This document shows, in pieces, positions 1 to 64,000 of a DNA stretch of 64,000 bases (position 1 is the first letter of the stretch; every line of letters begins with the position of its first letter). The notes beneath the pieces were generated by a model, which was not told the DNA's origin, ran no database searches, and saw nothing but the letters and a program-made list of their open reading frames with translations. The DNA is from Kineosporia succinea (GTDB lineage: Bacteria > Actinomycetota > Actinomycetes > Actinomycetales > Kineosporiaceae). The translations under genes and the position numbers were made by a program. Location: the NCBI RefSeq assembly GCF_030811555.1, contig NZ_JAUSQZ010000001.1:1302001-1366000 (forward strand), in the 5' to 3' direction.

Positions 1-1092
1 GGCGGTGTAACCAGTGTCGCGGTGCCCCATGATCACGGGCAGCGTCACGGTCCGGCCGGCCGCGTAGCGCGCGGTGCCGCCGCCGGCCGAGGTCAGCTTG
101 GTGGTGCCGTTCGGGTTGCGGTGGTACTGCTGCAGTTTCCAGGCGAAGACCCGCGCCACGGCCTTGACCGCGGCGCTGCTCGGCTTGGCCACGTCGTAGT
201 TGCCGATCACCGAGACGCCGAACGTGTCGGAGTTGAAACCACCCGCGTGGGCGCCGACCACGGCCTTGTCCAGACCGCCGGCGCGGCCTTCCCAGATCCG
301 GCCGTACTTGTCGACGAGGGCGTTGTAGCCGATGTCGCACCAGCCGCGTGACAGGTGGTAGGCGTAGTCACCCCGCAGGATCGAGGGCACCTGCGCCGCC
401 GTGTAGCTGTTCGAGCCGGCGGTGTGGTGCAGCACCGCGGCCTTCACGGTGGAGCCGATCGTGGGCGAGCACTTCACCTTCGACTCGTCCGCGCCCCACT
501 GAGCACGGGTCATGATCGTCGGCTGGGCGGCCGAGGCGATGCCGTAGTTCGTCGGTGCGGTGGCCGCGGCGACGGTGTCGTAGTCCGACTGCCCGGCGTC
601 GACCAGCTCGAGTTTCAGGTCGGAGGGCAGCTTTCCGGACCGAACGCTCACCCGGGCCTGCACGCCGTCGCTGGGCCCGACGTACAGCGGGTCGGTGCCG
701 CCGCGCACGTTCTTCGTGGCCACGGTGTCGTCGCCCTGGTCGTTCTCGAGCTCCTGCCAGCCGCCCCACGTGCCGCTCCGGAGCGTGCGCACCTGGATCG
801 TCAGGTCGGGCGTGACGTCGCGGCCCTTCCAGGTGACGCCGACGGTCTGGAACTCGTCCGTCTTCTTCCGGCTGGTGAGGATGCCGGTCTTCGCGGCCGC
901 CGTGGAGAACCCCTGGCTCAGCGCGATCTTCGTGACCGTCGGATCGACCACGGCCGGGTTCGTGACGCTGCTCGCCGAGATGGACAGCCCTTGGGACGAT
1001 GAGGCCTTGTCGGTGGCGGCCCAGGCGTCGGCGGCCCCGAAAAGGGGTACGGCGACGAGGCAGGACAGAAGAACGGCCGGTGCTTTACGCAT
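1..1092 (-). CDS. Secreted N-acetylmuramoyl-L-alanine amidase (PGRP/Amidase_2), 3' end cut off by window
   Basis: The minus-strand frame from ATG at 1092 stays open to base 1, giving 364 residues with no stop. The N-terminus is a Sec signal peptide (MRKAPAVLL, hydrophobic core, likely cleavage after ADAWA). A beta-rich region of about 150 residues precedes a peptidoglycan-recognition domain with RAQWGADES, AAVLHHTAGSN, GYNALVDKYGRIWEGR, GAHAGGFNSDTFGVSVIGNY and IMGHRDTGYTA. The His residues of LHHT and GHRD are family zinc ligands; the window ends just before the usual Cys/Pro that follows GHRDTGYTA. The family cleaves the amide bond between MurNAc and the stem peptide. It probably acts outside the membrane in wall remodelling. 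No strong ribosome-binding site is visible. The start was chosen because it gives an intact signal peptide. Confidence 0.9.
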   Translation of the reverse strand, partial: MRKAPAVLLSCLVAVPLFGAADAWAATDKASSSQGLSISASSVTNPAVVDPTVTKIALSQGFSTAAAKTGILTSRKKTDEFQTVGVTWKGRDVTPDLTIQVRTLRSGTWGGWQELENDQGDDTVATKNVRGGTDPLYVGPSDGVQARVSVRSGKLPSDLKLELVDAGQSDYDTVAAATAPTNYGIASAAQPTIMTRAQWGADESKVKCSPTIGSTVKAAVLHHTAGSNSYTAAQVPSILRGDYAYHLSRGWCDIGYNALVDKYGRIWEGRAGGLDKAVVGAHAGGFNSDTFGVSVIGNYDVAKPSSAAVKAVARVFAWKLQQYHRNPNGTTKLTSAGGGTARYAAGRTVTLPVIMGHRDTGYTA

Positions 1093-1117
1093 GGAACGAG
1101 CGACCCCAGATGCAGGA

Positions 1118-1157
1118 AAATTACGTTCAGTTCTACGTTAGACACTCAACGTAATTT
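1118..1157. promoter_or_regulatory. AT-rich inverted repeat, candidate operator of the amidase gene
   Basis: AAATTACGTT (1118-1127) and AACGTAATTT (1148-1157) are a perfect 10-bp inverted repeat with a 20-bp spacer, 26-65 bp upstream of the amidase start. It is one of the few AT-rich patches in this GC-rich window. A regulator-binding site is an inference; the regulator is not identifiable. Confidence 0.4.
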
Positions 1158-1232
1158 GCCCAGGTGCTCGCCATCCCCCGTCCGTCCGATGCCACCCGTT
1201 GATGTCAGACGGGACATCGGCCGAGTAGCTAT

Positions 1233-2354
1233 TTAACCCACAGGTTTCTGCAGCACCAGGAGGAAATAGTCACGGCGCAGATCGGCGCGGGGGTAGCGGC
1301 CGAGAACGTCCTCGAAACGGGAGTAGAACTCCTCGTCGATCGCGGTCTCGGTGAAAGCCCGGTGCGCGACCTGGAACCCGAGAAGATCGGCGTAGTACTC
1401 GTAGTGGAGCCAGCTCAGCCGGTTCACCCAGGCGTGCCCGATCGGCCGGCGCCCGTGCTTCACGTCCCAGGCCCGCACCACCTCGTCGGTGAACAGCAGG
1501 TGCGGCCAGGGGAAGTAGATGTCGCGGTAGCGGTGCGAGGCCTGCGGACCGGCGTGCAGATTTGCCCGGATCCAGGCCAGACCGCCCGGTTTCAGCAGAT
1601 CGTAGGTGGCCTTCAGCATCGCGTAGGGATGCGTGACGTGCTCCCAGACCGTGAAACTGAGCACCCGGTCGAACGAGTTCGGCTCGTAGGGGCTGGCCGT
1701 CGACAGGTCGGCACACTCGAAGTGCACGCGTTCACCGGCCAGCTGGTCCCACGGCTCGTAGTGCGTGACGTCGACGCCGTGCGCGTCGCATCCCAGGTTG
1801 TGCGCGAGCGACCAGACCTCGAAACCGTTGCCGCAGCCGATCTCCAGCGTGCGCTTCCCGGCCAGGTCGACCATGCCGTTGACCCAGCCGACGCGCCGTT
1901 TCGCCGCCTCGGCCAGCGCGGTGTCGCTGTAGCTGGGCGGGCTGGGCACCAGACGGCGGTCGCGGTACTCCTCGTTCAGCTGCTCGAGCAGGTCGATGTC
2001 GAAGGCCCGGTCGCCACCGTCACCGGTCTCGTAGAGGCTGCGTACCTTGCGGCCCGAACCGGTGATGCCCTGCGGGAGCCGCCATTGCAGTTCCGGCGGC
2101 AAGGGGGGCACTTCGGGCAGACCGGATGGTGGACGCACGGAGCTGGCACCGGGTGCGGGTGGCGGCACCGGTTTCGGCGGCCGGGCGAACGGGTGCGGCC
2201 TTCGCCCGAGCACCAGGTCGCGGGCGGCGATGGCAGCCCGGATCGCGGCCTCGTCGCGGGGTTCGGGGAGGGTGCGCAGGGTCGCCAGAACCGCACCACG
2301 CAGGCGGTCACGGGCGCTCGTCGGTGCCCCACCGCGTCCATCATCGGTGTTCAT
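1233..2354 (-). CDS. SAM-dependent methyltransferase of the polysaccharide cluster
   Basis: 373 residues. The central class I methyltransferase fold has motif I TLEIGCGNGFE, an acidic strand-2 end (HGVDVTHYEP), and later FDRVLSFTVWEHVTHP and LLKPGGLAWIRAN. The N-terminal 130 residues are Pro-rich and unlike a fold I recognise. ATG at 2354 overlaps the epimerase stop as ATGA, which implies translational coupling and decides the start over longer in-frame options. As the last gene of a minus-strand operon with the epimerase and two glycosyltransferases, it probably methylates a sugar or glycan end. Acceptor unknown; methyl capping of the chain is one possibility. Confidence 0.82.
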   Translation of the reverse strand: MNTDDGRGGAPTSARDRLRGAVLATLRTLPEPRDEAAIRAAIAARDLVLGRRPHPFARPPKPVPPPAPGASSVRPPSGLPEVPPLPPELQWRLPQGITGSGRKVRSLYETGDGGDRAFDIDLLEQLNEEYRDRRLVPSPPSYSDTALAEAAKRRVGWVNGMVDLAGKRTLEIGCGNGFEVWSLAHNLGCDAHGVDVTHYEPWDQLAGERVHFECADLSTASPYEPNSFDRVLSFTVWEHVTHPYAMLKATYDLLKPGGLAWIRANLHAGPQASHRYRDIYFPWPHLLFTDEVVRAWDVKHGRRPIGHAWVNRLSWLHYEYYADLLGFQVAHRAFTETAIDEEFYSRFEDVLGRYPRADLRRDYFLLVLQKPVG

Positions 2355-3439
2355 CGGGCCAGCCAGCTCAGGATCACCTCGGCGATCCGCGGACCGGCGG
2401 CGCCGTCCCAGAGGGGCGGGCGCTTCTCCAGGGGAGCCGGCCTGGTCGCCGGGGGCTCGGCCAGCACCGCATCGAGCGCCGGCAGCACGCCGTGCGGTGT
2501 CACCAGACGGTTCGTGCCGTGCGTGATCGTCACCGGCCGCTCGGTGTTCGGCCGCATCGTGAGACACGGCACGCCCAGCACACTGGCCTCCTCCTGCACT
2601 CCCCCGGAGTCGGTGAGCACCGCCCGGGCGCCGCGCACGAGTCCCAGAAAAGCGGTGTAGGGCAGGGGGTCGGTGAGTTTCACGCCTGAGGACGCGTCGA
2701 GGCCCGCCTTCTCGAGTCCGGCGCGGCCGCGCGGGTGCAGCGGGATCACGAGGGGCATCCGCTCCGCGGCCTCGTGCAGCACCGACACCAACTGCCTGAC
2801 CGCGGCCGGGTCGTCGACGTTCGAGGGCCGGTGCAGGGTGGCGACGAGGTAGTCGCCGTCCAGACCGTGCTGCTTGCGGGCGGCGGCCTCGTCGAACCGG
2901 TCGAGGTGCGTCAGGAGGGTGTCGATCATCGGGTTGCCGACGAAGTGGATCCGCTCGGCCGCGACCCCCTCGCGCGCGAGGTGACCCACCGCGTCCGCAC
3001 TCGTGACCAGCAGCAGATCCGAGAGCTGGTCGGTGACACGGCGGTTCACCTCCTCGGGCATCGTCATGTCGAAGCTGCGCAGCCCGGCCTCGACGTGCGC
3101 GACCGGGATCCCGAGCTTGGCCGCGACCAGGGCGGCGGCCAGCGTGGAGTTGATGTCTCCGTAGACCACCACCAGGTCGGGACGGCGCTCGGTGAAGACC
3201 TGCTCCAGGCCCACCATCACCGCCGCGGTCTGCGTGGCATGACTGCCCGACCCGGCGTTCAGGTTGAGATCCGGCTCAGGCAGGGCCAGTTCGTCGAAGA
3301 AGACGCGGCTCAGCCGGTCGTCGTAGTGCTGGCCGGTGTGCACCAGCATCTGGTCGACCTTCTGGTCGAGGGCCGCGAGAACCGGCGCCGCCTTGGGAAA
3401 GTTCGGGCGGGCGCCGGTGATGTGGACGACGGTCTTCAC
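2351..3439 (-). CDS. wecB: Non-hydrolysing UDP-N-acetylglucosamine 2-epimerase
   Basis: 362 residues, normal for the family. It interconverts UDP-GlcNAc and UDP-ManNAc. Visible motifs are TGARPNFPKAAPV near the N-terminus, VVYGDINSTLAAAL, HVEAGLRSFD, PEEVNRRVTDQLSD, ATLHRPSNVDD, PLHPRGR and LTDSGGVQEEASVLGVP, all typical of WecB. GTG at 3439 overlaps the upstream glycosyltransferase stop as GTGA; the longer open frame upstream is out-of-frame read-through of that gene. With the WecC-like dehydrogenase at 8196-9554 it makes a complete route from UDP-GlcNAc to UDP-ManNAcA (inference from family functions). Confidence 0.93.
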   Translation of the reverse strand: MKTVVHITGARPNFPKAAPVLAALDQKVDQMLVHTGQHYDDRLSRVFFDELALPEPDLNLNAGSGSHATQTAAVMVGLEQVFTERRPDLVVVYGDINSTLAAALVAAKLGIPVAHVEAGLRSFDMTMPEEVNRRVTDQLSDLLLVTSADAVGHLAREGVAAERIHFVGNPMIDTLLTHLDRFDEAAARKQHGLDGDYLVATLHRPSNVDDPAAVRQLVSVLHEAAERMPLVIPLHPRGRAGLEKAGLDASSGVKLTDPLPYTAFLGLVRGARAVLTDSGGVQEEASVLGVPCLTMRPNTERPVTITHGTNRLVTPHGVLPALDAVLAEPPATRPAPLEKRPPLWDGAAGPRIAEVILSWLAR

Positions 3440-4677
3440 ACCGACACTCCCGGCGGGACACCCGCTGCTCCGTCGACCGGGGCGACCTCGTCGACCGGCG
3501 ACGGAACCACCCCGGTATCCACCCACGTGCGCATGTCGGCCGCGAAGCGCTCGGCGATCACCGCGCGGTCGATGCGCTGCCCGGCCGCCTCGGCGGCCCG
3601 GTCGAGAGCACCGAGATCGGCGTCCAGGCAACGGAACACGGCGTCGGTCAGCGCCTCCACACCGTCGGGCGGGTACACCAGTGCGGCACCGCCCTCGACC
3701 ACCGGCAGCGAACCGGAGTTCGACGGCAGCAGCGCCGGGCGGCCGAACGTCAGCGCCAGAGCCAGCACGCCGGAGTTCAGCGAGCGCCGGTAGGGCAGCG
3801 CGACCAGGTCGGCCGCGCGCATCAGCACCTGCATGTCGACGTCGGGCACCTGAACCGGCAGCAGCCGCACGGCCGGGTGGGACGCCGCCCGGGCCACGAA
3901 CTCCTCGGTCTCGGGCGCCTGGTCGGGACGCCCGGCGACGATCAGCACGATCTCGCCGGGTCGCACCCGGGACACCCGGTCGACGGCCTCGAGCAGGTCG
4001 GCGAGGCCCTTGTAGGGCTTCACCGCACCGGTCAGCAGCAACGCCACCGCACCGTCGGGGACGCGCAGCCGGCGGCGGGCCTCGTCGCGCCCGATCCAGT
4101 CGGGATACACGCCCTGGTAGCCGGGATGGTCGAGCTGGTAGACCTTCTCACGCGGCAGGGAGAACCAGTCCTCGACCGCCTGGGGGGTACGCGAGCTCAT
4201 CACGTGCACCAGGTCGGCACGCTCCACCACCTGTTCGCGCAGCCGCACCTCCTGGGCCTCGAACCGGGTGTCGTGCGGGAGCACGTTGTGCACGGTCCAG
4301 ACCAGGCGGGCGCCACGCTCCTTCAGCGTGTCGAGCAGGTCGGCGTGCCGGTTGATCGCGTCGTTCGCGCCGCTCTCGGAGTCGGCCTTCGCCAGCACCT
4401 GGTTGAGCCAGTGCAGGTGCACCACCAGCGGCACGTCACCGGGCCAGTCGCGGGTGGTGGTGAGCAGGTCGGTGGCCCGGAAGGTGGGCGCCGCCACCAG
4501 GCCGTGCGCGCCGAACCGGCTGTAGAGCACGTTCTGGTAGGGGTTTCCGGTGTAGTACGGGGTGAACGGCCAGACCACCGGCTCGGGGCCCTCGACCGGC
4601 ATCCGGGCCAGGGCGGAGAACGTCTCGGCGGCCCAGGCCTCGGTGCTCTGGTCGCGACCGGGCAGGGAGATCAGCAT
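3436..4677 (-). CDS. Glycosyltransferase, GT-B fold (GT4-like)
   Basis: 413 residues. The N-terminal half has VVHLHWLNQVL and LVWTVHNVLPHD, typical acceptor-domain strands of GT4 enzymes. The C-terminal half has LLLTGAVKPYKGLADLLEA, a donor-domain opening, and DLVALPYRRSLNSGVLALALTFGRPALLPSNSG, which occupies the position of the E-x7-E nucleotide-sugar motif although the first Glu is not obvious. The start ATG at 4677 shares one base with the stop of the preceding gene (TGATG), and the stop overlaps wecB as GTGA, so three genes are tightly coupled. It probably adds one sugar of the polymer repeat or linkage unit; donor and acceptor are unknown. Confidence 0.85.
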   Translation of the reverse strand: MLISLPGRDQSTEAWAAETFSALARMPVEGPEPVVWPFTPYYTGNPYQNVLYSRFGAHGLVAAPTFRATDLLTTTRDWPGDVPLVVHLHWLNQVLAKADSESGANDAINRHADLLDTLKERGARLVWTVHNVLPHDTRFEAQEVRLREQVVERADLVHVMSSRTPQAVEDWFSLPREKVYQLDHPGYQGVYPDWIGRDEARRRLRVPDGAVALLLTGAVKPYKGLADLLEAVDRVSRVRPGEIVLIVAGRPDQAPETEEFVARAASHPAVRLLPVQVPDVDMQVLMRAADLVALPYRRSLNSGVLALALTFGRPALLPSNSGSLPVVEGGAALVYPPDGVEALTDAVFRCLDADLGALDRAAEAAGQRIDRAVIAERFAADMRTWVDTGVVPSPVDEVAPVDGAAGVPPGVSV

Positions 4678-6329
4678 CAGCGGGCCCTTTCCGCGTAGCG
4701 CTGCTCGGCGAAGGCGTAGACCGCGTCGAAGGCCTTGCCGTTGCCCGACCAGGTGCGCTCCCGCCGCACCCAGTCGGCCGCCTCGGCAACGCGTTTCGCC
4801 AGGTCCTCGGGGTGATCGGTGAGGTGGGCGACGACCTGGGCGAGCGAGGACGGGTCGCCGGCGGTGAACACCCCGGCGCGGCCCTGCTCGTCGCCGGCGA
4901 TCTCGACCAGCGCGGGCAGATCGCTGACCAGCAGCGGGATCTCCATCGCCATGGCCTCGAACGGCTTCATCGGCGAGACCATCCGCCCCGCCCGCTCGGG
5001 CACCCGCGGCACCACGAACAAATCGATCTGGGCGTACCACTGCGGCACCTCGTCGAACGGCACCGAACCGGCGAACACCGCGGCGGCGCCCAGGCCGAGT
5101 TCGGCCGCGTGCGCCTCGAGCTCGGCCCGGCGGCGCCCCTCGCCGACCAGCAGCACGCTGACCGGCAGGCCCTGGGCACGCAGCAGCGCGGCCGCCGAGA
5201 GCAGCACCTCCTGGCCCTCGCGGTAGTGGTCGAGGTTGCTCACGTAGCCGAGCACGAAGGTGCCGTCCAGCCCGAGCCGGGTGCGCATCGCCGTGTCGCG
5301 CGGCTCCGGCTGGAACCGCTGCAGGTCGACGGCGTTCGGGATGACGAAGACCTTGTCCTCGGGAACACCGTGGCCGTGCACGATCTCCTCGCGCATCGGC
5401 CCGCTCAGCGTGACCACCGCGTCGGCCGCGCGCATCGCCCGGGTCTCGGCCGCGAACCGGCGGCGGTAGTACTCGGCGTGCTCGGCGTAGCGCTCGTCGG
5501 CGGTCCAGGTGGTCTCGAAGAACGAGCGCACCTCGTAGATCCAGGGCAGTCCGGCCCAGTCGGACAGGGCCTGGCCGACCACGCCCAGGTCGTAGCCGCG
5601 GTGGCCGGACCCGGCGTGCAGCACCTGCGGGCGCACCCGGGCCACCTGGCGGGCGAACGTGGTGGTGGTCAGCTGCACGTACTCCTCCCAGGTCACCGCC
5701 GAGAGCTGGGCGGCGCCGGGCATGACGTGGTGGTACTCGATGCCGTCGACCGTGGAGCTCGGGCCGGCGGTCCGGTCCGACGTGACGGACGGGAACCCGG
5801 GCAACGTCACCGCCACCGGATCGCGGCCCGCGCCCTTCACGGCCAGCAGCGTCTCGTGGGTGCGCGTGCAGTAGCCGTTGTTGCGGTGCGGCATCGACTC
5901 CTTGGCCAGGTAGAGCACCCGGCCCGGCACCGGCTCGGCCAGGACGGCCGGGTGCGCGCCGGGAACCCGCGGGCGCCAGCCCGGGTCGGTCTCCACGAAC
6001 CGGCCCTGCACGGCCCGCTGCAGTCGCACGTTCTTGCCGCTGGGGGCGGTCATCGCCAGCCGTGAGGCCTCGGCCACCGCGTCGGACAGCTGCCCGGTGC
6101 GGGCCAGCACCTGCGAGCGCAGCCGGGCGACGCGCATGTCCTTCGGGCTGCGCCGGGCCGCGTCGTGCAGCAGGCGCAGCGCGTCGTCGTGACGCTTGTC
6201 CTTGTCACGGCGGACGGCGGCAGCGGTCTCGGCGTAGGTGATCGCGATCCGCGCGGCCCGGCGACCGCGTCGCGGTACGGCACTGACCTGGCGCCTGAGC
6301 TTTCGCCGCCAGCGGGCGAGCGCTCCCAT
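4677..6329 (-). CDS. Large glycosyltransferase (GT4) with helical N-terminal extension
   Basis: 550 residues. The first 110 residues are Arg/Ala-rich and helical with a TPR-like pattern (DALRLLHDAARRSPKDMRVA). GT4 motifs follow: GNNGYCTR-like region after LYLAKESMPHR, WIYEVRSFFETTW, VVTLSGPMREEIVHGHGVPEDKVFVIPNAVD (split across the acceptor/donor border), LGYVSNLDHYREGQEVLL, LLVGEGRRRAEL and SPMKPFEAMAMEIPLLVSDLPALVEI, which holds the E-x7-E type motif. AAGGAG lies 8 bases before ATG 6329. First gene of the minus-strand operon, diverging from the gene at 6521. A cytoplasmic enzyme making surface glycan is inferred. Confidence 0.87.
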   Translation of the reverse strand: MGALARWRRKLRRQVSAVPRRGRRAARIAITYAETAAAVRRDKDKRHDDALRLLHDAARRSPKDMRVARLRSQVLARTGQLSDAVAEASRLAMTAPSGKNVRLQRAVQGRFVETDPGWRPRVPGAHPAVLAEPVPGRVLYLAKESMPHRNNGYCTRTHETLLAVKGAGRDPVAVTLPGFPSVTSDRTAGPSSTVDGIEYHHVMPGAAQLSAVTWEEYVQLTTTTFARQVARVRPQVLHAGSGHRGYDLGVVGQALSDWAGLPWIYEVRSFFETTWTADERYAEHAEYYRRRFAAETRAMRAADAVVTLSGPMREEIVHGHGVPEDKVFVIPNAVDLQRFQPEPRDTAMRTRLGLDGTFVLGYVSNLDHYREGQEVLLSAAALLRAQGLPVSVLLVGEGRRRAELEAHAAELGLGAAAVFAGSVPFDEVPQWYAQIDLFVVPRVPERAGRMVSPMKPFEAMAMEIPLLVSDLPALVEIAGDEQGRAGVFTAGDPSSLAQVVAHLTDHPEDLAKRVAEAADWVRRERTWSGNGKAFDAVYAFAEQRYAERAR

Positions 6330-6520
6330 GCGGAACTCTCCTTGCGATCTTCAACCGGGGGGACGGGCACGCATTGTCACAGCATGCACCGGCTCTGCGA
6401 CGGCCCAGTCTGCCGTATGTTGGGCGCCACCACGGCTACCGAGGGCCTCCCCCTCCGAACGGCCGAGGTAGACGTTCACCTTGAGACCTCAGATGAAGAT
6501 GAGGACGGCGACCTCACTCC

Positions 6521-8029
6521 ATGCGCACCGGACCGCCCACCGTGGTGCTGGCCACCACCAACGGCAAGGGGATGGGACACCTCTCCCGTCAGCTCGCGTT
6601 AGCCCTCGCCTCCCTCGGCGGGATGGACCCGGTGATCTTCTCGCTGTCCTCGGCGGTCACCGTGGTCAACCAGTACGGCATGCGCGCCGAGTGGGCCCCG
6701 AGCTCACAGCGCAAGCAGGTGCCGCGCCGCCACTGGGACGCCTACCTGGCCGAGCGCATCACCGCGCTGGTCACCGAGACCAACGCCAGCGCCTTCGTCT
6801 TCGACGGGGTGTACCCGTACGACGGGGTGCTGCGGGCGCTGCGCCGGATGCCCGACGTGCCGTTCATCTGGAGCCGCCGGGCGATGTGGCAGAAGGGCGT
6901 CGGCGCCCGCGCACTGCGCTACCGCCGCCTGTTCGCCGCCGTGCTGGAGCCGGGTGACCTGGCCTCGGCCGGTGACGTGGGCCGCACCGTCTACCTGGAG
7001 GACGCACGCCGCGTCGGCCCGATCACGCTGGTCGGGCAGGTCCCGCAGCTGAGCCGGGCCCGGGCGGTGCAGGAGCTCGAGCTCGACCCGGACAAGCCGC
7101 GGCTGCTGCTCACCCTGGGCAGCAGCAAGCGCAGCGACCTGTACGCGGCCTACCAGCGCACGGTCGAGCGGTTCACCGCGGCCGGCTGGCAGGTCGTGGT
7201 CACCTCGTCGCCGTTGCGCGGGCGGGCGGCCTCGGCCGCCGGGCCGAAGCAGATCTCGGTGTTCCCGCTCGTCAGCTACCTCAAGGCGTTCGACGCGGCG
7301 GTCTCGGCCAGCGGCTACAACGCGGTGCACGAGCTGCTCTACTCGGCCGTGCCCACGCTGCTGGTGCCCAACGCCGACGCGGTCACCGACGACCAGCGCA
7401 CCCGGGCCCGCATCGTCGCCAACACCGGGCTGGCCCTGTCGGCCGACCCCGACCGCCCGCGCGAGTTCGACGCCGCCCTCGACCGGCTGCTCGACGCCCG
7501 GATGCGCGACCGGCTCGCCGCCTCGTGCCGTGACCTCGAACCGCCCACCGGCGCCACCGAGGCGGCCCGCACGGTCATCGGCCTGGCCGCCGTCGGGGTA
7601 CCCGCGGGCGAGCGCATGGAGGCCGCCTCACTGCACGCCCAGCGGTTCGCCCGGCGCACCATCGGGCGGGTGCTGCCCCCGGCCCTCGCCAACCAGCTGG
7701 GCCGGCCGCCGCGACTGGCCCGGCCGGGCGATCTGCGTGGGCCCATGTCGGTGAACCCGATCCTGGCCCCCGGGCTGCAGGGAGTGCCGCACCTCACGAA
7801 CGACCAGCTGCTGGTGACCGACGCTTTGACCCCCGGGCTGTTCGACGGACGTCACGTCGAGCACATCCTGCCCGGGGCGAGCGACGCCTATGTGCGGGCA
7901 CGGGCCGATATAGCCGGGCGCTACTACAAGATCGCGCAGCCCTCACCGAGCGAGATCGAGGCGGCTGAGTCGATCCAGACAAAGAGTGACGAAAGGGACT
8001 GGTCGTCCCTGGGCTGGAGTGCAGGTTGA
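6521..8029 (+). CDS. MurG-like glycosyltransferase (GT28-type)
   Basis: 502 residues. The N-terminus has the glycine-rich loop ATTNGKGMGHLSRQLALA. The donor half has LLLTLGSSKRSDLYAAY, VVVTSSPLRGR and FDAAVSASGYNAVHELLYSAVPTLLVPNADAVTDDQ, which matches the donor-sugar motif of MurG and related UDP-sugar transferases. A C-terminal extension of about 120 residues after the GT-B fold matches nothing I recognise and could bind a partner. First gene of the plus-strand operon, diverging from 6329. No strong ribosome-binding site before ATG 6521. Probably transfers a HexNAc-type sugar to the lipid-linked intermediate (inference). Confidence 0.82.
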   Translation: MRTGPPTVVLATTNGKGMGHLSRQLALALASLGGMDPVIFSLSSAVTVVNQYGMRAEWAPSSQRKQVPRRHWDAYLAERITALVTETNASAFVFDGVYPYDGVLRALRRMPDVPFIWSRRAMWQKGVGARALRYRRLFAAVLEPGDLASAGDVGRTVYLEDARRVGPITLVGQVPQLSRARAVQELELDPDKPRLLLTLGSSKRSDLYAAYQRTVERFTAAGWQVVVTSSPLRGRAASAAGPKQISVFPLVSYLKAFDAAVSASGYNAVHELLYSAVPTLLVPNADAVTDDQRTRARIVANTGLALSADPDRPREFDAALDRLLDARMRDRLAASCRDLEPPTGATEAARTVIGLAAVGVPAGERMEAASLHAQRFARRTIGRVLPPALANQLGRPPRLARPGDLRGPMSVNPILAPGLQGVPHLTNDQLLVTDALTPGLFDGRHVEHILPGASDAYVRARADIAGRYYKIAQPSPSEIEAAESIQTKSDERDWSSLGWSAG

Positions 8030-8195
8030 GCAGGCAATGATTACGAGCTGCCCCACCAATGCGCACAGCGTGTCACAATTCAACCCGGGCGCCCTGACCT
8101 GACCTGAACCGGCCGGATCACGCTTCGGGTCGAAGCAGACCCCTCCCCGGCGTCCTCAACCACACCTCACGGTGCGCGGAAGGGATTCCCCGGAG

Positions 8196-9554
8196 ATGTC
8201 GCAGTACAGCGGTGCGCAGGACGACACGTTCGACCTGGTGGTCGTCGGCCTCGGCTACGTCGGCCTGCCCCTGGCCCAGGAGGCCTGCCGCAGCGGGCTG
8301 CACGTGGCCGGCCTCGACCTCGACCGGAGCGTGGTGGCCGCCCTCAACGCGGGCACCTCCCACGTCGACGACCTCACCGACGCCGACATCGCCGCGATGG
8401 GCGAGGCCGGCTTCAGCGCGCACACCGACACCTCGGTCGTGGCGCGCGCCCGCACGGTGGTGATCTGCGTGCCCACCCCCCTGGCCGAAGACGGCGGGCC
8501 CGACCTGCGCATGGTGCTGGCCGCCACCGCCTCGGTCGCCGCCCACGTGCAGCCCGACACCCTGGTGGTGCTGGAGTCGACCACCTACCCGGGCACCACC
8601 GACGAGCTGCTGCGCCCGATGCTCGAGGAGGGAGGCCTGAAGGTCGGCCGTGACCTCTTCCTCGCCTTCTCCCCCGAGCGCATCGACCCGGGCAACGAGC
8701 GCTGGCACTTCCGCAACACCCCCAAGGTCATCGGTGGGCTCACCCCCGCCTGCACCGAGCGGGCGGCGGCGTTCTACCGGAAAATCGTCGACGAGGTGGT
8801 CACCGCCCGCGGCACCCGCGAGGCGGAGATGTCGAAGCTCCTCGAGAACACCTATCGGCACGTCAACATCGCGCTCGTGAACGAGATGGCCCGGTTCTGT
8901 CACGAGCTCGGCATCGACCTGTGGGACGTGATCCGCTGCGCGTCCACCAAGCCGTTCGGTTTCCAGGCCTTCTACCCGGGCCCGGGCGTGGGCGGGCACT
9001 GCATCCCGATCGACCCGAACTACCTCTCCTACCGGGTGCGCGCCGCCCTGGGCTACCCGTTCCGGTTCGTCGAGCTGGCCCAGGAGATCAACAACGCGAT
9101 GCCCAGCTACGTCGTGCAGCGCGTGCAGGACCGGCTGAACGACGTGGCCAAGCCGCTGCGCGGGTCGCGGGTGCTGCTGCTCGGCGTGACCTACAAGGCC
9201 GACATCTCCGACCAGCGTGAGTCGCCCGCGGTGCCGATCGCGCTGCGGCTGCAGGCGGCCGGGGCCGAGGTCGTGCACCACGACCCCTTCGTGACCGACT
9301 GGGCGCTCGGCGGCCATCCGGACAGCGAACTTGGTCACGATTTCGCACCAGATGGCGAGGCGGGCGACCGTCCCACCTCGGGCGGAACGCTGAAGTGCGT
9401 GCCCGACCTGGCGCAGGCCCTCGCCGGGGCGGACATCGCCGTTCTGCTGCAACGGCACTCAAGCTACGATCTCGACGAGATCGCCCGGCTCGCACCTCTC
9501 GTGCTCGACACCCGTGGCGCCATCACTGACAGCGCAACCGTGGAGCGACTTTGA
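8196..9554 (+). CDS. wecC: UDP-N-acetyl-mannosamine/glucosamine 6-dehydrogenase (WecC/WbpA type)
   Basis: 452 residues. NAD-binding GLGYVGLPLAQ is near the N-terminus, then VVICVPTPLAEDGGPDL, LESTTYPGTTDELL, FSPERIDPGN, KLLENTYRHVNIALVNE and the catalytic-Cys segment PGPGVGGHCIPIDPNYLSY. This TviB/WbpA/WecC subgroup oxidises C6 of UDP-N-acetylhexosamines to uronic acids, unlike the UDP-glucose dehydrogenase at 21597. ATG 8196 is preceded by GGAAGGG; an in-frame GTG at 8172 is possible. The stop overlaps the exporter permease start (TTGA). Together with wecB, UDP-ManNAcA is the likely product, though UDP-GlcNAcA cannot be excluded from motifs alone. Confidence 0.88.
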   Translation: MSQYSGAQDDTFDLVVVGLGYVGLPLAQEACRSGLHVAGLDLDRSVVAALNAGTSHVDDLTDADIAAMGEAGFSAHTDTSVVARARTVVICVPTPLAEDGGPDLRMVLAATASVAAHVQPDTLVVLESTTYPGTTDELLRPMLEEGGLKVGRDLFLAFSPERIDPGNERWHFRNTPKVIGGLTPACTERAAAFYRKIVDEVVTARGTREAEMSKLLENTYRHVNIALVNEMARFCHELGIDLWDVIRCASTKPFGFQAFYPGPGVGGHCIPIDPNYLSYRVRAALGYPFRFVELAQEINNAMPSYVVQRVQDRLNDVAKPLRGSRVLLLGVTYKADISDQRESPAVPIALRLQAAGAEVVHHDPFVTDWALGGHPDSELGHDFAPDGEAGDRPTSGGTLKCVPDLAQALAGADIAVLLQRHSSYDLDEIARLAPLVLDTRGAITDSATVERL

Positions 9555-10471
9555 CCAGCATCCTGCCGATCCGACCCGAATCGGGCGCATCGCAGCGGGC
9601 GGCGGCGAAAGCCGCTGAGTACGGCCTGGTCCAGTTCGGGGGCCGACCCCCGCTGGGCGCGTACATCAAGGAGTTGTGGAACCGCCGGCACTTCGCGTTC
9701 GAGCTGGCGAAGTCCCGGTTCCGGGCCCAGAACGAGGCGAACCGGCTGGGCATGGGCTGGGTGGTGCTCAACCCCCTGATCCAGGCCTGCGTGTACGGCC
9801 TGATCTTCGGCGTGCTGCTGTCGGGCACCACCGGCACCAAGCCCGAGAACTACATCGCCTTCCTCGTCATCGGCGTCTTCTCGTTCTCGTTCTTCTCCGG
9901 CTGCTTCACCGACGGCGCCAAGTCGATCGTGAGCAACCGCGGCCTGGTGCGCACACTGCACTTCCCGCGGGCCGTGCTGCCCATCGCCACGGTGCTGCAG
10001 AAGCTGATGGAACTCGTGGCCATGGTGCTGGTGATGGCGATCATCGTGTGCTTCACCGGTGAACTGCCCGAGCTGCAGTGGCTGATGATCATCCCCGCGT
10101 TCGCCCTGATGTCCCTCTTCAGCGCGGGCGTCGCGTTCCTGGCCGCCCGCCTGACGGTCCACATGCGCGACATCACCCAGCTGATCCCGTTCGTCAACCG
10201 GCTGATCTTCTACATGTCCGGCGTCTTCTACCTGGTGGGCGACCGCTTCGCCGACCGGGGCCTGGCCGGGCGCGTTCTGGAGTTGAATCCGATGAACGTC
10301 TACCTCAGCCTGATCCGGTACTCGATGCTCGACAGCGTCCGGGGAGCCGGGGCCAAGCACATCGAGATCTCCGCGACCACGTGGGCCCTGGCCGGTGGGT
10401 ACGGTGTAGTGCTGTTCGTGGTGGGGTTCATCTTCTTCTGGCAAGCCGAGGGACTGTACGGACGTGACTGA
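9551..10471 (+). CDS. ABC-2 type polysaccharide exporter, permease (Wzm/TagG-like)
   Basis: 306 residues with about six membrane segments (for example GMGWVVLNPLIQACVYGLIFGVLL, NYIAFLVIGVFSFSFF and a C-terminal AGGYGVVLFVVGFIFFW). The N-terminal amphipathic segment before TM1 (ELWNRRHFAFELAKSRFRAQ) is typical of teichoic-acid and O-antigen ABC-2 permeases. TTG at 9551 overlaps the dehydrogenase stop by 4 bases (TTGA) and is the only start that fits. It forms a transporter with the ATPase at 10464, whose gene it overlaps by 8 bases, and exports the lipid-linked glycan across the membrane. Confidence 0.9.
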   Translation: MTSILPIRPESGASQRAAAKAAEYGLVQFGGRPPLGAYIKELWNRRHFAFELAKSRFRAQNEANRLGMGWVVLNPLIQACVYGLIFGVLLSGTTGTKPENYIAFLVIGVFSFSFFSGCFTDGAKSIVSNRGLVRTLHFPRAVLPIATVLQKLMELVAMVLVMAIIVCFTGELPELQWLMIIPAFALMSLFSAGVAFLAARLTVHMRDITQLIPFVNRLIFYMSGVFYLVGDRFADRGLAGRVLELNPMNVYLSLIRYSMLDSVRGAGAKHIEISATTWALAGGYGVVLFVVGFIFFWQAEGLYGRD

Positions 10472-11450
10472 GCAGACCTCTTCCCCGAACGGGTCGGTGG
10501 CCACCGGCACCCCCGGGGAAGACGTGGAGACCAAGGGCACGGCGGGGCAGGACGCCCAGCAGCAGACCGCTGCGACGCCGAGGCCCCCCGTCAAGAAGGC
10601 ACCGGCCAAGAAGGCGCCCGCTCCCAAGGAGCGCGACCGCACCGGCCTGAAGACCTTCAAGCGGCGAGTGCCCGTGGGGCCGCGCGAGCGTCCCACCGTG
10701 ATCGTCGACAACCTGCACGTCACCTACAAGGTGTACGCGACGGGCAAGGCCGCCTCCGGCCGCAACGCCGAGAAGAAGGGCCTGCTGGCCCGCACCCCGG
10801 CGATCCGGCGGGCCCGCGAGGTGCACGCCGTGCGGGGCATCAGCTTCACCGCCTACGAGGGCGACTCGATCGGCCTGGTCGGCACCAACGGCTCGGGCAA
10901 GTCCACGCTCTGCTCGGCGATCGCCGGTCTGGTGCCGGCGGCCAAGGGCGCGGTGTACTCCGAGGCCAACCCCACCCTGCTGGGGGTCGGCGCGGCCCTG
11001 ATGAACGAGCTCTCCGGCGAGCGCAACGTCATCCTCGGCGGTCTGGCCCTGGGGATGTCGCTCGAGGAGGTGCGGGCCAAGTACGACGAGATCGTCGAGT
11101 TCTCCGGCCTGAAGCCCGAGTTCCTCGACCTGCCGATGCGCACCTACTCGCAGGGCATGGGCGCGCGACTGCGGTTCGCGATCGCGGCCTCGGTCTCGCA
11201 CCAGGTGCTGATGATCGACGAGGCGCTCTCCGTCGGTGACCGCCAGTTCCAGCAGCGCAGCGAGTCACGCATCCGCGACCTGCGGGAGCAGGCCGGTACG
11301 GTCTTCCTGGTGAGCCACGCGCTGCCGACGATCACCAAGACCTGCAACCGGGTGCTGTGGATCGACCAGGGCAAGCTCATCATGGACGGCGGGGTCGACG
11401 AGGTCATCACGGCCTACACCGAGTCCGAGAACGCCGCCGACGACGAATGA
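10464..11450 (+). CDS. ABC-type polysaccharide exporter, ATPase (Wzt/TagH-like)
   Basis: 328 residues. The first 65 residues are a Lys/Ala/Pro-rich tail (KKAPAKKAPAPKERDR). The ATPase has Walker A GLVGTNGSGKSTL, signature YSQGMGARLRFA and Walker B VLMIDEALSVGD, then FLVSHALPTITKTC with the switch His. The signature with MGARL and the 35-residue insertion before Walker A (AEKKGLLARTPAIRRAREVHAVRGIS) are typical of TagH/Wzt proteins. No C-terminal carbohydrate-binding domain follows, so chain-end recognition of the Wzt-O9a kind is not expected. GTG 10464 overlaps the permease end by 8 bases. Confidence 0.9.
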   Translation: MTEQTSSPNGSVATGTPGEDVETKGTAGQDAQQQTAATPRPPVKKAPAKKAPAPKERDRTGLKTFKRRVPVGPRERPTVIVDNLHVTYKVYATGKAASGRNAEKKGLLARTPAIRRAREVHAVRGISFTAYEGDSIGLVGTNGSGKSTLCSAIAGLVPAAKGAVYSEANPTLLGVGAALMNELSGERNVILGGLALGMSLEEVRAKYDEIVEFSGLKPEFLDLPMRTYSQGMGARLRFAIAASVSHQVLMIDEALSVGDRQFQQRSESRIRDLREQAGTVFLVSHALPTITKTCNRVLWIDQGKLIMDGGVDEVITAYTESENAADDE

Positions 11451-11473
11451 CCAACACGGGCGGGTGAGATGAG

Positions 11474-12652
11474 GTGACCCAGGACAGTTCCGCGATGCCG
11501 CTGGGCGCTTCATCCTCATCCGCCCCACCTGTCCCCTCGGCGCCTCGCGTCCTGGTGATGACGGTCGTGCACGACCCCGACGACGCGCGCATTCGCTACC
11601 GGCAGCTCACCGCACTGCTGGCCGCGGGCGTCGAGGTCACCTACGCGGCGCCGTTCGAGGCCACCCACCGCCGGCCGCCCGAGGGGGTGGAGGCGGTCGA
11701 GCTGCCCCGCGCCGCGGGCCGGCAGCGCTTCACCGCGATCTCCGCGGCCCGCCGACTCCTGCACCGCATCGGCCCCGAGCACGACCTGGTGCTGCTGCAC
11801 GATCCCGAACTCCTGCTCGCCGTGCCCGGTCTCGACCGCCGGCGTCCTCCGCAGGTGGTCTGGGACGTGCACGAAGACACCGCGGCCGCCCTGCGCATGA
11901 AGTCGTGGCTGCCCCGCCCGGTGCGCCCGCTCACCGGGGCCGCCGTGCGCGCCGCCGAGCGCTGGGCCGAGCGCCGCTGCCGGCTGCTGCTGGCCGAGGA
12001 GGGCTACCGCGACCGGTTCCGCCTCGAGCACCCGGTCGTGCCCAACAGCGTGCCGGTGCCCGACGAGAAGCCACCTCCGCCCGGCGACCGGCGAGTGGTC
12101 TACCTGGGCCGCATCACGCGGGCCCGGGGGGCGCTGGAGATGATCGAGCTGGGCCGGCGGCTCGGCCCGGAGGTGGCGGTCGAACTGATCGGGCCGGCCG
12201 ACGGTGACGTGGCCGGGCCGATCGCGCACGCCCACGCCGAGGGCTGGATCACGCACCACGGTTTCGTGCCCAACCGCGAGGCCCTGGGCCTGCTGCCGGG
12301 AGCCCTGGCCGGGCTGGCGCTGCTGCACGACGAGCCGAACTACGCGGTCTCCCGGCCCACCAAGGTGATGGAGTACATGGCTTTCGGGGTGCCGGTGGTG
12401 ACCACGCCGAACGCGGCCGCGGCCGAGCTGGTGGGGCGCTACCGCAGCGGCACGGTGGTGCCGTTCGCCGACGTCGACGCGGCCGAGTCCGCGATCCGGG
12501 CCCTGCGTGACGACGCCGCGCGCCGCGAGCGCCTCGGCTCGGCCGGCTGGAACGCGGCCCGCGCCGACCTGGACTGGCGGGCCGACGGGCGCCGCTTCGC
12601 CGAGCTCATCCGCGACTGGAGCCGGAGCGAACCGGCCCGTTCCCGCTCCTGA
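11474..12652 (+). CDS. Glycosyltransferase (GT4-like)
   Basis: 392 residues. N-terminal VLVMTVVHDPDDARIRYRQ, then DLVLLHDPELLL and VVWDVHEDTAAALR, a pattern of GT4 enzymes acting on surface glycans. The donor domain begins at RRVVYLGRITRARGALEMIELGRRL and includes YAVSRPTKVMEYMAFGVPVVTTPNAAAAELV, with the two Glu of the E-x7-E-like motif partly kept. GTG at 11474 lies 23 bases after the ATPase stop and ends the plus-strand operon. The start is weakly supported; MPLGASSS a few residues later is an alternative. It likely completes assembly of the exported polymer. Confidence 0.82.
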   Translation: MTQDSSAMPLGASSSSAPPVPSAPRVLVMTVVHDPDDARIRYRQLTALLAAGVEVTYAAPFEATHRRPPEGVEAVELPRAAGRQRFTAISAARRLLHRIGPEHDLVLLHDPELLLAVPGLDRRRPPQVVWDVHEDTAAALRMKSWLPRPVRPLTGAAVRAAERWAERRCRLLLAEEGYRDRFRLEHPVVPNSVPVPDEKPPPPGDRRVVYLGRITRARGALEMIELGRRLGPEVAVELIGPADGDVAGPIAHAHAEGWITHHGFVPNREALGLLPGALAGLALLHDEPNYAVSRPTKVMEYMAFGVPVVTTPNAAAAELVGRYRSGTVVPFADVDAAESAIRALRDDAARRERLGSAGWNAARADLDWRADGRRFAELIRDWSRSEPARSRS

Positions 12653-13013
12653 TCACCGCCCGGCGGCGGCACCGGGCCACGACAGCCGCCGACTCCGGAC
12701 AACGCCGGGCCACGACAGCACCGGACCGGGCCGGCGCCGGGCGAGGGCGAGGGCAACGCCCGCTCGGAGCAGCCGCCGGTCCGGAGCAGCACCTCGGGCA
12801 GGGCGCCCAGGTGGCTTTCTGCACGCACTGGACGATTCGTGAACTTCACCCGCTCAGGGCTTTACGCCGCGTCCGGCCAAACCGGCACGACTCCCCCGCC
12901 CCTACCACCCAGAGGCGAGGACACGACGCCCCCTGACCGCCGCGTCCCTCATCGAACCCCTGAAAGACGACTGACCACGGGCAGATCCAGATCAGTGCCC
13001 ACGAACGACGGAC
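12653..13013. other. Gene-free stretch before convergent terminator
   Basis: No credible coding region. A 15-base direct repeat (ccgggccacgacagc) occurs at about 12674 and 12713. Short open frames lack ribosome-binding sites and coding bias. Confidence 0.5.
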
Positions 13014-13058
13014 GCCCGCCCTCCCCGCGAACGGGGCGGGCGGGCCCGCGAGCAGTTT
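13014..13058. terminator. Bidirectional terminator between convergent glycosyltransferase genes
   Basis: Arms 13014-13027 and 13032-13045 pair over 13 bp with one mismatch around a CGAA loop, followed on the plus strand by TTTT at about 13055. It sits between the ends of the genes at 12652 (plus) and 13059 (minus). Confidence 0.7.
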
Positions 13059-14132
13059 TCAGTGCGAGGCGTCGGGCATCGTGATGCCCCCGATGCGGCT
13101 CGGCAGCTCGGCCAGCTTGCGCGGGCTCAGGATGAACCCGGCGCCCCAGCTGAGGTGCATGGTGGCCGTGACCAGCGGCAGGCGCACCCACGCCCCGGTG
13201 GGCAGGCCGCGCCCCTCGAAGGCCGACCCGGCGCAGATCGCGACCAGGTAACCGGCGGGCAGGATCGCGGCGGGCCTGACCCCGGCCGCGGCGAGACCGA
13301 GACCGCCCACCACACCGGCGAGCGCGACCGGCGGGGCCAGGTAGCGGAAATTGACCGTGCCCTCGTGGCGGCGCATGACCACGCGACGCCAGCGGCCGTA
13401 GAAGAAGTACTGGCGGCTCAGGGCCTTGACCGTGGAGCGCGGCCGGTAGGCGACCTTGAGCTTGGGCTGGAACCAGACGCGGCCACCGGTGCGGCGGATG
13501 CGCAGGTTCATCTCCCAGTCCTGCGCACGCAGGAAGGTCTCGTCGTAGCCGCCGACCCGCTCGAGGGCAGAACGGCGGAACACGCCGAGGTAGACCGTGT
13601 CGGCCTCACCGGCGGTGCCACCGGTGTGAAAGGCCGCGTTGCCGACGCCCAGCTTGCTGGTCATGGCCCGGGCCACGGCCTGCTCGAACGGGGTCTCCCC
13701 CTCGGCGGCCATCACCCCGCCCACGTTGTCGGCGCCGGTCTCACGCATCGTCTCGACGGCGATGCGCACGTAGTCGCGGGGCAGCATCGCGTGCCCGTCG
13801 ATGCGCACCACGACCGGGTACTTGGTCTCGGCGATCGCCGCGTTCAGCCCGGCCGGCGTGCTGCCGTGCGGATCGGGGTTGCGCACGAGCGTGACCCGGG
13901 AGTCGGCCGCGGCGAGCCGGTCGGCGATCTGGTCGGTGTGGTCGCGCGAGGGACCGAGCGCGATCACCAGCTGCAGCTGGCCGGCGTGGTCCTGGTCGAG
14001 CGCGTGCCGCACCGCCTGCTCGAGATGCCGCTGCTCGTTGAGCACGCAGAGCACGATGCTGACCGGCACGTCAGCGGGAAGCTGATCGGCGTGGGAGGGG
14101 GCGCTGAGCGCCTCAGGCAGGTGGCCGTCCAT
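13059..14132 (-). CDS. Membrane-associated GT2 glycosyltransferase (ExoA-like)
   Basis: 357 residues from ATG 14132. The GT2 core has VSIVLCVLNEQRHLEQAV, LQLVIALGPSRDHTDQIAD, NAAIAETKYPVVVRIDGHAMLP (DxD-type metal site), VGGYDETFLRAQDWEMNLRIRRTGG and VWFQPKLKVAYRPRST. The C-terminal 100 residues contain two or three hydrophobic segments. This layout resembles ExoA-type succinoglycan transferases, which extend lipid-linked sugars at the membrane. An in-frame GTG at 14228 would add 32 residues; the ATG is preferred because similarity to the fold begins soon after it. The gene is convergent with the export operon and probably belongs to the same polymer pathway. Confidence 0.82.
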   Translation of the reverse strand: MDGHLPEALSAPSHADQLPADVPVSIVLCVLNEQRHLEQAVRHALDQDHAGQLQLVIALGPSRDHTDQIADRLAAADSRVTLVRNPDPHGSTPAGLNAAIAETKYPVVVRIDGHAMLPRDYVRIAVETMRETGADNVGGVMAAEGETPFEQAVARAMTSKLGVGNAAFHTGGTAGEADTVYLGVFRRSALERVGGYDETFLRAQDWEMNLRIRRTGGRVWFQPKLKVAYRPRSTVKALSRQYFFYGRWRRVVMRRHEGTVNFRYLAPPVALAGVVGGLGLAAAGVRPAAILPAGYLVAICAGSAFEGRGLPTGAWVRLPLVTATMHLSWGAGFILSPRKLAELPSRIGGITMPDASH

Positions 14133-14338
14133 GTCGCCCGCCAGCCTATCCGGGAGGAAGCCGTGCTGAGGGCGCGGATCCGCCGGATATTTCCGGGCTT
14201 CTCCCCTCAGACGCCTCTGATCAGGCACGTCCAGAACTGGGCGGCACAGAATGTCACAGCAAAGTTATGCGCGTAAGGGAGGTCACGGACGGGCAGTTCG
14301 CCGTGCGTGACCGGTGTTCCCTTTCCTGCCAACCCAAC

Positions 14339-16018
14339 TCAGCCCGCGGCACACACGGAGCGCACATCCACCGCCGCGCTCTGTGATGACGCCGTGGCCG
14401 TCCCGGTGCCTTCACCGCTTGCGGACGCGGTGGTCGCCCGCGGCGTCGCGGTCGCCTCGGGGGTTTCCACCGGTGCGGTCGCGGCCGGGACCACCGGGGC
14501 CGCCGGGGCCGTGGTCGCGGCGGCGACGGTGCGCCCCTCCAGGTGCGCGACGGTCGACGCCACCTGGCGCCGGACCTCGGCGAAGTCAGGGTGTTTCGGC
14601 ACGATCAGCGGCGGCACGAACTGCACGCTCTCGATCGTGGTCCGCTTCGCCCCGGTCGCCAGCTTGAGGAAGGCCGGCAGCCGCTTGGCCGGGATGTCGG
14701 TGGCCACCACCTTCGAGCCGGCCGAGGCGATGCCCTGGAAGTTGCGCAGCACGGTGGCGGGGTCGAGCTGGTTGACCATCGACGTCATCACACAACGCTG
14801 GCGGGCCATCCGGTCGTAGTCGCTCGTGCCCTCGCGGGACCGGGCGTACCAGAGGGCGTGGTAGCCGTCGAGGTGCTGCTCACCGGTCTCGATCCAGCCG
14901 TGGATCTTCGAGGTGCCGCCCCCGATCGGGGTGCGCGCCTCGACGTTCATGTCGATGCCGCCGACCGCGTCGATCAGCTGCTCGAAGCCCTGCAGGTCGA
15001 TGATCACGTAGTAGTTGACCTTGAGCCCGGTGGCTCCCTCGACGGCCTGCATCATCGCCTCGGCGCCGGGGTCACTCACCCCGGGGAAGAGCGACGGATT
15101 GTCGTTGCCGTACTTGTAGATCGCGTTCAGCAGGCAGTCGTCACCGCAGTCGTAACCGTTCGGCCAGGCCTTGGCCGCGGGGGTGCCGGCCGGGAAGGGC
15201 ACGTTCTGCATGTTGCGCGGCAGGCTGAACAGGGCCGTGCGGCCGCTCTTCTCGTCGATGCTGGCCAGGTTGATGCTGTCCGGCCGGGTGCCCACCCGGG
15301 TCGGCCCGGTGTCACCGCCGAGCAGCAGCACGTTGTAGCGCCCGTCCACCGCGGCCGAGTCCTTGCCCGAGCCGAACACCCCGGACAGCAGGTCGGCGGC
15401 GGCCCACACCCGCTGCCCCAGGGCCAGGGGCAGGACGAGCATCATGAGCATCAGCAGGGCGGTCAGCAGGGCGATCCAGCGCCGGGACTTCGGGGTCAGC
15501 TCCGGGGCCTGGCCGATGCGCCAGGCGTCGAGCAGCAGCAGCGGCCAGAGCAGGGCACCGGTGAAGAACACCGCGGCCAGCGGCCGGATCACCCACTGGT
15601 GCGTGAACAGGCCGAGCACCCAGTCGCGGTTCACCAGGGCGGCGCACACCATCAGGCCGGTGACGATCAGCGCGGCCGCCCAGACCCGCAGCGACACCCG
15701 TGCGACCGTCATCCGCACGCGGCTGAGCAGGGCGTAGTGGCGCTCGGAGGGACCGGCCACCACCTGGGCCGAGCCGGGGGCGAGCAGGGTGAGGGCGAGA
15801 AGGGTCAGCGAGCGCCGTACCCGCAGCGCGCGCAGGGCCGGGTCGGGCGACCGCCGGGGTGGACGCGGCCCCCGGGGAGGCGGTCCTCCCCCACGACGCC
15901 GTGGTTTCGTCGTCCGCCGTTCGTCGAGCCGGGCCACCCGCAGTCGCGGGGGTGCATGACGAGTTCCCGTTCCGGGGCGCGCCGAGCGTCGGGCGGCCGG
16001 TGATCGGGAGACGGACAT
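14339..16018 (-). CDS. LytR-CpsA-Psr (LCP) family wall glycopolymer ligase
   Basis: 559 residues from ATG 16018. An Arg/Pro-rich cytoplasmic N-terminus of about 100 residues is followed by four hydrophobic segments (for example VSLRVWAAALIVTGLMVCAALV and WIALLTALLMLMMLVLPLAL), more than the single anchor of most LCP proteins. The LCP domain has LLLGGDTGPTRVGTRPDSINLASID, FSLPRNMQNVPFP and LWYARSREGTSDYDRMARQR, with the conserved Arg/Asp residues that bind the lipid pyrophosphate. The C-terminus is an Ala/Thr-rich tail. The family transfers glycopolymers from undecaprenyl pyrophosphate to peptidoglycan outside the membrane. Its position beside the polysaccharide cluster suggests that polymer is its substrate. 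Confidence 0.9.
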   Translation of the reverse strand: MSVSRSPAARRSARPGTGTRHAPPRLRVARLDERRTTKPRRRGGGPPPRGPRPPRRSPDPALRALRVRRSLTLLALTLLAPGSAQVVAGPSERHYALLSRVRMTVARVSLRVWAAALIVTGLMVCAALVNRDWVLGLFTHQWVIRPLAAVFFTGALLWPLLLLDAWRIGQAPELTPKSRRWIALLTALLMLMMLVLPLALGQRVWAAADLLSGVFGSGKDSAAVDGRYNVLLLGGDTGPTRVGTRPDSINLASIDEKSGRTALFSLPRNMQNVPFPAGTPAAKAWPNGYDCGDDCLLNAIYKYGNDNPSLFPGVSDPGAEAMMQAVEGATGLKVNYYVIIDLQGFEQLIDAVGGIDMNVEARTPIGGGTSKIHGWIETGEQHLDGYHALWYARSREGTSDYDRMARQRCVMTSMVNQLDPATVLRNFQGIASAGSKVVATDIPAKRLPAFLKLATGAKRTTIESVQFVPPLIVPKHPDFAEVRRQVASTVAHLEGRTVAAATTAPAAPVVPAATAPVETPEATATPRATTASASGEGTGTATASSQSAAVDVRSVCAAG

Positions 16019-16157
16019 CGCCACAGTATTGCCCTGTCGAGCACCCGGACCCGTGGATTGCAGCCCGACGTGTCGCGTGTTCACCGGCATTCGGGGACTC
16101 ATGACACGTCTTGCCACGTTGCCAGGAGCCACTTCTCGGGTTCACGGGCGGCAAAAG

Positions 16158-16191
16158 GTGTGTGCCCCCGACGGGGGGCGGGGGCACACAC
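16158..16191 (-). terminator. Strong hairpin downstream of acyl-CoA dehydrogenase gene
   Basis: GTGTGTGCCCCCG (16158-16170) and CGGGGGCACACAC (16179-16191) form a perfect 13-bp stem with an 8-base loop. On the minus strand the stem is followed by CCTTTTGCC. It lies 164 bases after the stop at 16355. The remaining bases of 16019-16354 show no gene. Confidence 0.6.
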
Positions 16192-16354
16192 GGGCAATCG
16201 TAGCCGTCACGGACGGACAGGGACAGGGCATGCCAGAGGTAACTCGCGGCTCATCCCTATCGGGCGGGTGATCGTCTTTTGCCTGGTCGGACGGCCCGGC
16301 GGCCGGACGGAACACTGAACCTGATTCGCATGATCGTCCCGGCACGCCCCGCGG

Positions 16355-17518
16355 TCAGCGCAGCAGCGCCCGGGCCATCACCAGACGCTGGACCTGGTTC
16401 GTCCCCTCGTAGATCTGGGTGATCTTGGCGTCGCGCATCATCCGCTCCACCGGGTGGTCCGAGACGTAACCCGCGCCGCCCAGCAGCTGCACCGCGTCCA
16501 CCGTCACCCGCATCGCCACGTCGGAGGCGTGGCACTTCGCCGCCGCCCCGAAGAACCCCAGGTCGGGGTCGTTGCGCTCACTCTTGGCGGCGGCCGCGTA
16601 GACCATCTGCCGCGCCGACTCCACGGCCATCGCCATGTCGGCCAGCATGAACTGCAGCCCCTGGAACTCGGCCAGGTGCTTGCCGAACTGCTTGCGCTCC
16701 TTCACGTAGCCCACCGCGTAGTCGAGGGCGCCCTGGGCGATACCGACGGCCTGGGCTCCGATCGTGACCCGGGTGTGGTCGAGCGTGCGCAGAGCGAGTT
16801 GCAGCCCCTCGTCGGGCTTTCCGACCAGCCGGTCGCCGGGCAGGCGCACGTTGTCGAAGTGCAGCTCACGGGTGGGACTGCCCTTGATGCCGAGCTTGCG
16901 CTCCTTGGCCCCGACCCCGAACCCCTCGTCGTCGGCCTCGACCACGAAGGCGCCGATGTTGCGGCCCCTCCGCCCGTCCGGATCGGTCACCGCGAGCACG
17001 GTGTAGTAGCGGCTCTCACCGGCGTTCGTGATCCAGCTCTTCTGGCCGTTGAGCACCCAGTCGTCACCGTGGCGCACGGCCCTCGTGCGCATGCTGGCGG
17101 TGTCGCTGCCGGCCTCCCGCTCGGACAGGCCGTAGGAGAACATCGCCTCGCCGGTCGCGACCGGCGTCAGGTACTTCTTCTTCTGCTCCTCGTTCGCGCC
17201 GAGCATCAGCGGCAGCGTGCCGAGCTTGTTCACCGCCGGGATCAGCGAGGTGCTCGCACAGGCCCGGGCGACCTCCTCGATCACCAGGCAGGTGGCGAGG
17301 GCGTCGGCGCCGACCCCGTCGTAGGCCTCGGGGATGTGCGGGGCGTGGAAGTCGCCCGCCTTCAGCGCCTCGTACGAGGCGCGGGGGAACTCGCTCTTCT
17401 CGTCGGCCTCGGCCGCGTGCGGCGCGATCTTGTCGTCACAGAGCTCCCGCACGGCCGCCTGGAGCTCGCGGAGGTCGTCGGACAGCGCGAAGTACGGGAA
17501 ATCAGCAACGTCGCTCAT
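16355..17518 (-). CDS. Acyl-CoA dehydrogenase
   Basis: 387 residues, standard length. FAD-dependent alpha,beta-dehydrogenation of an acyl-CoA. Motifs are FSYGLSEREAGSDTASMRTRA, WVLNGQKSWITNAGESRYYTV, KERKLGIKGSPTRELHFDNVRLP, QFGKHLAEFQGLQFMLADMA and QLLGGAGYVSDHPVERMMRDAKITQIYEGTNQVQ, where the Glu of IYEGT is the usual catalytic base. Substrate cannot be told, although the sequence type is that of short-chain and branched-chain enzymes. ATG 17518 has a TACGCT box 6 bases upstream, suggesting a leaderless mRNA. Apparently monocistronic. Confidence 0.93.
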   Translation of the reverse strand: MSDVADFPYFALSDDLRELQAAVRELCDDKIAPHAAEADEKSEFPRASYEALKAGDFHAPHIPEAYDGVGADALATCLVIEEVARACASTSLIPAVNKLGTLPLMLGANEEQKKKYLTPVATGEAMFSYGLSEREAGSDTASMRTRAVRHGDDWVLNGQKSWITNAGESRYYTVLAVTDPDGRRGRNIGAFVVEADDEGFGVGAKERKLGIKGSPTRELHFDNVRLPGDRLVGKPDEGLQLALRTLDHTRVTIGAQAVGIAQGALDYAVGYVKERKQFGKHLAEFQGLQFMLADMAMAVESARQMVYAAAAKSERNDPDLGFFGAAAKCHASDVAMRVTVDAVQLLGGAGYVSDHPVERMMRDAKITQIYEGTNQVQRLVMARALLR

Positions 17519-17524
17519 GGATCG

Positions 17525-17530
17525 AGCGTA
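17525..17530 (-). promoter_or_regulatory. -10 box TACGCT, leaderless start of acyl-CoA dehydrogenase gene
   Basis: TAnnnT hexamer read on the minus strand ends 6 bases before ATG 17518, with no Shine-Dalgarno sequence between. Confidence 0.5.
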
Positions 17531-17580
17531 ATCACGGATATTCGTTGGCGCTGCCCCTGGAGCGGGACGAAAATCGCGGC

Positions 17581-18099
17581 ATGTCTTCGTGGATCTCGCC
17601 GGCGCCGCCCGTCCTGCCGGAAGACGGGGTGGGGCCGCTGGTGGGTCCCGACCGTCCGATGCTGGAGGGCTACCTCGACTTCTGCCGGGCCACCCTGCTG
17701 AACATCTGCGCCGGGCTGACCCCCGAGCAGCTCGCCGCCCGCCCGCTGCCGACCTCGATGTCGTTGCTCGGGCTGATCCGGCACCTGACCAAGGTGGAAC
17801 GGGTCTGGCTGCGCATCCGGGCCGGTGGTGAAGACGTGCAGAACCCGTTCACGGTGGTGGACGAGGACTTCGACCGGGCCGACGCCTCCGGGGCCCAGCT
17901 CTGGTGGGAGACCTACGTGCAGGAGTGCGCGCTCGCCACGAAGGCCGCCGAGGACGTGTCGTTCGAGCACACCGTGGAGGTGCGCGGCCAGGTGCTCTCG
18001 CTGCGCATGATCTACGTGCACCTGATCGGGGAGTACCAGCGGCACAACGGTCACGCCGACCTGATCCGGGAATCGCTGGACGGCGTGACCGGGCGCTGA
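17581..18099 (+). CDS. DinB/DUF664-family protein
   Basis: 172 residues. SLLGLIRHLTKVERVWLR and MIYVHLIGEYQRHNGHADLIRE carry the spaced His residues of the DinB-like four-helix bundle metal site, matching the DUF664 subgroup common in actinobacteria. Such proteins are related to mycothiol- or bacillithiol-dependent transferases, but a specific reaction cannot be assigned. ATG 17581 was chosen; an in-frame TTG at 17545 would add 12 residues. It diverges from the acyl-CoA dehydrogenase gene and converges with the LLM gene. Confidence 0.8.
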   Translation: MSSWISPAPPVLPEDGVGPLVGPDRPMLEGYLDFCRATLLNICAGLTPEQLAARPLPTSMSLLGLIRHLTKVERVWLRIRAGGEDVQNPFTVVDEDFDRADASGAQLWWETYVQECALATKAAEDVSFEHTVEVRGQVLSLRMIYVHLIGEYQRHNGHADLIRESLDGVTGR

Positions 18100-18142
18100 C
18101 CGCTGACGCCGGGGCGTGTGCCACAGGGTCTGCGGTGCGGCC

Positions 18143-19129
18143 TTACGACAGGGCCGGGACGACTTCCTTCTGGAACAGTTCGACACCGCTGAAATCCGTT
18201 GCGACCTCCGGGAAGTACGTGATCGCGTACTCCATCCCGAGCCCCTGCACGGCCTTCAGCTTCTCGACGACCTGCTCCGGAGTTCCCACCAGCCCGGCCG
18301 CGAGAACGTTCTCCACAGTCTTGTCCACCGCGTCCGGCGCCAGGAACTGCCGGTAGCGCTCGCGCAGCCGCGTCACCCGCTCGGACACCTCGGCCTCGTC
18401 CTGCCCGATGATCACGTTGAAGTTGCTGCTGCGGGTGATCTCGCCGAAGTCGCGGCCCAGGTCACGGCAGTGCCCGGCGAGAATCTCGGACTTGCGGGTG
18501 AACGTCTCCACGTCACCGCCGAAGTTGGTGTACGAGGCGTACTTGGCGGCGATGCGCAGCGTCTTCTTCTCGCCGCCCCCGGCCACCCAGAACGGGATGC
18601 CGCCCGCCTGCACCGGCCTGGGGTAGCAGAGCGCACCGTCGACCTGGTAGTGCTCGCCGGAGTAGGTGGCGACGCCGTTCTCCCAGGCCTGCTTCATGAT
18701 CTCGACGCCGTCGGCCAGCTGGCCGAGCCGGTCGCCCGCCCCCGGGAAGCCGTAACCGTAGGCGTTCCACTCGTGTTCGTACCAGCCCGCGCCGATGCCC
18801 ATCTCGACCCGCCCGGCCGAGATGTGGTCGATCGTGGCCGCGACCTTGGCCAGGTACATCGGGTTGCGGTAGCCCATGCACGTGCACATCTGCCCGAGCC
18901 GCACCCGGCTGGTGGTGGCCGCCAGGGCCGACATCAGCGTCCAGGCCTCGTGCGTGGCCTCGTCGGTGGGCACCGGGGTGGTGTGGAAGTGGTCGTAGAC
19001 CCAGACACTTTCCCAGGGCCCGGCCTCGGCCAGCTGGGCCACCCGGAGCATGGTGGGCCAATGATCGCTGACGTCGACCCCGACCAGGTCGAGCCGCCAG
19101 CCCTGCGGGATGAACAATCCGAAGCGCAT
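18143..19129 (-). CDS. LLM-class F420-dependent oxidoreductase
   Basis: 328 residues of a luciferase-like (beta/alpha)8 barrel. MRFGLFIPQGW at the N-terminus, ESVWVYDHFHTTPVPT, RVRLGQMCTCMGYRNPMYLAKVAATIDHISAGRVEMGIGAGW and PFWVAGGGEKKTLRIAAKYA are hallmark segments of the actinobacterial F420 branch. Hydride transfer using F420H2 (or FMN in relatives) is expected; substrate unknown. ATG 19129 has TAGGGT 7 bases upstream, while AGGGTG could also serve as a weak ribosome-binding site. A GTG three codons earlier is an alternative. Confidence 0.87.
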   Translation of the reverse strand: MRFGLFIPQGWRLDLVGVDVSDHWPTMLRVAQLAEAGPWESVWVYDHFHTTPVPTDEATHEAWTLMSALAATTSRVRLGQMCTCMGYRNPMYLAKVAATIDHISAGRVEMGIGAGWYEHEWNAYGYGFPGAGDRLGQLADGVEIMKQAWENGVATYSGEHYQVDGALCYPRPVQAGGIPFWVAGGGEKKTLRIAAKYASYTNFGGDVETFTRKSEILAGHCRDLGRDFGEITRSSNFNVIIGQDEAEVSERVTRLRERYRQFLAPDAVDKTVENVLAAGLVGTPEQVVEKLKAVQGLGMEYAITYFPEVATDFSGVELFQKEVVPALS

Positions 19130-19136
19130 ACGGTTC

Positions 19137-19142
19137 ACCCTA
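19137..19142 (-). promoter_or_regulatory. -10 box TAGGGT before LLM oxidoreductase gene
   Basis: TAnnnT hexamer on the minus strand ends 7 bases before ATG 19129. It overlaps a possible weak ribosome-binding site, so leaderless initiation is less certain than for other genes. Confidence 0.35.
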
Positions 19143-19188
19143 CGGCCCGCAGAGGCCTGGCGGCCCGGCCCGAAACGTCAGAATCTCT

Positions 19189-21369
19189 TCACATCGGCAC
19201 GGCCTCCACGTCGGCGAGAAGTGACCCGGTCCCGGTCAGGCGGGCCAGTTCGGCGGCCAGGATCGGGCCGCCGTCGGTGGTGAGCACGCTCTCCGGATGG
19301 AACTGGAACCCGGCCAGGTTCCGGGCCCGCAGCGCCGTGACGAAGGTGCCCGCGTCGTCCGTCGACAGCGTCACCCCGGCGGGGGGTTCGCCGGGCACCG
19401 GCACCGCGAAGCTGTTGTAGAAGCCGACGTGACGTTCGGTCCCGAACAGGTCGATGCGGCGCTGGCGGCCCTGGTCGGGCGCGGGCAGGCGCTGGACGCC
19501 GAGTCCCAGGGCCAGGGAGACGATCTGGTGGCCCAGGCAGATGCCGAGCGTGGGCAGGCTGACGGCCAGGCGGGCGTGGGCGAGCGAACGCAGGGCACGC
19601 ATGCGGCGGTCCATGATGTCCCGCGGGTCGCCGGGGCCCGGGCCGATCACGACGGGCGCGGACGTGGTCGCCAGCTCGTCACCCGCCGGTCCCGCCAGAT
19701 CCTCCCAGGGGTGCTCGGTCACCTCGAACCCGTTGCAGCGCAACAGGTGTCCGAGCATGGCGGTGAAGTCGTCCTCGGCGTTGACCACCAGCACGCGGCC
19801 GTTCACGGGCGCCGTCGCGGCCGGGGGCCGCAACCAGTGCGTGGACAGCGTGTGGTTGCGGGCGGCGAGCAGGTCGAGCAGGCGAGCGCCGGTCGGGTCA
19901 CCCTGCGTCGTGGTCGATCCGGCCGGCGAGCGTCCTCCGAGGCCTTCGGGCCGGGGAGACGTCCCCAGCGGTGGTCCGGTCAGCGCCGACAGAATCCCCT
20001 TCGACTTGGCCCGGGTCTCGGCCAGTTCCGCATCCGGCCGGGATCCGCGCACCAGCGTGGCTCCGGCCGGGATGCGCACCGTGCCGTCGGGCGTGATCTC
20101 GGCCGTTCGGATGAGGATCGGCGCGTCGAGGCGCTGCTGCCCCTGGGCGTCCCGGTCGATCAGGGCGAGAATGCCCCCGTAGTAACGCCTTCCCCGGCGC
20201 TCGTGGCGGGCGATCACCCGGCAGGCGTTGCGGATCGGGCTGCCGGTGACCGTGGGCGCGAACAGGGTGGCGGTGAGGATGTCGCGGACGTCGGCCGTGG
20301 CCCGGCCGTCGAGCACGTACTCGGTGTGGGTGAGGTGGGCCATCGGCTTGAGCAGGGGGCCCGAGACGCGTCCACCGTTCTCGGTGACCGCGGCCATCAT
20401 CTTGAGCTCCTCGTCCACCACCATCGCGAGCTCGTCGCGCTCCTTCACGTCGGCGAGGAACCGCTCGAGGGCGACCGTGTGGGCGGACTCGTCGGCGAAC
20501 CCGCCGGACGGGTGCCGGAGCGTGCCGGAGATCGGATTCATCGTCACCACACCGTCGTTCAGGCTGACGTGGCGTTCCGGCGTGGCGCCGACCAGGGTGG
20601 TGCGGGGCGTGTGCAGCAGGAAGGTCCAGTAGGCGTTCTGCTCACCTTCGAGCAGGCGCTTGAGGACGCCGAGAGCGGCTGCCGCTCTCGGCTCCCGTTC
20701 GGTCTCGATGCGTCCGGTCAGGCTGCGGTGGATGACGAAGTTCGAGCCCTCGCCGCCGGCGATCTCCTGGGAGAGAACGTCTTTGACGGTGCGCTCGTAG
20801 GCCGCGTCGGGGACGTCGTAGCCGGTCTCGCGGAAACTGTGCGGGCCGTCGGGCAGGGCGGCGACCAGCTCGTCCAGGTTCACCCCGATCCGCTCGGTGA
20901 CCTGCAGCACGAGGATCGGCGTGCCGTCGTCGACCACGTCGAAACCGCGCTCGGCGATCTGCCGGAAGCCGATGGCCGCGAGCACCGGATGCTGCTCGTC
21001 AGGGGCCTGCGGTACGTCTTCGATTCGCGTGACCTCCGACCCCTCGCCGATGAGTATCTCGACTCTGGTGGGGTTTTCACCCGGACGGTGCAGCACGGCG
21101 AAGGCGGGAGCGGCCCGGAGACGGGCGACGAGGCCGGCCGGACCGGGGTTCGGCGCCGGGCAGTTCCCACCCACCCGGGGAGTCGCGCCCGACCGCGCCT
21201 GCGGTTGAGCCGGGTGCAGCCCGGGGGCGAGCGGCTCCGGTTCCGGCGCCGGGCAGTCCCCACCCACCCGGGGAGTCGCGCCCCCCTGTGCCTTTGGATG
21301 ACTCAGGGGCAGCGTGGGTGCATCAGCCGGCTGGGTTCCACCCAGGGGTCCGGTGTGCTGAGAGCTCAT
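19189..21369 (-). CDS. trpEG: Fused anthranilate synthase (TrpE-TrpG)
   Basis: 726 residues. It converts chorismate and glutamine to anthranilate, the first step of tryptophan synthesis. Residues about 75-500 are the chorismate-binding component (NPISGTLRHP, DVKERDELAMVVDEELKMMA, ATLFAPTVTGSPIRNACRVIARHE, RYYGGILALID). Residues about 535-726 are the class I glutamine amidotransferase with Cys in LGICLGHQIVSLALGLG and His-Glu in FQFHPESVLTTDGG. The single-chain layout also occurs in PhzE, but no phenazine gene is nearby and the gene has a Trp-codon attenuator, so tryptophan synthesis is the better call. The N-terminal 70 residues are a Pro/Gly-rich extension holding two copies of GATPRVGG(D/N)CPAP. 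ATG 21369 is chosen over in-frame TTG 21420, which lies in the attenuator. Confidence 0.9.
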   Translation of the reverse strand: MSSQHTGPLGGTQPADAPTLPLSHPKAQGGATPRVGGDCPAPEPEPLAPGLHPAQPQARSGATPRVGGNCPAPNPGPAGLVARLRAAPAFAVLHRPGENPTRVEILIGEGSEVTRIEDVPQAPDEQHPVLAAIGFRQIAERGFDVVDDGTPILVLQVTERIGVNLDELVAALPDGPHSFRETGYDVPDAAYERTVKDVLSQEIAGGEGSNFVIHRSLTGRIETEREPRAAAALGVLKRLLEGEQNAYWTFLLHTPRTTLVGATPERHVSLNDGVVTMNPISGTLRHPSGGFADESAHTVALERFLADVKERDELAMVVDEELKMMAAVTENGGRVSGPLLKPMAHLTHTEYVLDGRATADVRDILTATLFAPTVTGSPIRNACRVIARHERRGRRYYGGILALIDRDAQGQQRLDAPILIRTAEITPDGTVRIPAGATLVRGSRPDAELAETRAKSKGILSALTGPPLGTSPRPEGLGGRSPAGSTTTQGDPTGARLLDLLAARNHTLSTHWLRPPAATAPVNGRVLVVNAEDDFTAMLGHLLRCNGFEVTEHPWEDLAGPAGDELATTSAPVVIGPGPGDPRDIMDRRMRALRSLAHARLAVSLPTLGICLGHQIVSLALGLGVQRLPAPDQGRQRRIDLFGTERHVGFYNSFAVPVPGEPPAGVTLSTDDAGTFVTALRARNLAGFQFHPESVLTTDGGPILAAELARLTGTGSLLADVEAVPM
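21151..21283. repeat. Two 40-bp direct repeats in the 5' end of trpEG
   Basis: 21151-21190 and 21244-21283 are identical except for one base, 93 bp apart and in frame, encoding the duplicated GATPRVGG-CPAP segment. Confidence 0.85.
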
Positions 21370-21427
21370 GGAACGACCTGTTTCTGCCAGGGCGCCCGTC
21401 GGGGTCGCGCCGTGGCACAAACGCCGA

Positions 21428-21450
21428 CGGCCGCCTCGACGAGGCGGCCG
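21428..21450 (-). terminator. Trp attenuator terminator hairpin upstream of trpEG
   Basis: CGGCCGCCTCG, one central base and CGAGGCGGCCG form a perfect 11-bp inverted repeat, giving a tight hairpin. It lies between the leader peptide stop (21488) and trpEG (21369). GGCGGCC just after the leader stop (within 21475-21486) can pair with the 5' arm as antiterminator. TGGCC-CGCC, overlapping the second Trp codon, can pair with that same GGCGGCC segment. The tail after the hairpin contains only TTT. Confidence 0.75.
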
Positions 21451-21487
21451 CGAAAGGGAAGGAGCTGAACGCGAGATGGCCGCCGGT

Positions 21488-21523
21488 CAGGCGGGCCACC
21501 AGAAGTTTCGCGTCGAACTCATA
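21488..21523 (-). CDS. trpL: Tryptophan attenuator leader peptide
   Basis: An 11-codon ORF encodes MSSTRNFWWPA, with two adjacent UGG codons just before the stop. It lies 119 bases upstream of trpEG and precedes mutually exclusive stem-loops. Ribosome stalling at UGG-UGG when charged tRNA-Trp is scarce should let the antiterminator form and trpEG be transcribed. A TACGGT box sits 6 bases before the ATG, so the leader mRNA may start at or near the AUG. Trp-codon leaders are established before actinobacterial trpE genes; this instance is read directly from the sequence. Confidence 0.85.
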
Positions 21524-21529
21524 CGTACA

Positions 21530-21535
21530 CCGTAT
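21530..21535 (-). promoter_or_regulatory. -10 box TACGGT for trp leader and trpEG
   Basis: Minus-strand TAnnnT hexamer 6 bases before the leader ATG at 21523. Confidence 0.5.
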
Positions 21536-21584
21536 CGCATCCACCCGGCATCCACGTGGACGCGTGCGGGACTCGTGCCCCCGC

Positions 21585-21590
21585 TACCCT
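21585..21590 (+). promoter_or_regulatory. -10 box TACCCT, leaderless start of UDP-glucose dehydrogenase gene
   Basis: TACCCT ends 6 bases before ATG 21597 with no room for a ribosome-binding site. It is back-to-back with the trp leader promoter, the two start codons being only 74 bp apart. Confidence 0.55.
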
Positions 21591-21596
21591 CTGGCC

Positions 21597-22931
21597 ATGC
21601 GTCTATCAGTGATGGGGTGCGGTTACCTGGGCGCCGTGCACGCGGCGTGCATGGCCGACTTCGGCCACGAGGTCGTGGGGGTCGATGTCGACGAGCGAAA
21701 GATCGCCGACCTGACCCAGGCGAAGGCCCCGTTCTTCGAGCCCGGTCTGCCCGAACTGCTGCAGCGTGCCACCGGGTCGGGGCGGCTGGCGTTCACCACC
21801 GACGTGTCGCGGGTGGCCCACACCCCGGAAGCCCCCACCGTGCACTTCGTCTGCGTCGGCACGCCCCAGCGGTCCGGTGAGTTCGCCGCCGACACCAGCT
21901 ACGTCGACGCCGCGGTGCGGGCCCTGCTGCCTCATCTGCAGCCGGGCGACCTGGTGGTGGGCAAGTCCACGGTCCCGGTGGGCACGGCGGCGCGTCTGGC
22001 CGCGATGATCTCCGAGGCCGTCCCCGGGGCCCTGCTGGCGTGGAACCCGGAGTTCCTGCGCGAGGGCCACGCGGTCGACGACACCCAGCACCCCGACCGC
22101 ATCGTCTACGGCCTCCCCGCCGACCCCGACGACGCGGCCCGGGCCAAGGCCATGCTCGACGAGGTCTACGCCAGCCCGATCTCCGAGGGCACCCCCGTGC
22201 TCACGTCCGACTACGCCACGTCCGAGCTCGTCAAGACCGCCGCCAACGCCTTCCTGGCCACCAAGATCTCGTTCATCAACGCGATGGCCGAGGTCTGCGA
22301 GGCCGCCGGGGCCGACGTCTCCGCCCTGGCCGCGGCGATCGGCCACGACGACCGGATCGGCCCGAAGTTCCTCGGCGCCGGCCTCGGTTTCGGCGGCGGC
22401 TGCCTGCCCAAGGACATCCGCGCGTTCATGGCCCGCGCCGGTGAGCTCGGCGCCGACCAGGCCCTGACCTTCCTGCGCGAGGTCGACGCGATCAACATGC
22501 GCCGCCGCACCCGCATGGTCGACCTGGCCCGCGAGGTGCTGCAGGGCTCGTTCCTCGGGCGCAAGGTCGCCGTGCTGGGCGCCGCGTTCAAGCCCGAGAG
22601 CGACGACATCCGCGACTCGCCCGCGCTCAACGTGGCCGCACAGATCCGTCTGCAGGGGGCCGAGGTGGTCGTGACCGACCCCGCCGCCCTCGAGAACGCC
22701 CGCCGCGCCTGGCCCGACCTGCACTACGAGGACAAGGTCGAGGTGGCCTGCGACGGCGCCGACGTGGTGCTGCTCCTGACCGAGTGGAAGCAGTACAAGG
22801 CCATCGACCCGGCGCAGCTGGCCGGCATCGTGCGCCAGCACAACGTGCTCGACGGCCGCAACGCCCTCGACCCGCAGCGGTGGCGCAACGCCGGGTGGAC
22901 GTACCGGGCGCTGGGTCGCCCGCGGGTCTGA
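21597..22931 (+). CDS. ugd: UDP-glucose 6-dehydrogenase
   Basis: 444 residues. It oxidises UDP-glucose to UDP-glucuronate with two NAD+. The Rossmann motif MGCGYLGAVHA is at residues 6-16, then FVCVGTPQRSGEFAADTSYV, GKSTVPVGTAARL, WNPEFLREGHAVDD, ELVKTAANAFLATKISFINAM and the catalytic-Cys segment GFGGGCLPKDIRAFM. C-terminal FKPESDDIRDSPAL binds the nucleotide. It belongs to a different subgroup from the WecC-like enzyme at 8196, so the cell likely makes two distinct UDP-uronic acids. It is unlinked to a glycosyltransferase operon but lies 5.6 kb beyond the LCP gene. Confidence 0.92.
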   Translation: MRLSVMGCGYLGAVHAACMADFGHEVVGVDVDERKIADLTQAKAPFFEPGLPELLQRATGSGRLAFTTDVSRVAHTPEAPTVHFVCVGTPQRSGEFAADTSYVDAAVRALLPHLQPGDLVVGKSTVPVGTAARLAAMISEAVPGALLAWNPEFLREGHAVDDTQHPDRIVYGLPADPDDAARAKAMLDEVYASPISEGTPVLTSDYATSELVKTAANAFLATKISFINAMAEVCEAAGADVSALAAAIGHDDRIGPKFLGAGLGFGGGCLPKDIRAFMARAGELGADQALTFLREVDAINMRRRTRMVDLAREVLQGSFLGRKVAVLGAAFKPESDDIRDSPALNVAAQIRLQGAEVVVTDPAALENARRAWPDLHYEDKVEVACDGADVVLLLTEWKQYKAIDPAQLAGIVRQHNVLDGRNALDPQRWRNAGWTYRALGRPRV

Positions 22932-22938
22932 CGAGCGC

Positions 22939-22970
22939 CCGGGGAGAGCTGCCCGAGCGGCTCTCCCCGG
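22939..22970. terminator. Bidirectional terminator between ugd and adnB
   Basis: CCGGGGAGAGC (22939-22949) and GCTCTCCCCGG (22960-22970) form a perfect 11-bp stem with a 10-base loop in the short gap between convergent genes. Confidence 0.7.
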
Positions 22971-22988
22971 CTGTCCCGGCCCCGGGCG

Positions 22989-25900
22989 TCAGACCTCCTG
23001 GAAGAGCAGTTCCTCCAGGGCCGATTCGTCGTACAGGTCGACCGGCCGCACCGTGCGCCCGGTCGAGGCGTAGAAGAACGCGGCACTGACCTGCTCGAGC
23101 GGGATGCCGTGCAGCCTCGACCAGGCCAGGCGGTACACGGCCAGCTGCACCGAGAGCGCCTTCATCTGCTCGTGCCCGGGCGGGCGGCCGGTCTTCCAGT
23201 CGACCACGTCCCAGGCGCCGTCGGGCCGGCGGAACACGGCGTCGATGCGGCCTCGCAGCACCACCCCGGCCACCGGCGTCTCGATGTTGACCTCGACCGC
23301 CTCGGCCGTGCGCTCGGCCCACTCCGAGGCCAGGAAGTTCGCCTGCAGCTCCTCGAGTTTCGCGTCGCCCAGGTCGAGGTCGTCGGCGCCCGGCAGGTCG
23401 TCGATGTCGACCAGGGCCGCGGCCCCGAACCGGCGTTCCAGCCAGGCGTGGAACGCGCTGCCCCGCCGGGCGTGCGGACTCGGCTGCTGCGGCATCGGCC
23501 GACGCAGCCGCTCGGCCAGGGCCTGGCGGTCGGCGGCCAGGGCCACCGCACGGGACGCGGACAGGTGCGTGGGCAGCCGGACCGTGAGCTCACCGCTCGC
23601 CTGGGCGTCACGCTCGGCCAGCAGGACCTCGACCTCTCGGGCCCAGGCGGCTTCCTCGGTGGTCTGCGGCTCGGGCACGGCCTGGAGGGTGGTCTGCGCC
23701 TCGGGCACGGCCGGGAGGGTGGTCTGCGGCTCGGGCACGTTCGGGAGGGGAGCCACCTCACCCGCCGCAACCGTGCCCGAACCGGCCTGCCCCAAAACCG
23801 AAGCAGCACCGGAGTCCGCGCCACGACGAGGCCCGGCCCCCGCGAACCCGTCGAGATCGTCCGGCGGCGGCTCGAAGTCGTCCGGCGCCCAGTCGTCGCG
23901 CGGCAGCCAGTCTTCTCCCGGGGCCCAGCCCACCTCGGTCACCCCGAACTCGGTGACCCGGATCTCGGACGCCCCCAACTCCGACGCGTCCACCTCGACC
24001 GAACCCGGGTCGTCGACCGACGCCGGGGGCACCTCCCCGGCCCGAGGGGTCAGGGCGACCGCCATCGGCAGCCCGGCCTCCGACGGCGACCCGGGCCGCA
24101 CATCGGGCAGCACATCGGGCAGCACATCGGGCAGTGCCCGCGTTCCGTAGGCCCGCCGCCGCTCACCGCTGAGCGCCTCGATCGCCCGCCGCACGAGTTC
24201 CGCACCGTCTTCGACGGTTTCGCGGCGCCCCTCGAGCGGATCCCCCCACACCGCGGTGCGGCCGTCGACCGCCCGCGGGTTCTCGGCCCCCTCGTCGGGC
24301 TGGTCGTTCCACAGCCCGACGGCGATCTCGTCACGCGGCGCGCGCTGCAGCAGCTCGCGGATCTCGACCATGAACCGCGACGGGATGCGGGGTTTCACGC
24401 CGTCACCCCAGATCGCGCCGGTCAGGAGCAGTGAGTCCTTGGCCCGGGTGGTGGCGACGTAGGCCAGGCGGCGTTCCTCGGCCACCTCGTGCTCACCGCA
24501 GTACTCCATGAACCGTTTGAGCTCGAGATCCAGCTCGTCCTGCGTGGTGGCGCCGCGGTAGTTCCACTGCGGCAGGCCGGACGCGTCACCGCGCAGGGGG
24601 AACGGCACCGCGCCGATGTCGTTGAGCCAGCCCTTCGAGCGTTTCGGCGGCTGGCCGTTCTGCCCGGCCGGGAACGTCCCCTCGACCATCCCGGTGACCG
24701 CGACCACGTCCCACTCCAGGCCTTTCGAGCCGTGCACGGTGAGCAGCTGGATCGCGTCCTCGTGCTGCTCGACCACCCCGGCGTCGAGACCGCGTTCGCG
24801 CTCCTCGGCGGCGGTAAGCCAGCCCAGGAACGTGCCCAGCGTGGGCCGGTCGCCGCTGTCGGCGAACTGGGCCGCGACATCCGCGAACGCGTCGAGATGG
24901 GCCCGGGCCGCGGCCGGCGAACGGTTCGGCTGGGCCGCCACCTCGACGTCGAGCAGCAGCGCACGTTCGGCCTCGAGCACCAGGTCGGGCAGCGGCAGCG
25001 CGAGCCGGCCGCGCAGTCCCCGCAGCACGACCGACAGCTTCTCGAGCCGGTGCCGCCCCTCGTCGGAGAGTTGCTGCCCCTGCGGCCCCTCCCAGCCCGG
25101 TTCGGGCAGCGCGTCGAGCGCGTCGACGATGGACTGCTCGTCGACCGAGTCGTGCTGCACCGCCAGGTTCGCCGGCAACTCGAACTCACGGTTGCGCCAG
25201 CTCGCCGCCAGCTCCCGCGACCAGGTGCCGAGCCCGTCGAGGTCCCGGGCCCCGATCCGCCAGGCCGGCCCGGTGAGCAACCGCATCAGGGCGTCGCCGC
25301 GCGTGGGGTCGTGCACCACCTCGAGAGCCGCTCGCAGGTCGGCGATCTCGGGCACGTGCAGCAGCCCGCCCAGGCCGATGACCTCGACCGGCAGGTTGCG
25401 CCCGCGCAACGTCGCCTCGATCAGCGGGAACTGCGCCCGGGCCCGGCAGAGCACGGCCACGGACTGCCGCGAACCGTCGTCCCGCTTGCGGTGCCAGGCG
25501 TGTTCGGCGATGTCGGCGACCGCCCGGGCCTCGTCTTCGAGCGTGGCGTGCCACTCCATGCGCACCCGCCCGGGACCGGCGTCGGGCCGGGCGGTGAGCG
25601 GGTGCACGTCGACGGTGAGATCCGGGTCGCCCCAGACCGGCGTGTGACGCAGCGGGGCCGCGAGCTCGTTCGCGACGGCCAGGATCGCGTGGTCGTTGCG
25701 CCAGCTCGTGGACAGGTGACGGGTCGCCGCCCGCCCGCCGTCGGCCGCCGGGAAGTCCAGGCCGAAGCGCTGCAGGTTGCCCGCCGAGGCACCGCGCCAG
25801 GCGTAGATCGACTGGTGCGGGTCGCCCACCGCGATCACCGGGTGCCCACCGCCGAAAAGCTCCTGCAGCAGCACCACCTGGGCGTGGCTCGTGTCCTGGT

Positions 25901-27056
25901 ACTCGTCGAGCAGCACCACCCGGAACCGCTGCCGCTCCACCGCACCGACCTCGGGCCACTCCCGGGCGAGCCGGGCGGCGAGCGCCACCTGGTCGCCGAA
26001 GTCGAGCACCTCGAGCTCACGCTTGCGCCGGTCGTAGGCCTTGACCAGGGGAATCAGCGCACGGCGGGCCTGCATCCGCCCGGCGATCTTGCCGACGTCA
26101 CCCTTGGGTTTACCGGGCCCGGCGTCACCGGCGCTGCGGGGCAGTTCGGCCACCCGCTCGACCACCGACTCGGCCAGCGCGTCGATGCGCCCGGCGTCGA
26201 GCAGATGCTCGGCCAGTTCACCGGCCAGCCCGAGCACGGCGTCGACCACGGTGCCGCGTTTCAGGTCGACGCCGGTCATGTCGCCGTCCCAGCGCTCGAC
26301 CAGTTCGTCGACCAGCTGCCAGCTGCCAGCCTCGCCGAGAAGCCTTGCGCCCGGCTCGATCCCGAGTCGCAGGGCGTGGTCGCCGAGCACCGCCGCGGCG
26401 TAGGCGTGGTACGTGGACACCGTGACCGGCCGCGACTCCGGCGTCAGCCCCTTGCGGTGCAGGGCGCGCAGCCGGGCGCGGATGCGTTCGGCCAGCTCAC
26501 CGGCGGCCTTGCGGGTGAAGGTCAGGCCGAGCACCTCGTCGGGCTCGACCATGCCGTTGGCCACGAGCCAGACCACGCGCGCGGCCATGGTCTCGGTCTT
26601 GCCCGACCCGGCGCCGGCCACGACCAGCATCGGCTCGAGCGGCGCCTCGATCACGGCCACCTGTTCGGCGGTGGGCTGGGGGCGCCCCAGAGCCTGTGCG
26701 ATGGCGGACGCGGAGACGACCCGTTTCGGTCGCACCCGGGCTTGCGGACGCGCGGACGGCGCGGGTGCCTCGAGGAGCGGTATGTCGAGGTCGAGTCCCA
26801 GCTGCTCGTCGGCGGGCGGCGTCGGCCGGGAGTCCGGCCGCCGCTCCGGGGAACCCGAACCGGACTTCCCCACCATCGAATCCACCGAATCCGGCGAGCC
26901 CGGCGGCCCCGACGCGTCCCTGGGCCCACCCGACCCGCCGGCCGCCGCATGCCCCGGCCCCGACGCGTCCCCACGCCCACCCGACCCGCCGGCCGCCACA
27001 TCACCCGGCCCCGACGCGTCTTCAGGCCCGAAAAGCCCCTCCTGCTCGCCGTTCAC
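22989..27056 (-). CDS. adnB: AdnB-like helicase-nuclease subunit (UvrD/Rep helicase plus RecB nuclease)
   Basis: 1355 residues. SF1A helicase motifs include Walker A VVAGAGSGKTETMA (about 145-158), LTFTRKAAGELAERI, STYHAYAAAVL, LLDEYQDTSHAQVVLL, GDPHQSIYAWRGA and VHGSKGLEWDVVAVTGM. The C-terminal RecB-like nuclease shows GSAFHAWLERRFG, LRGRIDAVFRR, WDVVDWKTGRPPG and SVQLAVYRLAW, so catalytic D and DxK residues are intact. With AdnA it forms the actinobacterial double-strand-break resection motor. GTG 27056 overlaps the adnA stop as GTGA. It is roughly 250 residues longer than the mycobacterial homologue as I recall it, because of a repeated Gly/Ala-rich N-terminal extension (about residues 12-55) and a Pro/Glu-rich linker before the nuclease. 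Confidence 0.9.
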   Translation of the reverse strand: MNGEQEGLFGPEDASGPGDVAAGGSGGRGDASGPGHAAAGGSGGPRDASGPPGSPDSVDSMVGKSGSGSPERRPDSRPTPPADEQLGLDLDIPLLEAPAPSARPQARVRPKRVVSASAIAQALGRPQPTAEQVAVIEAPLEPMLVVAGAGSGKTETMAARVVWLVANGMVEPDEVLGLTFTRKAAGELAERIRARLRALHRKGLTPESRPVTVSTYHAYAAAVLGDHALRLGIEPGARLLGEAGSWQLVDELVERWDGDMTGVDLKRGTVVDAVLGLAGELAEHLLDAGRIDALAESVVERVAELPRSAGDAGPGKPKGDVGKIAGRMQARRALIPLVKAYDRRKRELEVLDFGDQVALAARLAREWPEVGAVERQRFRVVLLDEYQDTSHAQVVLLQELFGGGHPVIAVGDPHQSIYAWRGASAGNLQRFGLDFPAADGGRAATRHLSTSWRNDHAILAVANELAAPLRHTPVWGDPDLTVDVHPLTARPDAGPGRVRMEWHATLEDEARAVADIAEHAWHRKRDDGSRQSVAVLCRARAQFPLIEATLRGRNLPVEVIGLGGLLHVPEIADLRAALEVVHDPTRGDALMRLLTGPAWRIGARDLDGLGTWSRELAASWRNREFELPANLAVQHDSVDEQSIVDALDALPEPGWEGPQGQQLSDEGRHRLEKLSVVLRGLRGRLALPLPDLVLEAERALLLDVEVAAQPNRSPAAARAHLDAFADVAAQFADSGDRPTLGTFLGWLTAAEERERGLDAGVVEQHEDAIQLLTVHGSKGLEWDVVAVTGMVEGTFPAGQNGQPPKRSKGWLNDIGAVPFPLRGDASGLPQWNYRGATTQDELDLELKRFMEYCGEHEVAEERRLAYVATTRAKDSLLLTGAIWGDGVKPRIPSRFMVEIRELLQRAPRDEIAVGLWNDQPDEGAENPRAVDGRTAVWGDPLEGRRETVEDGAELVRRAIEALSGERRRAYGTRALPDVLPDVLPDVRPGSPSEAGLPMAVALTPRAGEVPPASVDDPGSVEVDASELGASEIRVTEFGVTEVGWAPGEDWLPRDDWAPDDFEPPPDDLDGFAGAGPRRGADSGAASVLGQAGSGTVAAGEVAPLPNVPEPQTTLPAVPEAQTTLQAVPEPQTTEEAAWAREVEVLLAERDAQASGELTVRLPTHLSASRAVALAADRQALAERLRRPMPQQPSPHARRGSAFHAWLERRFGAAALVDIDDLPGADDLDLGDAKLEELQANFLASEWAERTAEAVEVNIETPVAGVVLRGRIDAVFRRPDGAWDVVDWKTGRPPGHEQMKALSVQLAVYRLAWSRLHGIPLEQVSAAFFYASTGRTVRPVDLYDESALEELLFQEV
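23661..23750. repeat. 30-bp unit, three tandem copies in adnB linker
   Basis: Units 23661-23690, 23691-23720 and 23721-23750 differ by a few bases and encode repeats of about ten residues with VPEPQTT or VPEAQTT. Confidence 0.85.
24099..24134. repeat. 12-bp unit, three perfect tandem copies in adnB
   Basis: CACATCGGGCAG is repeated three times without change and encodes a DVLP-type repeat in the linker between helicase and nuclease. Confidence 0.85.
26910..27020. repeat. 51-bp tandem repeat in 5' end of adnB
   Basis: About two and a half copies encode DASGPG(D/H)(V/A)AAGGSGG followed by two variable residues, directly after the GTG start region and before the helicase domain. Confidence 0.75.
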
Positions 27057-30000
27057 CGGCCCACCTGCCGACCCTCGTTGCGCAGCGGACATGTGCGCCG
27101 CACATCGCAGACGTGACACATCGAGTTCGACCTGGCCGGGAACTCGGACGCACCCATCCCCTCGGCCGCCTCGTGCACCAGGTCGGACGCCCAGCCCGGC
27201 TCCGGATCACTGGCCAGCGGAGGCTGCTGCTGCACCGTGACCTTCACCGTCTCGCGCCCCAGCTGCACCAGCGCCGCCCCACCGGCCCCGATGCCCTCGG
27301 GCACCCGCAGCCCGGCCTGCGCCGCCGCCCGCGCCAGACCGCCCTCTTCGACCGCCACCTGGTAGACCCCGAGCTGCGCGTGCCGCGCGACCTCGGCCCG
27401 GGTCGGCGCGGAGCGGCCGGTTTTCAGGTCGATCACGACGAGGCGGCCCTGGGCGTCTTGCTCGACCCGGTCGACCTTGCCCACGATCTGGGCCCGCCCG
27501 ACCTCGACCTTCACCGACTGCTCGGTGGCGACCAGCGTGCGCCCGGCCTTCTTCGCCTCGGCCGTGTAGGCGGCCAGCTTGGAGATCATGGCCTCGGCCC
27601 GCGCGCGCTCGGTGTCGGCCACCCAGCCCTGCCCCAGCCCGAGCCGGCTGAACCGCTCGGCCAGCAACGTGCGCAGCTTGACCAGGTTGCCGTCGGGCAC
27701 CTCCTCGGCCATCTGGTGCACCAGGTCGCCGAGCCCCTGGGCGGTCGACGAACTGCGCCGCCCGCCCGAGGCGTTGAGCAGCCAGCGCAGCGAACACCGG
27801 CCGAACGCCTCGACCTGCGACGGCGAGACCCGCACCAGCGCCGACGGCTCCCGCAACGGACCCGCAACGGAAACCGGCGCCAGGCCGTACCATTCACCCG
27901 GATCGGCGCCCGGAACCCCGGCCAGCGCAAGACGGGCCAGCTGCCGGGCCGCCGCCTCCCGCCGCGACCGCGTGGCGAGCGGATCGACCACCACCGCCCG
28001 CAGCTGCGCCACCAGGGCCGGCAGCGTCATCATCCGCGGCACCTCGGCGAGCGGGCGCACCTCCTGCTCCCCCTCGGCGCTGTCCGGATCGACGAGGTCG
28101 AGGAAGGTCGAGGGCATCACCTCGTCGGACCGCACCGCCGTGACCAGCAGGTGCCGCCGGGCCCGGCTCACCGCGACGTGGAACAGGCGCAGCTCGTCGT
28201 CTTGAATGGCCTTGCGCTGCGCCACGAATCCCAGATCGCCGCGGCCGTCGACCACCTCGGCCAGACGCTGCCCGCCGAGCAGCGAGTCACGCAGCTGCAG
28301 GTTCGGCCAGTCGCCCTCCTGCACACCGGCCACCGCGACCACGTCCCACTCCAGCCCGGCCGCCGCCGTGGCCGTGACCAGGGCGACCGCCTCGTCGGTG
28401 GGCGCGCGCTCGGCCAGGGTGTCGGCGGGCACGTCCTGGGCCTCGAGGTGGTCGAGGAAGGCCTGGGCGTCGGCACCGGGAAACCGGTCGGTGAAGCGGG
28501 CCGCGGCCTCGAAAAGAGCCATCACGGCGTCGAGATCGCGGTCGGCGCGGGTGCCGGCCACGCCCCCGGACAGCGCGGTGCGCCGCCAGGAGATCGCCAG
28601 GCCCGTGCGGTCCCAGATCTCCCAGAGAACGGTTTCGGGACTGGCGTTCTCGTGCCCGGCGGCCTCCCGCCCGGCACCCAGCACGGTCGCGACCCGGCGC
28701 GCGGGGGCGGAGACGCGCGGCTCGAGCACGGCCAGGCGGGCCGGGTCGAGCAGGGCCTCGACCAGCAGCTCGTCACTGGCGCGGCCACCACCGGAGGCCA
28801 GCTCCTCGGTGCGCAGGGCCTGGCGCAGCCGCCGCACGGCGATCGCGTCGGCCCCTCCGATCGCGCTGGTGAGCAGGTCGGAGGCGACCTCGGCGGTGAG
28901 CTGCCCCGGCCGCAGCGCGCAGCGCAGGGCGAGACGCAGTGGCACGACGGCGATCTCGTCGCGCACCGGCACCTCGGCGGTGGGGATCGCGACCGGCACC
29001 CCGGCCGCGCCGAGCGAGCGCCGCAGCGGCCCGGTGGCCTTGGTCGAGCGCACGATCACGGCCATCCGCTGCCACGGCACCTGCTGCTCGAGGTGCAGGC
29101 GGCGCAGGTGCTGCGCGATGTAGGCGCCCTCGCGGGCGGGTGAGGCGAAGACCTCGACCCCGATGGTGGACGACGTGGAGCCCGCCGCGGTCACGACCCG
29201 CTGGGATGCCGTACCCGCCGCCCCGATCCGTTCTGCGACCCGCCCGGCCACGGCCCGCAGCGCCGGCCCGTGACGGTAGACCCGGCCGAGGGTGATCACG
29301 GCCGCCTGCCCGCCGTCGGCGCGGCGGAACCGCTGCACCGCATCGGCCAGGGCACTGGGACGCGCACCGCGGAAGGTCTGCACGGCCGAGTCGGGGTCAC
29401 CGGCCAGGATCAGGTCTCGCCCGCCGCCCGCGACCAGCCGGAGCAGGTGCTCGGCGGCCACGGTGAGCTCGTGCGCGTCGTCGACCACGACCAGCCGGCG
29501 CCGGTCCTGCTCGGCGCCGAGCAGCTCGTCGTCGGACAGGAGCAGTTCGGTCGCCGCGTCGACGATGCCCGCCGGGTCGTAGGCGTTGGGGGTGGAGAGC
29601 GCCGTGACGTCGAGATACTCGGACATCACGTCGGCCGCGGCGAGCCAGTCGGGCCGGTCGTTGAGCTGCCCCAGCCGGCGCAGGTCTTCGGGGGTGAGGC
29701 CGCGTTCGACCGCGCGCATCAGCAGGTCTCGCAGCTCGTCGCGGAAACCGCGCAGCTGCCGGATCTCCTCACCGGTCGACGAGGGCCAGACCGGGGCACT
29801 GCCCAGCCCCTCGGCGTGCCCGGCGAGCAGGTCGGCGAGCATCCGGTCCTGCTCGGGACCGGAGATCAGCCGGGGCGAGGGATCACCGTCGAGCGACAGG
29901 GCGCGGTGCAGGAGGCCGAACGCGTAGGAGTGCGGCGTGCGCGAGATCGGCTCCTGCACCGTGCCGCCGATGCGCGCCGACAGCCTCTCCCGCAGCCGGG

Positions 30001-30268
30001 CCGACGCCACCCGGGTGGGCGCGATCGACAGCACCGCACCGGGAGACAGCCCGTCGCGCTCGACCCGCGCCGCCACCGCCTCGATCAGCGCCGTGGTCTT
30101 GCCGGTGCCCGGGGCCCCGAAAACCACCACCGGCCCACTGCCCTGCCGCCGCTCGATCAGCGCGGCCTGGGCCTCGTCGGGCACCAGGAGCTCACGGGGC
30201 GCCGCCCCGGGCCCGACGAGCCGCACGGACGGCCCGGCCGGGCGGCGTTCACGGGTCGCGGTGCTCAT
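27053..30268 (-). CDS. adnA: AdnA-like helicase-nuclease subunit
   Basis: 1071 residues. UvrD/Rep-type motor with Walker A VVVFGAPGTGKTTALIE (residues 48-64), LSIAPTRVASARLRERL and a Walker B-like LVVVDDAHEL where the usual DE is DD. The C-terminal nuclease has IVGKVDRVE, LVVIDLKTGRSAPT and HAQLGVYQVA. An iron-sulfur site is indicated by an upstream Cys in FGRCSLRWLLNASGG plus C1051-x2-C1054-x5-C1060 at the C-terminus, as in AddB and AdnA. It pairs with AdnB for end resection. ATG 30268 was chosen over an upstream in-frame start because the region beyond it is not coding-like. adnA-adnB order matches mycobacteria. Confidence 0.9.
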   Translation of the reverse strand: MSTATRERRPAGPSVRLVGPGAAPRELLVPDEAQAALIERRQGSGPVVVFGAPGTGKTTALIEAVAARVERDGLSPGAVLSIAPTRVASARLRERLSARIGGTVQEPISRTPHSYAFGLLHRALSLDGDPSPRLISGPEQDRMLADLLAGHAEGLGSAPVWPSSTGEEIRQLRGFRDELRDLLMRAVERGLTPEDLRRLGQLNDRPDWLAAADVMSEYLDVTALSTPNAYDPAGIVDAATELLLSDDELLGAEQDRRRLVVVDDAHELTVAAEHLLRLVAGGGRDLILAGDPDSAVQTFRGARPSALADAVQRFRRADGGQAAVITLGRVYRHGPALRAVAGRVAERIGAAGTASQRVVTAAGSTSSTIGVEVFASPAREGAYIAQHLRRLHLEQQVPWQRMAVIVRSTKATGPLRRSLGAAGVPVAIPTAEVPVRDEIAVVPLRLALRCALRPGQLTAEVASDLLTSAIGGADAIAVRRLRQALRTEELASGGGRASDELLVEALLDPARLAVLEPRVSAPARRVATVLGAGREAAGHENASPETVLWEIWDRTGLAISWRRTALSGGVAGTRADRDLDAVMALFEAAARFTDRFPGADAQAFLDHLEAQDVPADTLAERAPTDEAVALVTATAAAGLEWDVVAVAGVQEGDWPNLQLRDSLLGGQRLAEVVDGRGDLGFVAQRKAIQDDELRLFHVAVSRARRHLLVTAVRSDEVMPSTFLDLVDPDSAEGEQEVRPLAEVPRMMTLPALVAQLRAVVVDPLATRSRREAAARQLARLALAGVPGADPGEWYGLAPVSVAGPLREPSALVRVSPSQVEAFGRCSLRWLLNASGGRRSSSTAQGLGDLVHQMAEEVPDGNLVKLRTLLAERFSRLGLGQGWVADTERARAEAMISKLAAYTAEAKKAGRTLVATEQSVKVEVGRAQIVGKVDRVEQDAQGRLVVIDLKTGRSAPTRAEVARHAQLGVYQVAVEEGGLARAAAQAGLRVPEGIGAGGAALVQLGRETVKVTVQQQPPLASDPEPGWASDLVHEAAEGMGASEFPARSNSMCHVCDVRRTCPLRNEGRQVGR

Positions 30269-30600
30269 GACCAGACATGAGACCACAAGCCACCGACAAG
30301 TCGGACCGGAGCCGGAACGAGCACGGATTCCGGCCCGGGTGACGAGCCCTCCCACCCGGGGACACCGCCGACCGGCCAGCAGCTTGAGCCCGGTGCGGTG
30401 GAAGTTCCGGGCCCGGGGCGGCCGTCGTCCCGCCGAAGAGAGGTTCGCTCAGCCCGGACGATGCGTGAGGCCACCCGGGCCGGGCCATCCGGGCCGGGCC
30501 ACCCCGGCCGGGGCCGCACGGGCCGGGGCCGCACCAGAGCCGCCCCGGGACCACCCCGGAGGTCACCACCGGTTCCGGCGCCCGATCTGCGCCCGAAGCC
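30269..30600. other. GC-rich gap between adnA and the ATL gene
   Basis: No gene seen. The middle (about 30470-30545) is simple GC-rich sequence built of repeated CCGGGCCGGGCCA-like and GGCCGGGGCCGCAC-like words. The adnA promoter must lie at the left end, but no clear -10 box is visible. Confidence 0.5.
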
Positions 30601-30957
30601 TCAGCCCACGTCCGGATCCCAGCGCGCCCGCCGCAGATCCACGCGCTCGCCCCCGGGCCGCAGCGGCGTCCCCTCCTGCGCGTACGCCCGCAGCGCTCGC
30701 GCCTCGTGCCCGGTCGGCGGCAGTCCACCGGCCCGCAGCACGCGCCACCACGGCACCAGACTCCCCCACTGCGACATGACCTTCCCGACCTGCCGCGGAC
30801 CCCCGTGCCCGACCAGCGCGGCCACGTCGCCGTAGGTCAGAACCTGCCCCGGCGGAATGGCGTTCACCACGTCCAGGACGTCCGCGACGTAGGTCTCGGC
30901 CGTCGAAGAGGTCGACTCATCCTCATCACCAGTAACAGCGTCCTGCGCAGATGCCAT
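30601..30957 (-). CDS. Alkyltransferase-like protein (ATL, MGMT family without active Cys)
   Basis: 118 residues. The MGMT C-terminal fold is clear: VLDVVNAIPPGQVLTYGDVAALVGHGGPRQVGKVMSQWG (split here for description) then VPWWRVLRAGGLPP. The active-site PCHRV motif reads PWWRV, so the acceptor Cys is replaced by Trp at residue 70. Family knowledge: ATL proteins bind O6-alkylguanine, flip it and hand the lesion to nucleotide excision repair rather than removing the alkyl group. ATG 30957 has GAGGGG 6 bases upstream. An ATL gene beside adnA also occurs in mycobacteria, which supports a DNA-repair neighbourhood. Confidence 0.88.
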   Translation of the reverse strand: MASAQDAVTGDEDESTSSTAETYVADVLDVVNAIPPGQVLTYGDVAALVGHGGPRQVGKVMSQWGSLVPWWRVLRAGGLPPTGHEARALRAYAQEGTPLRPGGERVDLRRARWDPDVG

Positions 30958-31124
30958 GAAGAACCCCTCAAACCAGACCTACGTGACCCGGTGCGCCGCA
31001 GCATCATCCGTTCGACCGATGCCCGATGAGTAGGACACCGGAAGGGCCTAAGCTTCCCTGACCCGCCGTTCACCCTCCAAGCCGGAAAGCGCCCCTCGGA
31101 CAACCCCGCCGACAGATCGCGGAC

Positions 31125-32606
31125 ATGGTCTTCTCCTCGCCGACGTTCCTGTTCCTCTTCCTGCCACTGACCCTCCTGGCGTACCTGATGGTGCCCAGAT
31201 CGTGGCGGAACGCCTGCCTTCTGCTGGCCAGCATCGTCTTCTACGTCTGGGGCGCGGGCGGTCACGTCTTCGTGCTGCTCTACGTCGCCCTCGTGAGCTT
31301 CTACGGCGCCCGCATGGCGGGGAGGGCCAGGTCCCGGGCCTCCGCGACCTCAATGGTGGACGCGCCTGCCGCACTCCCGCAGGAAGCGGCACCGAAGGCG
31401 CCCCGGGCGGAGATCGCGGGCCTGATCGCCCTCGTGCTGATCCCCATCGCGCTCTACAAGTACCTGCCCCCGGTGACCCAGTTCGTCGCCTCGACGGCCT
31501 GGCCCGGCGCCCCGCAGATCCACTGGGCCCTGCCGCTGGGCATCTCGTTCTTCACCTTCCACGCCATCTCGTACGTGGTCGACGCCGGTCGCGGTGACCT
31601 GCCCCCCGAGCGCTCGAGCCGCGACTACCTGCTCTACCTCTTCCTCTTCCCGCATCAGATCGCCGGGCCGATCGTGCGGTACTCGGAGATCGCCAGGGAG
31701 CTGAAGGACAGCCGCGAGGTCACCCTCGGCAACGCCACCTACGGCCTCACCCGGTTCGCCTGGGGGCTGACCAAGAAGGCCTACATCGCCGACTCGGCCG
31801 GCATCGTGGCCGATGCGGCATTCAGCACCCCGGGCAGCTCTTTCAACTCCAGCACCGCATGGATCGGGGCCCTGGCCTACGCGATCCAGATCTATTTCGA
31901 CTTCAGCGGCTATTCGGACATGGCGATAGGTCTCGCCGCAATCTTCGGTTTCCGGTTCCCGGAGAATTTCCGTTCGCCCTACGCCAGCATCGGCCCTGCG
32001 GATTATTGGCGGCGCTGGCACATGACTCTGTCGCGCTGGTTCCGGGATTACGTCTACATTCCTCTGGGCGGCAACCGGCACGGGATCCGCCGCGAGTACG
32101 CCGCCCTCCTGATCACTTTCCTGCTCACCTCGCTGTGGCACGGAGCCACCTGGGGATTCCTGGTCTGGGGCGGACTGCACAGCCTGGCACTGCTCGCCGA
32201 GCGGGTCACCGGTGCCCACCGGCGCACCCCCGGCGCGATCATGACGGTGCTGCGACGTGCGGCGATGGCGGTATTCGTGGTGTTCAGCTGGGTGCCGTTC
32301 CGTGCCCCGACGCTGACCGAGGCGGTCGACGTCTGGCAGGCCATGTTCGGCTTCTCGGGAGGCGCACCATCACCGGACGCTTACATCACGCTGACTCCGT
32401 GGAACGAGCTCGCATTGTTACTGGGGATACTCGTGTTCTTCCTGCCCCGAAATGCGACGGGTTTTCAACTGGTTCACGGCGGGCATTCCGGACGCCTGCA
32501 GTTCCGCTATCCCCTGGCCGCGGTCACCGCGCCGGTCCTGCTGGTGGTTGCGGTGATCTCGGTGCTCTGGCTGGATTTCAGCCCGTTCCTGTACTTCCAG
32601 TTCTGA
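31125..32606 (+). CDS. MBOAT-family O-acyltransferase (AlgI-like)
   Basis: 493 residues with about ten to twelve membrane segments. It starts MVFSSPTFLFLFLPLTLLAYL, typical of AlgI/PatA/DltB-type proteins. FLFPHQIAGPIVRYSEIA, YFDFSGYSDMAIGLAAIFGFRFPENF, DYWRRWHMTLSRWFRDYVYIPLGGN and LLTSLWHGATWGFLVWGG follow; the His of LWHGA is the invariant MBOAT residue. Family role: passes an acyl group (commonly acetyl) across the membrane to an extracellular glycan. The next gene, 22 bases on, encodes the usual SGNH partner, so the two form an O-acylation pair. No strong ribosome-binding site before ATG 31125. Confidence 0.92.
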   Translation: MVFSSPTFLFLFLPLTLLAYLMVPRSWRNACLLLASIVFYVWGAGGHVFVLLYVALVSFYGARMAGRARSRASATSMVDAPAALPQEAAPKAPRAEIAGLIALVLIPIALYKYLPPVTQFVASTAWPGAPQIHWALPLGISFFTFHAISYVVDAGRGDLPPERSSRDYLLYLFLFPHQIAGPIVRYSEIARELKDSREVTLGNATYGLTRFAWGLTKKAYIADSAGIVADAAFSTPGSSFNSSTAWIGALAYAIQIYFDFSGYSDMAIGLAAIFGFRFPENFRSPYASIGPADYWRRWHMTLSRWFRDYVYIPLGGNRHGIRREYAALLITFLLTSLWHGATWGFLVWGGLHSLALLAERVTGAHRRTPGAIMTVLRRAAMAVFVVFSWVPFRAPTLTEAVDVWQAMFGFSGGAPSPDAYITLTPWNELALLLGILVFFLPRNATGFQLVHGGHSGRLQFRYPLAAVTAPVLLVVAVISVLWLDFSPFLYFQF

Positions 32607-32628
32607 TTGTTCTGGCAAGCTGTTCTCC

Positions 32629-34365
32629 GTGGGCCGAATCATCATCCTTCCGGACGACGACGAACCCGATCACTCGCCGGGCGCGGGCGGCCGGCCAGTC
32701 GGTCCGGTGGGGTCGTTCGGCGGGTTCGGCGTACGCAGCGGCGTGTCGGCTTCCCGCTCCGGTGTGGCCCTGCGTCACGAACGCCACCCCGACCGGCTCG
32801 AGGTCGTCCACCACCCCGACCCCGAGGCGCAGCCCGGCACCGGAGCCCGGCCCACGACGCCGGACGCACCGCGGCGCGAAGCCACGACCGATGCCGGGCA
32901 CACCGAGCGGGCTGTCGTGGCTGACCCCCACGGCGGCGCCGAACCCGCCGTCGACCCCGACGGCGAACCCAACGGCGAACCCGTCATCGAGCCCGCGAGC
33001 GCCCCGGAAGGCACCCCCGAGCCCCAAGCCGCACGGGCCCCGGAGACCGAGCCCCGGCGCGTCCTCGAGCAGGCCCCCGGAACCCCGGCGAAGCCGACCG
33101 GAACCGACCCCGAGACCGCCGGCCCCGAGCCGCACTCGGCCACCGACGAACTCGACGAGCTGCTCGAGAAGTTCCGCACCGAGCGTCACCGCAGGCGCAG
33201 CGTGAGGGCCGCCCGGGGCCTCGTCGCCCTGTTCGCGCTCGCCCTGCTCGCCGTCTGGCTGCTCGACCCGCCCCTGCCCTGGGGCGACGAGAACCGCAGC
33301 CTGACCTCGTTCCCCGACGTCTCCCCGTCGGGCCTTCTCAGTGGCGCCGACACCCAGCAGACCGACGCCGCCCTGCGCGACCGCCTGGCCCTGCGGCAGT
33401 ACGTCACCGAGGCGATCGGCGAGGCCTCGCGCGACAAGCTCGGCACCAGCCTCAACCCGGCCGTGGTGCTCGGGAAGAACCGCACCCCGTTCCTGTCCGA
33501 AGACTTCACGTTGCCCTGCAAGTACGACTTCGACGCCGCCAGGACCGCCGCCGGGCTCGACCGGCTCAGCTCGATCGCGGCCGGCACCGGCAAGTCGATC
33601 ATGGTGGCGATCGCCCCCGACAAGTCCGCGATCATGACCGACGCGCTCGGTTCCCGCGCCGGCGCCCTGCTGGCCTGTGCCAACCAGGTGCGCGACGAGA
33701 CCGAGCAGACCTGGGGTGCGCAGGCGTCCGGCCCGGTGGTCACCAGCTGGGACCAGCTCCAGGCCACGCAGGACGAAGACCCGGGCTCGGTGTTCCAGAA
33801 GGGCGACAGCCACTGGAGCAGCAAGGGCGCCCTGGTCTGGTCGAAGACCGTCATCGACGCGCTGATCGCGCGCGGCGAGGCCCCGGCCGACCTGTCCGGC
33901 GCCCCCGACGCGGTGCAGGTGCAGGACGAGCAGGCCGACAACGACCTCTACCGGCTGATGGGCATCACGAAGAAGGCGATGGTGCCGGTCTACGGCGTCA
34001 CCCGCGACGACGTGACGATCCGCGCCCACACCGAGGAGTCCCCCTCGGGCCGTGGTGTGGCCGTGTTCCGGGCCTGGTCCACGACGGCGCCGATGATCGA
34101 GGGCCGCACGCTCATCGTCAACGACTCGTTCATCTCCCGCGCCGAGGGGCTGCTCGCGCCGTACTTCACCAACCTCGAGGTGATGCACTGGTCGGACTTC
34201 CTCACCGCGGTGCAGGACGACGATCTTCCCGGGTTCGACCGCATCATCATCGAGACCGTGCAGCGTGGCTGGCCCCAGCGCGCCGGCTGGCTCCAGGAGG
34301 GTCAGCCGATGTACGAGGCGCTGGCCGCCGAGCTGGGCACGCCGATCAAGACCGACGAAGACTGA
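32629..34365 (+). CDS. AlgJ/AlgX-like SGNH acyl-transfer partner, membrane-anchored
   Basis: 578 residues from GTG 32629. Residues 1-185 are a long Pro/Glu/Ala-rich cytoplasmic region with no fold I recognise. One membrane segment follows (GLVALFALALLAVWLLDPPL, about 198-217). The extracellular domain has GENRSLTSFP-like opening, VLGKNRTPFLSEDF, FQKGDSHWSSKGALVW (Asp/His region) and LIVNDSFISRAEGLLAPYF, with Ser in the NDSF motif as likely nucleophile. AlgJ/AlgX/DHHW proteins accept the acyl group delivered by the MBOAT partner and place it on a glycan. Target is probably a wall or capsule polymer made by this cell. The last 20 bases overlap the convergent gene. Confidence 0.85.
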   Translation: MGRIIILPDDDEPDHSPGAGGRPVGPVGSFGGFGVRSGVSASRSGVALRHERHPDRLEVVHHPDPEAQPGTGARPTTPDAPRREATTDAGHTERAVVADPHGGAEPAVDPDGEPNGEPVIEPASAPEGTPEPQAARAPETEPRRVLEQAPGTPAKPTGTDPETAGPEPHSATDELDELLEKFRTERHRRRSVRAARGLVALFALALLAVWLLDPPLPWGDENRSLTSFPDVSPSGLLSGADTQQTDAALRDRLALRQYVTEAIGEASRDKLGTSLNPAVVLGKNRTPFLSEDFTLPCKYDFDAARTAAGLDRLSSIAAGTGKSIMVAIAPDKSAIMTDALGSRAGALLACANQVRDETEQTWGAQASGPVVTSWDQLQATQDEDPGSVFQKGDSHWSSKGALVWSKTVIDALIARGEAPADLSGAPDAVQVQDEQADNDLYRLMGITKKAMVPVYGVTRDDVTIRAHTEESPSGRGVAVFRAWSTTAPMIEGRTLIVNDSFISRAEGLLAPYFTNLEVMHWSDFLTAVQDDDLPGFDRIIIETVQRGWPQRAGWLQEGQPMYEALAAELGTPIKTDED

Positions 34366-35107
34366 CCAGCACGGCGCACACCAGCACCGTGAACGCTCCG
34401 GCCCCACCGCCGTAGGTCGACACGTCGTAGCCCACCCGGCCGATCGTCACGGGGCCGGAAAGGGCTACGGCGAGCCCGATCCCGGCCCCGACCACCGTGC
34501 TGACCACGACGGCCACCCGGATCAGAGCCGCCGCCCGCACCGTCAGGAACGAAGACCGGGGCCGCACCGGAGCCGAACGCCACCACCGCGCCAGCACCCA
34601 GCCGATCGCCAGGAGCCCGAAAACCCCACTGCCGTACTGCGCCCAGTGGTAGCCCTCGAGCGGCCCGTGCCACTGCGCCAGCCAGGGAACGTGCCGGGTG
34701 CCGAAGCGCTGGGGATGCGTGAACTCGTCCCACAGCACGTGCGTCACCGTGCCGATCAGTTGCGAGACCACCACGAGCGCAACGGCATTGACGCTCCCGA
34801 CGTGATGACGTAACGACACGGGCAGGGCAGCCAGCCGGTCCCTCAGGGCGCCCGGCGCGACGGCCACGGCCAGCGGCGCGATCAGCGCCTGCCACACCAC
34901 GAACGCCGCCAGCCCCAGCACCAGGTCGAGCCCGAAGATCCCGGCGACCGTGTGCGTGTGGTGCGACACCGGCCAGCGGGCCGACTCCGGCAGCGGGACG
35001 TAGTACACGAGATCCGGCGTCATACTGCCGATGACCAGGGCCGACGGCACCAGGCGCGTACCCAGCAGGGGCAGGACGGCGGCGGGGTGGCTGCCGGTGA
35101 AAGGCAC
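34346..35107 (-). CDS. DUF4184-family integral membrane protein
   Basis: 253 residues with about six hydrophobic segments. MPFTGSHPAAVLPLL at the N-terminus, SALVIGSMTPDLVYY, HHTHTVAGIFGLDLVLGL and GTVTHVLWDEFTHPQ are hallmark segments; the repeated His and Asp residues suggest a metal site shared with membrane-bound metal-dependent hydrolases of the YdjM type. Function unknown. GTG 35107 is preceded by AGGAG at 7 bases, which fixes the start. It overlaps the SGNH gene by 20 bases tail to tail. Confidence 0.85.
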   Translation of the reverse strand: MPFTGSHPAAVLPLLGTRLVPSALVIGSMTPDLVYYVPLPESARWPVSHHTHTVAGIFGLDLVLGLAAFVVWQALIAPLAVAVAPGALRDRLAALPVSLRHHVGSVNAVALVVVSQLIGTVTHVLWDEFTHPQRFGTRHVPWLAQWHGPLEGYHWAQYGSGVFGLLAIGWVLARWWRSAPVRPRSSFLTVRAAALIRVAVVVSTVVGAGIGLAVALSGPVTIGRVGYDVSTYGGGAGAFTVLVCAVLVSLRRS

Positions 35108-35247
35108 GAAGTGCTCCTGGGGTCACATGCGGGACGAGATCACTCGAAATGCGCATCCGGGCGCGCAGCCCCAAGATCATCCCATCGCCCGGTGATCACC
35201 GGGCCCGGACAGTCCTCATCGTTGGGGACCCTCGACAGGAGGTTTCC

Positions 35248-35415
35248 ATGCTCGCGATTGCCGCCGCTGTGGTCTTCGGTCTGGCGCTGCTCCTCGACTT
35301 CGCGAACGCGGATCTGGGCGACGCCTTCACCAACACGACCCTGACCACGCTGGGCCTGTTCCTGCTGGCCCTGCACTTCTCCGGGGTGGGTGTGCGAGGG
35401 CGCTCGCGCCGCTGA
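35248..35415 (+). CDS. Small membrane protein, 55 residues
   Basis: MLAIAAAVVFGLALLLDFA forms one hydrophobic segment, DLGDAFTNTTL a short polar loop, and TTLGLFLLALHFSGVGV a second segment, with a basic C-terminus RGRSRR. AGGAGG stands 6 bases before ATG 35248, the best ribosome-binding site in this part of the window, so translation is likely. Function unknown. The longer frame from 35149 has no matching start signal. Confidence 0.75.
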   Translation: MLAIAAAVVFGLALLLDFANADLGDAFTNTTLTTLGLFLLALHFSGVGVRGRSRR

Positions 35416-35455
35416 CGTTTTCGGTGCGGATGGACGTCGTGGTTCGGTCCGCGAC

Positions 35456-36622
35456 TCAGTACCGGGGCTGCGTCGGGTCGATCTCGTCGATCCAGCGCAG
35501 CACTCCCCCCGGCACGTGAGCCACGTCGTCCATCCCCACGCCCCGGGCGAGTTCCAGCGCCTGGGCCGATCTTCCGCCGCTCTTGCAGTGGAAGACGACC
35601 GGACGCCCCCGGGCGACGGAGCCGACAAGCCCCGCCACGTCCCCGGTGCGGAGCACCGACATCGGCAGACCGATCGCCCCCGGGATCGACGCGATCAGCC
35701 GCTCCTCGGGCTCCCGCACGTCGATCAGGGCGAAATCGTCGCCCCGACGGAGCTTCTCGGCCAGCTCGGTCACAGTGACCTCGCTGACCGCGGGCCCGGG
35801 CACCAGACCGCAGAACGCGTCGTAGTCCCCTTCGAGGGCCGTCACCGGTGACGAGCCGGGAGCGGGCCGCACGCGGATCGTCTGCCAGCTCATCCCGGCC
35901 GCGTCGAACAGCATGACCCGGCCCAGCAGCGGATCACCGATGCCGGCGATCAGCTTGATCGCCTCGGTCGCCATCACCGAGCCGATGGCCGCACACGTCA
36001 CCCCCAGCACACCACCCTCCGCGCACGACGGCACGGAGCCGGGCGGTGGAGGCGTGGGGTGCAGATCGCGATAGGTCACCGGCTCGTGGCCCGCCGGTGG
36101 ACGCGACCAGAACACCGACACCTGCCCGTCGAACCGGAACACCGAGCCCCAGACCAGCGGGACGCTGGCCACCGAGCAGGCGTCACCGACCAGGTAGCGG
36201 GTGGCGAAGTTGTCGGTGCCGTCGAGCACCACGTCGTGACCGGCGATCAGGTCGAGGGCGTTGTCGCGGGTGATCCGCGCGTTCCTCGCCGTCACCCCGA
36301 CCAGGGGATTGAGCTCCCGCAGGGCCCGGACCGCGCTGTCCACCTTCGGGGTCCCGGTCGGCGACCCCGCGTGCAGCACCTGGCGGTGCAGGTTCGACAC
36401 CTCGACCCGGTCGTCGTCGATCACGGTGATCGACCCGACCCCGGCCGCGGCCAGATACGTGAGCACCGGACTGCCCAGACCACCGGCGCCGATCACCAGT
36501 ACCCGCGCGTTCTTCAGACGGCGCTGCCCCTGCGACCCCAGGCCGGGCAGCAGCACCTGACGGGAGTAGCGGGTGATCTCCTCGGGAGTGAGCTCGGGGG
36601 CGGGCTCGACCAGGGGGATCAC
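35456..36622 (-). CDS. moeZ: Adenylyltransferase/sulfurtransferase MoeZ
   Basis: 388 residues. The N-terminal ThiF/MoeB domain has RYSRQVLLPGLGSQGQRRL, VLVIGAGGLGSPVLTYLAAAGVG, DDDRVEVSNLHRQVLH and DGTDNFATRYLVGDACS. The C-terminal rhodanese domain (about 290-388) has DFALIDVREPEERLIASIPGA and VVFHCKSGGRSAQALELARG with the persulfide Cys. The enzyme adenylates C-terminal Gly-Gly sulfur carriers and hands them sulfur for molybdopterin, thiamine or cysteine synthesis. GTG 36622 overlaps the upstream DUF3152 stop as GTGA. Length matches mycobacterial MoeZ and the neighbour order is conserved there. Confidence 0.92.
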   Translation of the reverse strand: MIPLVEPAPELTPEEITRYSRQVLLPGLGSQGQRRLKNARVLVIGAGGLGSPVLTYLAAAGVGSITVIDDDRVEVSNLHRQVLHAGSPTGTPKVDSAVRALRELNPLVGVTARNARITRDNALDLIAGHDVVLDGTDNFATRYLVGDACSVASVPLVWGSVFRFDGQVSVFWSRPPAGHEPVTYRDLHPTPPPPGSVPSCAEGGVLGVTCAAIGSVMATEAIKLIAGIGDPLLGRVMLFDAAGMSWQTIRVRPAPGSSPVTALEGDYDAFCGLVPGPAVSEVTVTELAEKLRRGDDFALIDVREPEERLIASIPGAIGLPMSVLRTGDVAGLVGSVARGRPVVFHCKSGGRSAQALELARGVGMDDVAHVPGGVLRWIDEIDPTQPRY

Positions 36623-37476
36623 GGGTGCGGCCAGGGATTGGGGCGGCAGCCGAGCAGGCCCTTCGTCTGCTGCATCATGAGCGGGGCCGGCTTCCCTTTT
36701 CCGGCGCAGTACTCGTGACCGTGACCGAGGGCGTGACCCACCTCGTGGTTGACGACATAGTGACGGTAACCGTCGCGGTCCTTCTTGTATTCGGGGATCG
36801 CCTTGACCCACCGATATGTGGTCAGCACCACCCGGTCGCCGTTGCGGCACGAGAGCTTGCCGAACGTCTTCAGCGGCCGGCAGAGGTCGGCACTCGTCTC
36901 CGGGCTGGCCAGCGTCACGGTGGTGAACGCCTCCGAGGCCTGGTCGGTGCGCGCGAACCGGCGGGTGCCGTTCTCGGTCCAGCTGCGGTCGTCGTTGAGG
37001 GTGGCGAGCACGAAGTCGGCGAACTTCTCACCGTCGACGGCCACCCCCTTCTCGACCTGGACCCGCACCTTGTAGACCTTGCCCTCGCCGGGAGCCCTGG
37101 CCGTGCCCTTGACCGTGCTGAGCGTGCCCGAGGCCTTCCACTTCACGGTCGCCGAGGTCACGCCGGCGTCGACGTCGTTCTGCGTCAGCCCTTCGGGCCG
37201 GGCGGTCGTGCCCGTCTCGCCTTCGGCTTCGCCGGCCGCCGGGGTGCTTGAGGACGTGGTGGTCGCCGCCGAGCTCGCGGCCTGACTCGCCGAGGTGGTC
37301 GGGTCGGCGGTGGTCCGGTCGCCGATGCTCGTCGCTTCCGGGGCCGCACCGGTCGCCGCCGGGGCCGAGGCCGAGCCGGAGCCACCCGAGGAGCATCCGG
37401 TCAGGGCCAGCGCCCCAACGGCCACGAGCGGGGTCAGCGACCTGATCAGCCGCGTTCCCGGCCTTCCCGAGCACAT
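36619..37476 (-). CDS. DUF3152 putative zinc-protease lipoprotein
   Basis: 285 residues from ATG 37476. The signal ends in lipobox LALTGC with Cys28. A Ser/Thr/Ala-rich linker of about 75 residues precedes the DUF3152 domain, which holds NHEVGHALGHGHEYC, a metzincin-type HExxHxxGxxH zinc site. It is therefore probably an exported, lipid-anchored metalloprotease; substrate unknown. GGAGGG precedes the start by 11 bases. The pair DUF3152-moeZ is conserved in mycobacteria (Rv3207c-Rv3206c). Confidence 0.87.
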   Translation of the reverse strand: MCSGRPGTRLIRSLTPLVAVGALALTGCSSGGSGSASAPAATGAAPEATSIGDRTTADPTTSASQAASSAATTTSSSTPAAGEAEGETGTTARPEGLTQNDVDAGVTSATVKWKASGTLSTVKGTARAPGEGKVYKVRVQVEKGVAVDGEKFADFVLATLNDDRSWTENGTRRFARTDQASEAFTTVTLASPETSADLCRPLKTFGKLSCRNGDRVVLTTYRWVKAIPEYKKDRDGYRHYVVNHEVGHALGHGHEYCAGKGKPAPLMMQQTKGLLGCRPNPWPHP

Positions 37477-38099
37477 TCTGGATCTTCCCTCCGGTTCGGG
37501 TACTTCCCCGTCCGGCACGCTACCCGCCCCACCCGTGATCCCCGGCCAGGCGTCCAGGCCGGGCGATCACGTGATGACCTGGGCGAAGCCCCACAGGCCG
37601 GGCGCGATCCGCCGCGCGATTCCCGGCCACGAGACCGGCACCAGGCACACGCCCCGTTCCCGGCGGCCCCTCACCCCGGCCCGCCGGCCCCCGCCCGTCG
37701 CCAGTTCCCCGGCGCCCACCCGTCACCGTTTCGCCGTCGTCACCCACCCGGCCCATGCGTCCCCCATTCCCACCCTTCTTCGTCCACACTTTCACCAACT
37801 GCTGTCATTTATTGCGGGCGAACACCCGCCTCGGAAAAGGTTGAACCGACAACAGGAGGAAGGACAGTGCAGCAAGAGGATGGTTAAGAACTCGGGGGTA
37901 GCGGCTATACCCCATTGAGTGACGATCAAACGTGGGGACGATCACCCGAATGGACGTACCAAGGACCGCAGAGTGTCTAGGCGCACCGGGATTCGGTAAC
38001 GCGTCGTAGCCTTACAATCACTTAAAGCATCGGAATCGCGGGGGCGCCACCGAAGCGTCTTAGCATCCGCTGACGGGCACTGATGCGGGGAGGCAAGCA
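37477..38099. other. 623-bp intergenic region between DUF3152 and tetR genes
   Basis: No full-length gene. Contents: a strong AGGAGG (37853-37858) followed at 8 bases by GTG 37867, opening a six-codon frame (MQQEDG); an overlapping ATG at 37880 opens a 12-codon frame ending at 37918; a GGGGTA/TACCCC hairpin inside that frame; and a TACAAT box at 38013-38018 as likely -10 of tetR. The stretch 37790-38030 is noticeably AT-richer than its surroundings. Confidence 0.55.
38013..38018 (+). promoter_or_regulatory. -10 box TACAAT, likely tetR promoter
   Basis: TACAAT lies 82 bases before the tetR ATG in an AT-rich patch. No convincing -35 box at 16-18 bp. Confidence 0.4.
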
Positions 38100-38849
38100 A
38101 TGTCGACACCAGAGGTGCGCTCGCGCGGAACCCGGTTGCCGCGGACGGCACGGCGCAGCCAATTACTGGGAGCGGCGCGAGAGGTATTCGTGGCCCAGGG
38201 GTACCACGCGGCTGCGATGGACGAGATCGCCGAGCGTGCCGGAGTCAGCAAGCCGGTCCTGTACCAGCACTTTCCGGGTAAGCGCGAGCTGTACCTGGCG
38301 CTGATAGAACAGCATTCCGCCGAGGTGGTGGATTGTCTGCGCGGCGCGATCGAGGGCACCACCGACAACAAACAGCGGGTTGCCGGTGCGATGGGGGCAT
38401 TCTTCGATTTCATCGACCGCGAGAACGAGTCGTTCCGGCTCATCTTCGAATCCGACCTGACCAACGACCCGGACGTCCGGGCCCGGGTCGAGTCGGTGAA
38501 CGAGCAGTGTGGCCGCATGGTGGCCGAGCTCATTCACGAGCAGACCGGTCTGCCCTGGCCAGAATGTGAACTCATCGGTATCGGTCTGTCCGGCATGGCT
38601 CACGTGGCTGCGCGTTACTGGCTGCAGAAGGGGCGTCAGATGCCTCGCGAGGAGGCGGTGCGGTTGCTGGCCGGGCTGACCTGGCGCGGCATCGCCGCCA
38701 TCCCGCTGCAAGACGAGCGCGACGTCCTGCCTGGCCAGATCGACGCCGATCAGCCGGGCGAACGGCCGTCCGACCCACCGAACACCCCTCGGCCGGTCAC
38801 CGACCTGACCGGTCTGGGCGAGAGCCACGCCACGATCCACCGGTCGTGA
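38100..38849 (+). CDS. TetR-family transcriptional regulator
   Basis: 249 residues. The N-terminal HTH is textbook TetR: RRSQLLGAAREVFVAQGYHAAAMDEIAERAGVSKPVLYQHFPGKRELYLALIE (read as consecutive segments). The C-terminal ligand domain runs to about residue 205, followed by a disordered Pro/Asp-rich tail. GGGGAGG lies 6 bases before ATG 38100. It matches the TetR gene in the same neighbourhood of M. tuberculosis (Rv3208). Ligand and operator are unknown. The following DUF3107 gene is 159 bases downstream and probably co-transcribed. Confidence 0.92.
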   Translation: MSTPEVRSRGTRLPRTARRSQLLGAAREVFVAQGYHAAAMDEIAERAGVSKPVLYQHFPGKRELYLALIEQHSAEVVDCLRGAIEGTTDNKQRVAGAMGAFFDFIDRENESFRLIFESDLTNDPDVRARVESVNEQCGRMVAELIHEQTGLPWPECELIGIGLSGMAHVAARYWLQKGRQMPREEAVRLLAGLTWRGIAAIPLQDERDVLPGQIDADQPGERPSDPPNTPRPVTDLTGLGESHATIHRS

Positions 38850-39008
38850 GCACCGCGGGATCGTCCCCGGCACCCCGGGGCGATTCCGCTGTCGGCTAAC
38901 CCGAGCGTGCCACCGGTCCCGACATCGTTCCGTGCGGTTAGGCTTTCGTCGACCAGTCGGAAAAGCCACCCCGCGAGGGGGCCGGCAAGGACGGAAGGGG
39001 CCACTCGC

Positions 39009-39233
39009 GTGGAGGTCAAGATCGGCGTCCGGGACATCCCGCGCGACATCGTGCTGGAGTCCGAAGACTCGGCCGACTCGGTGGCGAACGCGGTCGAGGC
39101 CGCGATCAGCTCCGGCTCGCTGCTTCGTCTCAAGGACGACAAGGGGCGCACGATCGTCGTTCCGGGAAACCTGATCGGCTACGTCGAGATCGGCGCGGAG
39201 GAGACCCGACGGGTCGGCTTCGGCACGATCTGA
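39009..39233 (+). CDS. DUF3107 small protein
   Basis: 74 residues: VEVKIGVRDIPRDIVLES, then DSVANAVEAAISSGSLLRLKDDKGRTIVVPGNLIGYVEIG. This is the DUF3107 family (TB9.4 in mycobacteria, Rv3208A), an actinobacterial protein of unknown function usually next to this TetR gene. GTG 39009 follows GGAAGGGG by about 9 bases; the longer frame from 38907 begins in non-coding-like sequence. Confidence 0.87.
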   Translation: MEVKIGVRDIPRDIVLESEDSADSVANAVEAAISSGSLLRLKDDKGRTIVVPGNLIGYVEIGAEETRRVGFGTI

Positions 39234-39246
39234 GTTCTGACACGAA

Positions 39247-39277
39247 GAAGGCGCCCTCCCGTGCGGATGGCGCCTTC
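39247..39277. terminator. Bidirectional terminator, 9-bp stem
   Basis: GAAGGCGCC (39247-39255) and GGCGCCTTC (39269-39277) pair around a 13-base loop between convergent genes ending at 39233 and 39294. Confidence 0.65.
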
Positions 39278-39293
39278 CTCGCGTCCGGGGGTC

Positions 39294-39980
39294 CTACGCC
39301 GACAGGCCCATCTCAGCCATGCGCCGGGTGTGCTGCTCGGTGAGACGGCTGAACATCGACACGATGCCCACCAGCCCCATGCCCGGGTGCTCGTCGGTGC
39401 CGCTCAGGAGCGTCGAGAAGCTGTCCCGGTCGGCCGCCACCCGCTGCCCCTGGCTGAGGGCCTCGCCGACCAGACGGCGGGCCCACAGCGCCAGTCGGCT
39501 GCCCTGGATCGGGTCCTCGCTGATGGCCTGACGCACCTCCTGCAGCACGAACTGCATGCGCTGCCCCGCCTCGAGCGTGCCCAGCACCAGGTCGCGCGTC
39601 TCGTCGTCGACGTAGGCGCTGATCTCGCGGTAGAAGTCCGAGGCGATGCCGTCGCCCACGTAGAACTTGACCAGACCCTCCAGCCAGGTGGAGGGCTTCG
39701 TGCGTTCGTGGAAGGCGTCCAGGGCCTCCACGAACGGCACCATCGCCTGCTCCGGGTCGGCCCCGATCTCCACGATCCGGGCGCGCAACCGGTCGTAGTG
39801 GCCGAACTCGGTGGCGGCGAGCGCGGCCATGTCCGCCTTGGCCGAAAGGCGGGGGGCAAGGTCGGCATCCGTGGAAAGACGGATGAACGCGCTCAATTCA
39901 CCGTAAGCCAGGGTCCCTAATAGGTCGACGACGGCCGCCCGGTATGCCGGATCGGTGAACCTGTCCTCCTGCTGCTCCAT
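39294..39980 (-). CDS. Ferritin-like-fold protein (Rv3210c type)
   Basis: 228 residues, nearly all helical. AYGELSAFIRLSTDAD, AALAATEFGHYDRLRARI, YVGDGIASDFYREIS and SRLTEQHTRRMAEMG place Glu and His where diiron ligands of a ferritin-like four-helix bundle would be. Related proteins are annotated as ferritin-like or hydroxylase-like; activity unknown. ATG 39980 has TACCCT 7 bases upstream and no ribosome-binding site, suggesting leaderless translation. Placement between DUF3107 and rhlE is the same as in mycobacteria. Confidence 0.82.
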   Translation of the reverse strand: MEQQEDRFTDPAYRAAVVDLLGTLAYGELSAFIRLSTDADLAPRLSAKADMAALAATEFGHYDRLRARIVEIGADPEQAMVPFVEALDAFHERTKPSTWLEGLVKFYVGDGIASDFYREISAYVDDETRDLVLGTLEAGQRMQFVLQEVRQAISEDPIQGSRLALWARRLVGEALSQGQRVAADRDSFSTLLSGTDEHPGMGLVGIVSMFSRLTEQHTRRMAEMGLSA

Positions 39981-39987
39981 GGACAGG

Positions 39988-39993
39988 AGGGTA
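39988..39993 (-). promoter_or_regulatory. -10 box TACCCT, leaderless start of ferritin-like gene
   Basis: Minus-strand TACCCT ends 7 bases before ATG 39980. Confidence 0.5.
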
Positions 39994-40029
39994 ACGAGCC
40001 CTGGACCAGGTAGGATCAGTTAGTTAGAG

Positions 40030-40040
40030 GTAACTGTTAC
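40030..40040. promoter_or_regulatory. Palindrome GTAACTGTTAC in divergent promoter region
   Basis: Perfect 5-bp half-sites around one central base, 50 bp upstream of the ferritin-like gene and 145 bp upstream of rhlE. Candidate operator for either promoter; regulator unknown. Confidence 0.35.
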
Positions 40041-40184
40041 ACCCGTAAGTGGATGACCGGTCGCTAACACGGTCGGCTTCCGAATGCCGCAGCGCGGCCC
40101 GCCGGAGCGCCTTTTCCTTCGCCACCCCACCGGGGTCGGCGCGATCCGGCCGCAGGCCTGCGCCCCCGAAGAGTTAGGCACTGC

Positions 40185-42203
40185 GTGTCCGCTTCACCGA
40201 GTGATTCCGAGAGCACCGATCCTGCCACCGACCTCGAGAAGGCCGGCGAGATCGTCGCCGTCGTCGAGAACGAGACCGCCGCGGCCCCGGCCGTGAGCTG
40301 GGCCGATCTCGGTACCGACCCGCGCATCGTCGACGCGCTGGTGGGCGCCGGCATGACCGCGCCGTTCCCCATCCAGTCCATGACCCTCCCGGTCGCCGTG
40401 GCCGGCAGCGACGTGATCGGCCAGGCCAAGACCGGTACCGGCAAGACGCTCGGCTTCGGCATCCCCCTGCTGCACCGCGTCACCGGCCCGAAAGACCCGG
40501 GCTACGCCGACCTGGCCTCGCCGGGCGCCCCGCAGGCCCTGGCGATCGTGCCGACCCGTGAGCTCGCCACCCAGGTGGCCGAAGACCTCAAGGTCGCGTC
40601 CAAGAACCTCAGCGTGCGCATCCTCACCGTCTACGGCGGCCGGGCCTACGAACCCCAGGTCGAGGCGCTGAAGAAGGGCATCGAGGTGGTGGTCGGCACC
40701 CCCGGCCGTCTGCTCGACCTGGCCCAGCAGGGCCTGCTGAACCTGGGCAACGTGCGCACCCTGGTGCTCGACGAGGCCGACGAGATGCTCGACCTGGGCT
40801 TCCTGCCCGACGTCGAGAAGCTCATGTCCCTCACGCCCGACGGCCGCCAGACGATGCTGTTCTCGGCCACCATGCCGGGCGCCGTGGTCTCGCTGGCCCG
40901 CAAGTACATGACCCAGCCCACCCACATCCGCGCCTCCGACCCCGACGACTCGGGCGCCACGGTGCTCGCGATCGCGCAGTTCATCTACCGCGCGCACGCG
41001 ATGGACAAGGTCGAGATGGTGGCCCGGCTGCTGCAGGCCGAGGGCCGCGGGCTGTCGATCATCTTCACCCGCACCAAGCGCACGGCCGCCAAGGTCGCCG
41101 ACGAGCTCGCCGACCGGGGCTTCGCGGCCGCGGCCATCCACGGCGACCTCGGTCAGGGTGCCCGTGAGCAGGCGCTGCGCGCGTTCCGCAACGGCAAGAT
41201 CGACGTGCTGGTCGCCACCGACGTGGCCGCGCGCGGTATCGACGTCGAGAACGTCACGCACGTCGTCAACTACGCCTGCCCCGAAGACGAGAAGACCTAC
41301 CTGCACCGGATCGGCCGTACCGGCCGCGCCGGGAACACGGGTGTCGCGGTCACCTTCGTCGACTGGGACGACCTGCACCGCTGGATGATGATCGACAAGG
41401 CCCTCGACCTCGGTATCCCCGAGCCCGCCGAGACCTACTCGACGTCGCCGCACTTCTCCGAAGACCTGCACATCCCGGCGGGCGTCAAGGGCACCCTCCC
41501 GAGGGCCTCGCGCACCCGCGCCGGGCTCGACGCCGAGGAGCTCGAAGACCTCGGCGAGACCGGCAAGCGCGGTGGCGGCGCCAAGCCGGCGTCGCGGCGC
41601 GACGGTGGCCGTGACAGCGGTCGCGACGGTGGCCGTGACGGTTCCCGTGACGGTGCACGTGGCGGTCGCTCCCGCAGCCGGGGCCGCGGTTCCGATGCGC
41701 TCGGCTCGGGCGAGCAGGCCGGCGACGTCGAGGCCGGCGAGTCGGTCGAGGGCGGCGAGGAGCAGCCCCGTGAGCCCCGCACCCGCCGTCCGCGCCAGCG
41801 CCGCCGCACCCGCAACGGCTTGCCGGTCGAGGGTGGCACCGAAGGCAGCCCGGAAGACGGCACCCCGGGCGACGTCGAAGGCGGCGCCGTCGAGGCCGCC
41901 CCGAACGGCGCCGACGGCGACGAGAGCACCCCGGCCACCGGCCCGGACAGCTCCGAGCCGAAGGCCCCGTCCCGCCGTGGCCGTCGCCGCTCCGCGAGCA
42001 GCACGTCCGACGCCGAGGACGCCGGCGCCGAGGGCACCGACGCCGGCACGGCCGAGGCCGATGACGCCGGCGAGAACGGCGACGGTGAGGGCGACGCCCA
42101 GAAGCGCCGCCGTCGTCGCCGTCGCGGCACCCGGGGCTCCGGCTCGTCCGCGGCCGCCCCGGCCGAGAACGCCCCGGCCCCGGCCGGTTCCGCCGACAGC
42201 TGA
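40185..42203 (+). CDS. rhlE: DEAD-box RNA helicase RhlE type
   Basis: 672 residues. Helicase motifs: F-type Q motif (SWADLGTDPRIVDALVGAGM then PFPIQSMTLPVA), AKTGTGKTLGFGIPL, PTRELATQVAED, GTPGRLLDLAQQG, VLDEADEMLDLGFL, FSATMPGAVV, IIFTRTKRTAAKVAD, TDVAARGIDVENVTHVVNY and HRIGRTGRAG. After about residue 440 the tail is low complexity: RDGGRDSGRDGGRDGSR repeats, then Arg-rich and Ala/Glu/Asp-rich stretches, a common RNA-binding or condensate-forming tail. It likely unwinds structured RNA at low temperature or in ribosome assembly. GTG 40185 has only a weak AGG upstream. Corresponds to Rv3211. Confidence 0.92.
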   Translation: MSASPSDSESTDPATDLEKAGEIVAVVENETAAAPAVSWADLGTDPRIVDALVGAGMTAPFPIQSMTLPVAVAGSDVIGQAKTGTGKTLGFGIPLLHRVTGPKDPGYADLASPGAPQALAIVPTRELATQVAEDLKVASKNLSVRILTVYGGRAYEPQVEALKKGIEVVVGTPGRLLDLAQQGLLNLGNVRTLVLDEADEMLDLGFLPDVEKLMSLTPDGRQTMLFSATMPGAVVSLARKYMTQPTHIRASDPDDSGATVLAIAQFIYRAHAMDKVEMVARLLQAEGRGLSIIFTRTKRTAAKVADELADRGFAAAAIHGDLGQGAREQALRAFRNGKIDVLVATDVAARGIDVENVTHVVNYACPEDEKTYLHRIGRTGRAGNTGVAVTFVDWDDLHRWMMIDKALDLGIPEPAETYSTSPHFSEDLHIPAGVKGTLPRASRTRAGLDAEELEDLGETGKRGGGAKPASRRDGGRDSGRDGGRDGSRDGARGGRSRSRGRGSDALGSGEQAGDVEAGESVEGGEEQPREPRTRRPRQRRRTRNGLPVEGGTEGSPEDGTPGDVEGGAVEAAPNGADGDESTPATGPDSSEPKAPSRRGRRRSASSTSDAEDAGAEGTDAGTAEADDAGENGDGEGDAQKRRRRRRRGTRGSGSSAAAPAENAPAPAGSADS

Positions 42204-42240
42204 GTGAGCCGGCCGCCCACCCGCGGCCCGGCCCACCCGA

Positions 42241-42274
42241 GAAGGCCCGCGTCCCACCAGGGACGCGGGCCTTC
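42241..42274 (+). terminator. rhlE terminator, 15-bp perfect stem
   Basis: 42241-42255 and 42260-42274 are perfectly complementary around an ACCA loop, 37 bases after the rhlE stop. The rest of 42204-42514 contains no gene. Confidence 0.8.
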
Positions 42275-42514
42275 CGCACGTCCCGGCCCCGGCGCCGGAC
42301 CCGCTCCCCCGCAATCACCGGCAGCGGCAGACCGCCGGAGGGCAAGGGGATCCGCACGCATCCACAAAGTCTGAGGCGCGGAGTTCAGAACCGTCCGGGC
42401 TCTCGCACCACGAAGCGCCCTCCCCGGGCCAGGACGCCTCGACGGACCTCGAAGCCCGTGACCGGGCGCGAAACGAACCGGGCCGCAGGCCGAAAGACGG
42501 AGCAGGCTAACCGG

Positions 42515-43372
42515 TCAGAGCGCGCCGGCCGTGTCTTCCGGCTCGGCCGCGGACGGCGGGCCGTAGCTGTGAGCACCCCGAGAAGGACGGGCCGGGGCCA
42601 CCTTCCGGCCGCCGAAGCGCCAGGCCCGCAGCAGGCCGTCGGCGATTCGGAAGTACGCGCGGGCCCCCGACGAGCTCGGTGACGTGGCCACGATGGTCGT
42701 GCCCATGCTCGGGGCCTCGGCGAACTTCACCGAGCGCGGGATCGGGTTGAGCACGGGCACCCGGTAGCGGCGCTTCACGTCGGCCAGGACGGCGCGGGCG
42801 TGCACCGAGCGCTTGTCGTACATCGTGGGCAGCAGGCCGCGCACCCGCAGGCGGGGGTTGAGCAGGCGGTGCACGTCGGCCACGGTGTCGAGCAGCTGGC
42901 CCACGCCGCGGTGGCTGAGCATCTCGCACTGCAGGGGCACGAGCACCTCGTCGGCGGCGGCCAGCGCGTTCAGCGTGAGCAGGCCCAGGCTGGGCGAGCA
43001 GTCGAGCAGCACCACGTCATAGGCGCCGAGCACCTCCTCGAGCCCGCGGCGCACCACGAACTCGCGCTGCGGGGCAGGCAGCAGCATGGCCTCGGCCGCC
43101 AGCAGGTCGATCGTGGAGGGCACCAGGTCCATGCCCTCGCTGGTGCGCAGACGCGCGGCCGACAGCAGGACCTCGCCGCGGATCACGTCGGAGATCGAGT
43201 GGTCGACCACGTCGGGGTCGACGCCGAGGCTGAACGTGAGCGACGACTGCGGGTCGAGATCGACGAGCAGCACTCGCAGGCCCCGCAGCACGAACGCGGC
43301 GCCGAGCGAAGCCACCGTGGTGGTCTTGGCGACGCCACCCTTCTGGTTGGCAACGGCGATTACGCGGCCCAT
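42515..43372 (-). CDS. ParA/Soj-family ATPase
   Basis: 285 residues. VIAVANQKGGVAKTTTVASLGAAF is the deviant Walker A with signature Lys; LLVDLDPQSSLTFSLG and YDVVLLDCSPSLGLLTLNAL are Walker A' and B. No ParB gene or parS site (TGTTTCACGTGAAACA-like) is near, so this is a chromosomal orphan ParA, as at Rv3213c, not the replication-origin copy. The role could be in positioning or division. ATG 43372 follows GGGAG by about 9 bases. It diverges from the DUF2236 gene. Confidence 0.9.
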   Translation of the reverse strand: MGRVIAVANQKGGVAKTTTVASLGAAFVLRGLRVLLVDLDPQSSLTFSLGVDPDVVDHSISDVIRGEVLLSAARLRTSEGMDLVPSTIDLLAAEAMLLPAPQREFVVRRGLEEVLGAYDVVLLDCSPSLGLLTLNALAAADEVLVPLQCEMLSHRGVGQLLDTVADVHRLLNPRLRVRGLLPTMYDKRSVHARAVLADVKRRYRVPVLNPIPRSVKFAEAPSMGTTIVATSPSSSGARAYFRIADGLLRAWRFGGRKVAPARPSRGAHSYGPPSAAEPEDTAGAL

Positions 43373-43496
43373 GCACCTGCTCCCGGAGACGACGGGCCGG
43401 AAAGACCCGCTTTCAGACTATCGACTGACTGTGTCCCATTGGGCCGTCGGAGGGCTCGACAGGCGATCAAGGGTCGAATCCGACAGTCTTGACCCC

Positions 43497-44570
43497 ATGG
43501 CAGCGAGCGCGACGGACGACAGCTGGGAACGAAGCAGTGCTCTTCTCCCCCTGGCCGGCGCTGCCCCACGCACCGTGGAGCCCGAATCCGGGCGCAGACA
43601 GCACGGATCCGGGGAGACGGCGGCGGGACGGGCACGACGCGCGTGGGGACGGCGGGAACAGGTGGAGCACAGGCAGGTCCGGCCCGAGGCACCGCGTCCC
43701 CTGGAGAACTGGGACGCGCTCGAGCACCCGGCCGACTCCGGCCGTCCCGACGAGCACGCGCTCGATGCCGACCATGATGCGGACCACGAGAACGACCAGG
43801 GCGGGCAGTGGGGCCTTTTCGGCCCCCGCACGGTGACCTGGCGAGTGCACTCCGACCCGCTGATCGGCCTGGCCACGCTGCGTGCGCTGGCGATGCAGGT
43901 GCTGCACCCCGAGGGCATGGCCAACGTCTTCGCCACGGCCCGCCGCGTCGACGACCCGTGGGACCGCCTGCAGTGGGCGCAACGTCACATCGGCGCGGTC
44001 GTCTTCGGCAACAGCATCGAGGCCGCGATGACCGGTGCCCGGTTGCGCGCGGTGATGGGCCAGGTCAGCGGCTGGAGCGGCGACGGCGACGAGTTCCGCG
44101 GCGACGACGAGGAACTCGTGCTGTGGATGCACTGCTGCCAGGTGGCCTCGTCGGTCGAGGTGACGCGCCGCGGCGGGCTCGACCTGACCGACGCCGAGCA
44201 CGAGACCTACCTGCAGGAACAGGTGCGCACCGCGGCGGTCTGGGGCCTGGAGCCGGACCGGGTGCCGGCCACGCGCCGCGACCTGACCCGCTACTTCCGC
44301 CGGGTACGTCCCCAGCTGCGGATGACGCACGAGGCCCGCGCCTTCATCTCGTCCCTGCTGAGCCCGGCCGTGCCCGACCTGATCGCGATGACGCAGCGCA
44401 ACCGGCCGACCTGGGCCCCGGTGGCCGGCCTGGCCTGGTCGTCGCTGCCGGGCTGGGCGCGCACGATGTACTCGTCCGGGCCCGGTGACGGCGCCGGTTC
44501 ACTGGCTCCGGCCGCGGCCACGGTGGCCCTGCACTCGCTGCGCGACGAGCTGCACCGCACCCGCCCCTGA
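43497..44570 (+). CDS. Oxygenase MpaB-family (DUF2236) protein
   Basis: 357 residues from ATG 43497. The first 100 residues are polar and Arg/Asp-rich with no fold visible. The domain opens with VTWRVHSDPLIGLATLRALAMQVLHPEGMANV, then DPWDRLQWAQRHIGAVVFG, DEELVLWMHCCQVASSVEV and DLTRYFRRVRPQLRMTHEARAF, the conserved His/Arg/Asp pattern of DUF2236. Relatives include latex-clearing rubber oxygenase and fungal MpaB, thought to bind haem. Substrate unknown. The longer open frame starting at 43086 overlaps parA antisense and is not used. Confidence 0.85.
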   Translation: MAASATDDSWERSSALLPLAGAAPRTVEPESGRRQHGSGETAAGRARRAWGRREQVEHRQVRPEAPRPLENWDALEHPADSGRPDEHALDADHDADHENDQGGQWGLFGPRTVTWRVHSDPLIGLATLRALAMQVLHPEGMANVFATARRVDDPWDRLQWAQRHIGAVVFGNSIEAAMTGARLRAVMGQVSGWSGDGDEFRGDDEELVLWMHCCQVASSVEVTRRGGLDLTDAEHETYLQEQVRTAAVWGLEPDRVPATRRDLTRYFRRVRPQLRMTHEARAFISSLLSPAVPDLIAMTQRNRPTWAPVAGLAWSSLPGWARTMYSSGPGDGAGSLAPAAATVALHSLRDELHRTRP

Positions 44571-44785
44571 GCGGATCCGGCTGTCTCCTGAGCGCTTCCC
44601 CGAGCGACCCGCCCGCACTTTCACGAGCGACACGCCCGGGGACGCCGCGCATCGCTTCGGGTAGGCGTTGCGTCACAGAACGTCGGGTTTTCGACCCAGA
44701 AGGGCGGGTCAGCCGTTACCCTGGCTCCTGCCCGCACCGGCCGGTCCGGGTCCGGCCAGTTTCCTGAGCCCGAGGCGGTCCGCGG

Positions 44786-45769
44786 ATGAACCGAGTTCCT
44801 GCGTCCGGGAGCCGGGCCGCCCTCGACCACGACCTGCTCGACCAGATCGCCGGTGAGGTGCGCGGCCTGGCCGCGAGCTACCTCACGTCGTCACCCCTCG
44901 CCCTCGTCACCCCGGTCTGGCGCCTGCGCCGCGAGGTGTTCGAGCTGCTCGAGAGGCGTCAGCACCCCCATCTCACCGCGCCGCTCTACTCGCTCGCCGG
45001 CCGGCTGTGCGCCCTGATCGCCCACGCCAGCGCCGATCTCGGCGATCCGGTGGCCGCGGAGACCAACACCCGCACCGCCTGGCTGTGCGCCGAGCTGGCC
45101 GACGACGACTCGCTGCGCGCCTTCATCCGCTGGGTCCAGTCCAACGTGGCCTACTGGAGCGGCGACTTCCCGGCCGCGGCCCGCATCGCCCACAGCGGCC
45201 GCCGTCACGCCACCAAGGGCAGCAACCTGCTGCGCCTGGCCAGCGCCGAGGCCCGGGCCTGGGCCGCCTGCGGTGACACCCGTGAGGTCGAGCGGGCCGT
45301 CGGCGTGGCCCGCGCCGCCCGCGAGCGCGACACCGGCGAAGACCAGCAGGCCGGGGTGTTCCGGTTCGAGCCGGGCAAGGCCGCCTACTACGCCAGCGAG
45401 GCCTGGCTGGCCCTGGGCGGCGAGAACAACGCCCGGCTGGCCGCCCGGGAGGCCACCGAGGCCCTGAGCCTCCTGCAGGCGATCCCGGAGCAGCGCTCGC
45501 CGGAGCTGGTGGCCGCGGCCCGGCTCGACCTGTGCAACGCCCACCTGGCGCTGTCCGACCTCGACGCCGCGGCCGGTGAGCTGCGGCAGGTGCTGAGCCT
45601 GCCCGTCGACAACCGCACCGAGCCGATCGTGGGCCGGGTGCGCACCGCCGCCTCCACTCTCGAAATGCCCAGATTCACCCGTTCGGACCTATCCAGGCAG
45701 CTGCTCGACGAGATCGCCTTGTTTCGGGCCTATCCGGCCCGTCGGGATCTGTCGGACGTCCTGTCCTGA
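44786..45769 (+). CDS. TPR-like helical repeat protein without DNA-binding domain
   Basis: 327 residues, almost wholly helical. ARTAWLCAELADDDSLRAFIRWVQSNVAYWSGDFPAAARIAHSG (in parts), ASAEARAWAACGDTREVERAVGVARAARERD, EAWLALGGENNARLAAREATEAL and ARLDLCNAHLALSDLDAAAGELRQVL show TPR spacing. This resembles the C-terminal sensor half of large actinobacterial XRE or SARP-type regulators, but no HTH is present within the frame, so it is a stand-alone scaffold. Function unknown. A TACCCT box at 44717-44722 may be its promoter. The SLOG gene follows after 61 bases. Confidence 0.7.
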   Translation: MNRVPASGSRAALDHDLLDQIAGEVRGLAASYLTSSPLALVTPVWRLRREVFELLERRQHPHLTAPLYSLAGRLCALIAHASADLGDPVAAETNTRTAWLCAELADDDSLRAFIRWVQSNVAYWSGDFPAAARIAHSGRRHATKGSNLLRLASAEARAWAACGDTREVERAVGVARAARERDTGEDQQAGVFRFEPGKAAYYASEAWLALGGENNARLAAREATEALSLLQAIPEQRSPELVAAARLDLCNAHLALSDLDAAAGELRQVLSLPVDNRTEPIVGRVRTAASTLEMPRFTRSDLSRQLLDEIALFRAYPARRDLSDVLS

Positions 45770-45830
45770 ACCGTTCGTAAGCAAACGGCCGATCCCGTCC
45801 GTGCGCCTCGGCGAAGGGGAGAACCGCATC

Positions 45831-46379
45831 GTGCTGCCACCGTCACAGCGTCCCGAACCGTACGACACCTCACCGGACGGCCCGCAGGGCGACCCGCCCG
45901 GCCGTACCTTCCAGGTGGCCGTGTGCGGGCCGCGCGACTGCACCGACGAGCAGGCCGCGGCCGCCCGGCAGGTCGGTGAGCTGCTGGCCCGGGCCGGGGT
46001 CACCGTGATCTGCGGCGGGGGCACCGGGGTGATGGCCGCGGTGGCCGCCGGGGTGCGGGCCGGCAACGGCCTGGTGGTCGGGATCCGTCCCGGCCCGGAC
46101 ACCACCGGGGCCAGTCCCGACCTGTCGGTGACGATCGTGACCAACATCGGTGAGGCCCGCAACGCCGTCATCGTCTGGAGCGCCGACGCGGTGATCGCGG
46201 TCGGCGGCTCGTGGGGCACGCTGAGCGAGGTGGCGCTGGCCCGGCGGCGCGGCGGTATCCCGGTCGTGGTGCTCGACGGCTGGCGGGTCGTGGGCGCCGA
46301 CGGCAGGCCCGTCGACGAGGGCATCACCCACGTCACCAGCCCCGAAGAAGCCGTGCAGCAGGCTTTGTCGGTCGCCTGA
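45831..46379 (+). CDS. SLOG/LOG-type Rossmann protein (TIGR00725 family)
   Basis: 182 residues from GTG 45831, which has GGGGAG 9 bases upstream. QVAVCGPRDCTDEQAAAARQVGELLARAGVTVICGGGTGVMAAVAAG and AVIVWSADAVIAVGGSWGTLSEVALARRRGGIPVVVL are the Rossmann and nucleotide-binding segments of the lysine-decarboxylase-like LOG superfamily. The PGGxGTxxE motif of true cytokinin-activating LOG enzymes is replaced by GGSWGTLSE. Relatives bind nucleotides or molybdenum cofactor; function here unknown. An in-frame GTG at 45801 is a weaker start. Confidence 0.8.
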   Translation: MLPPSQRPEPYDTSPDGPQGDPPGRTFQVAVCGPRDCTDEQAAAARQVGELLARAGVTVICGGGTGVMAAVAAGVRAGNGLVVGIRPGPDTTGASPDLSVTIVTNIGEARNAVIVWSADAVIAVGGSWGTLSEVALARRRGGIPVVVLDGWRVVGADGRPVDEGITHVTSPEEAVQQALSVA

Positions 46380-46389
46380 GAGGTCAAGG

Positions 46390-46440
46390 GGGGACGCGCC
46401 GGTCGGGTCGGTCCCGCCCGCAAACGACCGGCCCGTCCCC
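46390..46440. terminator. Terminator hairpin between SLOG and nuclease genes
   Basis: GGGGACG-CG-CCGGTCG on the left pairs with CGACCGG-C-CGTCCCC on the right in the gap between convergent genes. Confidence 0.65.
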
Positions 46441-46451
46441 GGGTGGGTCGG

Positions 46452-47315
46452 CTACCGCGGCAGCTGCGACGCCCAGGCCGGCTTCTCCTCGGAGGCCGCC
46501 CTGCCCTCCGGGCAGTGCCGGCGGAAGTCGCAGAACGCGCAGCCCGGCGAGGGACTCGGCGGGAACACCGCGTCACCGCGGCGGCCCTCGGCGAACGCCC
46601 GGTCGGCGCCGGCCGCGGCGTCACCCAGTGAATCCGCCTCCGCGATACGGCGTTCCAGCCCGCCGCCGTCATAGCGGGCGACCGCCCGGGTGCCGCTGGG
46701 CAGGTGGTGCAGCTCGACCTGCAGGCAAGGGCGGCGGTAGGTGCGGGTGACGCCGACGGCGTAGGCGGCCAGGGCCAGACTGGCGAACGCGTCGCCCTCG
46801 GACGGCACGTGGCGACCGGTCTTGTAGTCGACGATCACCAGCTCGTCACCGCGGTCCTCGATCAGGTCGACCCGCCCCGACAACGAGAGCCGGGCCGTCT
46901 TCGCGTTCACCGTCTTCTCCACACCCGCGGGCTCGGCCAGCGGATCGGTGGCGGAGTCGAACAGGTAGTCCTGTACCCAGCCGACGGCTCGCCGCCCGGC
47001 CGCGGCCGACTGCTCGCGGTCCGCGAAACCCTCACCGAGCCAACGGCGACGCACGAGCTGGTAGGCCAGTTCGCGCGTCCGCAAGCCGGGTTCGGTGTGC
47101 CACCAGTCGGCCAGCGCGGAGTGCACCGCGGCGCCGATGCTGTTGTGCGCCCAGGGTGCCCCCTTGGGCGGCTGGGGCTTGTCGAGATAGGTGAAGCGGT
47201 AGCGGCGCCGGCACTCGCGCCAGCTCACCAGGCGCGTGGGCGTGCAGGTGTAGAGCGGCTCGGGCATGCCGATCAGCTCGAGCTGATCGTGCTCGAGGTC
47301 GGGCTGACCGGTCAC
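46452..47315 (-). CDS. RecB-family/Cas4-like PD-(D/E)XK nuclease with Fe-S cluster
   Basis: 287 residues. LSLSGRVDLIEDRGDELVIVDYKTGRHVPSEGDAFASLALAAYAVGV carries the nuclease D, the (D/E)xK site in VDYKTG and the following Gln-type helix, although the usual QL is SL. Four Cys (C35 in WRECRRRYRF; C259, C262, C268 in CAFCDFRRHC) are spaced as in Cas4, AddB and AdnA, where they hold a 4Fe-4S cluster. Single-domain RecB exonucleases of this kind are common in actinobacteria. GTG 47315 overlaps the PHP gene stop as GTGA. It may process DNA ends together with AdnAB (inference). Confidence 0.87.
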   Translation of the reverse strand: MTGQPDLEHDQLELIGMPEPLYTCTPTRLVSWRECRRRYRFTYLDKPQPPKGAPWAHNSIGAAVHSALADWWHTEPGLRTRELAYQLVRRRWLGEGFADREQSAAAGRRAVGWVQDYLFDSATDPLAEPAGVEKTVNAKTARLSLSGRVDLIEDRGDELVIVDYKTGRHVPSEGDAFASLALAAYAVGVTRTYRRPCLQVELHHLPSGTRAVARYDGGGLERRIAEADSLGDAAAGADRAFAEGRRGDAVFPPSPSPGCAFCDFRRHCPEGRAASEEKPAWASQLPR

Positions 47316-48157
47316 GGACGCACCACGCGCTCCGGCGTGCCCAGGGCCACGATCTTCTCGAACACCGCCGGATCCGTGGTGTTCTCGCCGATCCGGTTGA
47401 CCTTGCCGGTGCCGTGGTAGTCGCTCGACCCGGTCGTGAGCAGCCCCAGCCCGGCCGCCAGGCGCCGCAGGTGCGTGCGGTCGGACTCGGCGTGGTCACG
47501 GTGGTTCACCTCGACCCCGACCAGGCCCACCTCGGCCAGCTCGGCGATGTCGGCGTCGGACACCAGCCGCCCGCGTTTACCGGCGCGCGGGTGGGCCATC
47601 ACCGGCACTCCCCCGGCCTCCCGCACCAGCCGCACGATCAGCGCCGCCTCCGGCGCGTGGTACGGCAGGTAGTAGGGCGAGCGGCCGTGCAGCACGGTGG
47701 CGAAGGCCTCGTCGCGGTTCTTCACGGCCCCCGCCGCGACCAGCGCGTCGGCGATGTGCGGACGCCCGACCGCGGCGTCCGGCTCGCACTGCCGCACCAC
47801 GTCGTCCCAGCTGATGTCGAAGTCCACGCTGAGCCGCTCGACCATCCGCTGCGCCCGGGTCAGCCGGTCGACCTTGGTCTGCTCCTCCTCGGCCAGCAGC
47901 GCCTCGTCGTCCGGGTCGTGCAGGTAGCCCAGCATGTGCACGCCGATGCCGTGCATCTGGCAGCTGATCTCGGCCCCCGGAACCAGGGTCAGGCCGAGCT
48001 CGCGGGCCAGCGGCGCGGCGGCCGGCACGCCCGCCATCGTGTCGTGGTCGGTGAGTGCGACGACGTCCAGCCCGGCTGCGGCCGCGGCCTCCATCACCCC
48101 GGCCGGGGAGTCCGTTCCGTCGGAGGCGCTGGAGTGGGCGTGAAGGTCGATTCGCAC
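47312..48157 (-). CDS. PHP-domain phosphoesterase (RNase AM/YciV-like)
   Basis: 281 residues. RIDLHAHSSASDGTDSPAGVM, VVALTDHDTMAG, LVPGAEISCQMHG, VPVMAHPRAGKRG and LLTTGSSDYHGTGK supply the His/Asp metal ligands of the PHP fold. Relatives hydrolyse 3',5'-nucleotide bisphosphates or trim 5' ends of RNA. GTG 48157 has TACGCT 7 bases upstream and no ribosome-binding site, which sets the start. Coupling to a nuclease gene by GTGA overlap suggests a nucleic-acid-related role. Confidence 0.88.
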   Translation of the reverse strand: MRIDLHAHSSASDGTDSPAGVMEAAAAAGLDVVALTDHDTMAGVPAAAPLARELGLTLVPGAEISCQMHGIGVHMLGYLHDPDDEALLAEEEQTKVDRLTRAQRMVERLSVDFDISWDDVVRQCEPDAAVGRPHIADALVAAGAVKNRDEAFATVLHGRSPYYLPYHAPEAALIVRLVREAGGVPVMAHPRAGKRGRLVSDADIAELAEVGLVGVEVNHRDHAESDRTHLRRLAAGLGLLTTGSSDYHGTGKVNRIGENTTDPAVFEKIVALGTPERVVRP

Positions 48158-48162
48158 GCAGG

Positions 48163-48816
48163 TCAGCGTAGGCGCGGAGTCAGCGCACCGCAGGGCAGAT
48201 CGGGTTCGGTGTCCTCGTTGCGTGCGTCGACGAGGGAGAACCGGTGCAGCAGGGCGAGCGCGGCGGAGCTCGGCCAGGCCAGCATCCAGAGCCAGACGCC
48301 CGACGCCTCCCCGACGTAGGCCAGGCCCCCGTCGAGCGGCACCGACCACAGCGGCACCTCGTGGTCGTCGGCCGTCAGCTTGATCTCGGCCGGGTCGTGC
48401 TGGGCCTTCTCGGCCAGCAGCGGCCCGGGATCCACCCCGTCCATCCCGGCCAGGTGCGCCCCCAACCCGATGCCCGGCTGCTCGGCCACGAACATCAGGT
48501 CGACGGTCGGCTCCTCGTCACCCATCTCCGGCAACGGGTGCGGTCCGGAGACCGCCACGACGCAGGCGACCGAGCCGCCGGCCCCCGCGCCCGCCCACTG
48601 CAGGCCGGTCAGCTCCCAGCCCTCCGGCATCGGGCGCGGCATCCAGACCGGCACCAGCGAGTCGAGCGCGACCTGGCGGACGAGTTTCTGCGTGGGCGCC
48701 TGGGCCGGGCCGACCGGGACGATCGGGCCGTGAACCTCGCAGGTCCAGGTGGGCCCGTGGTCTCCGGGCTCCTGGGCCACCGCACCGCAGCGCGGACAGG
48801 TACGCAGAAGAGTCAC
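48163..48816 (-). CDS. DUF6758-like zinc-ribbon protein
   Basis: 217 residues. The N-terminus TCPRCGAVAQEPGDHGPTWTCEVHGPI has CxxC plus Cys/His, a small zinc ribbon. The rest is a mixed alpha/beta domain with WSVPLDGGLAYVGEASGVWLWMLAWPSSAALALL near the end. Such proteins are conserved in actinobacteria beside the PHP gene; function unknown. GTG 48816 is directly preceded by GGAGG with no proper spacing, so the exact start is uncertain. Its stop lies 5 bases before the PHP gene start. Confidence 0.7.
   Translation of the reverse strand: MTLLRTCPRCGAVAQEPGDHGPTWTCEVHGPIVPVGPAQAPTQKLVRQVALDSLVPVWMPRPMPEGWELTGLQWAGAGAGGSVACVVAVSGPHPLPEMGDEEPTVDLMFVAEQPGIGLGAHLAGMDGVDPGPLLAEKAQHDPAEIKLTADDHEVPLWSVPLDGGLAYVGEASGVWLWMLAWPSSAALALLHRFSLVDARNEDTEPDLPCGALTPRLR
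48165..48170 (-). promoter_or_regulatory. -10 box TACGCT, leaderless start of PHP gene
   Basis: Minus-strand TACGCT ends 7 bases before GTG 48157. It lies inside the 3' end of the preceding gene, so the PHP-nuclease pair would have its own promoter. Confidence 0.45.
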
Positions 48817-48869
48817 CCTCCGACCGTTGCGTGACTCACGCCACAGGTCAAGCCGCCGCGCGTGGGTGA

Positions 48870-49373
48870 TCAGCGCCGGGGCACCGGGCGTCCCGGCTGG
48901 TCACCGCCCCGCCTGTCCAGGTAGTTCCGTTTCGGCACCATCACCTTGCGCCGGAAGGTGCACACGAGAGTTCCGTCCTGCTTGTAACCGATGGTCTCGA
49001 CGTGAACGATGCCGCGGTCGTCCTTCGTCGTGGACTCCCACCGGTCCAGCACCGTGGTCTCGCCGTAGACCGTGTCACCGTGGAAGGTCGGGGCGGTGTG
49101 CCGCAGCGACTCGATCTCCAGGTTCGCGATCGCCCGGCCGGACACGTCCGGCACCGACATCCCCAGCAGGATCGAGTAGATGAGGTTCCCGACCACCACG
49201 TTGCGCCCGAACTCGGTGCTGCCCTCCGCGTAGTGCGCGTCGAGGTGCAGGGGGTGGTGGTTCATCGTGATCAGGCAGAACAGGTGGTCGTCGGCCTCGG
49301 TCACGGTCTTGCCCGGCCAGTGCCGGTACACGGCCCCGACCTCGAACTCCTCGTAGGTTCGCCCGAACTGCAT
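48870..49373 (-). CDS. MaoC-family hydratase/dehydratase
   Basis: 167 residues from ATG 49373. Hot-dog fold with GKTVTEADDHLFCLITMNHHPLHLDAHYA, where the Asp and His of the hydratase site are visible, followed by VVVGNLIYSILLGMSV and LRHTAPTFHGDTVYGETTVLDR. The actinobacterial subgroup acts on small branched CoA thioesters such as mesaconyl-CoA (inference only). Two CitE-like lyases lie at 61777-63662, which would fit such chemistry. An in-frame GTG at 49433 is a less likely start. Confidence 0.85.
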   Translation of the reverse strand: MQFGRTYEEFEVGAVYRHWPGKTVTEADDHLFCLITMNHHPLHLDAHYAEGSTEFGRNVVVGNLIYSILLGMSVPDVSGRAIANLEIESLRHTAPTFHGDTVYGETTVLDRWESTTKDDRGIVHVETIGYKQDGTLVCTFRRKVMVPKRNYLDRRGGDQPGRPVPRR

Positions 49374-49456
49374 GGTCCTACTGTTCGTCAGGCCGGGCCC
49401 CGACGGACCGGGGTGAGGAGTGGGCTGATTCACCCCGTGCCCACTGGCGCAGATGC

Positions 49457-49480
49457 GCCGGGCCCGGGAACGGGCCCGGC
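49457..49480. other. Perfect 9-bp hairpin upstream of the aminopeptidase start
   Basis: GCCGGGCCC (49457-49465) and GGGCCCGGC (49472-49480) flank a 6-base loop, directly upstream of the presumed promoter of the gene at 49496. Role unknown. Confidence 0.5.
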
Positions 49481-49483
49481 AGG

Positions 49484-49489
49484 CACAAT
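49484..49489 (+). promoter_or_regulatory. -10-like CACAAT before the aminopeptidase gene
   Basis: CACAAT ends 6 bases before ATG 49496. The first base departs from TAnnnT, so support is weaker than at other sites. Confidence 0.35.
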
Positions 49490-49495
49490 GGTGGG

Positions 49496-50992
49496 ATGAG
49501 CGAGAACGAACCCGTGGTGCAGGGCCCCGAGGGCGAGTCGGCGAAGCCGCAGGAGGTCGAGCACCGCGAGCGCCCGAACTCGGCGGCGTTCCGGGCGTTC
49601 ATCGCCTCCGGCTGGGCGCCGCGTCCGGCCGGGCTGCCCGCCCGCCTGCCCGCCGCCGAGTACGCCGCCGACCGCCGCGCCCGGCTCGCCGCCGAGCTGC
49701 CCGGTGAGCGCCTGGTGATCCCGGCCGGTGTCTTCCGGGTGCGCAGCAACGACACCGACCACCGCTTCCGTCCGCACTCCGCGTTCGCGCACCTCACCGG
49801 CCTGGGCACCGACCGTGAGCCCGACTCCGCGCTGGTGCTGGAGCCGTCCGCCGACGGGTTCGAGGCAGTGCTCTACGTGCAGCCGCGGGCCGAGCGCGAC
49901 TCCGAGCAGTTCTACGCCGACCCGCGTTACGGCGAGCTCTGGGTCGGCGTGCGGCCCAGCCTCGAGGAGGTCGCGGCCGAGACCGGCCTGGTGTGCCGGC
50001 CGCTCGACGACCTGGTCGACGCGATCACCAAGGACGCCGAGGCGGTCAAGGTGCGCATCGTGCGTGACGCCGACCCGGCGCTCGACGCCGCGCTCGACGA
50101 GGCGCGGGGCGCTGACTCCCTCGAGGCCGACGCCGAGCTGGCCCGCGTGGTGTCCGAACTGCGGCTCGTGAAGGATGCTTTCGAGGTCGCCGAGATGCGC
50201 CGCGCGGTCGACGTCACGGCCCGCGGTTTCGCCGACATCGTGCGCGCGCTGCCCGAGGCGGTCGAGTCGGTGCGGGGCGAGCGCGTCGTCGAGACGGTGT
50301 TCGAGAGCCGTGCCCGGCGCGAGGGCAACGGCGTCGGCTACGACACCATCGCCGCGTCCGGCCCGCACGCCTGCACCCTGCACTGGATCCGTAACGACGG
50401 CCCGGTCAACGCGAACGACCTGGTGCTGGTCGACGCCGGGGTCGAGGTCGACACGCTGTACACCGCCGACGTCACGCGCACCCTGCCGGTCTCGGGCACG
50501 TTCAGCGAGCCGCAGCGCCGCGTCTACCAGGCCGTGCTCGACGCCGCCGACGCCGCGTTCGCCGCGGCCAGGCCGGGGGTGAAGTTCCGCGAGGTGCACG
50601 CCGCCGCGATGAGGTCGATCGCCGCCACCCTGGCCTCCTGGGACCTGCTGCCCTCGAGTGCCGAGGAGTCGCTGACCAAGGAGGGCCAGTTCCACCGGCG
50701 CTGGATGGTGCACGGCACCAGCCACCACCTCGGCATCGACGTGCACGACTGCGCCCAGGCCCGCAAGGAGATGTACCTCGACGCCGAGCTGAAGCCGGGC
50801 ATGGTCTTCACCATCGAGCCCGGCCTCTACTTCGGCCCGCACGACCTGCTCGCGCCCGAGGAGCTCCGCGGGATCGGGGTGCGCATCGAAGACGACGTCC
50901 TGGTCACCGAGGACGGGGTGGAGAACCTGTCCGCCGGCCTGCCCCGCGACCCGGCCGGGATCGAGGCCTGGATGGCGTCGCTGCGTTCCTGA
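49496..50992 (+). CDS. pepP: Xaa-Pro aminopeptidase (M24B, PepP)
   Basis: 498 residues. The N-terminal domain (to about 200) includes VFRVRSNDTDHRFRPHSAFAHLTGLGTD, the actinobacterial PepP variant. The pita-bread domain has GPHACTLHWIRNDGPV, DLVLVDAGVEVDTLYTADVTRTLPVSG, WMVHGTSHHLGIDVHD, MVFTIEPGLYF and GIGVRIEDDVLVT; the Asp, Asp, His, Glu, Glu dimetal ligands are all present. It removes N-terminal residues that precede proline, in the cytoplasm. ATG 49496 is preceded by CACAAT at 6 bases. Confidence 0.93.
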   Translation: MSENEPVVQGPEGESAKPQEVEHRERPNSAAFRAFIASGWAPRPAGLPARLPAAEYAADRRARLAAELPGERLVIPAGVFRVRSNDTDHRFRPHSAFAHLTGLGTDREPDSALVLEPSADGFEAVLYVQPRAERDSEQFYADPRYGELWVGVRPSLEEVAAETGLVCRPLDDLVDAITKDAEAVKVRIVRDADPALDAALDEARGADSLEADAELARVVSELRLVKDAFEVAEMRRAVDVTARGFADIVRALPEAVESVRGERVVETVFESRARREGNGVGYDTIAASGPHACTLHWIRNDGPVNANDLVLVDAGVEVDTLYTADVTRTLPVSGTFSEPQRRVYQAVLDAADAAFAAARPGVKFREVHAAAMRSIAATLASWDLLPSSAEESLTKEGQFHRRWMVHGTSHHLGIDVHDCAQARKEMYLDAELKPGMVFTIEPGLYFGPHDLLAPEELRGIGVRIEDDVLVTEDGVENLSAGLPRDPAGIEAWMASLRS

Positions 50993-51049
50993 GGCTACCG
51001 AGGTGAGCCTTCACCGCTGACCCGACCGACGCGTCCCTCATCGGCGCCC

Positions 51050-51083
51050 ACGGCCCGTTCCCCGACCCCGGGGAACGGGCCGT
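51050..51083 (+). terminator. pepP terminator, 14-bp perfect stem
   Basis: ACGGCCCGTTCCCC (51050-51063) and GGGGAACGGGCCGT (51070-51083), followed by AACGTTTTG, 57 bases after the pepP stop. Confidence 0.85.
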
Positions 51084-51517
51084 AACGTTTTGACGGGGCT
51101 GAACGATGTACTTCCGGGCGCGAGCGCCGGTCGGGGTGGTCACTACACGTGTTCACGCGTGCAGGGTCAAGCTGTAACCGGTTCTTTCGGCTGACGCCCG
51201 GATTGCGCGCCCGCTCGAGCTACCTGCGAGTTAGCATGAGCCCCGCGACCCGAACGCTGTTCCGGCACGCCCGTCCGGACGGTCAAGACGCCTGACGCGA
51301 GGCCGATGTTGCAGGTCGACCATGGTTCCCGGATGAGGGAGGTGAGATCGGTGCCGTCCAGAGATGACACCCCTGCCAGTACCGACTCCCCCGCGGATTG
51401 CGAGCTCCGCGCTGCCCTCCCGACGACAGTGAGGGTCTGCGGAGCTTCTTGAGGGCTGCGCGCCGAGCGCCACCCTTCGAGCGGGGGCACGCCTTGCCCA
51501 CCGGAGGTGAAAGACCC
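51084..51517 (+). promoter_or_regulatory. Long corA 5' leader region
   Basis: 434 bases without a conventional gene between a terminator and corA. Besides the upstream ORF, GGGCA-CGCCT-TGCCC (about 51485-51500) forms a hairpin just before the corA ribosome-binding site. I could not thread a known magnesium riboswitch (M-box) or c-di-AMP riboswitch onto it. Confidence 0.4.
51351..51452 (+). CDS. Upstream ORF in corA leader, Pro/Asp-rich start
   Basis: 33 codons from GTG 51351. GGAGGTGA, a full anti-SD match, ends 5 bases upstream, so translation is likely. The peptide begins (M)PSRDDTPASTDSPADCE, unusually rich in Pro and Asp. It lies in a 434-bp gap between the pepP terminator and corA and ends 65 bases before the corA ATG. 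A second ORF from ATG 51364 in another frame (22 codons, MTPLPVPTPPR at its start) is even more Pro-rich but has no ribosome-binding site. Known parallel: Pro/acidic leader peptides such as mgtL of Salmonella sense Mg2+ through ribosome destabilisation ahead of a Mg2+ transporter. Role here is inferred. Confidence 0.6.
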   Translation: MPSRDDTPASTDSPADCELRAALPTTVRVCGAS

Positions 51518-52657
51518 ATGGCTCGTACCAACCGCACCGGGCTCGCCCGGTCCCTGGCCCTTCCCCGGCCCCAGCTGCGCAACGTCTACCCGGCTCTGCG
51601 TTACGGACCGCTCGACGTGCTCAAGCAGCGTCTCGACGACGACGTCGACCCCAACCTCGGCCTGCTCGACGCCGCCGTCGACTGGGGTCTGTACCGCGCC
51701 GGGCGCCGCGTGCAGTCGGTGGACTTCCAGCACGCCGTGCAGCAGGCGCAGTCCGGCGAGGGGTTCGTCTGGCTGGGCCTGCACGAGCCGTCCTCCGAGC
51801 AGCTCGAGCAGCTCGGCGAGGTGTTCTCGCTGCACCCGCTGGCCCTCGAGGACTCCGCCAGTCCCCGTCAGCGTCCCAAGCTCGAACGCCACGAGAACGA
51901 CATGTTCCTGGCCATGCGCACGCTCGCCTACCTCGACTCGACCGACCGGGAGGCCGGGGGCGACGTGGTCGAGACCGGCGCCGTGATGGTGTTCGTCGGC
52001 GAGTACTTCGTGATCACCGTGCGCCACGGCAAGCACACGGCGCTCGCCGGTCTGCGGCGTCGTATGGAAGACGACCCGGAGCAGCTCGCACTCGGCCCCT
52101 CGTCGGTGCTGCACGCCGTGGCCGACAAGGTGGTCGACGACTACCTGGCCGTCGTCGACGCGGTGCAGCAAGACCTCGAGGAGATCGAGAGCACGGTGTT
52201 CGCGCCTCGCGGCAGCACCGACATCGAGCGCATCTACCAGCTCAAGCGCGACGTGATCGAGATGAAGCGCACGGTGCAGCCGCTGGCCTCGCCTCTGCGT
52301 GAGCTCTCGGAGCGACCGCGGCGGCTGATCCACGCCGAGATCCGCGAGTACTTCCGCGACGTGTCCGACCACCTGGCCCGCGTGCACGAGCAGGTCACCG
52401 GCTTCGACGAGCTGCTGACCTCGATCCTGCAGGCCGGTCTGGCCCGGGTGTCGATCGCCGAGAACGAGGACATGCGCAAGATCTCGGCCTGGGTCGCGAT
52501 CGCCGCCGTGCCCACGATGATCGCGGGCATCTACGGCATGAACTTCGACACCATGCCCGAGTTGCACCAGTCCTGGGGCTATCCGGCCGTGCTGGGGCTG
52601 ATGGCCACGATCTGCGCCGGGTTGTTCCGGGGCTTCAAGCGAAACGGCTGGTTGTAG
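51518..52657 (+). CDS. corA: CorA-family magnesium/cobalt transporter
   Basis: 379 residues. The cytoplasmic domain includes GFVWLGLHEPSSEQLEQLGEVFSLHPLALEDS and a long helix region (VDDYLAVVDAVQQDLEEIESTVF). Two C-terminal membrane segments: ISAWVAIAAVPTMIAGIYGMNF with the GMN selectivity motif, then WGYPAVLGLMATICAGLFRGF, ending with basic KRNGWL. It forms pentameric Mg2+ channels in the cell membrane. GGAGGTGA lies 7 bases before ATG 51518. The next gene starts 7 bases after its stop. Confidence 0.93.
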   Translation: MARTNRTGLARSLALPRPQLRNVYPALRYGPLDVLKQRLDDDVDPNLGLLDAAVDWGLYRAGRRVQSVDFQHAVQQAQSGEGFVWLGLHEPSSEQLEQLGEVFSLHPLALEDSASPRQRPKLERHENDMFLAMRTLAYLDSTDREAGGDVVETGAVMVFVGEYFVITVRHGKHTALAGLRRRMEDDPEQLALGPSSVLHAVADKVVDDYLAVVDAVQQDLEEIESTVFAPRGSTDIERIYQLKRDVIEMKRTVQPLASPLRELSERPRRLIHAEIREYFRDVSDHLARVHEQVTGFDELLTSILQAGLARVSIAENEDMRKISAWVAIAAVPTMIAGIYGMNFDTMPELHQSWGYPAVLGLMATICAGLFRGFKRNGWL

Positions 52658-52664
52658 AACGACA

Positions 52665-53726
52665 ATGGTGGACGCACGACACGACGGCCCGCGGTGGGGT
52701 TCCCTCACGGACGTACCCGGCTTCCGGGTGGGGCACGCGCAACGCACGGAAGACGGCTGGCTGAGCGGGGTCACGGTGGTGGTCCCGCCCGCCGGCACGG
52801 TCGGGGCGGTGGACGTGCGCGGCGGCGGTCCCGGAACCCACGAGACCGACGCGCTCGACCCGACCACCCTCGTCCCGACGGTGGACGCCGTCACCCTCAC
52901 CGGTGGAAGCGCTTTCGGCCTGGCCAGTGCCGGGGGCGTGCAGCGCTGGTGCCTGGAGCAGGGGCTCGGGTTCGCGGCCGGGCCGGTCTCCGACCCCCGT
53001 TCCGTGCTGGTGCCGATCGTGCCCGCCGCGGCCGTGTTCGACCTCGGACGGGGCGGCGACGTCGCCACCCACCCGGACGCCGAACTGGGCTACGAGGCAG
53101 CTGCTTCCGCCGGGTTCGACACCCCGCGCGGTGTGATCGGCGCGGGCACCGGAGCCCTCGCGGCCCGGATGACCCTCAAGGGCGGCATCGGCAGCGCAGC
53201 ACTGCAGCTGCCCGGCGGGGTGGTGGTCGGTGCCCTGGTCGTGCTGAACGCTCTGGGCTCGCCCCTCGACACCACGACGGGCGCCCTGCTGGGCACCGCC
53301 TTCGTCCCGCCCGGCCTGCCCCGCCCGCCGATGCCTTCCGCTGCCGAGAACGCCTCGTACCTGGCCGAACTCGCCGCAGCCGCTCCCCCGCCGGCGGCGA
53401 ACACCACACTGGCGGTGGTGGCCACCAATGCCACGCTGGATCCAGCCCGCACCCGCCGCACCGCGACCGCCGCCCACGACGGCCTGGCCCGCTCCCTCGC
53501 CCCGGCCCACACGCTGCTCGACGGCGACACGGTTTTCGCACTGGCGAGCGGCGAGGTCGAGCTGGACTTCCCGGACGTGGTGGCGGTGCAGGCCGCGGCG
53601 GCCGACGCGGTGATGCTGGCGGTCATGGACGCGGTGCTGGCCGCGACCGGCACGGACGCAACAGCTTTCGGAGGCGTCAAGGTGCCGTCGTACCGCGAGC
53701 GCTTCCCGTCACTGGTCTTCCCCTGA
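52665..53726 (+). CDS. P1-family (S58, DmpA-like) aminopeptidase
   Basis: 353 residues. SLTDVPGFRVGHAQRTEDGW, GVTVVVPPAGTVGAVDVRGGGPGTHETDAL, VDAVTLTGGSAFGLASAGGV and GVIGAGTGALAARMTLKGGIGSAAL are signature segments. NTTLAVVATNATLD marks the expected self-cleavage site with a Thr nucleophile in place of the Ser of DmpA. The family cleaves itself and forms an N-terminal nucleophile peptidase; substrates of actinobacterial members are unknown. It follows corA by 7 bases and has no evident ribosome-binding site, so coupling to corA translation is likely. Confidence 0.87.
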   Translation: MVDARHDGPRWGSLTDVPGFRVGHAQRTEDGWLSGVTVVVPPAGTVGAVDVRGGGPGTHETDALDPTTLVPTVDAVTLTGGSAFGLASAGGVQRWCLEQGLGFAAGPVSDPRSVLVPIVPAAAVFDLGRGGDVATHPDAELGYEAAASAGFDTPRGVIGAGTGALAARMTLKGGIGSAALQLPGGVVVGALVVLNALGSPLDTTTGALLGTAFVPPGLPRPPMPSAAENASYLAELAAAAPPPAANTTLAVVATNATLDPARTRRTATAAHDGLARSLAPAHTLLDGDTVFALASGEVELDFPDVVAVQAAAADAVMLAVMDAVLAATGTDATAFGGVKVPSYRERFPSLVFP

Positions 53727-53779
53727 CGCTGTCCTGAGCTGAGGCCGGTGACCGTCGCTGGGGCCGCTCGCCGCTAACG

Positions 53780-54015
53780 GTGTGGGGCTGCGGGCGTCGG
53801 CGAGGCCTGTGTCGGTGCCGGTTTCGGTGCCCACGCCGGTGCCCACGCCGGTTTCGCGGTCAGTGCCGGTGCCCACCCCGGTTTCGCGGTCAGCGCCGGC
53901 GCCCACCCCGGTGCCCACGCCGGTTTCGCGGTCAGTGCCGGTGCCCACGCCAGCGCCCACCCCGGTTTCGAGGTCAGCACCGGCGCCCACGTCGGTGTCG
54001 GTGTCAGCCAAGGCG
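53780..54015. repeat. Minisatellite of 6-bp and longer units
   Basis: Built from words such as CGGTGCCCACGC, CGGTTTCGCGGTCAGTGC and CGGCGCCCACCC in irregular tandem. All frames on both strands are open because of the repeat, giving TPVPTPVSRS on plus and GVGTGTDRET on minus. No ribosome-binding site supports either frame. Confidence 0.75.
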
Positions 54016-54171
54016 AGGTTCATGCCAGGACCAAGGCTGCAAGCGGGTCTGAGCCGAGGCCGGCCCGATGAATTTGCTGTGAGTCTGCGGCCAGAACCCC
54101 CAAGGCTGGCACCGGGTCTGAGCTGCAACCGGAATTCCGGCTACGACAGCTACGGCTACAGCAACGAAACA

Positions 54172-54205
54172 CGGCCTGTCACCCCTGGATCGGGGCGGCA
54201 GGCCG
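54172..54205. terminator. Hairpin in gap between P1 peptidase and stress-protein genes
   Basis: CGGCCTG (54172-54178) pairs with CAGGCCG (54199-54205), with CCCC/GGGG extending the stem inside. Convergent genes flank it. Confidence 0.5.
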
Positions 54206-54225
54206 CGAGACGCGTGTGGTGCGAA

Positions 54226-54299
54226 GTCAGCTCTCGTGCGAGGTCAGCTGTCGTACGAGGTCAGCTCTCGTGCGAGGTCAGCTCTGGCGCAAGGTCAGC
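54226..54299. repeat. 17-bp tandem repeat, four copies plus 6 bp
   Basis: Units at 54226, 54243, 54260 and 54277, each close to GTCAGCTCTCGTGCGAG, then GTCAGC. Unit length is not a multiple of three and the array abuts the stop of the gene at 54295. Confidence 0.85.
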
Positions 54300-55377
54300 G
54301 CTCTTGGTCGGGAGTGCTGTCGGTCGGCTGGGCGGCGGTCGGCTGCTCGGCGGCGCGCTTCTGGGCGGCCTCACGTTCGGCCTGCTCGCGACGGTGGCGT
54401 TCGGCCTCTTCGCGCTCGGCGGCCTCACGCTCGGCGGCGCGCTTGCGCTGCATCATCTCGCCGTAGGTCGGGCCGCTGACCGGCTGCTGCGGCTGGTCGT
54501 GCGGCGCTGCACCGGGCTGCCCCGCCTGCCCCACCTGGCCGAGCTGACCGGTCTGGCCCAGCGGACCGGTCTGCCCCGGCTGACCGGACTGCTCCGGCTG
54601 GCCGTAAGGCGGCTGCTGGTTCCAGGACTGGCCCCACTGCGGCGGAGGCGACTGCTGCGGGTACTGGGGCTGACCGTGCTGGTCCTGCCCGTACGGCGGC
54701 TGCCCCGGCTGACCGGGCTGGCCGTACTGACCCGGCTGGCCGTACTGACCGGGCTGGCCCGCGCCGTACTGACCGCCCTGGCCGTACTGACCCGGCTGCT
54801 GGCCGTACTGCTGCTGGTAGTGCTGCGCCTGCTGGTGCATCGGCGAGACCGGGGTGTCGGGGCGCTCGGGCTGGCTGCGGGGGCCACCCTCACTGGCCAG
54901 CTTGTCGAGCAGCTGACGCGCGGCGCCGGCCTGCTCGGACAGGCACAGCACCCGGTACTCACCGGCCACGATCTGGCTGGTGCTGGTGAAGTCGCGCCGG
55001 CCGCCGGTGAACGCGTAGGAAATGAGCCCGAACAGCCCACCGAACGCCGCACCGATCAGCATGGCGGCGAAGATGCTGAAGCCCTCGGCCGTGCCGAAGA
55101 GCGAGATCAGCAGGCCCACGAACAGACCGAACCAGGCCCCCGAGAGCAGACCGGCGATGGCCACCCGGGAGTAGGTCAGGCGGCCGGTGACGCGCTCGAC
55201 CATCTGCAGGTCGACACCCACGATGGTGACGGCCTGGACGGGAAAGTGGTTGTCGGACAGGTAGTCGACCGCACGCTGCGCCTCGAGGTACGTGGCGTAC
55301 TGCGCGATGGTGTCGCCACGGGCGGGCGTGGGCAGACCCGGCTGGGACTGCGACCGGAGCGAGCTGAGGTTCGACAT
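54295..55377 (-). CDS. Membrane protein with GSP17M-like domain and Gln/Gly/Pro-rich tail
   Basis: 360 residues. Residues about 20-95 (DTIAQYATYLEAQRAVDYLSDNHFPVQAVTIVGVDLQMVERVTG in parts) match the general-stress-protein 17M-like ferredoxin fold. Two membrane segments follow (IAGLLSGAWFGLFVGLLISLF; ILAAMLIGAAFGGLFGLISYAF as approximate). The C-terminal half is repeats of GQYGQPGQ and PQYPQQSPP, then a charged REAAEREEAERHRREQAERE helix. The tail is typical of disordered or self-associating regions. GGGGAG precedes ATG 55377 by 9 bases. Function unknown; dps downstream on the same strand but separately transcribed suggests a stress context. Confidence 0.8.
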   Translation of the reverse strand: MSNLSSLRSQSQPGLPTPARGDTIAQYATYLEAQRAVDYLSDNHFPVQAVTIVGVDLQMVERVTGRLTYSRVAIAGLLSGAWFGLFVGLLISLFGTAEGFSIFAAMLIGAAFGGLFGLISYAFTGGRRDFTSTSQIVAGEYRVLCLSEQAGAARQLLDKLASEGGPRSQPERPDTPVSPMHQQAQHYQQQYGQQPGQYGQGGQYGAGQPGQYGQPGQYGQPGQPGQPPYGQDQHGQPQYPQQSPPPQWGQSWNQQPPYGQPEQSGQPGQTGPLGQTGQLGQVGQAGQPGAAPHDQPQQPVSGPTYGEMMQRKRAAEREAAEREEAERHRREQAEREAAQKRAAEQPTAAQPTDSTPDQER

Positions 55378-55517
55378 GTGATCATTCTCCCCGATCCCGG
55401 CCCCCCGGCGCATCCGCGCCCGGGGACCACCGGGATCTTTCCAGGTGACTCACAACGATGAACGTGCGAGGCCACCCGGGGAGTTTCCGAAGCGGGCTCC
55501 GCCTACAGCTGAAACGG

Positions 55518-56150
55518 TCAGGACGTGGTCGCGGCCGCAGCGGCACCCTTCTCGGTGTTCGCACCGGCGGTGCTGAGCACGCCGCCGGCGTTCTCCAGGT
55601 GCGCCCGCACGAACCAGTGGAACTGCTCGATGTCGTGCAGGTGGCCGATCAGCAGGTCGTTGGTGACGTCGTCGAGGTCCTCGACGTCCTCGGCCGCCTT
55701 GCGGATGCTGCTGATGACGCCGACGTAGACGGTGTCGAGGGCGGCCAGGTGCTCGATCGCACCGGCCCGGCCGATCGAGTAGTCGTCCCAGTCGCGCTGC
55801 TCGACCAGTGCACCGGGAGTGCCCTGCGGGGAGCTGCCCAGGGTGGCGATGCGCTCGGCGACGTCGTCGGCGTAGTTACGCACCGCGTCCACCTGCGGGT
55901 CGATCATCTGGTGCACCGAGATGAAGTTCGGGCCGACCACGTTCCAGTGCACGTGCTTGAGCGTGAGGTGGAGGTCGTTGTAGGTGTGCAGGATCTTCTG
56001 CAGCACGGCCGCGGTCTGCGCGCCCTGATCGAGCGTCATCCCGGGCACCGTGTACGACGGCTGACCCCGGAACGCGTCGGGCTGGTTGTCGCTGACCTGA
56101 GTCGTGCTCAGCTGCTTCTTGCTGTTCGTGGAAGAAGTCGCGGTAGCCAT
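55518..56150 (-). CDS. dps: Dps-family DNA-binding ferritin
   Basis: 210 residues from ATG 56150. LKHVHWNVVGPNFISVHQMIDPQVDAVRNYADDVAERIATLG (in consecutive parts) contains the His, Asp and Glu ligands of the Dps ferroxidase site. The N-terminal 45 residues are Ser/Thr/Lys-rich and the C-terminus is Ala/Thr-rich, both possible DNA-binding tails. Dps oxidises and stores iron with peroxide and compacts DNA. TACCGT lies 6 bases before the ATG, indicating a leaderless transcript. Confidence 0.93.
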   Translation of the reverse strand: MATATSSTNSKKQLSTTQVSDNQPDAFRGQPSYTVPGMTLDQGAQTAAVLQKILHTYNDLHLTLKHVHWNVVGPNFISVHQMIDPQVDAVRNYADDVAERIATLGSSPQGTPGALVEQRDWDDYSIGRAGAIEHLAALDTVYVGVISSIRKAAEDVEDLDDVTNDLLIGHLHDIEQFHWFVRAHLENAGGVLSTAGANTEKGAAAAATTS

Positions 56151-56156
56151 GGGCAC

Positions 56157-56162
56157 ACGGTA
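56157..56162 (-). promoter_or_regulatory. -10 box TACCGT, leaderless start of dps
   Basis: Minus-strand TACCGT ends 6 bases before ATG 56150. Confidence 0.5.
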
Positions 56163-56226
56163 GGTCTGCGGAAAACCCGTCGCAGGTCGAGACGTCCCGA
56201 CCCGAAAAGCCCCGATTCTCACATGA

Positions 56227-57426
56227 TCACGTGCGGGACGCGTACTCCTCCAGCAGCCGCCGGCCGATGATCATGCGCTGGATGTCGGCCGTGCCTTCAC
56301 CGATCAGCAACATCGGCGCCTCCCGGTAGAGACGCTCGATCTCGTACTCCTTCGAGTAGCCGTAACCGCCGTGGATGCGGAACGCGTCTTCCACCACCTG
56401 CGCGCAGTACTCACTGGCCAGGTACTTCGCCATACCGGCCTCGAGGTCGTTGCGGGCGCCGGAATCCTTGACCCGCGCGGCCTTCACCATCATCTGGTGC
56501 GCGGCCTCGACCTTCACCGCCATCTCCGCGAGCCGGAACTGCACGGCCTGGTGCTCGGCGATCGGTTTCCCGAAAGTCTCGCGCAGCTGGGCGTAGTCGA
56601 TGCCGAGCTCGAAGGCCCGCAACGCCACCCCGCACGCGCGGGCGGCGACGTTCACGCGCCCGACCTCCACCCCGTCCATCATCTGGTAGAAGCCGCGCCC
56701 GGGCACCCCACCCAGCAGACACGCCTGCTCCAGCCGGAAGCCGTCGAGGATCAGCTCGGTGGTGTCGACCCCCTTGTAACCCATTTTCTCGATCTTGCCC
56801 GGCACCGTGAGCCCGGGCGCGACCTCGCCGAAGCCGGGCGTCTTCTCGATCAGGAACGTCGACATGTTGCGGTAGACCGAGTCGGCGCCGGTCTCGGTGC
56901 GCACCAGCACCGCCACCAGACTCGACGTGCCCCCGTTGGTGAGCCACATCTTCTGCCCGTCCAGCACCCAGCCGCCGTCCTCGCAGACCCGGGCTCGGGA
57001 GCGGATCGCCGCCACGTCCGAACCGCAGTGCGGCTCCGACATCGAGAACGCGCCCCGCAGTTCGCCCGCCGCCATCCGCGGCAGGTAGCGCTGCTTCTGC
57101 TCGTCGGTGCCGTGCTGCAGCAGCATCCAGGCCAGGATGAAATGAGTGTTCACGATGCCCGAGACGCTCATCCAGCCCCGGGAGAGCTCCTCCACCACGA
57201 GTGCGTAGGTCAGCAGCGACTCGCCCAGACCGCCGTACTCCTCGGGGATCATGAGGCCGAAGACGCCCATCTCCCGCAGTCCCTCGACGATCGCGGCCGG
57301 GTACTCGTCGGCGTGCTCCAGCTCGGTGGCCACCGGCAGGATCCGCTCGTCCACGAAGACCCGCACCGCCTTGAGGATCTCCCGCTGCTCTTCGCTCAGG
57401 CCCTCGGTGCTCTGCAGACGCCCCAT
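56227..57426 (-). CDS. Acyl-CoA dehydrogenase
   Basis: 399 residues from ATG 57426. GAFSMSEPHCGSDVAAIRSRA, WVLDGQKMWLTNGGTSSL, KIEKMGYKGVDTTELILDGFRL, TFGKPIAEHQAVQFRLAEMA and FRIHGGYGYSKEYEIERLYREAPMLLIGEGTADIQR define the family; the Glu of IGEGT is the likely base. It is only distantly similar to the enzyme at 16355. GGGAG precedes the ATG by about 8 bases. Substrate unknown. Confidence 0.92.
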   Translation of the reverse strand: MGRLQSTEGLSEEQREILKAVRVFVDERILPVATELEHADEYPAAIVEGLREMGVFGLMIPEEYGGLGESLLTYALVVEELSRGWMSVSGIVNTHFILAWMLLQHGTDEQKQRYLPRMAAGELRGAFSMSEPHCGSDVAAIRSRARVCEDGGWVLDGQKMWLTNGGTSSLVAVLVRTETGADSVYRNMSTFLIEKTPGFGEVAPGLTVPGKIEKMGYKGVDTTELILDGFRLEQACLLGGVPGRGFYQMMDGVEVGRVNVAARACGVALRAFELGIDYAQLRETFGKPIAEHQAVQFRLAEMAVKVEAAHQMMVKAARVKDSGARNDLEAGMAKYLASEYCAQVVEDAFRIHGGYGYSKEYEIERLYREAPMLLIGEGTADIQRMIIGRRLLEEYASRT

Positions 57427-57689
57427 CGCGCACTCCCGCCCTCGGTACGGCCGAATCGCTTCGAGTATCCGGAGCGACGCGGGTCGGCACATCGGGCCCT
57501 CATGTGAGCGACACCACTCCGTAACGGCCCGGCTCTTTCAGGTGACCGCCGGGTACGGGGAATCAGGCGTGCGGACTGCAGGTTTTCGAAGGACGGGTTC
57601 ACGACCGGAGACCAAAGCCTCGCTTTGGTCGTCCCAAATCCTGGACTTGCCGATTGACGATCTCCTTATGTGAACGTACGGTCAAGAAA

Positions 57690-57788
57690 ACCATCCAGAG
57701 CGGCTGAGAGACCTGGCTCGACGACGCCGCAGCAACCACCCGACATCCAGCAGATGCCGGGGCCGGTGCTACCGCCAGGACCGATGGA
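57690..57788 (+). ncRNA. SAM-I (S-box) riboswitch upstream of sulfite reductase operon
   Basis: The conserved core is readable: AGAGCGGCTGAGAGACC, CTGGCTCGACGACGCCGC, AGCAACC and later GGTGCTACCGCCAGGACC. CCATC near 57691 and GATGG at 57783-57787 close P1. GCGGC/GCCGC form P2 with a kink-turn-like internal loop. The 3' strand of P1 overlaps GGAGGAG, the ribosome-binding site of the leader ORF, so SAM binding could hide it. Family function: repress sulfur assimilation and methionine genes when SAM is plentiful, which fits the operon downstream. Confidence 0.8.
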
Positions 57789-57795
57789 GGAGAAC

Positions 57796-57909
57796 ATGCG
57801 AGCGCAGCCACCGCCCGGAGGTTCCACGGTCACGAGAGCGACCGTGAAGAGCCTCACCCGGCGTGCCTACGTCGATCTGCTGCGGACCGCCAGCGCCGCC
57901 TGTCGGTAG
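57796..57909 (+). CDS. Short leader peptide of sulfur operon
   Basis: 37 residues from ATG 57796 with GGAGG 5 bases upstream, emerging from the riboswitch. The C-terminus SLTRRAYVDLLRTASAACR resembles short actinobacterial leader peptides found before sulfur genes, which end in a Cys-Arg pair just before the stop. The single TGT codon is third from the end. A GGGGTG/CACCCC hairpin (58007-58035) lies between it and the reductase gene. Cysteine-sensitive attenuation is a reasonable inference, not shown. Confidence 0.7.
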   Translation: MRAQPPPGGSTVTRATVKSLTRRAYVDLLRTASAACR

Positions 57910-58070
57910 TAACCGTCCAGATCCGCCGCTCGCCCACCGAAGACCACAACGTCACCGATCGTCCCTGTCCGCCGGATACGGCCGATCGGGTGATGCGCGC
58001 GGTCATGGGGTGTGCCCGCTACCGCCCGTCACCCCTTCAAGGCCGTCAGTCAATCCCGGAGGAACCACTC

Positions 58071-59792
58071 GTGAGCACCGACACCGCCCAGACCGGCGCC
58101 GGTACCGTCTTCCCGCCGAAGCCGAAGCGCTCGGAGGGACAGTGGGCCCTGGGCGAGACCACCCCTCTGACGCCGAACGAGAAGTGGAAGGCGGAAGAGG
58201 GTGGTCTCGCGGTGCGTGAGCGCATCGACGCCTACGCCCGGGGCGGTTTCGCGAGCATCCCGGGTGACGACCTGCGGGGCCGGATGCGCTGGTGGGGTCT
58301 TTACACCCAGCGCAAGCCCGGGATCCACGGCGGACGCACCGCCTCGCTGGAGCCGCACGAGCTGGACGACGAGTACTTCATGCTCCGCGTCCGCACCGAC
58401 GGTGGCGCCGTCGACCTGAACCAGTTGCGCACGCTCGCCGACCTCTCCACCCGGTACGCGCGGGACACCGCGGACGTCACCGACCGGCAGAACATCCAGT
58501 ACCACTGGATCCGGATCGAGGACATGCCGGAGATCTGGTCGCGTCTGGGCGATGCGGGCCTCATCACCACCGATGCCTGCGGTGACACGCCGCGCGTGAT
58601 CCTCGGTTCGCCGGTCGCCGGAGTGGCCGCCGACGAGATCATCGACGGGACGCCGGCGCTGCTCAAGATCCGCGAGCTCTTCGTGGGTGACGAGGAACTG
58701 CAGAACCTGCCGCGCAAGTTCAAGACGGCCATCAGCGGCAACCCGAGCCAGGACGTGGCCCACGAGATCCACGACATCGCCTTCGTGGGCGTGAACCACC
58801 CCGAGCACGGGCCGGGTTTCGACCTCTGGGTCGGCGGGGGCCTGAGCACCAACCCGATGCTGGCCAAGCGCCTGGGTGCCTGGGTGCCGCTCGACGAGGT
58901 GCACGAGGTCTGGCACGGCGTCATCAAGATCTTCCGCGACTACGGCTACCGCCGTCTGCGCAACCGGGCCCGCCTGAAGTTCCTGATGGCCGACTGGGGC
59001 CCGGAGGTCTTCCGCGAGGTGCTCGAGCAGGAGTACCTGGGGCGCAAGCTCATTGACGGCCCCGCCCCGGAACTCCCGGCGGGCTCGCGGCACGACCACG
59101 TCGGGGTGCACCGGCAGAAGAACGGCAAGTTCTACGTCGGGATCACCCCGGTCGTCGGCCGGGTCAGCGGCACCGTGCTGGCGAAGCTGGCGGACGCGGC
59201 GGAGAAGGCGGGCAGCAACCGCCTGCGGTTCACGCCGCAGCAGAAGATCGTGATCCTCGACGTGGTGGCCTCCAAGGTGCCCGACCTGCTCGACGAGCTC
59301 GAGGAGATCGGGCTCTCCGCAAGGGCTTCCGCGTTCCGGCGGGGCACGATGGCCTGCACCGGGATCGAGTTCTGCAAGCTGGCGATCACGGCGACCAAGT
59401 CGACCGCGACCACGCTGGTGAGTGAGCTGGAGAACCGGCTGGCCGACGTGCCGGAACTGTTCACGCTCGACGGGCCGAGCCTGTCGATCAACATGAACGG
59501 CTGCCCGAACTCCTGCGCCCGCGCCCAGATCGCCGACATCGGCCTGAAGGGTGTCCAGCTGCCGAATCCGGCCGACCCGCAGGGCGAAACGGTCGACGGC
59601 TTCCAGATCCACCTTGGCGGTGGGCTCGGCGTGCACGCCGGGTTCGGCCGCAAGGTCCGGGGCCTGAAGTCGACGGCGGCCGACCTGCCCGACTACGTCG
59701 AGCGTCTCGTGCGCCGCTGGATCGCTCAGCGCAAGGACGACGAGACCTTCGCGGCCTGGGTGATCCGGGCCGACGAGGCCGATCTGGCGTGA
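58071..59792 (+). CDS. sir: Assimilatory sulfite reductase (ferredoxin), SirA/NirA family
   Basis: 573 residues from GTG 58071, with GGAGG 8 bases upstream. It reduces sulfite to sulfide with six electrons from ferredoxin. Two duplicated ferredoxin-like halves are visible. The 4Fe-4S/siroheme ligands are CTGIEFC and NGCPNSCARAQ, and RDTADVTDRQNIQYHWIRIEDMPEIW and FRRGTMACTG supply substrate-binding Arg and Lys. Nitrite reductase is closely related, but the neighbouring cysH and the SAM riboswitch favour sulfite. The stop overlaps the next gene by GTGA. Confidence 0.93.
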   Translation: MSTDTAQTGAGTVFPPKPKRSEGQWALGETTPLTPNEKWKAEEGGLAVRERIDAYARGGFASIPGDDLRGRMRWWGLYTQRKPGIHGGRTASLEPHELDDEYFMLRVRTDGGAVDLNQLRTLADLSTRYARDTADVTDRQNIQYHWIRIEDMPEIWSRLGDAGLITTDACGDTPRVILGSPVAGVAADEIIDGTPALLKIRELFVGDEELQNLPRKFKTAISGNPSQDVAHEIHDIAFVGVNHPEHGPGFDLWVGGGLSTNPMLAKRLGAWVPLDEVHEVWHGVIKIFRDYGYRRLRNRARLKFLMADWGPEVFREVLEQEYLGRKLIDGPAPELPAGSRHDHVGVHRQKNGKFYVGITPVVGRVSGTVLAKLADAAEKAGSNRLRFTPQQKIVILDVVASKVPDLLDELEEIGLSARASAFRRGTMACTGIEFCKLAITATKSTATTLVSELENRLADVPELFTLDGPSLSINMNGCPNSCARAQIADIGLKGVQLPNPADPQGETVDGFQIHLGGGLGVHAGFGRKVRGLKSTAADLPDYVERLVRRWIAQRKDDETFAAWVIRADEADLA

Positions 59793-60019
59793 GCGAGACG
59801 ACGAGAGCGGTTCCGTACTGCTGCCCGTTCTGCGCTGAGGAAGACCTGCGACCGGTCGCGAGCGGCACGGTCGAGGGTCTCACCCGCGGCGGCTGGCACT
59901 GCCGGAGCTGTCTTCGCCTGTTCAGCCTGAGCTTTCACGGACTGCACCAGCCGGCGCAGCTCGATTCCCCCATTCCTGAAACGTCATCCACTCATGCGGG
60001 CTCCCGCCTAGGAGAGTGA
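59789..60019 (+). CDS. Small zinc-ribbon protein of sulfur operon
   Basis: 76 residues. YCCPFCAEEDLRPV and GWHCRSCLRLFSLSFHG give two CxxC pairs, a zinc or Fe-S ribbon. GTG 59789 overlaps the sulfite reductase stop as GTGA and it ends 5 bases before cysH, so the operon always makes all three. Homologous short ORFs sit at this place in other actinobacterial sulfur operons as I recall. Could deliver electrons or stabilise the reductase, or be a regulator; function unknown. Confidence 0.75.
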   Translation: MSETTRAVPYCCPFCAEEDLRPVASGTVEGLTRGGWHCRSCLRLFSLSFHGLHQPAQLDSPIPETSSTHAGSRLGE

Positions 60020-60024
60020 CAGCA

Positions 60025-60756
60025 ATGATCGGATCCCTGATCAGCCGGCCCGAGGACGTCGCGGCCGCCCTGGAGAACGACCCCGAAGGTTTCGCGGCCG
60101 AGGCCAACTCGGTGCTCGAGGGTGCCGACCCGCTCACCGTTCTGGGCTGGGCCGGAAAGGCTTTCGGCAAGAGCCTGGTGATCACGGCGTCGATGGGTGA
60201 CACCGCGCTGGCCCACCTGACCTCGCGGGCCGTGCCGGGCACCGACATGCTCTTCGTCGACACCGGATACCACTTCGCCGAGACGATCGGCACCGCGCAG
60301 GCCGTGCAGGCCTCGTACCCGCTGCGCATGCTCAGCATCCGGCCCAAGGAGTCGGTGGAGGAGCACGAGGCCAAGCGCGGGAAGCTCTGGCAGACCGACC
60401 CGGACGCCTGCTGCAAGATGCGCAAGGTGGCCCCGCTGAACAACGCACTGCGCGGATACCGGGCCTGGGCCACGGGTCTTCGCCGGGTCGAGTCCCCCGA
60501 CCGCGCGAACACGCCGGTGGTGCGCTGGGACGCGAAGCGGGACCTGCTGAAGCTCGCGCCGATCGCGGCCTGGACCGACGACGACGTGGAGAGCTACCAG
60601 GACGCGCACCCCGAGGTGCTCAGCAATCCGTTGCTGCAGCTGGGATATCGCTCGATCGGCTGCTCCACCTGCACCCGGGCGGTCGCGCCGGGCGAGGACG
60701 CGCGCGCCGGGCGCTGGGCGGGCCGGGCCAAGTCGGAGTGCGGCATCCACCTGTAA
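60025..60756 (+). CDS. cysH: Adenylyl-sulfate (APS) reductase
   Basis: 243 residues. Thioredoxin-dependent reduction of APS to sulfite and AMP. SLVITASMGDTALAHL is the nucleotide loop; DACCKMRKVAPL and GYRSIGCSTCTRA supply the CC and CxxC of a 4Fe-4S cluster, which marks APS rather than PAPS reductases. The C-terminal SECGIHL contains the catalytic Cys. ATG 60025 is chosen because AGGAG is 10 bases upstream; GTG 60016 would overlap the previous stop but leaves almost no spacing. No sulfate activation or transport genes follow in the window. Confidence 0.92.
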   Translation: MIGSLISRPEDVAAALENDPEGFAAEANSVLEGADPLTVLGWAGKAFGKSLVITASMGDTALAHLTSRAVPGTDMLFVDTGYHFAETIGTAQAVQASYPLRMLSIRPKESVEEHEAKRGKLWQTDPDACCKMRKVAPLNNALRGYRAWATGLRRVESPDRANTPVVRWDAKRDLLKLAPIAAWTDDDVESYQDAHPEVLSNPLLQLGYRSIGCSTCTRAVAPGEDARAGRWAGRAKSECGIHL

Positions 60757-60775
60757 ACCCTTTTCGAGAATGACG

Positions 60776-60808
60776 GACGACGTGGGCACCCGGGGTGCCC
60801 ACGTCGTC
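60776..60808. terminator. Terminator after cysH, about 15-bp stem
   Basis: GACGACGTGGGCACC and GGTGCCCACGTCGTC pair around a short CCGG turn; TCTCTCATTT follows on the plus strand. It also serves the convergent gene ending at 60811. Confidence 0.8.
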
Positions 60809-60810
60809 TC

Positions 60811-61521
60811 TCATTTCTGCGGGTTCTCGAGAGCCCGTTCGAACTGCTCGTCGAAACGCTCCAGGATGCGCTGGATCTCGGGCCGGTTCAGGGCCTCCTC
60901 GACGCGCTCGGCGCTCTCGCCCACCTCGCCGTCGGGCCTGAGGTCGGCAGCGTCGGTCTCGTCGGTCGCGCCGGGCTTGGCGAAGGTGCCGCGGGCGAAC
61001 TTCACGGCGGCCGGGGTGAGCTTGCGGCCCTGCGACAGGCCGTCGGCGATCGCGGCCTTGAGCAGGGAGAGGTCCATGCCCTTGAGCGCCTCGTCGTAGG
61101 CGCGGCGCAGGGCCTTCGCCTCGTCCTCGCCGGGTTCGGTGAGCCGGCCCTGCTGCAGGCTGCGGTGGATGACGCGGGACAGCAGCACGACCTTCATGAC
61201 GTCGGTGGGGACGCCCTTGACGGCACCGAAGATCGCGACGTACTTGCGGACCGGGAAGAGGACGACGCGGCGGGGGACCGAGCGCAGGTACTTCGCGGCG
61301 TCGGAGAAGATGCCACCGTCGGCTCCCTCGTAGAGGGCGGCGACCTGCTTGGACGCGTAGGTGCGGTCGTTCGCGCGCAGGGTGCGCACGACGGCGACCT
61401 GGGTGGCGCGCAGCCGGATCGCGTCGTCGAGCAGGGGCACGGGCACGAAGCGGGCGGCGGCCACGGCGATGCCGCAGACGACGGCCTGGCCCACCAGCGT
61501 GGCGGGTGGCTGGATGCTCAT
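60811..61521 (-). CDS. Conserved-looking protein of unknown function
   Basis: 236 residues I do not recognise. The N-terminus has a hydrophobic segment ([26 protein letters not shown]). The middle is basic and amphipathic ([42 protein letters not shown] in parts), suggesting membrane-surface association. The C-terminal 60 residues are acidic and helical. ATG 61521 has TAGGTT 8 bases upstream. Composition is normal for the genome, with no signs of transfer. Confidence 0.7.
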
Positions 61522-61764
61522 GTCGGTTCAACCTACTCGCGGTTAGAGGGCAGCATGCTGTCGTGGACAACGCCCTTGAATCGTCCCCGGTTCCGCCGCT
61601 TCCGCATCTTTGACGTCCCGGTTCTCCCGTCTCCGGTGACGCCCGGCGCGGGCTGCCCGGGCTGCCGTCCTCGGGCCGGCGCCGGCCGCGCAAGCCGCAG
61701 GGCTACGGGACGGCCGGTGACCCTGCGCACAGCGCAGGCCCTGTCCGGCCGGTGGGGCACTGTC

Positions 61765-61770
61765 TACCCT
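61765..61770 (+). promoter_or_regulatory. -10 box TACCCT, leaderless start of HpcH/HpaI gene
   Basis: TACCCT ends 6 bases before ATG 61777, identical in arrangement to the ugd promoter. Confidence 0.55.
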
Positions 61771-61776
61771 CGGGGG

Positions 61777-62826
61777 ATGAGAAGCCCGAAGGACTTCTAC
61801 CGCCCGCTGGCCGTCGGAGCGCCCGCCCCGTTGCGGGAGATCCCGGCCGTGCCGTCGCGCATGATCCACTTCTTCCCGCCGTCGAACGCCCGCATGGTGG
61901 CCAAGGTGCCCGACCTGGCCCGCAAGGTCGACGTGCTGCTCGGCAACCTGGAGGACGGGGTGCCCGCCTCCGAGAAAGAGGCCGCCCGGGCCGGTCTGGT
62001 CGAGGTCGGGAAGAACTGGGACACCCCGGGGACGCAGCTCTGGGCCCGGGTGAACTCGATCGATTCCCCCTGGGGCCTGGACGATCTCGCCACCGTGGTG
62101 CTCGAGGTGGGGCACGCCGTGGACGTGGTGATGATCCCGAAGGTGCAGGGCCCGGAGGACATCCACTACGTCGACCGGTTGCTGGCCCAGCTCGAGGCCA
62201 AGGCCGCGCTGACCCGGCCGGTGCTGATCCACGCCATCCTGGAGACCGCGGCCGGGGTGTCGCGGGTGGAGGAGATCTGCGCGGCCAGCCCGCGGATGCA
62301 GGGACTTTCGCTGGGCCCGGCCGATCTGGCGGCGAACCGGCGGATGAAGACGACCCGGGTCGGCGGCGGTCATCCGGGATACCTGGTGCGAGAAGACCCT
62401 TCGTCGGACGGCACCCGGCGCGCGACCTTCCAGCAGGACCTGTGGCACTACACGATCGCCCGCATGGTCGACGCCTGTGTGGCCAACGGGATCTACCCGT
62501 ACTACGGACCGTTCGGCGACATCCGCGACACCGTGGCCTGCGAAGACCAGTTCCGCAACGCCTTCCTGCTCGGCTGCGTCGGGGCCTGGAGCCTGCACCC
62601 GGCGCAGATTCCCATCGCCCAGAGGGTTTTCAGCCCGTCACCGGAAGAGGTGCGGCACGCCCAGCGAGTGATCGAGGCGATGGGCGACGGCACCGGCGCC
62701 GTTCTGATCGACGGACGGATGGAGGATGATGCCTCCGTGAAACAGTGCCACGTGATCCTCTCCACGGCTCATGCCCTGGCCGCGCGCGACCCGGACCTGG
62801 CCGACCTCTACGAGTTCACGTCGTGA
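61777..62826 (+). CDS. HpcH/HpaI aldolase/citrate-lyase-family protein (malyl-CoA-lyase-like)
   Basis: 349 residues. [43 protein letters not shown] gives the CitE-type start and acidic metal region, with [52 protein letters not shown] and [12 protein letters not shown] downstream. [30 protein letters not shown] near the C-terminus is like malyl/methylmalyl-CoA lyases. It likely cleaves or forms a 3-hydroxyacyl-CoA with acetyl-CoA or glyoxylate as partner; exact substrate unknown. ATG 61777 is decided by the TACCCT box. Confidence 0.87.
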
Positions 62827-63662
62827 GCTTCCAGCCGCGACGCTCAGCGCTCTACATGCCCGGCTCGAACGAGCGGGCGCTGGAGAAGGCGCGTTCACTC
62901 CCCGCCGACGTCCTGCTCCTCGACCTCGAGGACGCGGTGGCCCCCACCGCGAAGATCGCTGCCCGGGAACGGGTCTGCTCACTCGTGGCCTCCAAGACGT
63001 TCGGCGCGCGCGAGGTGGTGATCCGGGTGAACGCACCCGGCACACCGTGGCACACCGACGACCTGGCGGCGGTGGCGGCGGCATCCCCGTCAGCGGTACT
63101 GGTGCCGAAGGTGTCGTCGCCCGCGGTCGTGCAGGCGGTGGCCGAGGTGGTGCCGGTGCCGATCTGGGCGATGATCGAGACCCCCGCGGCCGTGCTCGCA
63201 GCAGCCGCGATCGCCTCGTCGTCGGAGCAGCTCACGGTGCTCGTGATGGGCACGAACGACCTGGCCAACGAACTGCGAGCCGGATCCGCCCCCGGCCGTC
63301 CCGCGCTGGTGACCGCCCTGCAGACGGCCCTGCTGGGCGCGCGAGCCGCCGGAAAGATCATCCTCGACGGCGTCTACAACGATGTCCGTGACGCCGCCGG
63401 CTTCGAGGCCGAGTGCGAACAGGGCCGGGAGTTCGGATTCGACGGCAAGACACTGATCCACCCGTCGCAGGTGGAACCGGCGAACCGCGTGTTCGGTCCC
63501 TCGGCCACCGAGATCACCCACAGCCGGGCAGTACTGGAGGCATGGGCTCGCGCGGAGGCCGAGGGTCAGGGCGTTGCGGTCGTGAACGGGCGGCTCATCG
63601 AGAACCTGCACGTCGAGAACGCCCAGCGCGTGCTCGGGGCCGCCGAGGCACTGAATCTCTGA
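62823..63662 (+). CDS. CitE-like citrate lyase beta-subunit homologue
   Basis: 279 residues from GTG 62823, overlapping the preceding stop as [44 protein letters not shown] and [17 protein letters not shown] carry the Arg and Glu/Asp of the active site, then [36 protein letters not shown] and [16 protein letters not shown]. No citrate lyase alpha or gamma genes are nearby, so it is a stand-alone CitE (malyl-CoA, citramalyl-CoA or related lyase). It is shorter than its neighbour and clearly a separate paralogue. Confidence 0.9.
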
Positions 63663-63817
63663 ATGACACCCGTTGTTCCGCAGAGCTTCTCGCCGCCTCG
63701 AACCGTCCTCTGACCGGACATCCTCACGATCAGCCCCAGCAGCGGCCGCCAGCGAGTGACGCCGGCACCATCGCCGGAGCTGAAGTGGTTCGAGTTTCAC
63801 GTTCTTTGGCCGGGCGA
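63663..63817. other. Gene-free start of the 3' intergenic region
   Basis: No gene or clear signal between the CitE stop and the long hairpin. Confidence 0.4.
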
Positions 63818-63860
63818 CAGACACACCCCCTATACCGATTGGGTATAGGGGGTGTGTCTG
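63818..63860. repeat. Perfect 19-bp inverted repeat with 5-base loop
   Basis: CAGACACACCCCCTATACC (63818-63836) and GGTATAGGGGGTGTGTCTG (63842-63860) are exactly complementary. It could be a terminator 156 bases after the CitE stop, but no T-run follows and the AT content of the arm is unusual here. Confidence 0.85.
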
Positions 63861-63865
63861 CGCTT

Positions 63866-64000
63866 CGGCACGGCACGGCACGGCACCGCACGGCGAGCCA
63901 CCGCACAGCACCACACGGGGCACGGCCCGGCAAGCCACGCCACGCCACGGCAAGCCACCGCACGAAACGGCAAGCCACCGCACGGCACCACACGGGGCAC
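63866..64000. repeat. GGCAC/CGCAC-type simple repeat
   Basis: Irregular tandem pentamers (GGCAC, CGGCA, CACGC) with higher-order copies: GGCAAGCCACCGCAC appears at least twice, and CACCACACGGGGCAC at about 63906 and 63986. It runs off the window end. Confidence 0.8.

Follow-up and report, generated by a model that had tools for sequence, protein, structure and literature searches.

The window that we analysed, a stretch of 64,000 nucleotides from the 8.07-Mb, one-contig genome of Kineosporia succinea, carries a corA gene that is preceded by an intergenic gap of 525 nt. A short upstream open reading frame (uORF), led by a Shine-Dalgarno sequence (SD), is located in this gap. The features of the locus, in order of position, are the following:

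51232..51237, forward strand: TAGCAT, resembling a promoter -10 element, within GTTAGCATGAGC (51230-51241), which six genomes of the genus share unchanged.
51328..51397, forward strand: 70-nt block covering the SD, start codon, and initial codons of the uORF, identical in the six genomes of the genus.
51338..51345, forward strand: Shine-Dalgarno sequence GGAGGTGA of the uORF, read from the sequence.
51351..51452, forward strand: the uORF, encoding the leader peptide (MPSRDDTPASTDSPADCELRAALPTTVRVCGAS), with a GTG start at 51351-51353 and a TGA stop, 33 codons plus the stop.
51364..51432, forward strand: second overlapping frame (MTPLPVPTPPR...), with an ATG at 51364 and no SD.
51372..51380, forward strand: conserved P-x-S core, CCT GCC AGT (Pro-Ala-Ser), with the rare serine codon AGT.
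51402..51446, forward strand: inverted repeat AGCTCCGC (51403-51410) / GCGGAGCT (51439-51446) at the end of the uORF, kept in all six Kineosporia genomes with a loop that varies in length.
51518..52657, forward strand: corA, a Mg2+ transporter gene and the presumed regulated gene, with an ATG start at 51518 and encoding 379 amino acids.

The CorA protein of the window scored 205.2 bits with TIGR00383 corA (cut-off 200.75) and 197.3 bits with PF01544, and it is 87-90% identical to those of K. rhizophila, K. mesophila, and K. babensis. The upstream neighbour of the leader is an aminopeptidase P gene (49496-50992), while a peptidase S58 family gene (52665-53726) is located 7 nt 3' of corA on the same strand; the latter is probably cotranscribed with corA and would share the control exerted by the leader. 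An inverted repeat followed by GTAACGTTTTG (51051-51095) separates the aminopeptidase P gene from the corA leader. Each of the six Kineosporia genomes has a similar version of it, and it looks like the terminator of the upstream gene, although our terminator scan did not report it. The same scan found no intrinsic terminator in the leader of the window. The TAGCAT element may act as a promoter, in which case the leader transcript would probably begin a few bases 3' of it; a sigma-70 promoter scan reported no promoter by its criteria. We also observed CGCGTAGCAT or CGCGTAACAT close ahead of corA in several genomes of family f22, in which no uORF was seen, and the -10 element may be common to the corA genes of f22 and Kineosporia while the leader is not.

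An earlier note on this DNA had described an SD, a GTG start, and an ORF of 33 codons before corA, and both the description and the coordinates hold (51338-51345 for the SD and 51351-51452 for the ORF). The uORF translates as VPSRDDTPASTDSPADCELRAALPTTVRVCGAS followed by its stop codon, which is 65 nt from the corA start. In the mechanical list of ORFs this frame opens farther upstream, at ATG 51306; the SD-bearing start is the GTG rather than this ATG. The second proline-rich frame that the note had pointed out (MTPLPVPTPPR) does exist in the window, but it has no SD and is not conserved outside Kineosporia, its ATG being absent from the other genera of the family that we read (for example ATA in L008 and L013), and we rejected it as a gene.

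Comparison of six genomes of the genus (that of the window, the three named species, and two further ones) showed that the 70-nt block is identical in all six, while much of the remaining intergenic region varies. Only 64 of the 174 fourfold sites of corA are invariant across the same genomes. The block contains nine fourfold sites by our own count, so the constraint upon it exceeds that on the peptide. On the 3' side of the block the uORFs diverge, with length differences of 24, 9, and 6 nt that are all multiples of three, and the frame stays open. At the same position in other Kineosporiaceae we read MPSSDTSPGST, MPSIDSTPPST, MPPSDPSSGST, and MPSGDSPEASH, with the SD kept and an exchange of GTG and ATG as start codons. 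An 86-nt element was found in one copy in each of 10 of the 13 genomes of the family (E<=0.001), always ahead of corA, and two of the three genomes lacking a match (G007 and G010) carry a diverged uORF (L011 and L012). A 22-base exact piece of the 70-nt block had no match in viral_contigs.

The CorA 5' regions were then searched at the DNA level with a frame-blind anchor, GGAGG[TG] and, after 18-50 nt, CCNNNNAGT; this removes selection by a peptide pattern of our own and makes the SD present in the leaders by construction. In the window this anchor gave two matches over both strands, with an in-frame start only at the uORF, and no in-frame anchor was found upstream of the second corA of the same genome. 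Among 266 CorA 5' regions, 74 contained the anchor; an in-frame start at SD distance without a stop was present in 71 of these, two were startless, and one was out of frame. The reverse strands of the 266 regions gave six matches. The in-frame anchor was missing from 195 of the 266 regions, of which some are incomplete, some are not actinobacterial, and seven more were accepted by eye. L004, L033, and L034 (copies of L032, L005, and L007) and L009 (whose uORF is the same as that of L008 and L010) were removed from all CorA counts.

The 71 in-frame leaders all encode Pro-x-Ser, the proline by virtue of the search pattern, with the serine at residue 6 to 10 and a spacing between start and serine that shifts by whole codons only. 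They start with ATG (56) or GTG (15) and represent 26 distinct N-terminal segments, the loci being related and not independent observations. An acidic residue is located between the start and the proline in 22 of the 26 segments, directly before the proline in 11, and the other four have no acidic residue before it. What is widely conserved is Pro-x-Ser(AGT), mostly with this acidic residue, and not, as in the earlier note, a richness in proline and aspartate as such. The forms of the leader are MDRSRPCST or MDPSRPCST in Streptomycetaceae, MSSGDPSST or MSPGDPCST in family f35, and MRSRPPSTG, MTRSEPPSSPNRS, and MSDQPPSHSC, each ending at a stop codon, in Rhodococcus, Promicromonospora, and a Propionibacteriaceae bin, respectively, with similar forms in others; Streptomyces and like labels on our G-numbered genomes are inferred from named neighbours.

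When the peptide motif P.S[STPH], picked after the sequences had been viewed, was used on the 190 CorA 5' regions with at least 600 nt upstream, an SD-led uORF carrying it was found in 57; 20 dinucleotide-shuffled sets gave 0.4 on average and 2 at most, and the reverse strand gave none. Any SD-led uORF was found in 67 of these regions versus a shuffled mean of 7.75. The sampled corA 5' regions of families f22 (some genomes of which may be Mycobacterium), f27, f36, and f47 showed no uORF of this kind, and neither did those of the Streptomyces CorA paralogues L049, L051, L055, L056, L116, L133, L137, and L140. On a CorA tree of 149 of the 162 usable sequences, a quick tree with long branches, the leader (scored as the anchor plus L011, L012, L035, L080, L087, L130, and L139 by eye) was clustered in two deep clades and required 7 parsimony changes, 4 of them forced by well supported branches, versus a mean of 41 in shuffles, none of 500 being as low as 7. 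A different SD-led uORF of 40 codons with several AGT codons precedes the CorA of the second clade in L088 (Kitasatospora sp. A2-31; MDSSSPGRSRPRP..) and L089 (Streptomyces sp. CB01881; MECSSPGRSRPRP..), and it is perhaps a drifted form of the leader.

A sequence-only model, R1, was built from 31 Streptomycetaceae leaders of 37 references, L056 being excluded as a chance match. Its strong matches (E at most 2.4e-12) were found in 38 of 394 class-level genomes, one in each and all in family f37 (39 genomes sampled), and each of the 38 is followed by a CorA match on its own strand at a distance of 184-456 nt. Weaker R1 matches (E above 1e-5) are scattered over many genomes and have candidate status only; two of them, in f43, lie inside long coding frames, presumably SufB/SufD, and were judged to be chance matches. 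G282, the only f37 genome without an R1 leader, has only a distant CorA (best E 1.0e-38), and its mgtE has a leader. Another f37 genome, G330, was observed to carry both leaders, at corA and at mgtE.

A second frame-blind pattern, GGAGGTN{4,10}ATGN{6,16}CCTCCNAGT, run on the same 394 genomes, gave 31 matches versus 2 for the reversed control. Inspection of 30 of these loci (G161:C4 was left out) showed that 16, all in frame as [EQ]PPS, are followed on the same strand by a CorA match at a distance of 227-371 nt, that three have mgtE downstream and no CorA and are all in frame (MRSEPPS...), and that the 11 with neither transporter nearby are never in frame (0 of 11). Each of the 19 in-frame matches that we read thus precedes a Mg2+ transporter gene. 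The MgtE and CorA families of Mg2+ transporters are unrelated, and the presence of a similar peptide ahead of mgtE therefore strengthens the link of the leader to Mg2+. The downstream protein of L337 contains the Pfam domains MgtE_N, CBS, and MgtE, and the two remaining MgtE proteins share 89% and 80% identity with it.

Searches for MgtE gave matches in 20 of 80 chosen genomes (E<=1e-60), in 51 of 59 genomes in the genus of G158 (E<=1e-150), of which the 30 with loci were read, and in 24 of 246 genomes in the genus of G282. The anchor was present in 46 of 71 MgtE 5' regions and formed an in-frame [ED]PPS uORF in 45, that is in 30 of 31 regions in the genus of G158, in 15 of 25 in the genus of G282, and in none of 15 more distant regions (L356-L370). 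Beyond these 45, the mgtE loci L401 and L403 encode MRSEPPS and MSSEPPS behind a weaker SD. Conservation of the ORF and of its ribosome-binding site, for which the earlier note had called, was thus found in six of six genomes of the genus, at 71 of 74 CorA anchors, and in 45 of 71 mgtE 5' regions. The residue directly before Pro-Pro in the 45 mgtE leaders is Glu in 44 and Asp in one.

When the core codons of 24 distinct mgtE leaders were compared pairwise, the uORF frame showed 469 synonymous to 133 nonsynonymous changes; the corresponding counts for the two remaining frames were 3 to 563 and 149 to 566. These are pair counts and not independent. Judged by this pattern of substitution, the core of the mgtE leaders is kept as a coding sequence. 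The synonymous share was also highest in the uORF frame for the CorA leaders of f35 (0.39 versus 0.09 and 0) and for six PPS CorA leaders (0.40 versus 0.17 and 0). The Kineosporiaceae taken alone, with 0 of 11 changed codons synonymous among three distinct sequences, do not look coding, and in the Streptomyces leaders another frame about equals that of the uORF (0.30 against 0.36).

The serine of the core is encoded by AGT in all 45 mgtE leaders, which were found by a search blind to the serine codon, and in 72 of the 84 first P-x-Ser matches after an SD and a start in the CorA 5' regions; the other 12 include the N-terminus of corA itself (L029 and L074) and an earlier serine of L008 and L010. 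AGT makes up 2-4% of the serine codons in the CorA genes of three groups, and the neighbouring serine codon in the mgtE leaders alternates between AGC and AGT. Because AGT is nearly fixed at this serine and yet rare in CorA genes, a purely peptide-level signal is insufficient, and the codon counts argue that a constraint at the codon or RNA level acts besides that on the peptide.

An Rfam scan of positions 49000-54500 of the window at E up to 5 gave four weak unrelated matches and no M-box, and a scan of ten related loci at gathering thresholds gave no match. The known riboswitch that might have accounted for the locus according to the earlier note was accordingly not found: there was neither an M-box nor any credible Rfam match. 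The inverted repeat at the end of the uORF could possibly be an attenuator or a sequestering hairpin. Its folding z-score is -0.8 in the window, where the best 78-nt fold of the piece is another one, and ranges from -0.65 to -3.0 in five relatives; in K. rhizophila its last pair is G-C instead of C-G. Folding of the start region gave mean z-scores of -0.4 for Kineosporiaceae, -0.5 for f35, -1.0 for the PPS leaders, +0.9 for three others, and -2.4 for Streptomyces, and showed no single fold common to all leader groups. Tests of SD duplexes with the uORF or the downstream leader revealed no common partner.

Within the PPS subset, base pairing is possible between the SD GGAGGU and ACCUCC in the Pro-Pro codons; the start codon then falls in the loop, and the inner helices differ. 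The probability of this pairing is at least 0.95 in 10 of 13 leaders, and at most 5% of shuffled tails were as high in 8 of the 13. The anti-SD is lost while Pro-Pro is kept in L353 and L279 (CCC CCT) and in L355 (CCC CCC). The Pro-Pro codons of the 45 mgtE leaders vary (CCT CCC in 38, CCT CCG in four, and CCT CCT, CCC CCT, and CCC CCC in one each), so that Pro-Pro is not kept only for pairing with the SD.

The Streptomyces-type leaders have, in 29 of 34 cases, a downstream TCTTC-containing complement (GGAAGAGC) to the 3' end of the uORF (GCTCTTCC). Downstream of the uORF, GGAAGAGC is invariant in 19 of 19 aligned Streptomycetaceae corA leaders, with GCTCTTCC complementary to it in most; it is kept in L047 and L134 despite a changed partner and thus may have a further role. 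In the corA leaders of f35 (L181-L193 and L138), UUGGAGGUGGU around the SD of the uORF can pair with ACCACUCC, which sits downstream of an ACGUGC/GCACGU-like hairpin; p was under 0.05 in 7 of these 14.

Several published systems resemble these leaders in part, and the comparisons below draw on excerpts of the papers cited. The MgtL leader of mgtA in Salmonella and E. coli is likewise a short uORF ahead of a Mg2+ transporter gene with early acidic and proline codons. In the sections available, low Mg2+ is described as favouring dissociation of the ribosome at EPDP and a refolding that hides a Rho terminator (PMC11282234), and ribosome drop-off in the first codons at low Mg2+ is the proposed sensor (PMC11282234, PMC11552253). 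In contrast, the leaders described here belong to another phylum and to other transporters (CorA and MgtE) and have a fixed Pro-x-Ser with AGT; set apart from MgtL by description, they showed no likeness to it beyond acid-Pro. CorL of E. coli is, like ours, encoded by a uORF in a corA leader. According to the excerpted text, translation of corL is inverse to the expression of corA, UUG serves as the corL start codon, and the conserved part of the CorL N-terminus is said to contain just one proline (PMC11552253). Two traits of the MgtL/CorL mechanism class are seen in our sequences, namely an SD-led short ORF in the leader of a Mg2+ transporter gene and acidic or proline residues near the N-terminus. 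By analogy of kind, and not on grounds of descent, the leaders would on present evidence work like MgtL and CorL.

In actinobacteria, a Mg2+-linked leader is described in the part of PMC12810186 consulted here: the M-box (RF00380) of Mycobacterium, with the uORF Rv1805A, ahead of pe20. It shares with our leaders a conserved uORF, the link to Mg2+, and the phylum, but there the M-box aptamer senses and the uORF is the target, whereas the leaders that we searched had no M-box match; moreover, Rv1805A is described as specific to mycobacteria (PMC12810186, in part). The actinobacterial amino-acid attenuators (trpL, leuL, and others) also rely on a short translated leader ORF in cis, as excerpted from PMC8079986. 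The Pro-x-Ser leaders differ from these in that, read by eye, they have no run of codons for one regulatory amino acid, and in that the downstream genes are those of Mg2+ transporters. The corA motif RNA has been described as a candidate riboswitch, and the sections of PMC6429828 at hand report it from Gammaproteobacteria and from metagenomic DNA only.

Among the matches listed in the open-licence PMC literature, none reported that a uORF or leader peptide precedes corA or mgtE in actinobacteria, and none had the peptide strings. The excerpts cited already describe peptide-based control of the enterobacterial mgtA and corA (PMC11282234, PMC11552253) and, for actinobacteria, M-box control in mycobacteria (PMC12810186). 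As far as these partial texts go, the published cases that come nearest are the corA motif of Gammaproteobacteria (PMC6429828) and the M-box of mycobacteria with its uORF Rv1805A (PMC12810186), and both differ from the leaders described here.

Taken as sequence evidence, these results make it nearly certain that a conserved and translated uORF is present ahead of corA, and they very probably define a family of translated leader peptides for Mg2+ transport, located ahead of corA in two deep clades and ahead of mgtE. The best explanation overall, which we consider reasonably probable, is that the uORF of the window encodes a leader peptide of the corA mRNA and is a member of an actinobacterial family of Mg2+-transporter uORFs. 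By analogy with the enterobacterial systems, it is to a similar degree likely that the signal read by the uORF would be Mg2+ or a Mg2+-dependent behaviour of the ribosome. We give about even chances to a more specific form of this explanation, in which a portable cassette, [acidic]-Pro-x-Ser(AGU), would control both CorA (two deep clades) and MgtE and in which Mg2+ would be read via the stability of the ribosome or via decoding, and not by an RNA aptamer. The best mechanism, again by analogy, would be sensing of Mg2+ by ribosome drop-off or stalling, as in MgtL and CorL. When cytosolic Mg2+ is ample, efficient translation of the uORF would hold the leader in a state that ends transcription or hides the start of the transporter gene. 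At low Mg2+, the acidic and proline-containing N-terminal segment would cause drop-off or stalling of the ribosome on or close to Pro-x-Ser(AGU); the leader would then refold, in Kineosporia perhaps via the repeat AGCUCCGC/GCGGAGCU located where the uORF ends, and corA would be expressed. Control would be in cis, and the off/on mechanism might involve Rho or a hairpin. For Kineosporia itself we infer this scheme from its relatives.

The near-fixation of AGT could also mean that the signal is slow decoding of the rare AGU, or of Pro-x-AGU, and not the nascent chain: with AGU in the A site, the ribosome would pause when translation is slowed by low Mg2+ or a limiting tRNA, and the leader would switch. 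The 45 of 45 mgtE leaders and 72 of 84 CorA matches with AGT at the serine, the low share of AGT (2-4%) in the CorA genes of three groups, and the AGC/AGT variation at the neighbouring serine of the mgtE leaders are all consistent with such codon-specific attenuation. However, the proline and the acidic residue (GAA, GAG, or GAC) are kept through synonymous or conservative changes, and a signal from the serine codon alone needs neither, so that we hold this reading as a tentative one, clearly less probable than a sensing peptide; the two overlap and their probabilities are not exclusive. A reading based on RNA structure only was favoured at first on account of the 70-nt block, which is invariant at all codon positions in the six genomes of the genus. 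It supposes a Mg2+-responsive fold, either a new riboswitch-like element or an SD-sequestering hairpin, with the uORF as the expression platform, and it agrees with the SD/Pro-Pro-codon pairing of the PPS subset and with the Streptomyces leaders, in which the region folds better than shuffles and the TCTTC-containing complement lies downstream (29 of 34). Yet Rfam gave no match, the groups have no fold and no SD partner in common, the start regions of Kineosporiaceae and f35 have z-scores close to 0, Pro-Pro persists in L353, L279, and L355 despite the loss of the anti-SD, and the distance from start to serine moves by whole codons only; we keep it as a rival that is unlikely.

It is a good deal less probable that the uORF senses nothing and only raises the translation of corA and mgtE or the stability of their mRNA, by ribosome loading or reinitiation. 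The SDs are indeed very strong, and the available part of one paper proposes that actinobacterial leader genes boost translation by reinitiation (PMC4833913), but the uORF stop of the window is 65 nt from the corA start, loading of ribosomes needs no fixed Pro-x-Ser(AGT) core, and the in-frame matches inspected in the genome-wide scan were at Mg2+ transporter genes without exception (19 of 19). Least probable is an action of the peptide in trans as a functional small protein, for example by binding the transporter: the mgtE leader of genus g71 is conserved including much of its tail (e.g. MRSEPPSRRPRGAAPSHS), whereas the tails differ between groups and are reduced to as little as two residues (MRSRPPSTG, MSQPPSTG), and a similar core precedes two unrelated transporters.

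A tiny conserved gene encoding Pro-x-Ser, found in many actinobacteria before one of two unrelated transporter genes, suggests an undescribed translation-based switch of magnesium uptake. If the leader-peptide explanation is true, ribosome-based sensing of Mg2+ would have arisen or spread well outside the Enterobacteria, and Mg2+-controlled genes would be predictable by a short frame-preserving motif. Because the cassette would be shared by CorA and MgtE, the question of which feature (the acid-Pro, the Pro-x-Ser, or the AGU codon) makes the ribosome sensitive to Mg2+ would become directly testable.
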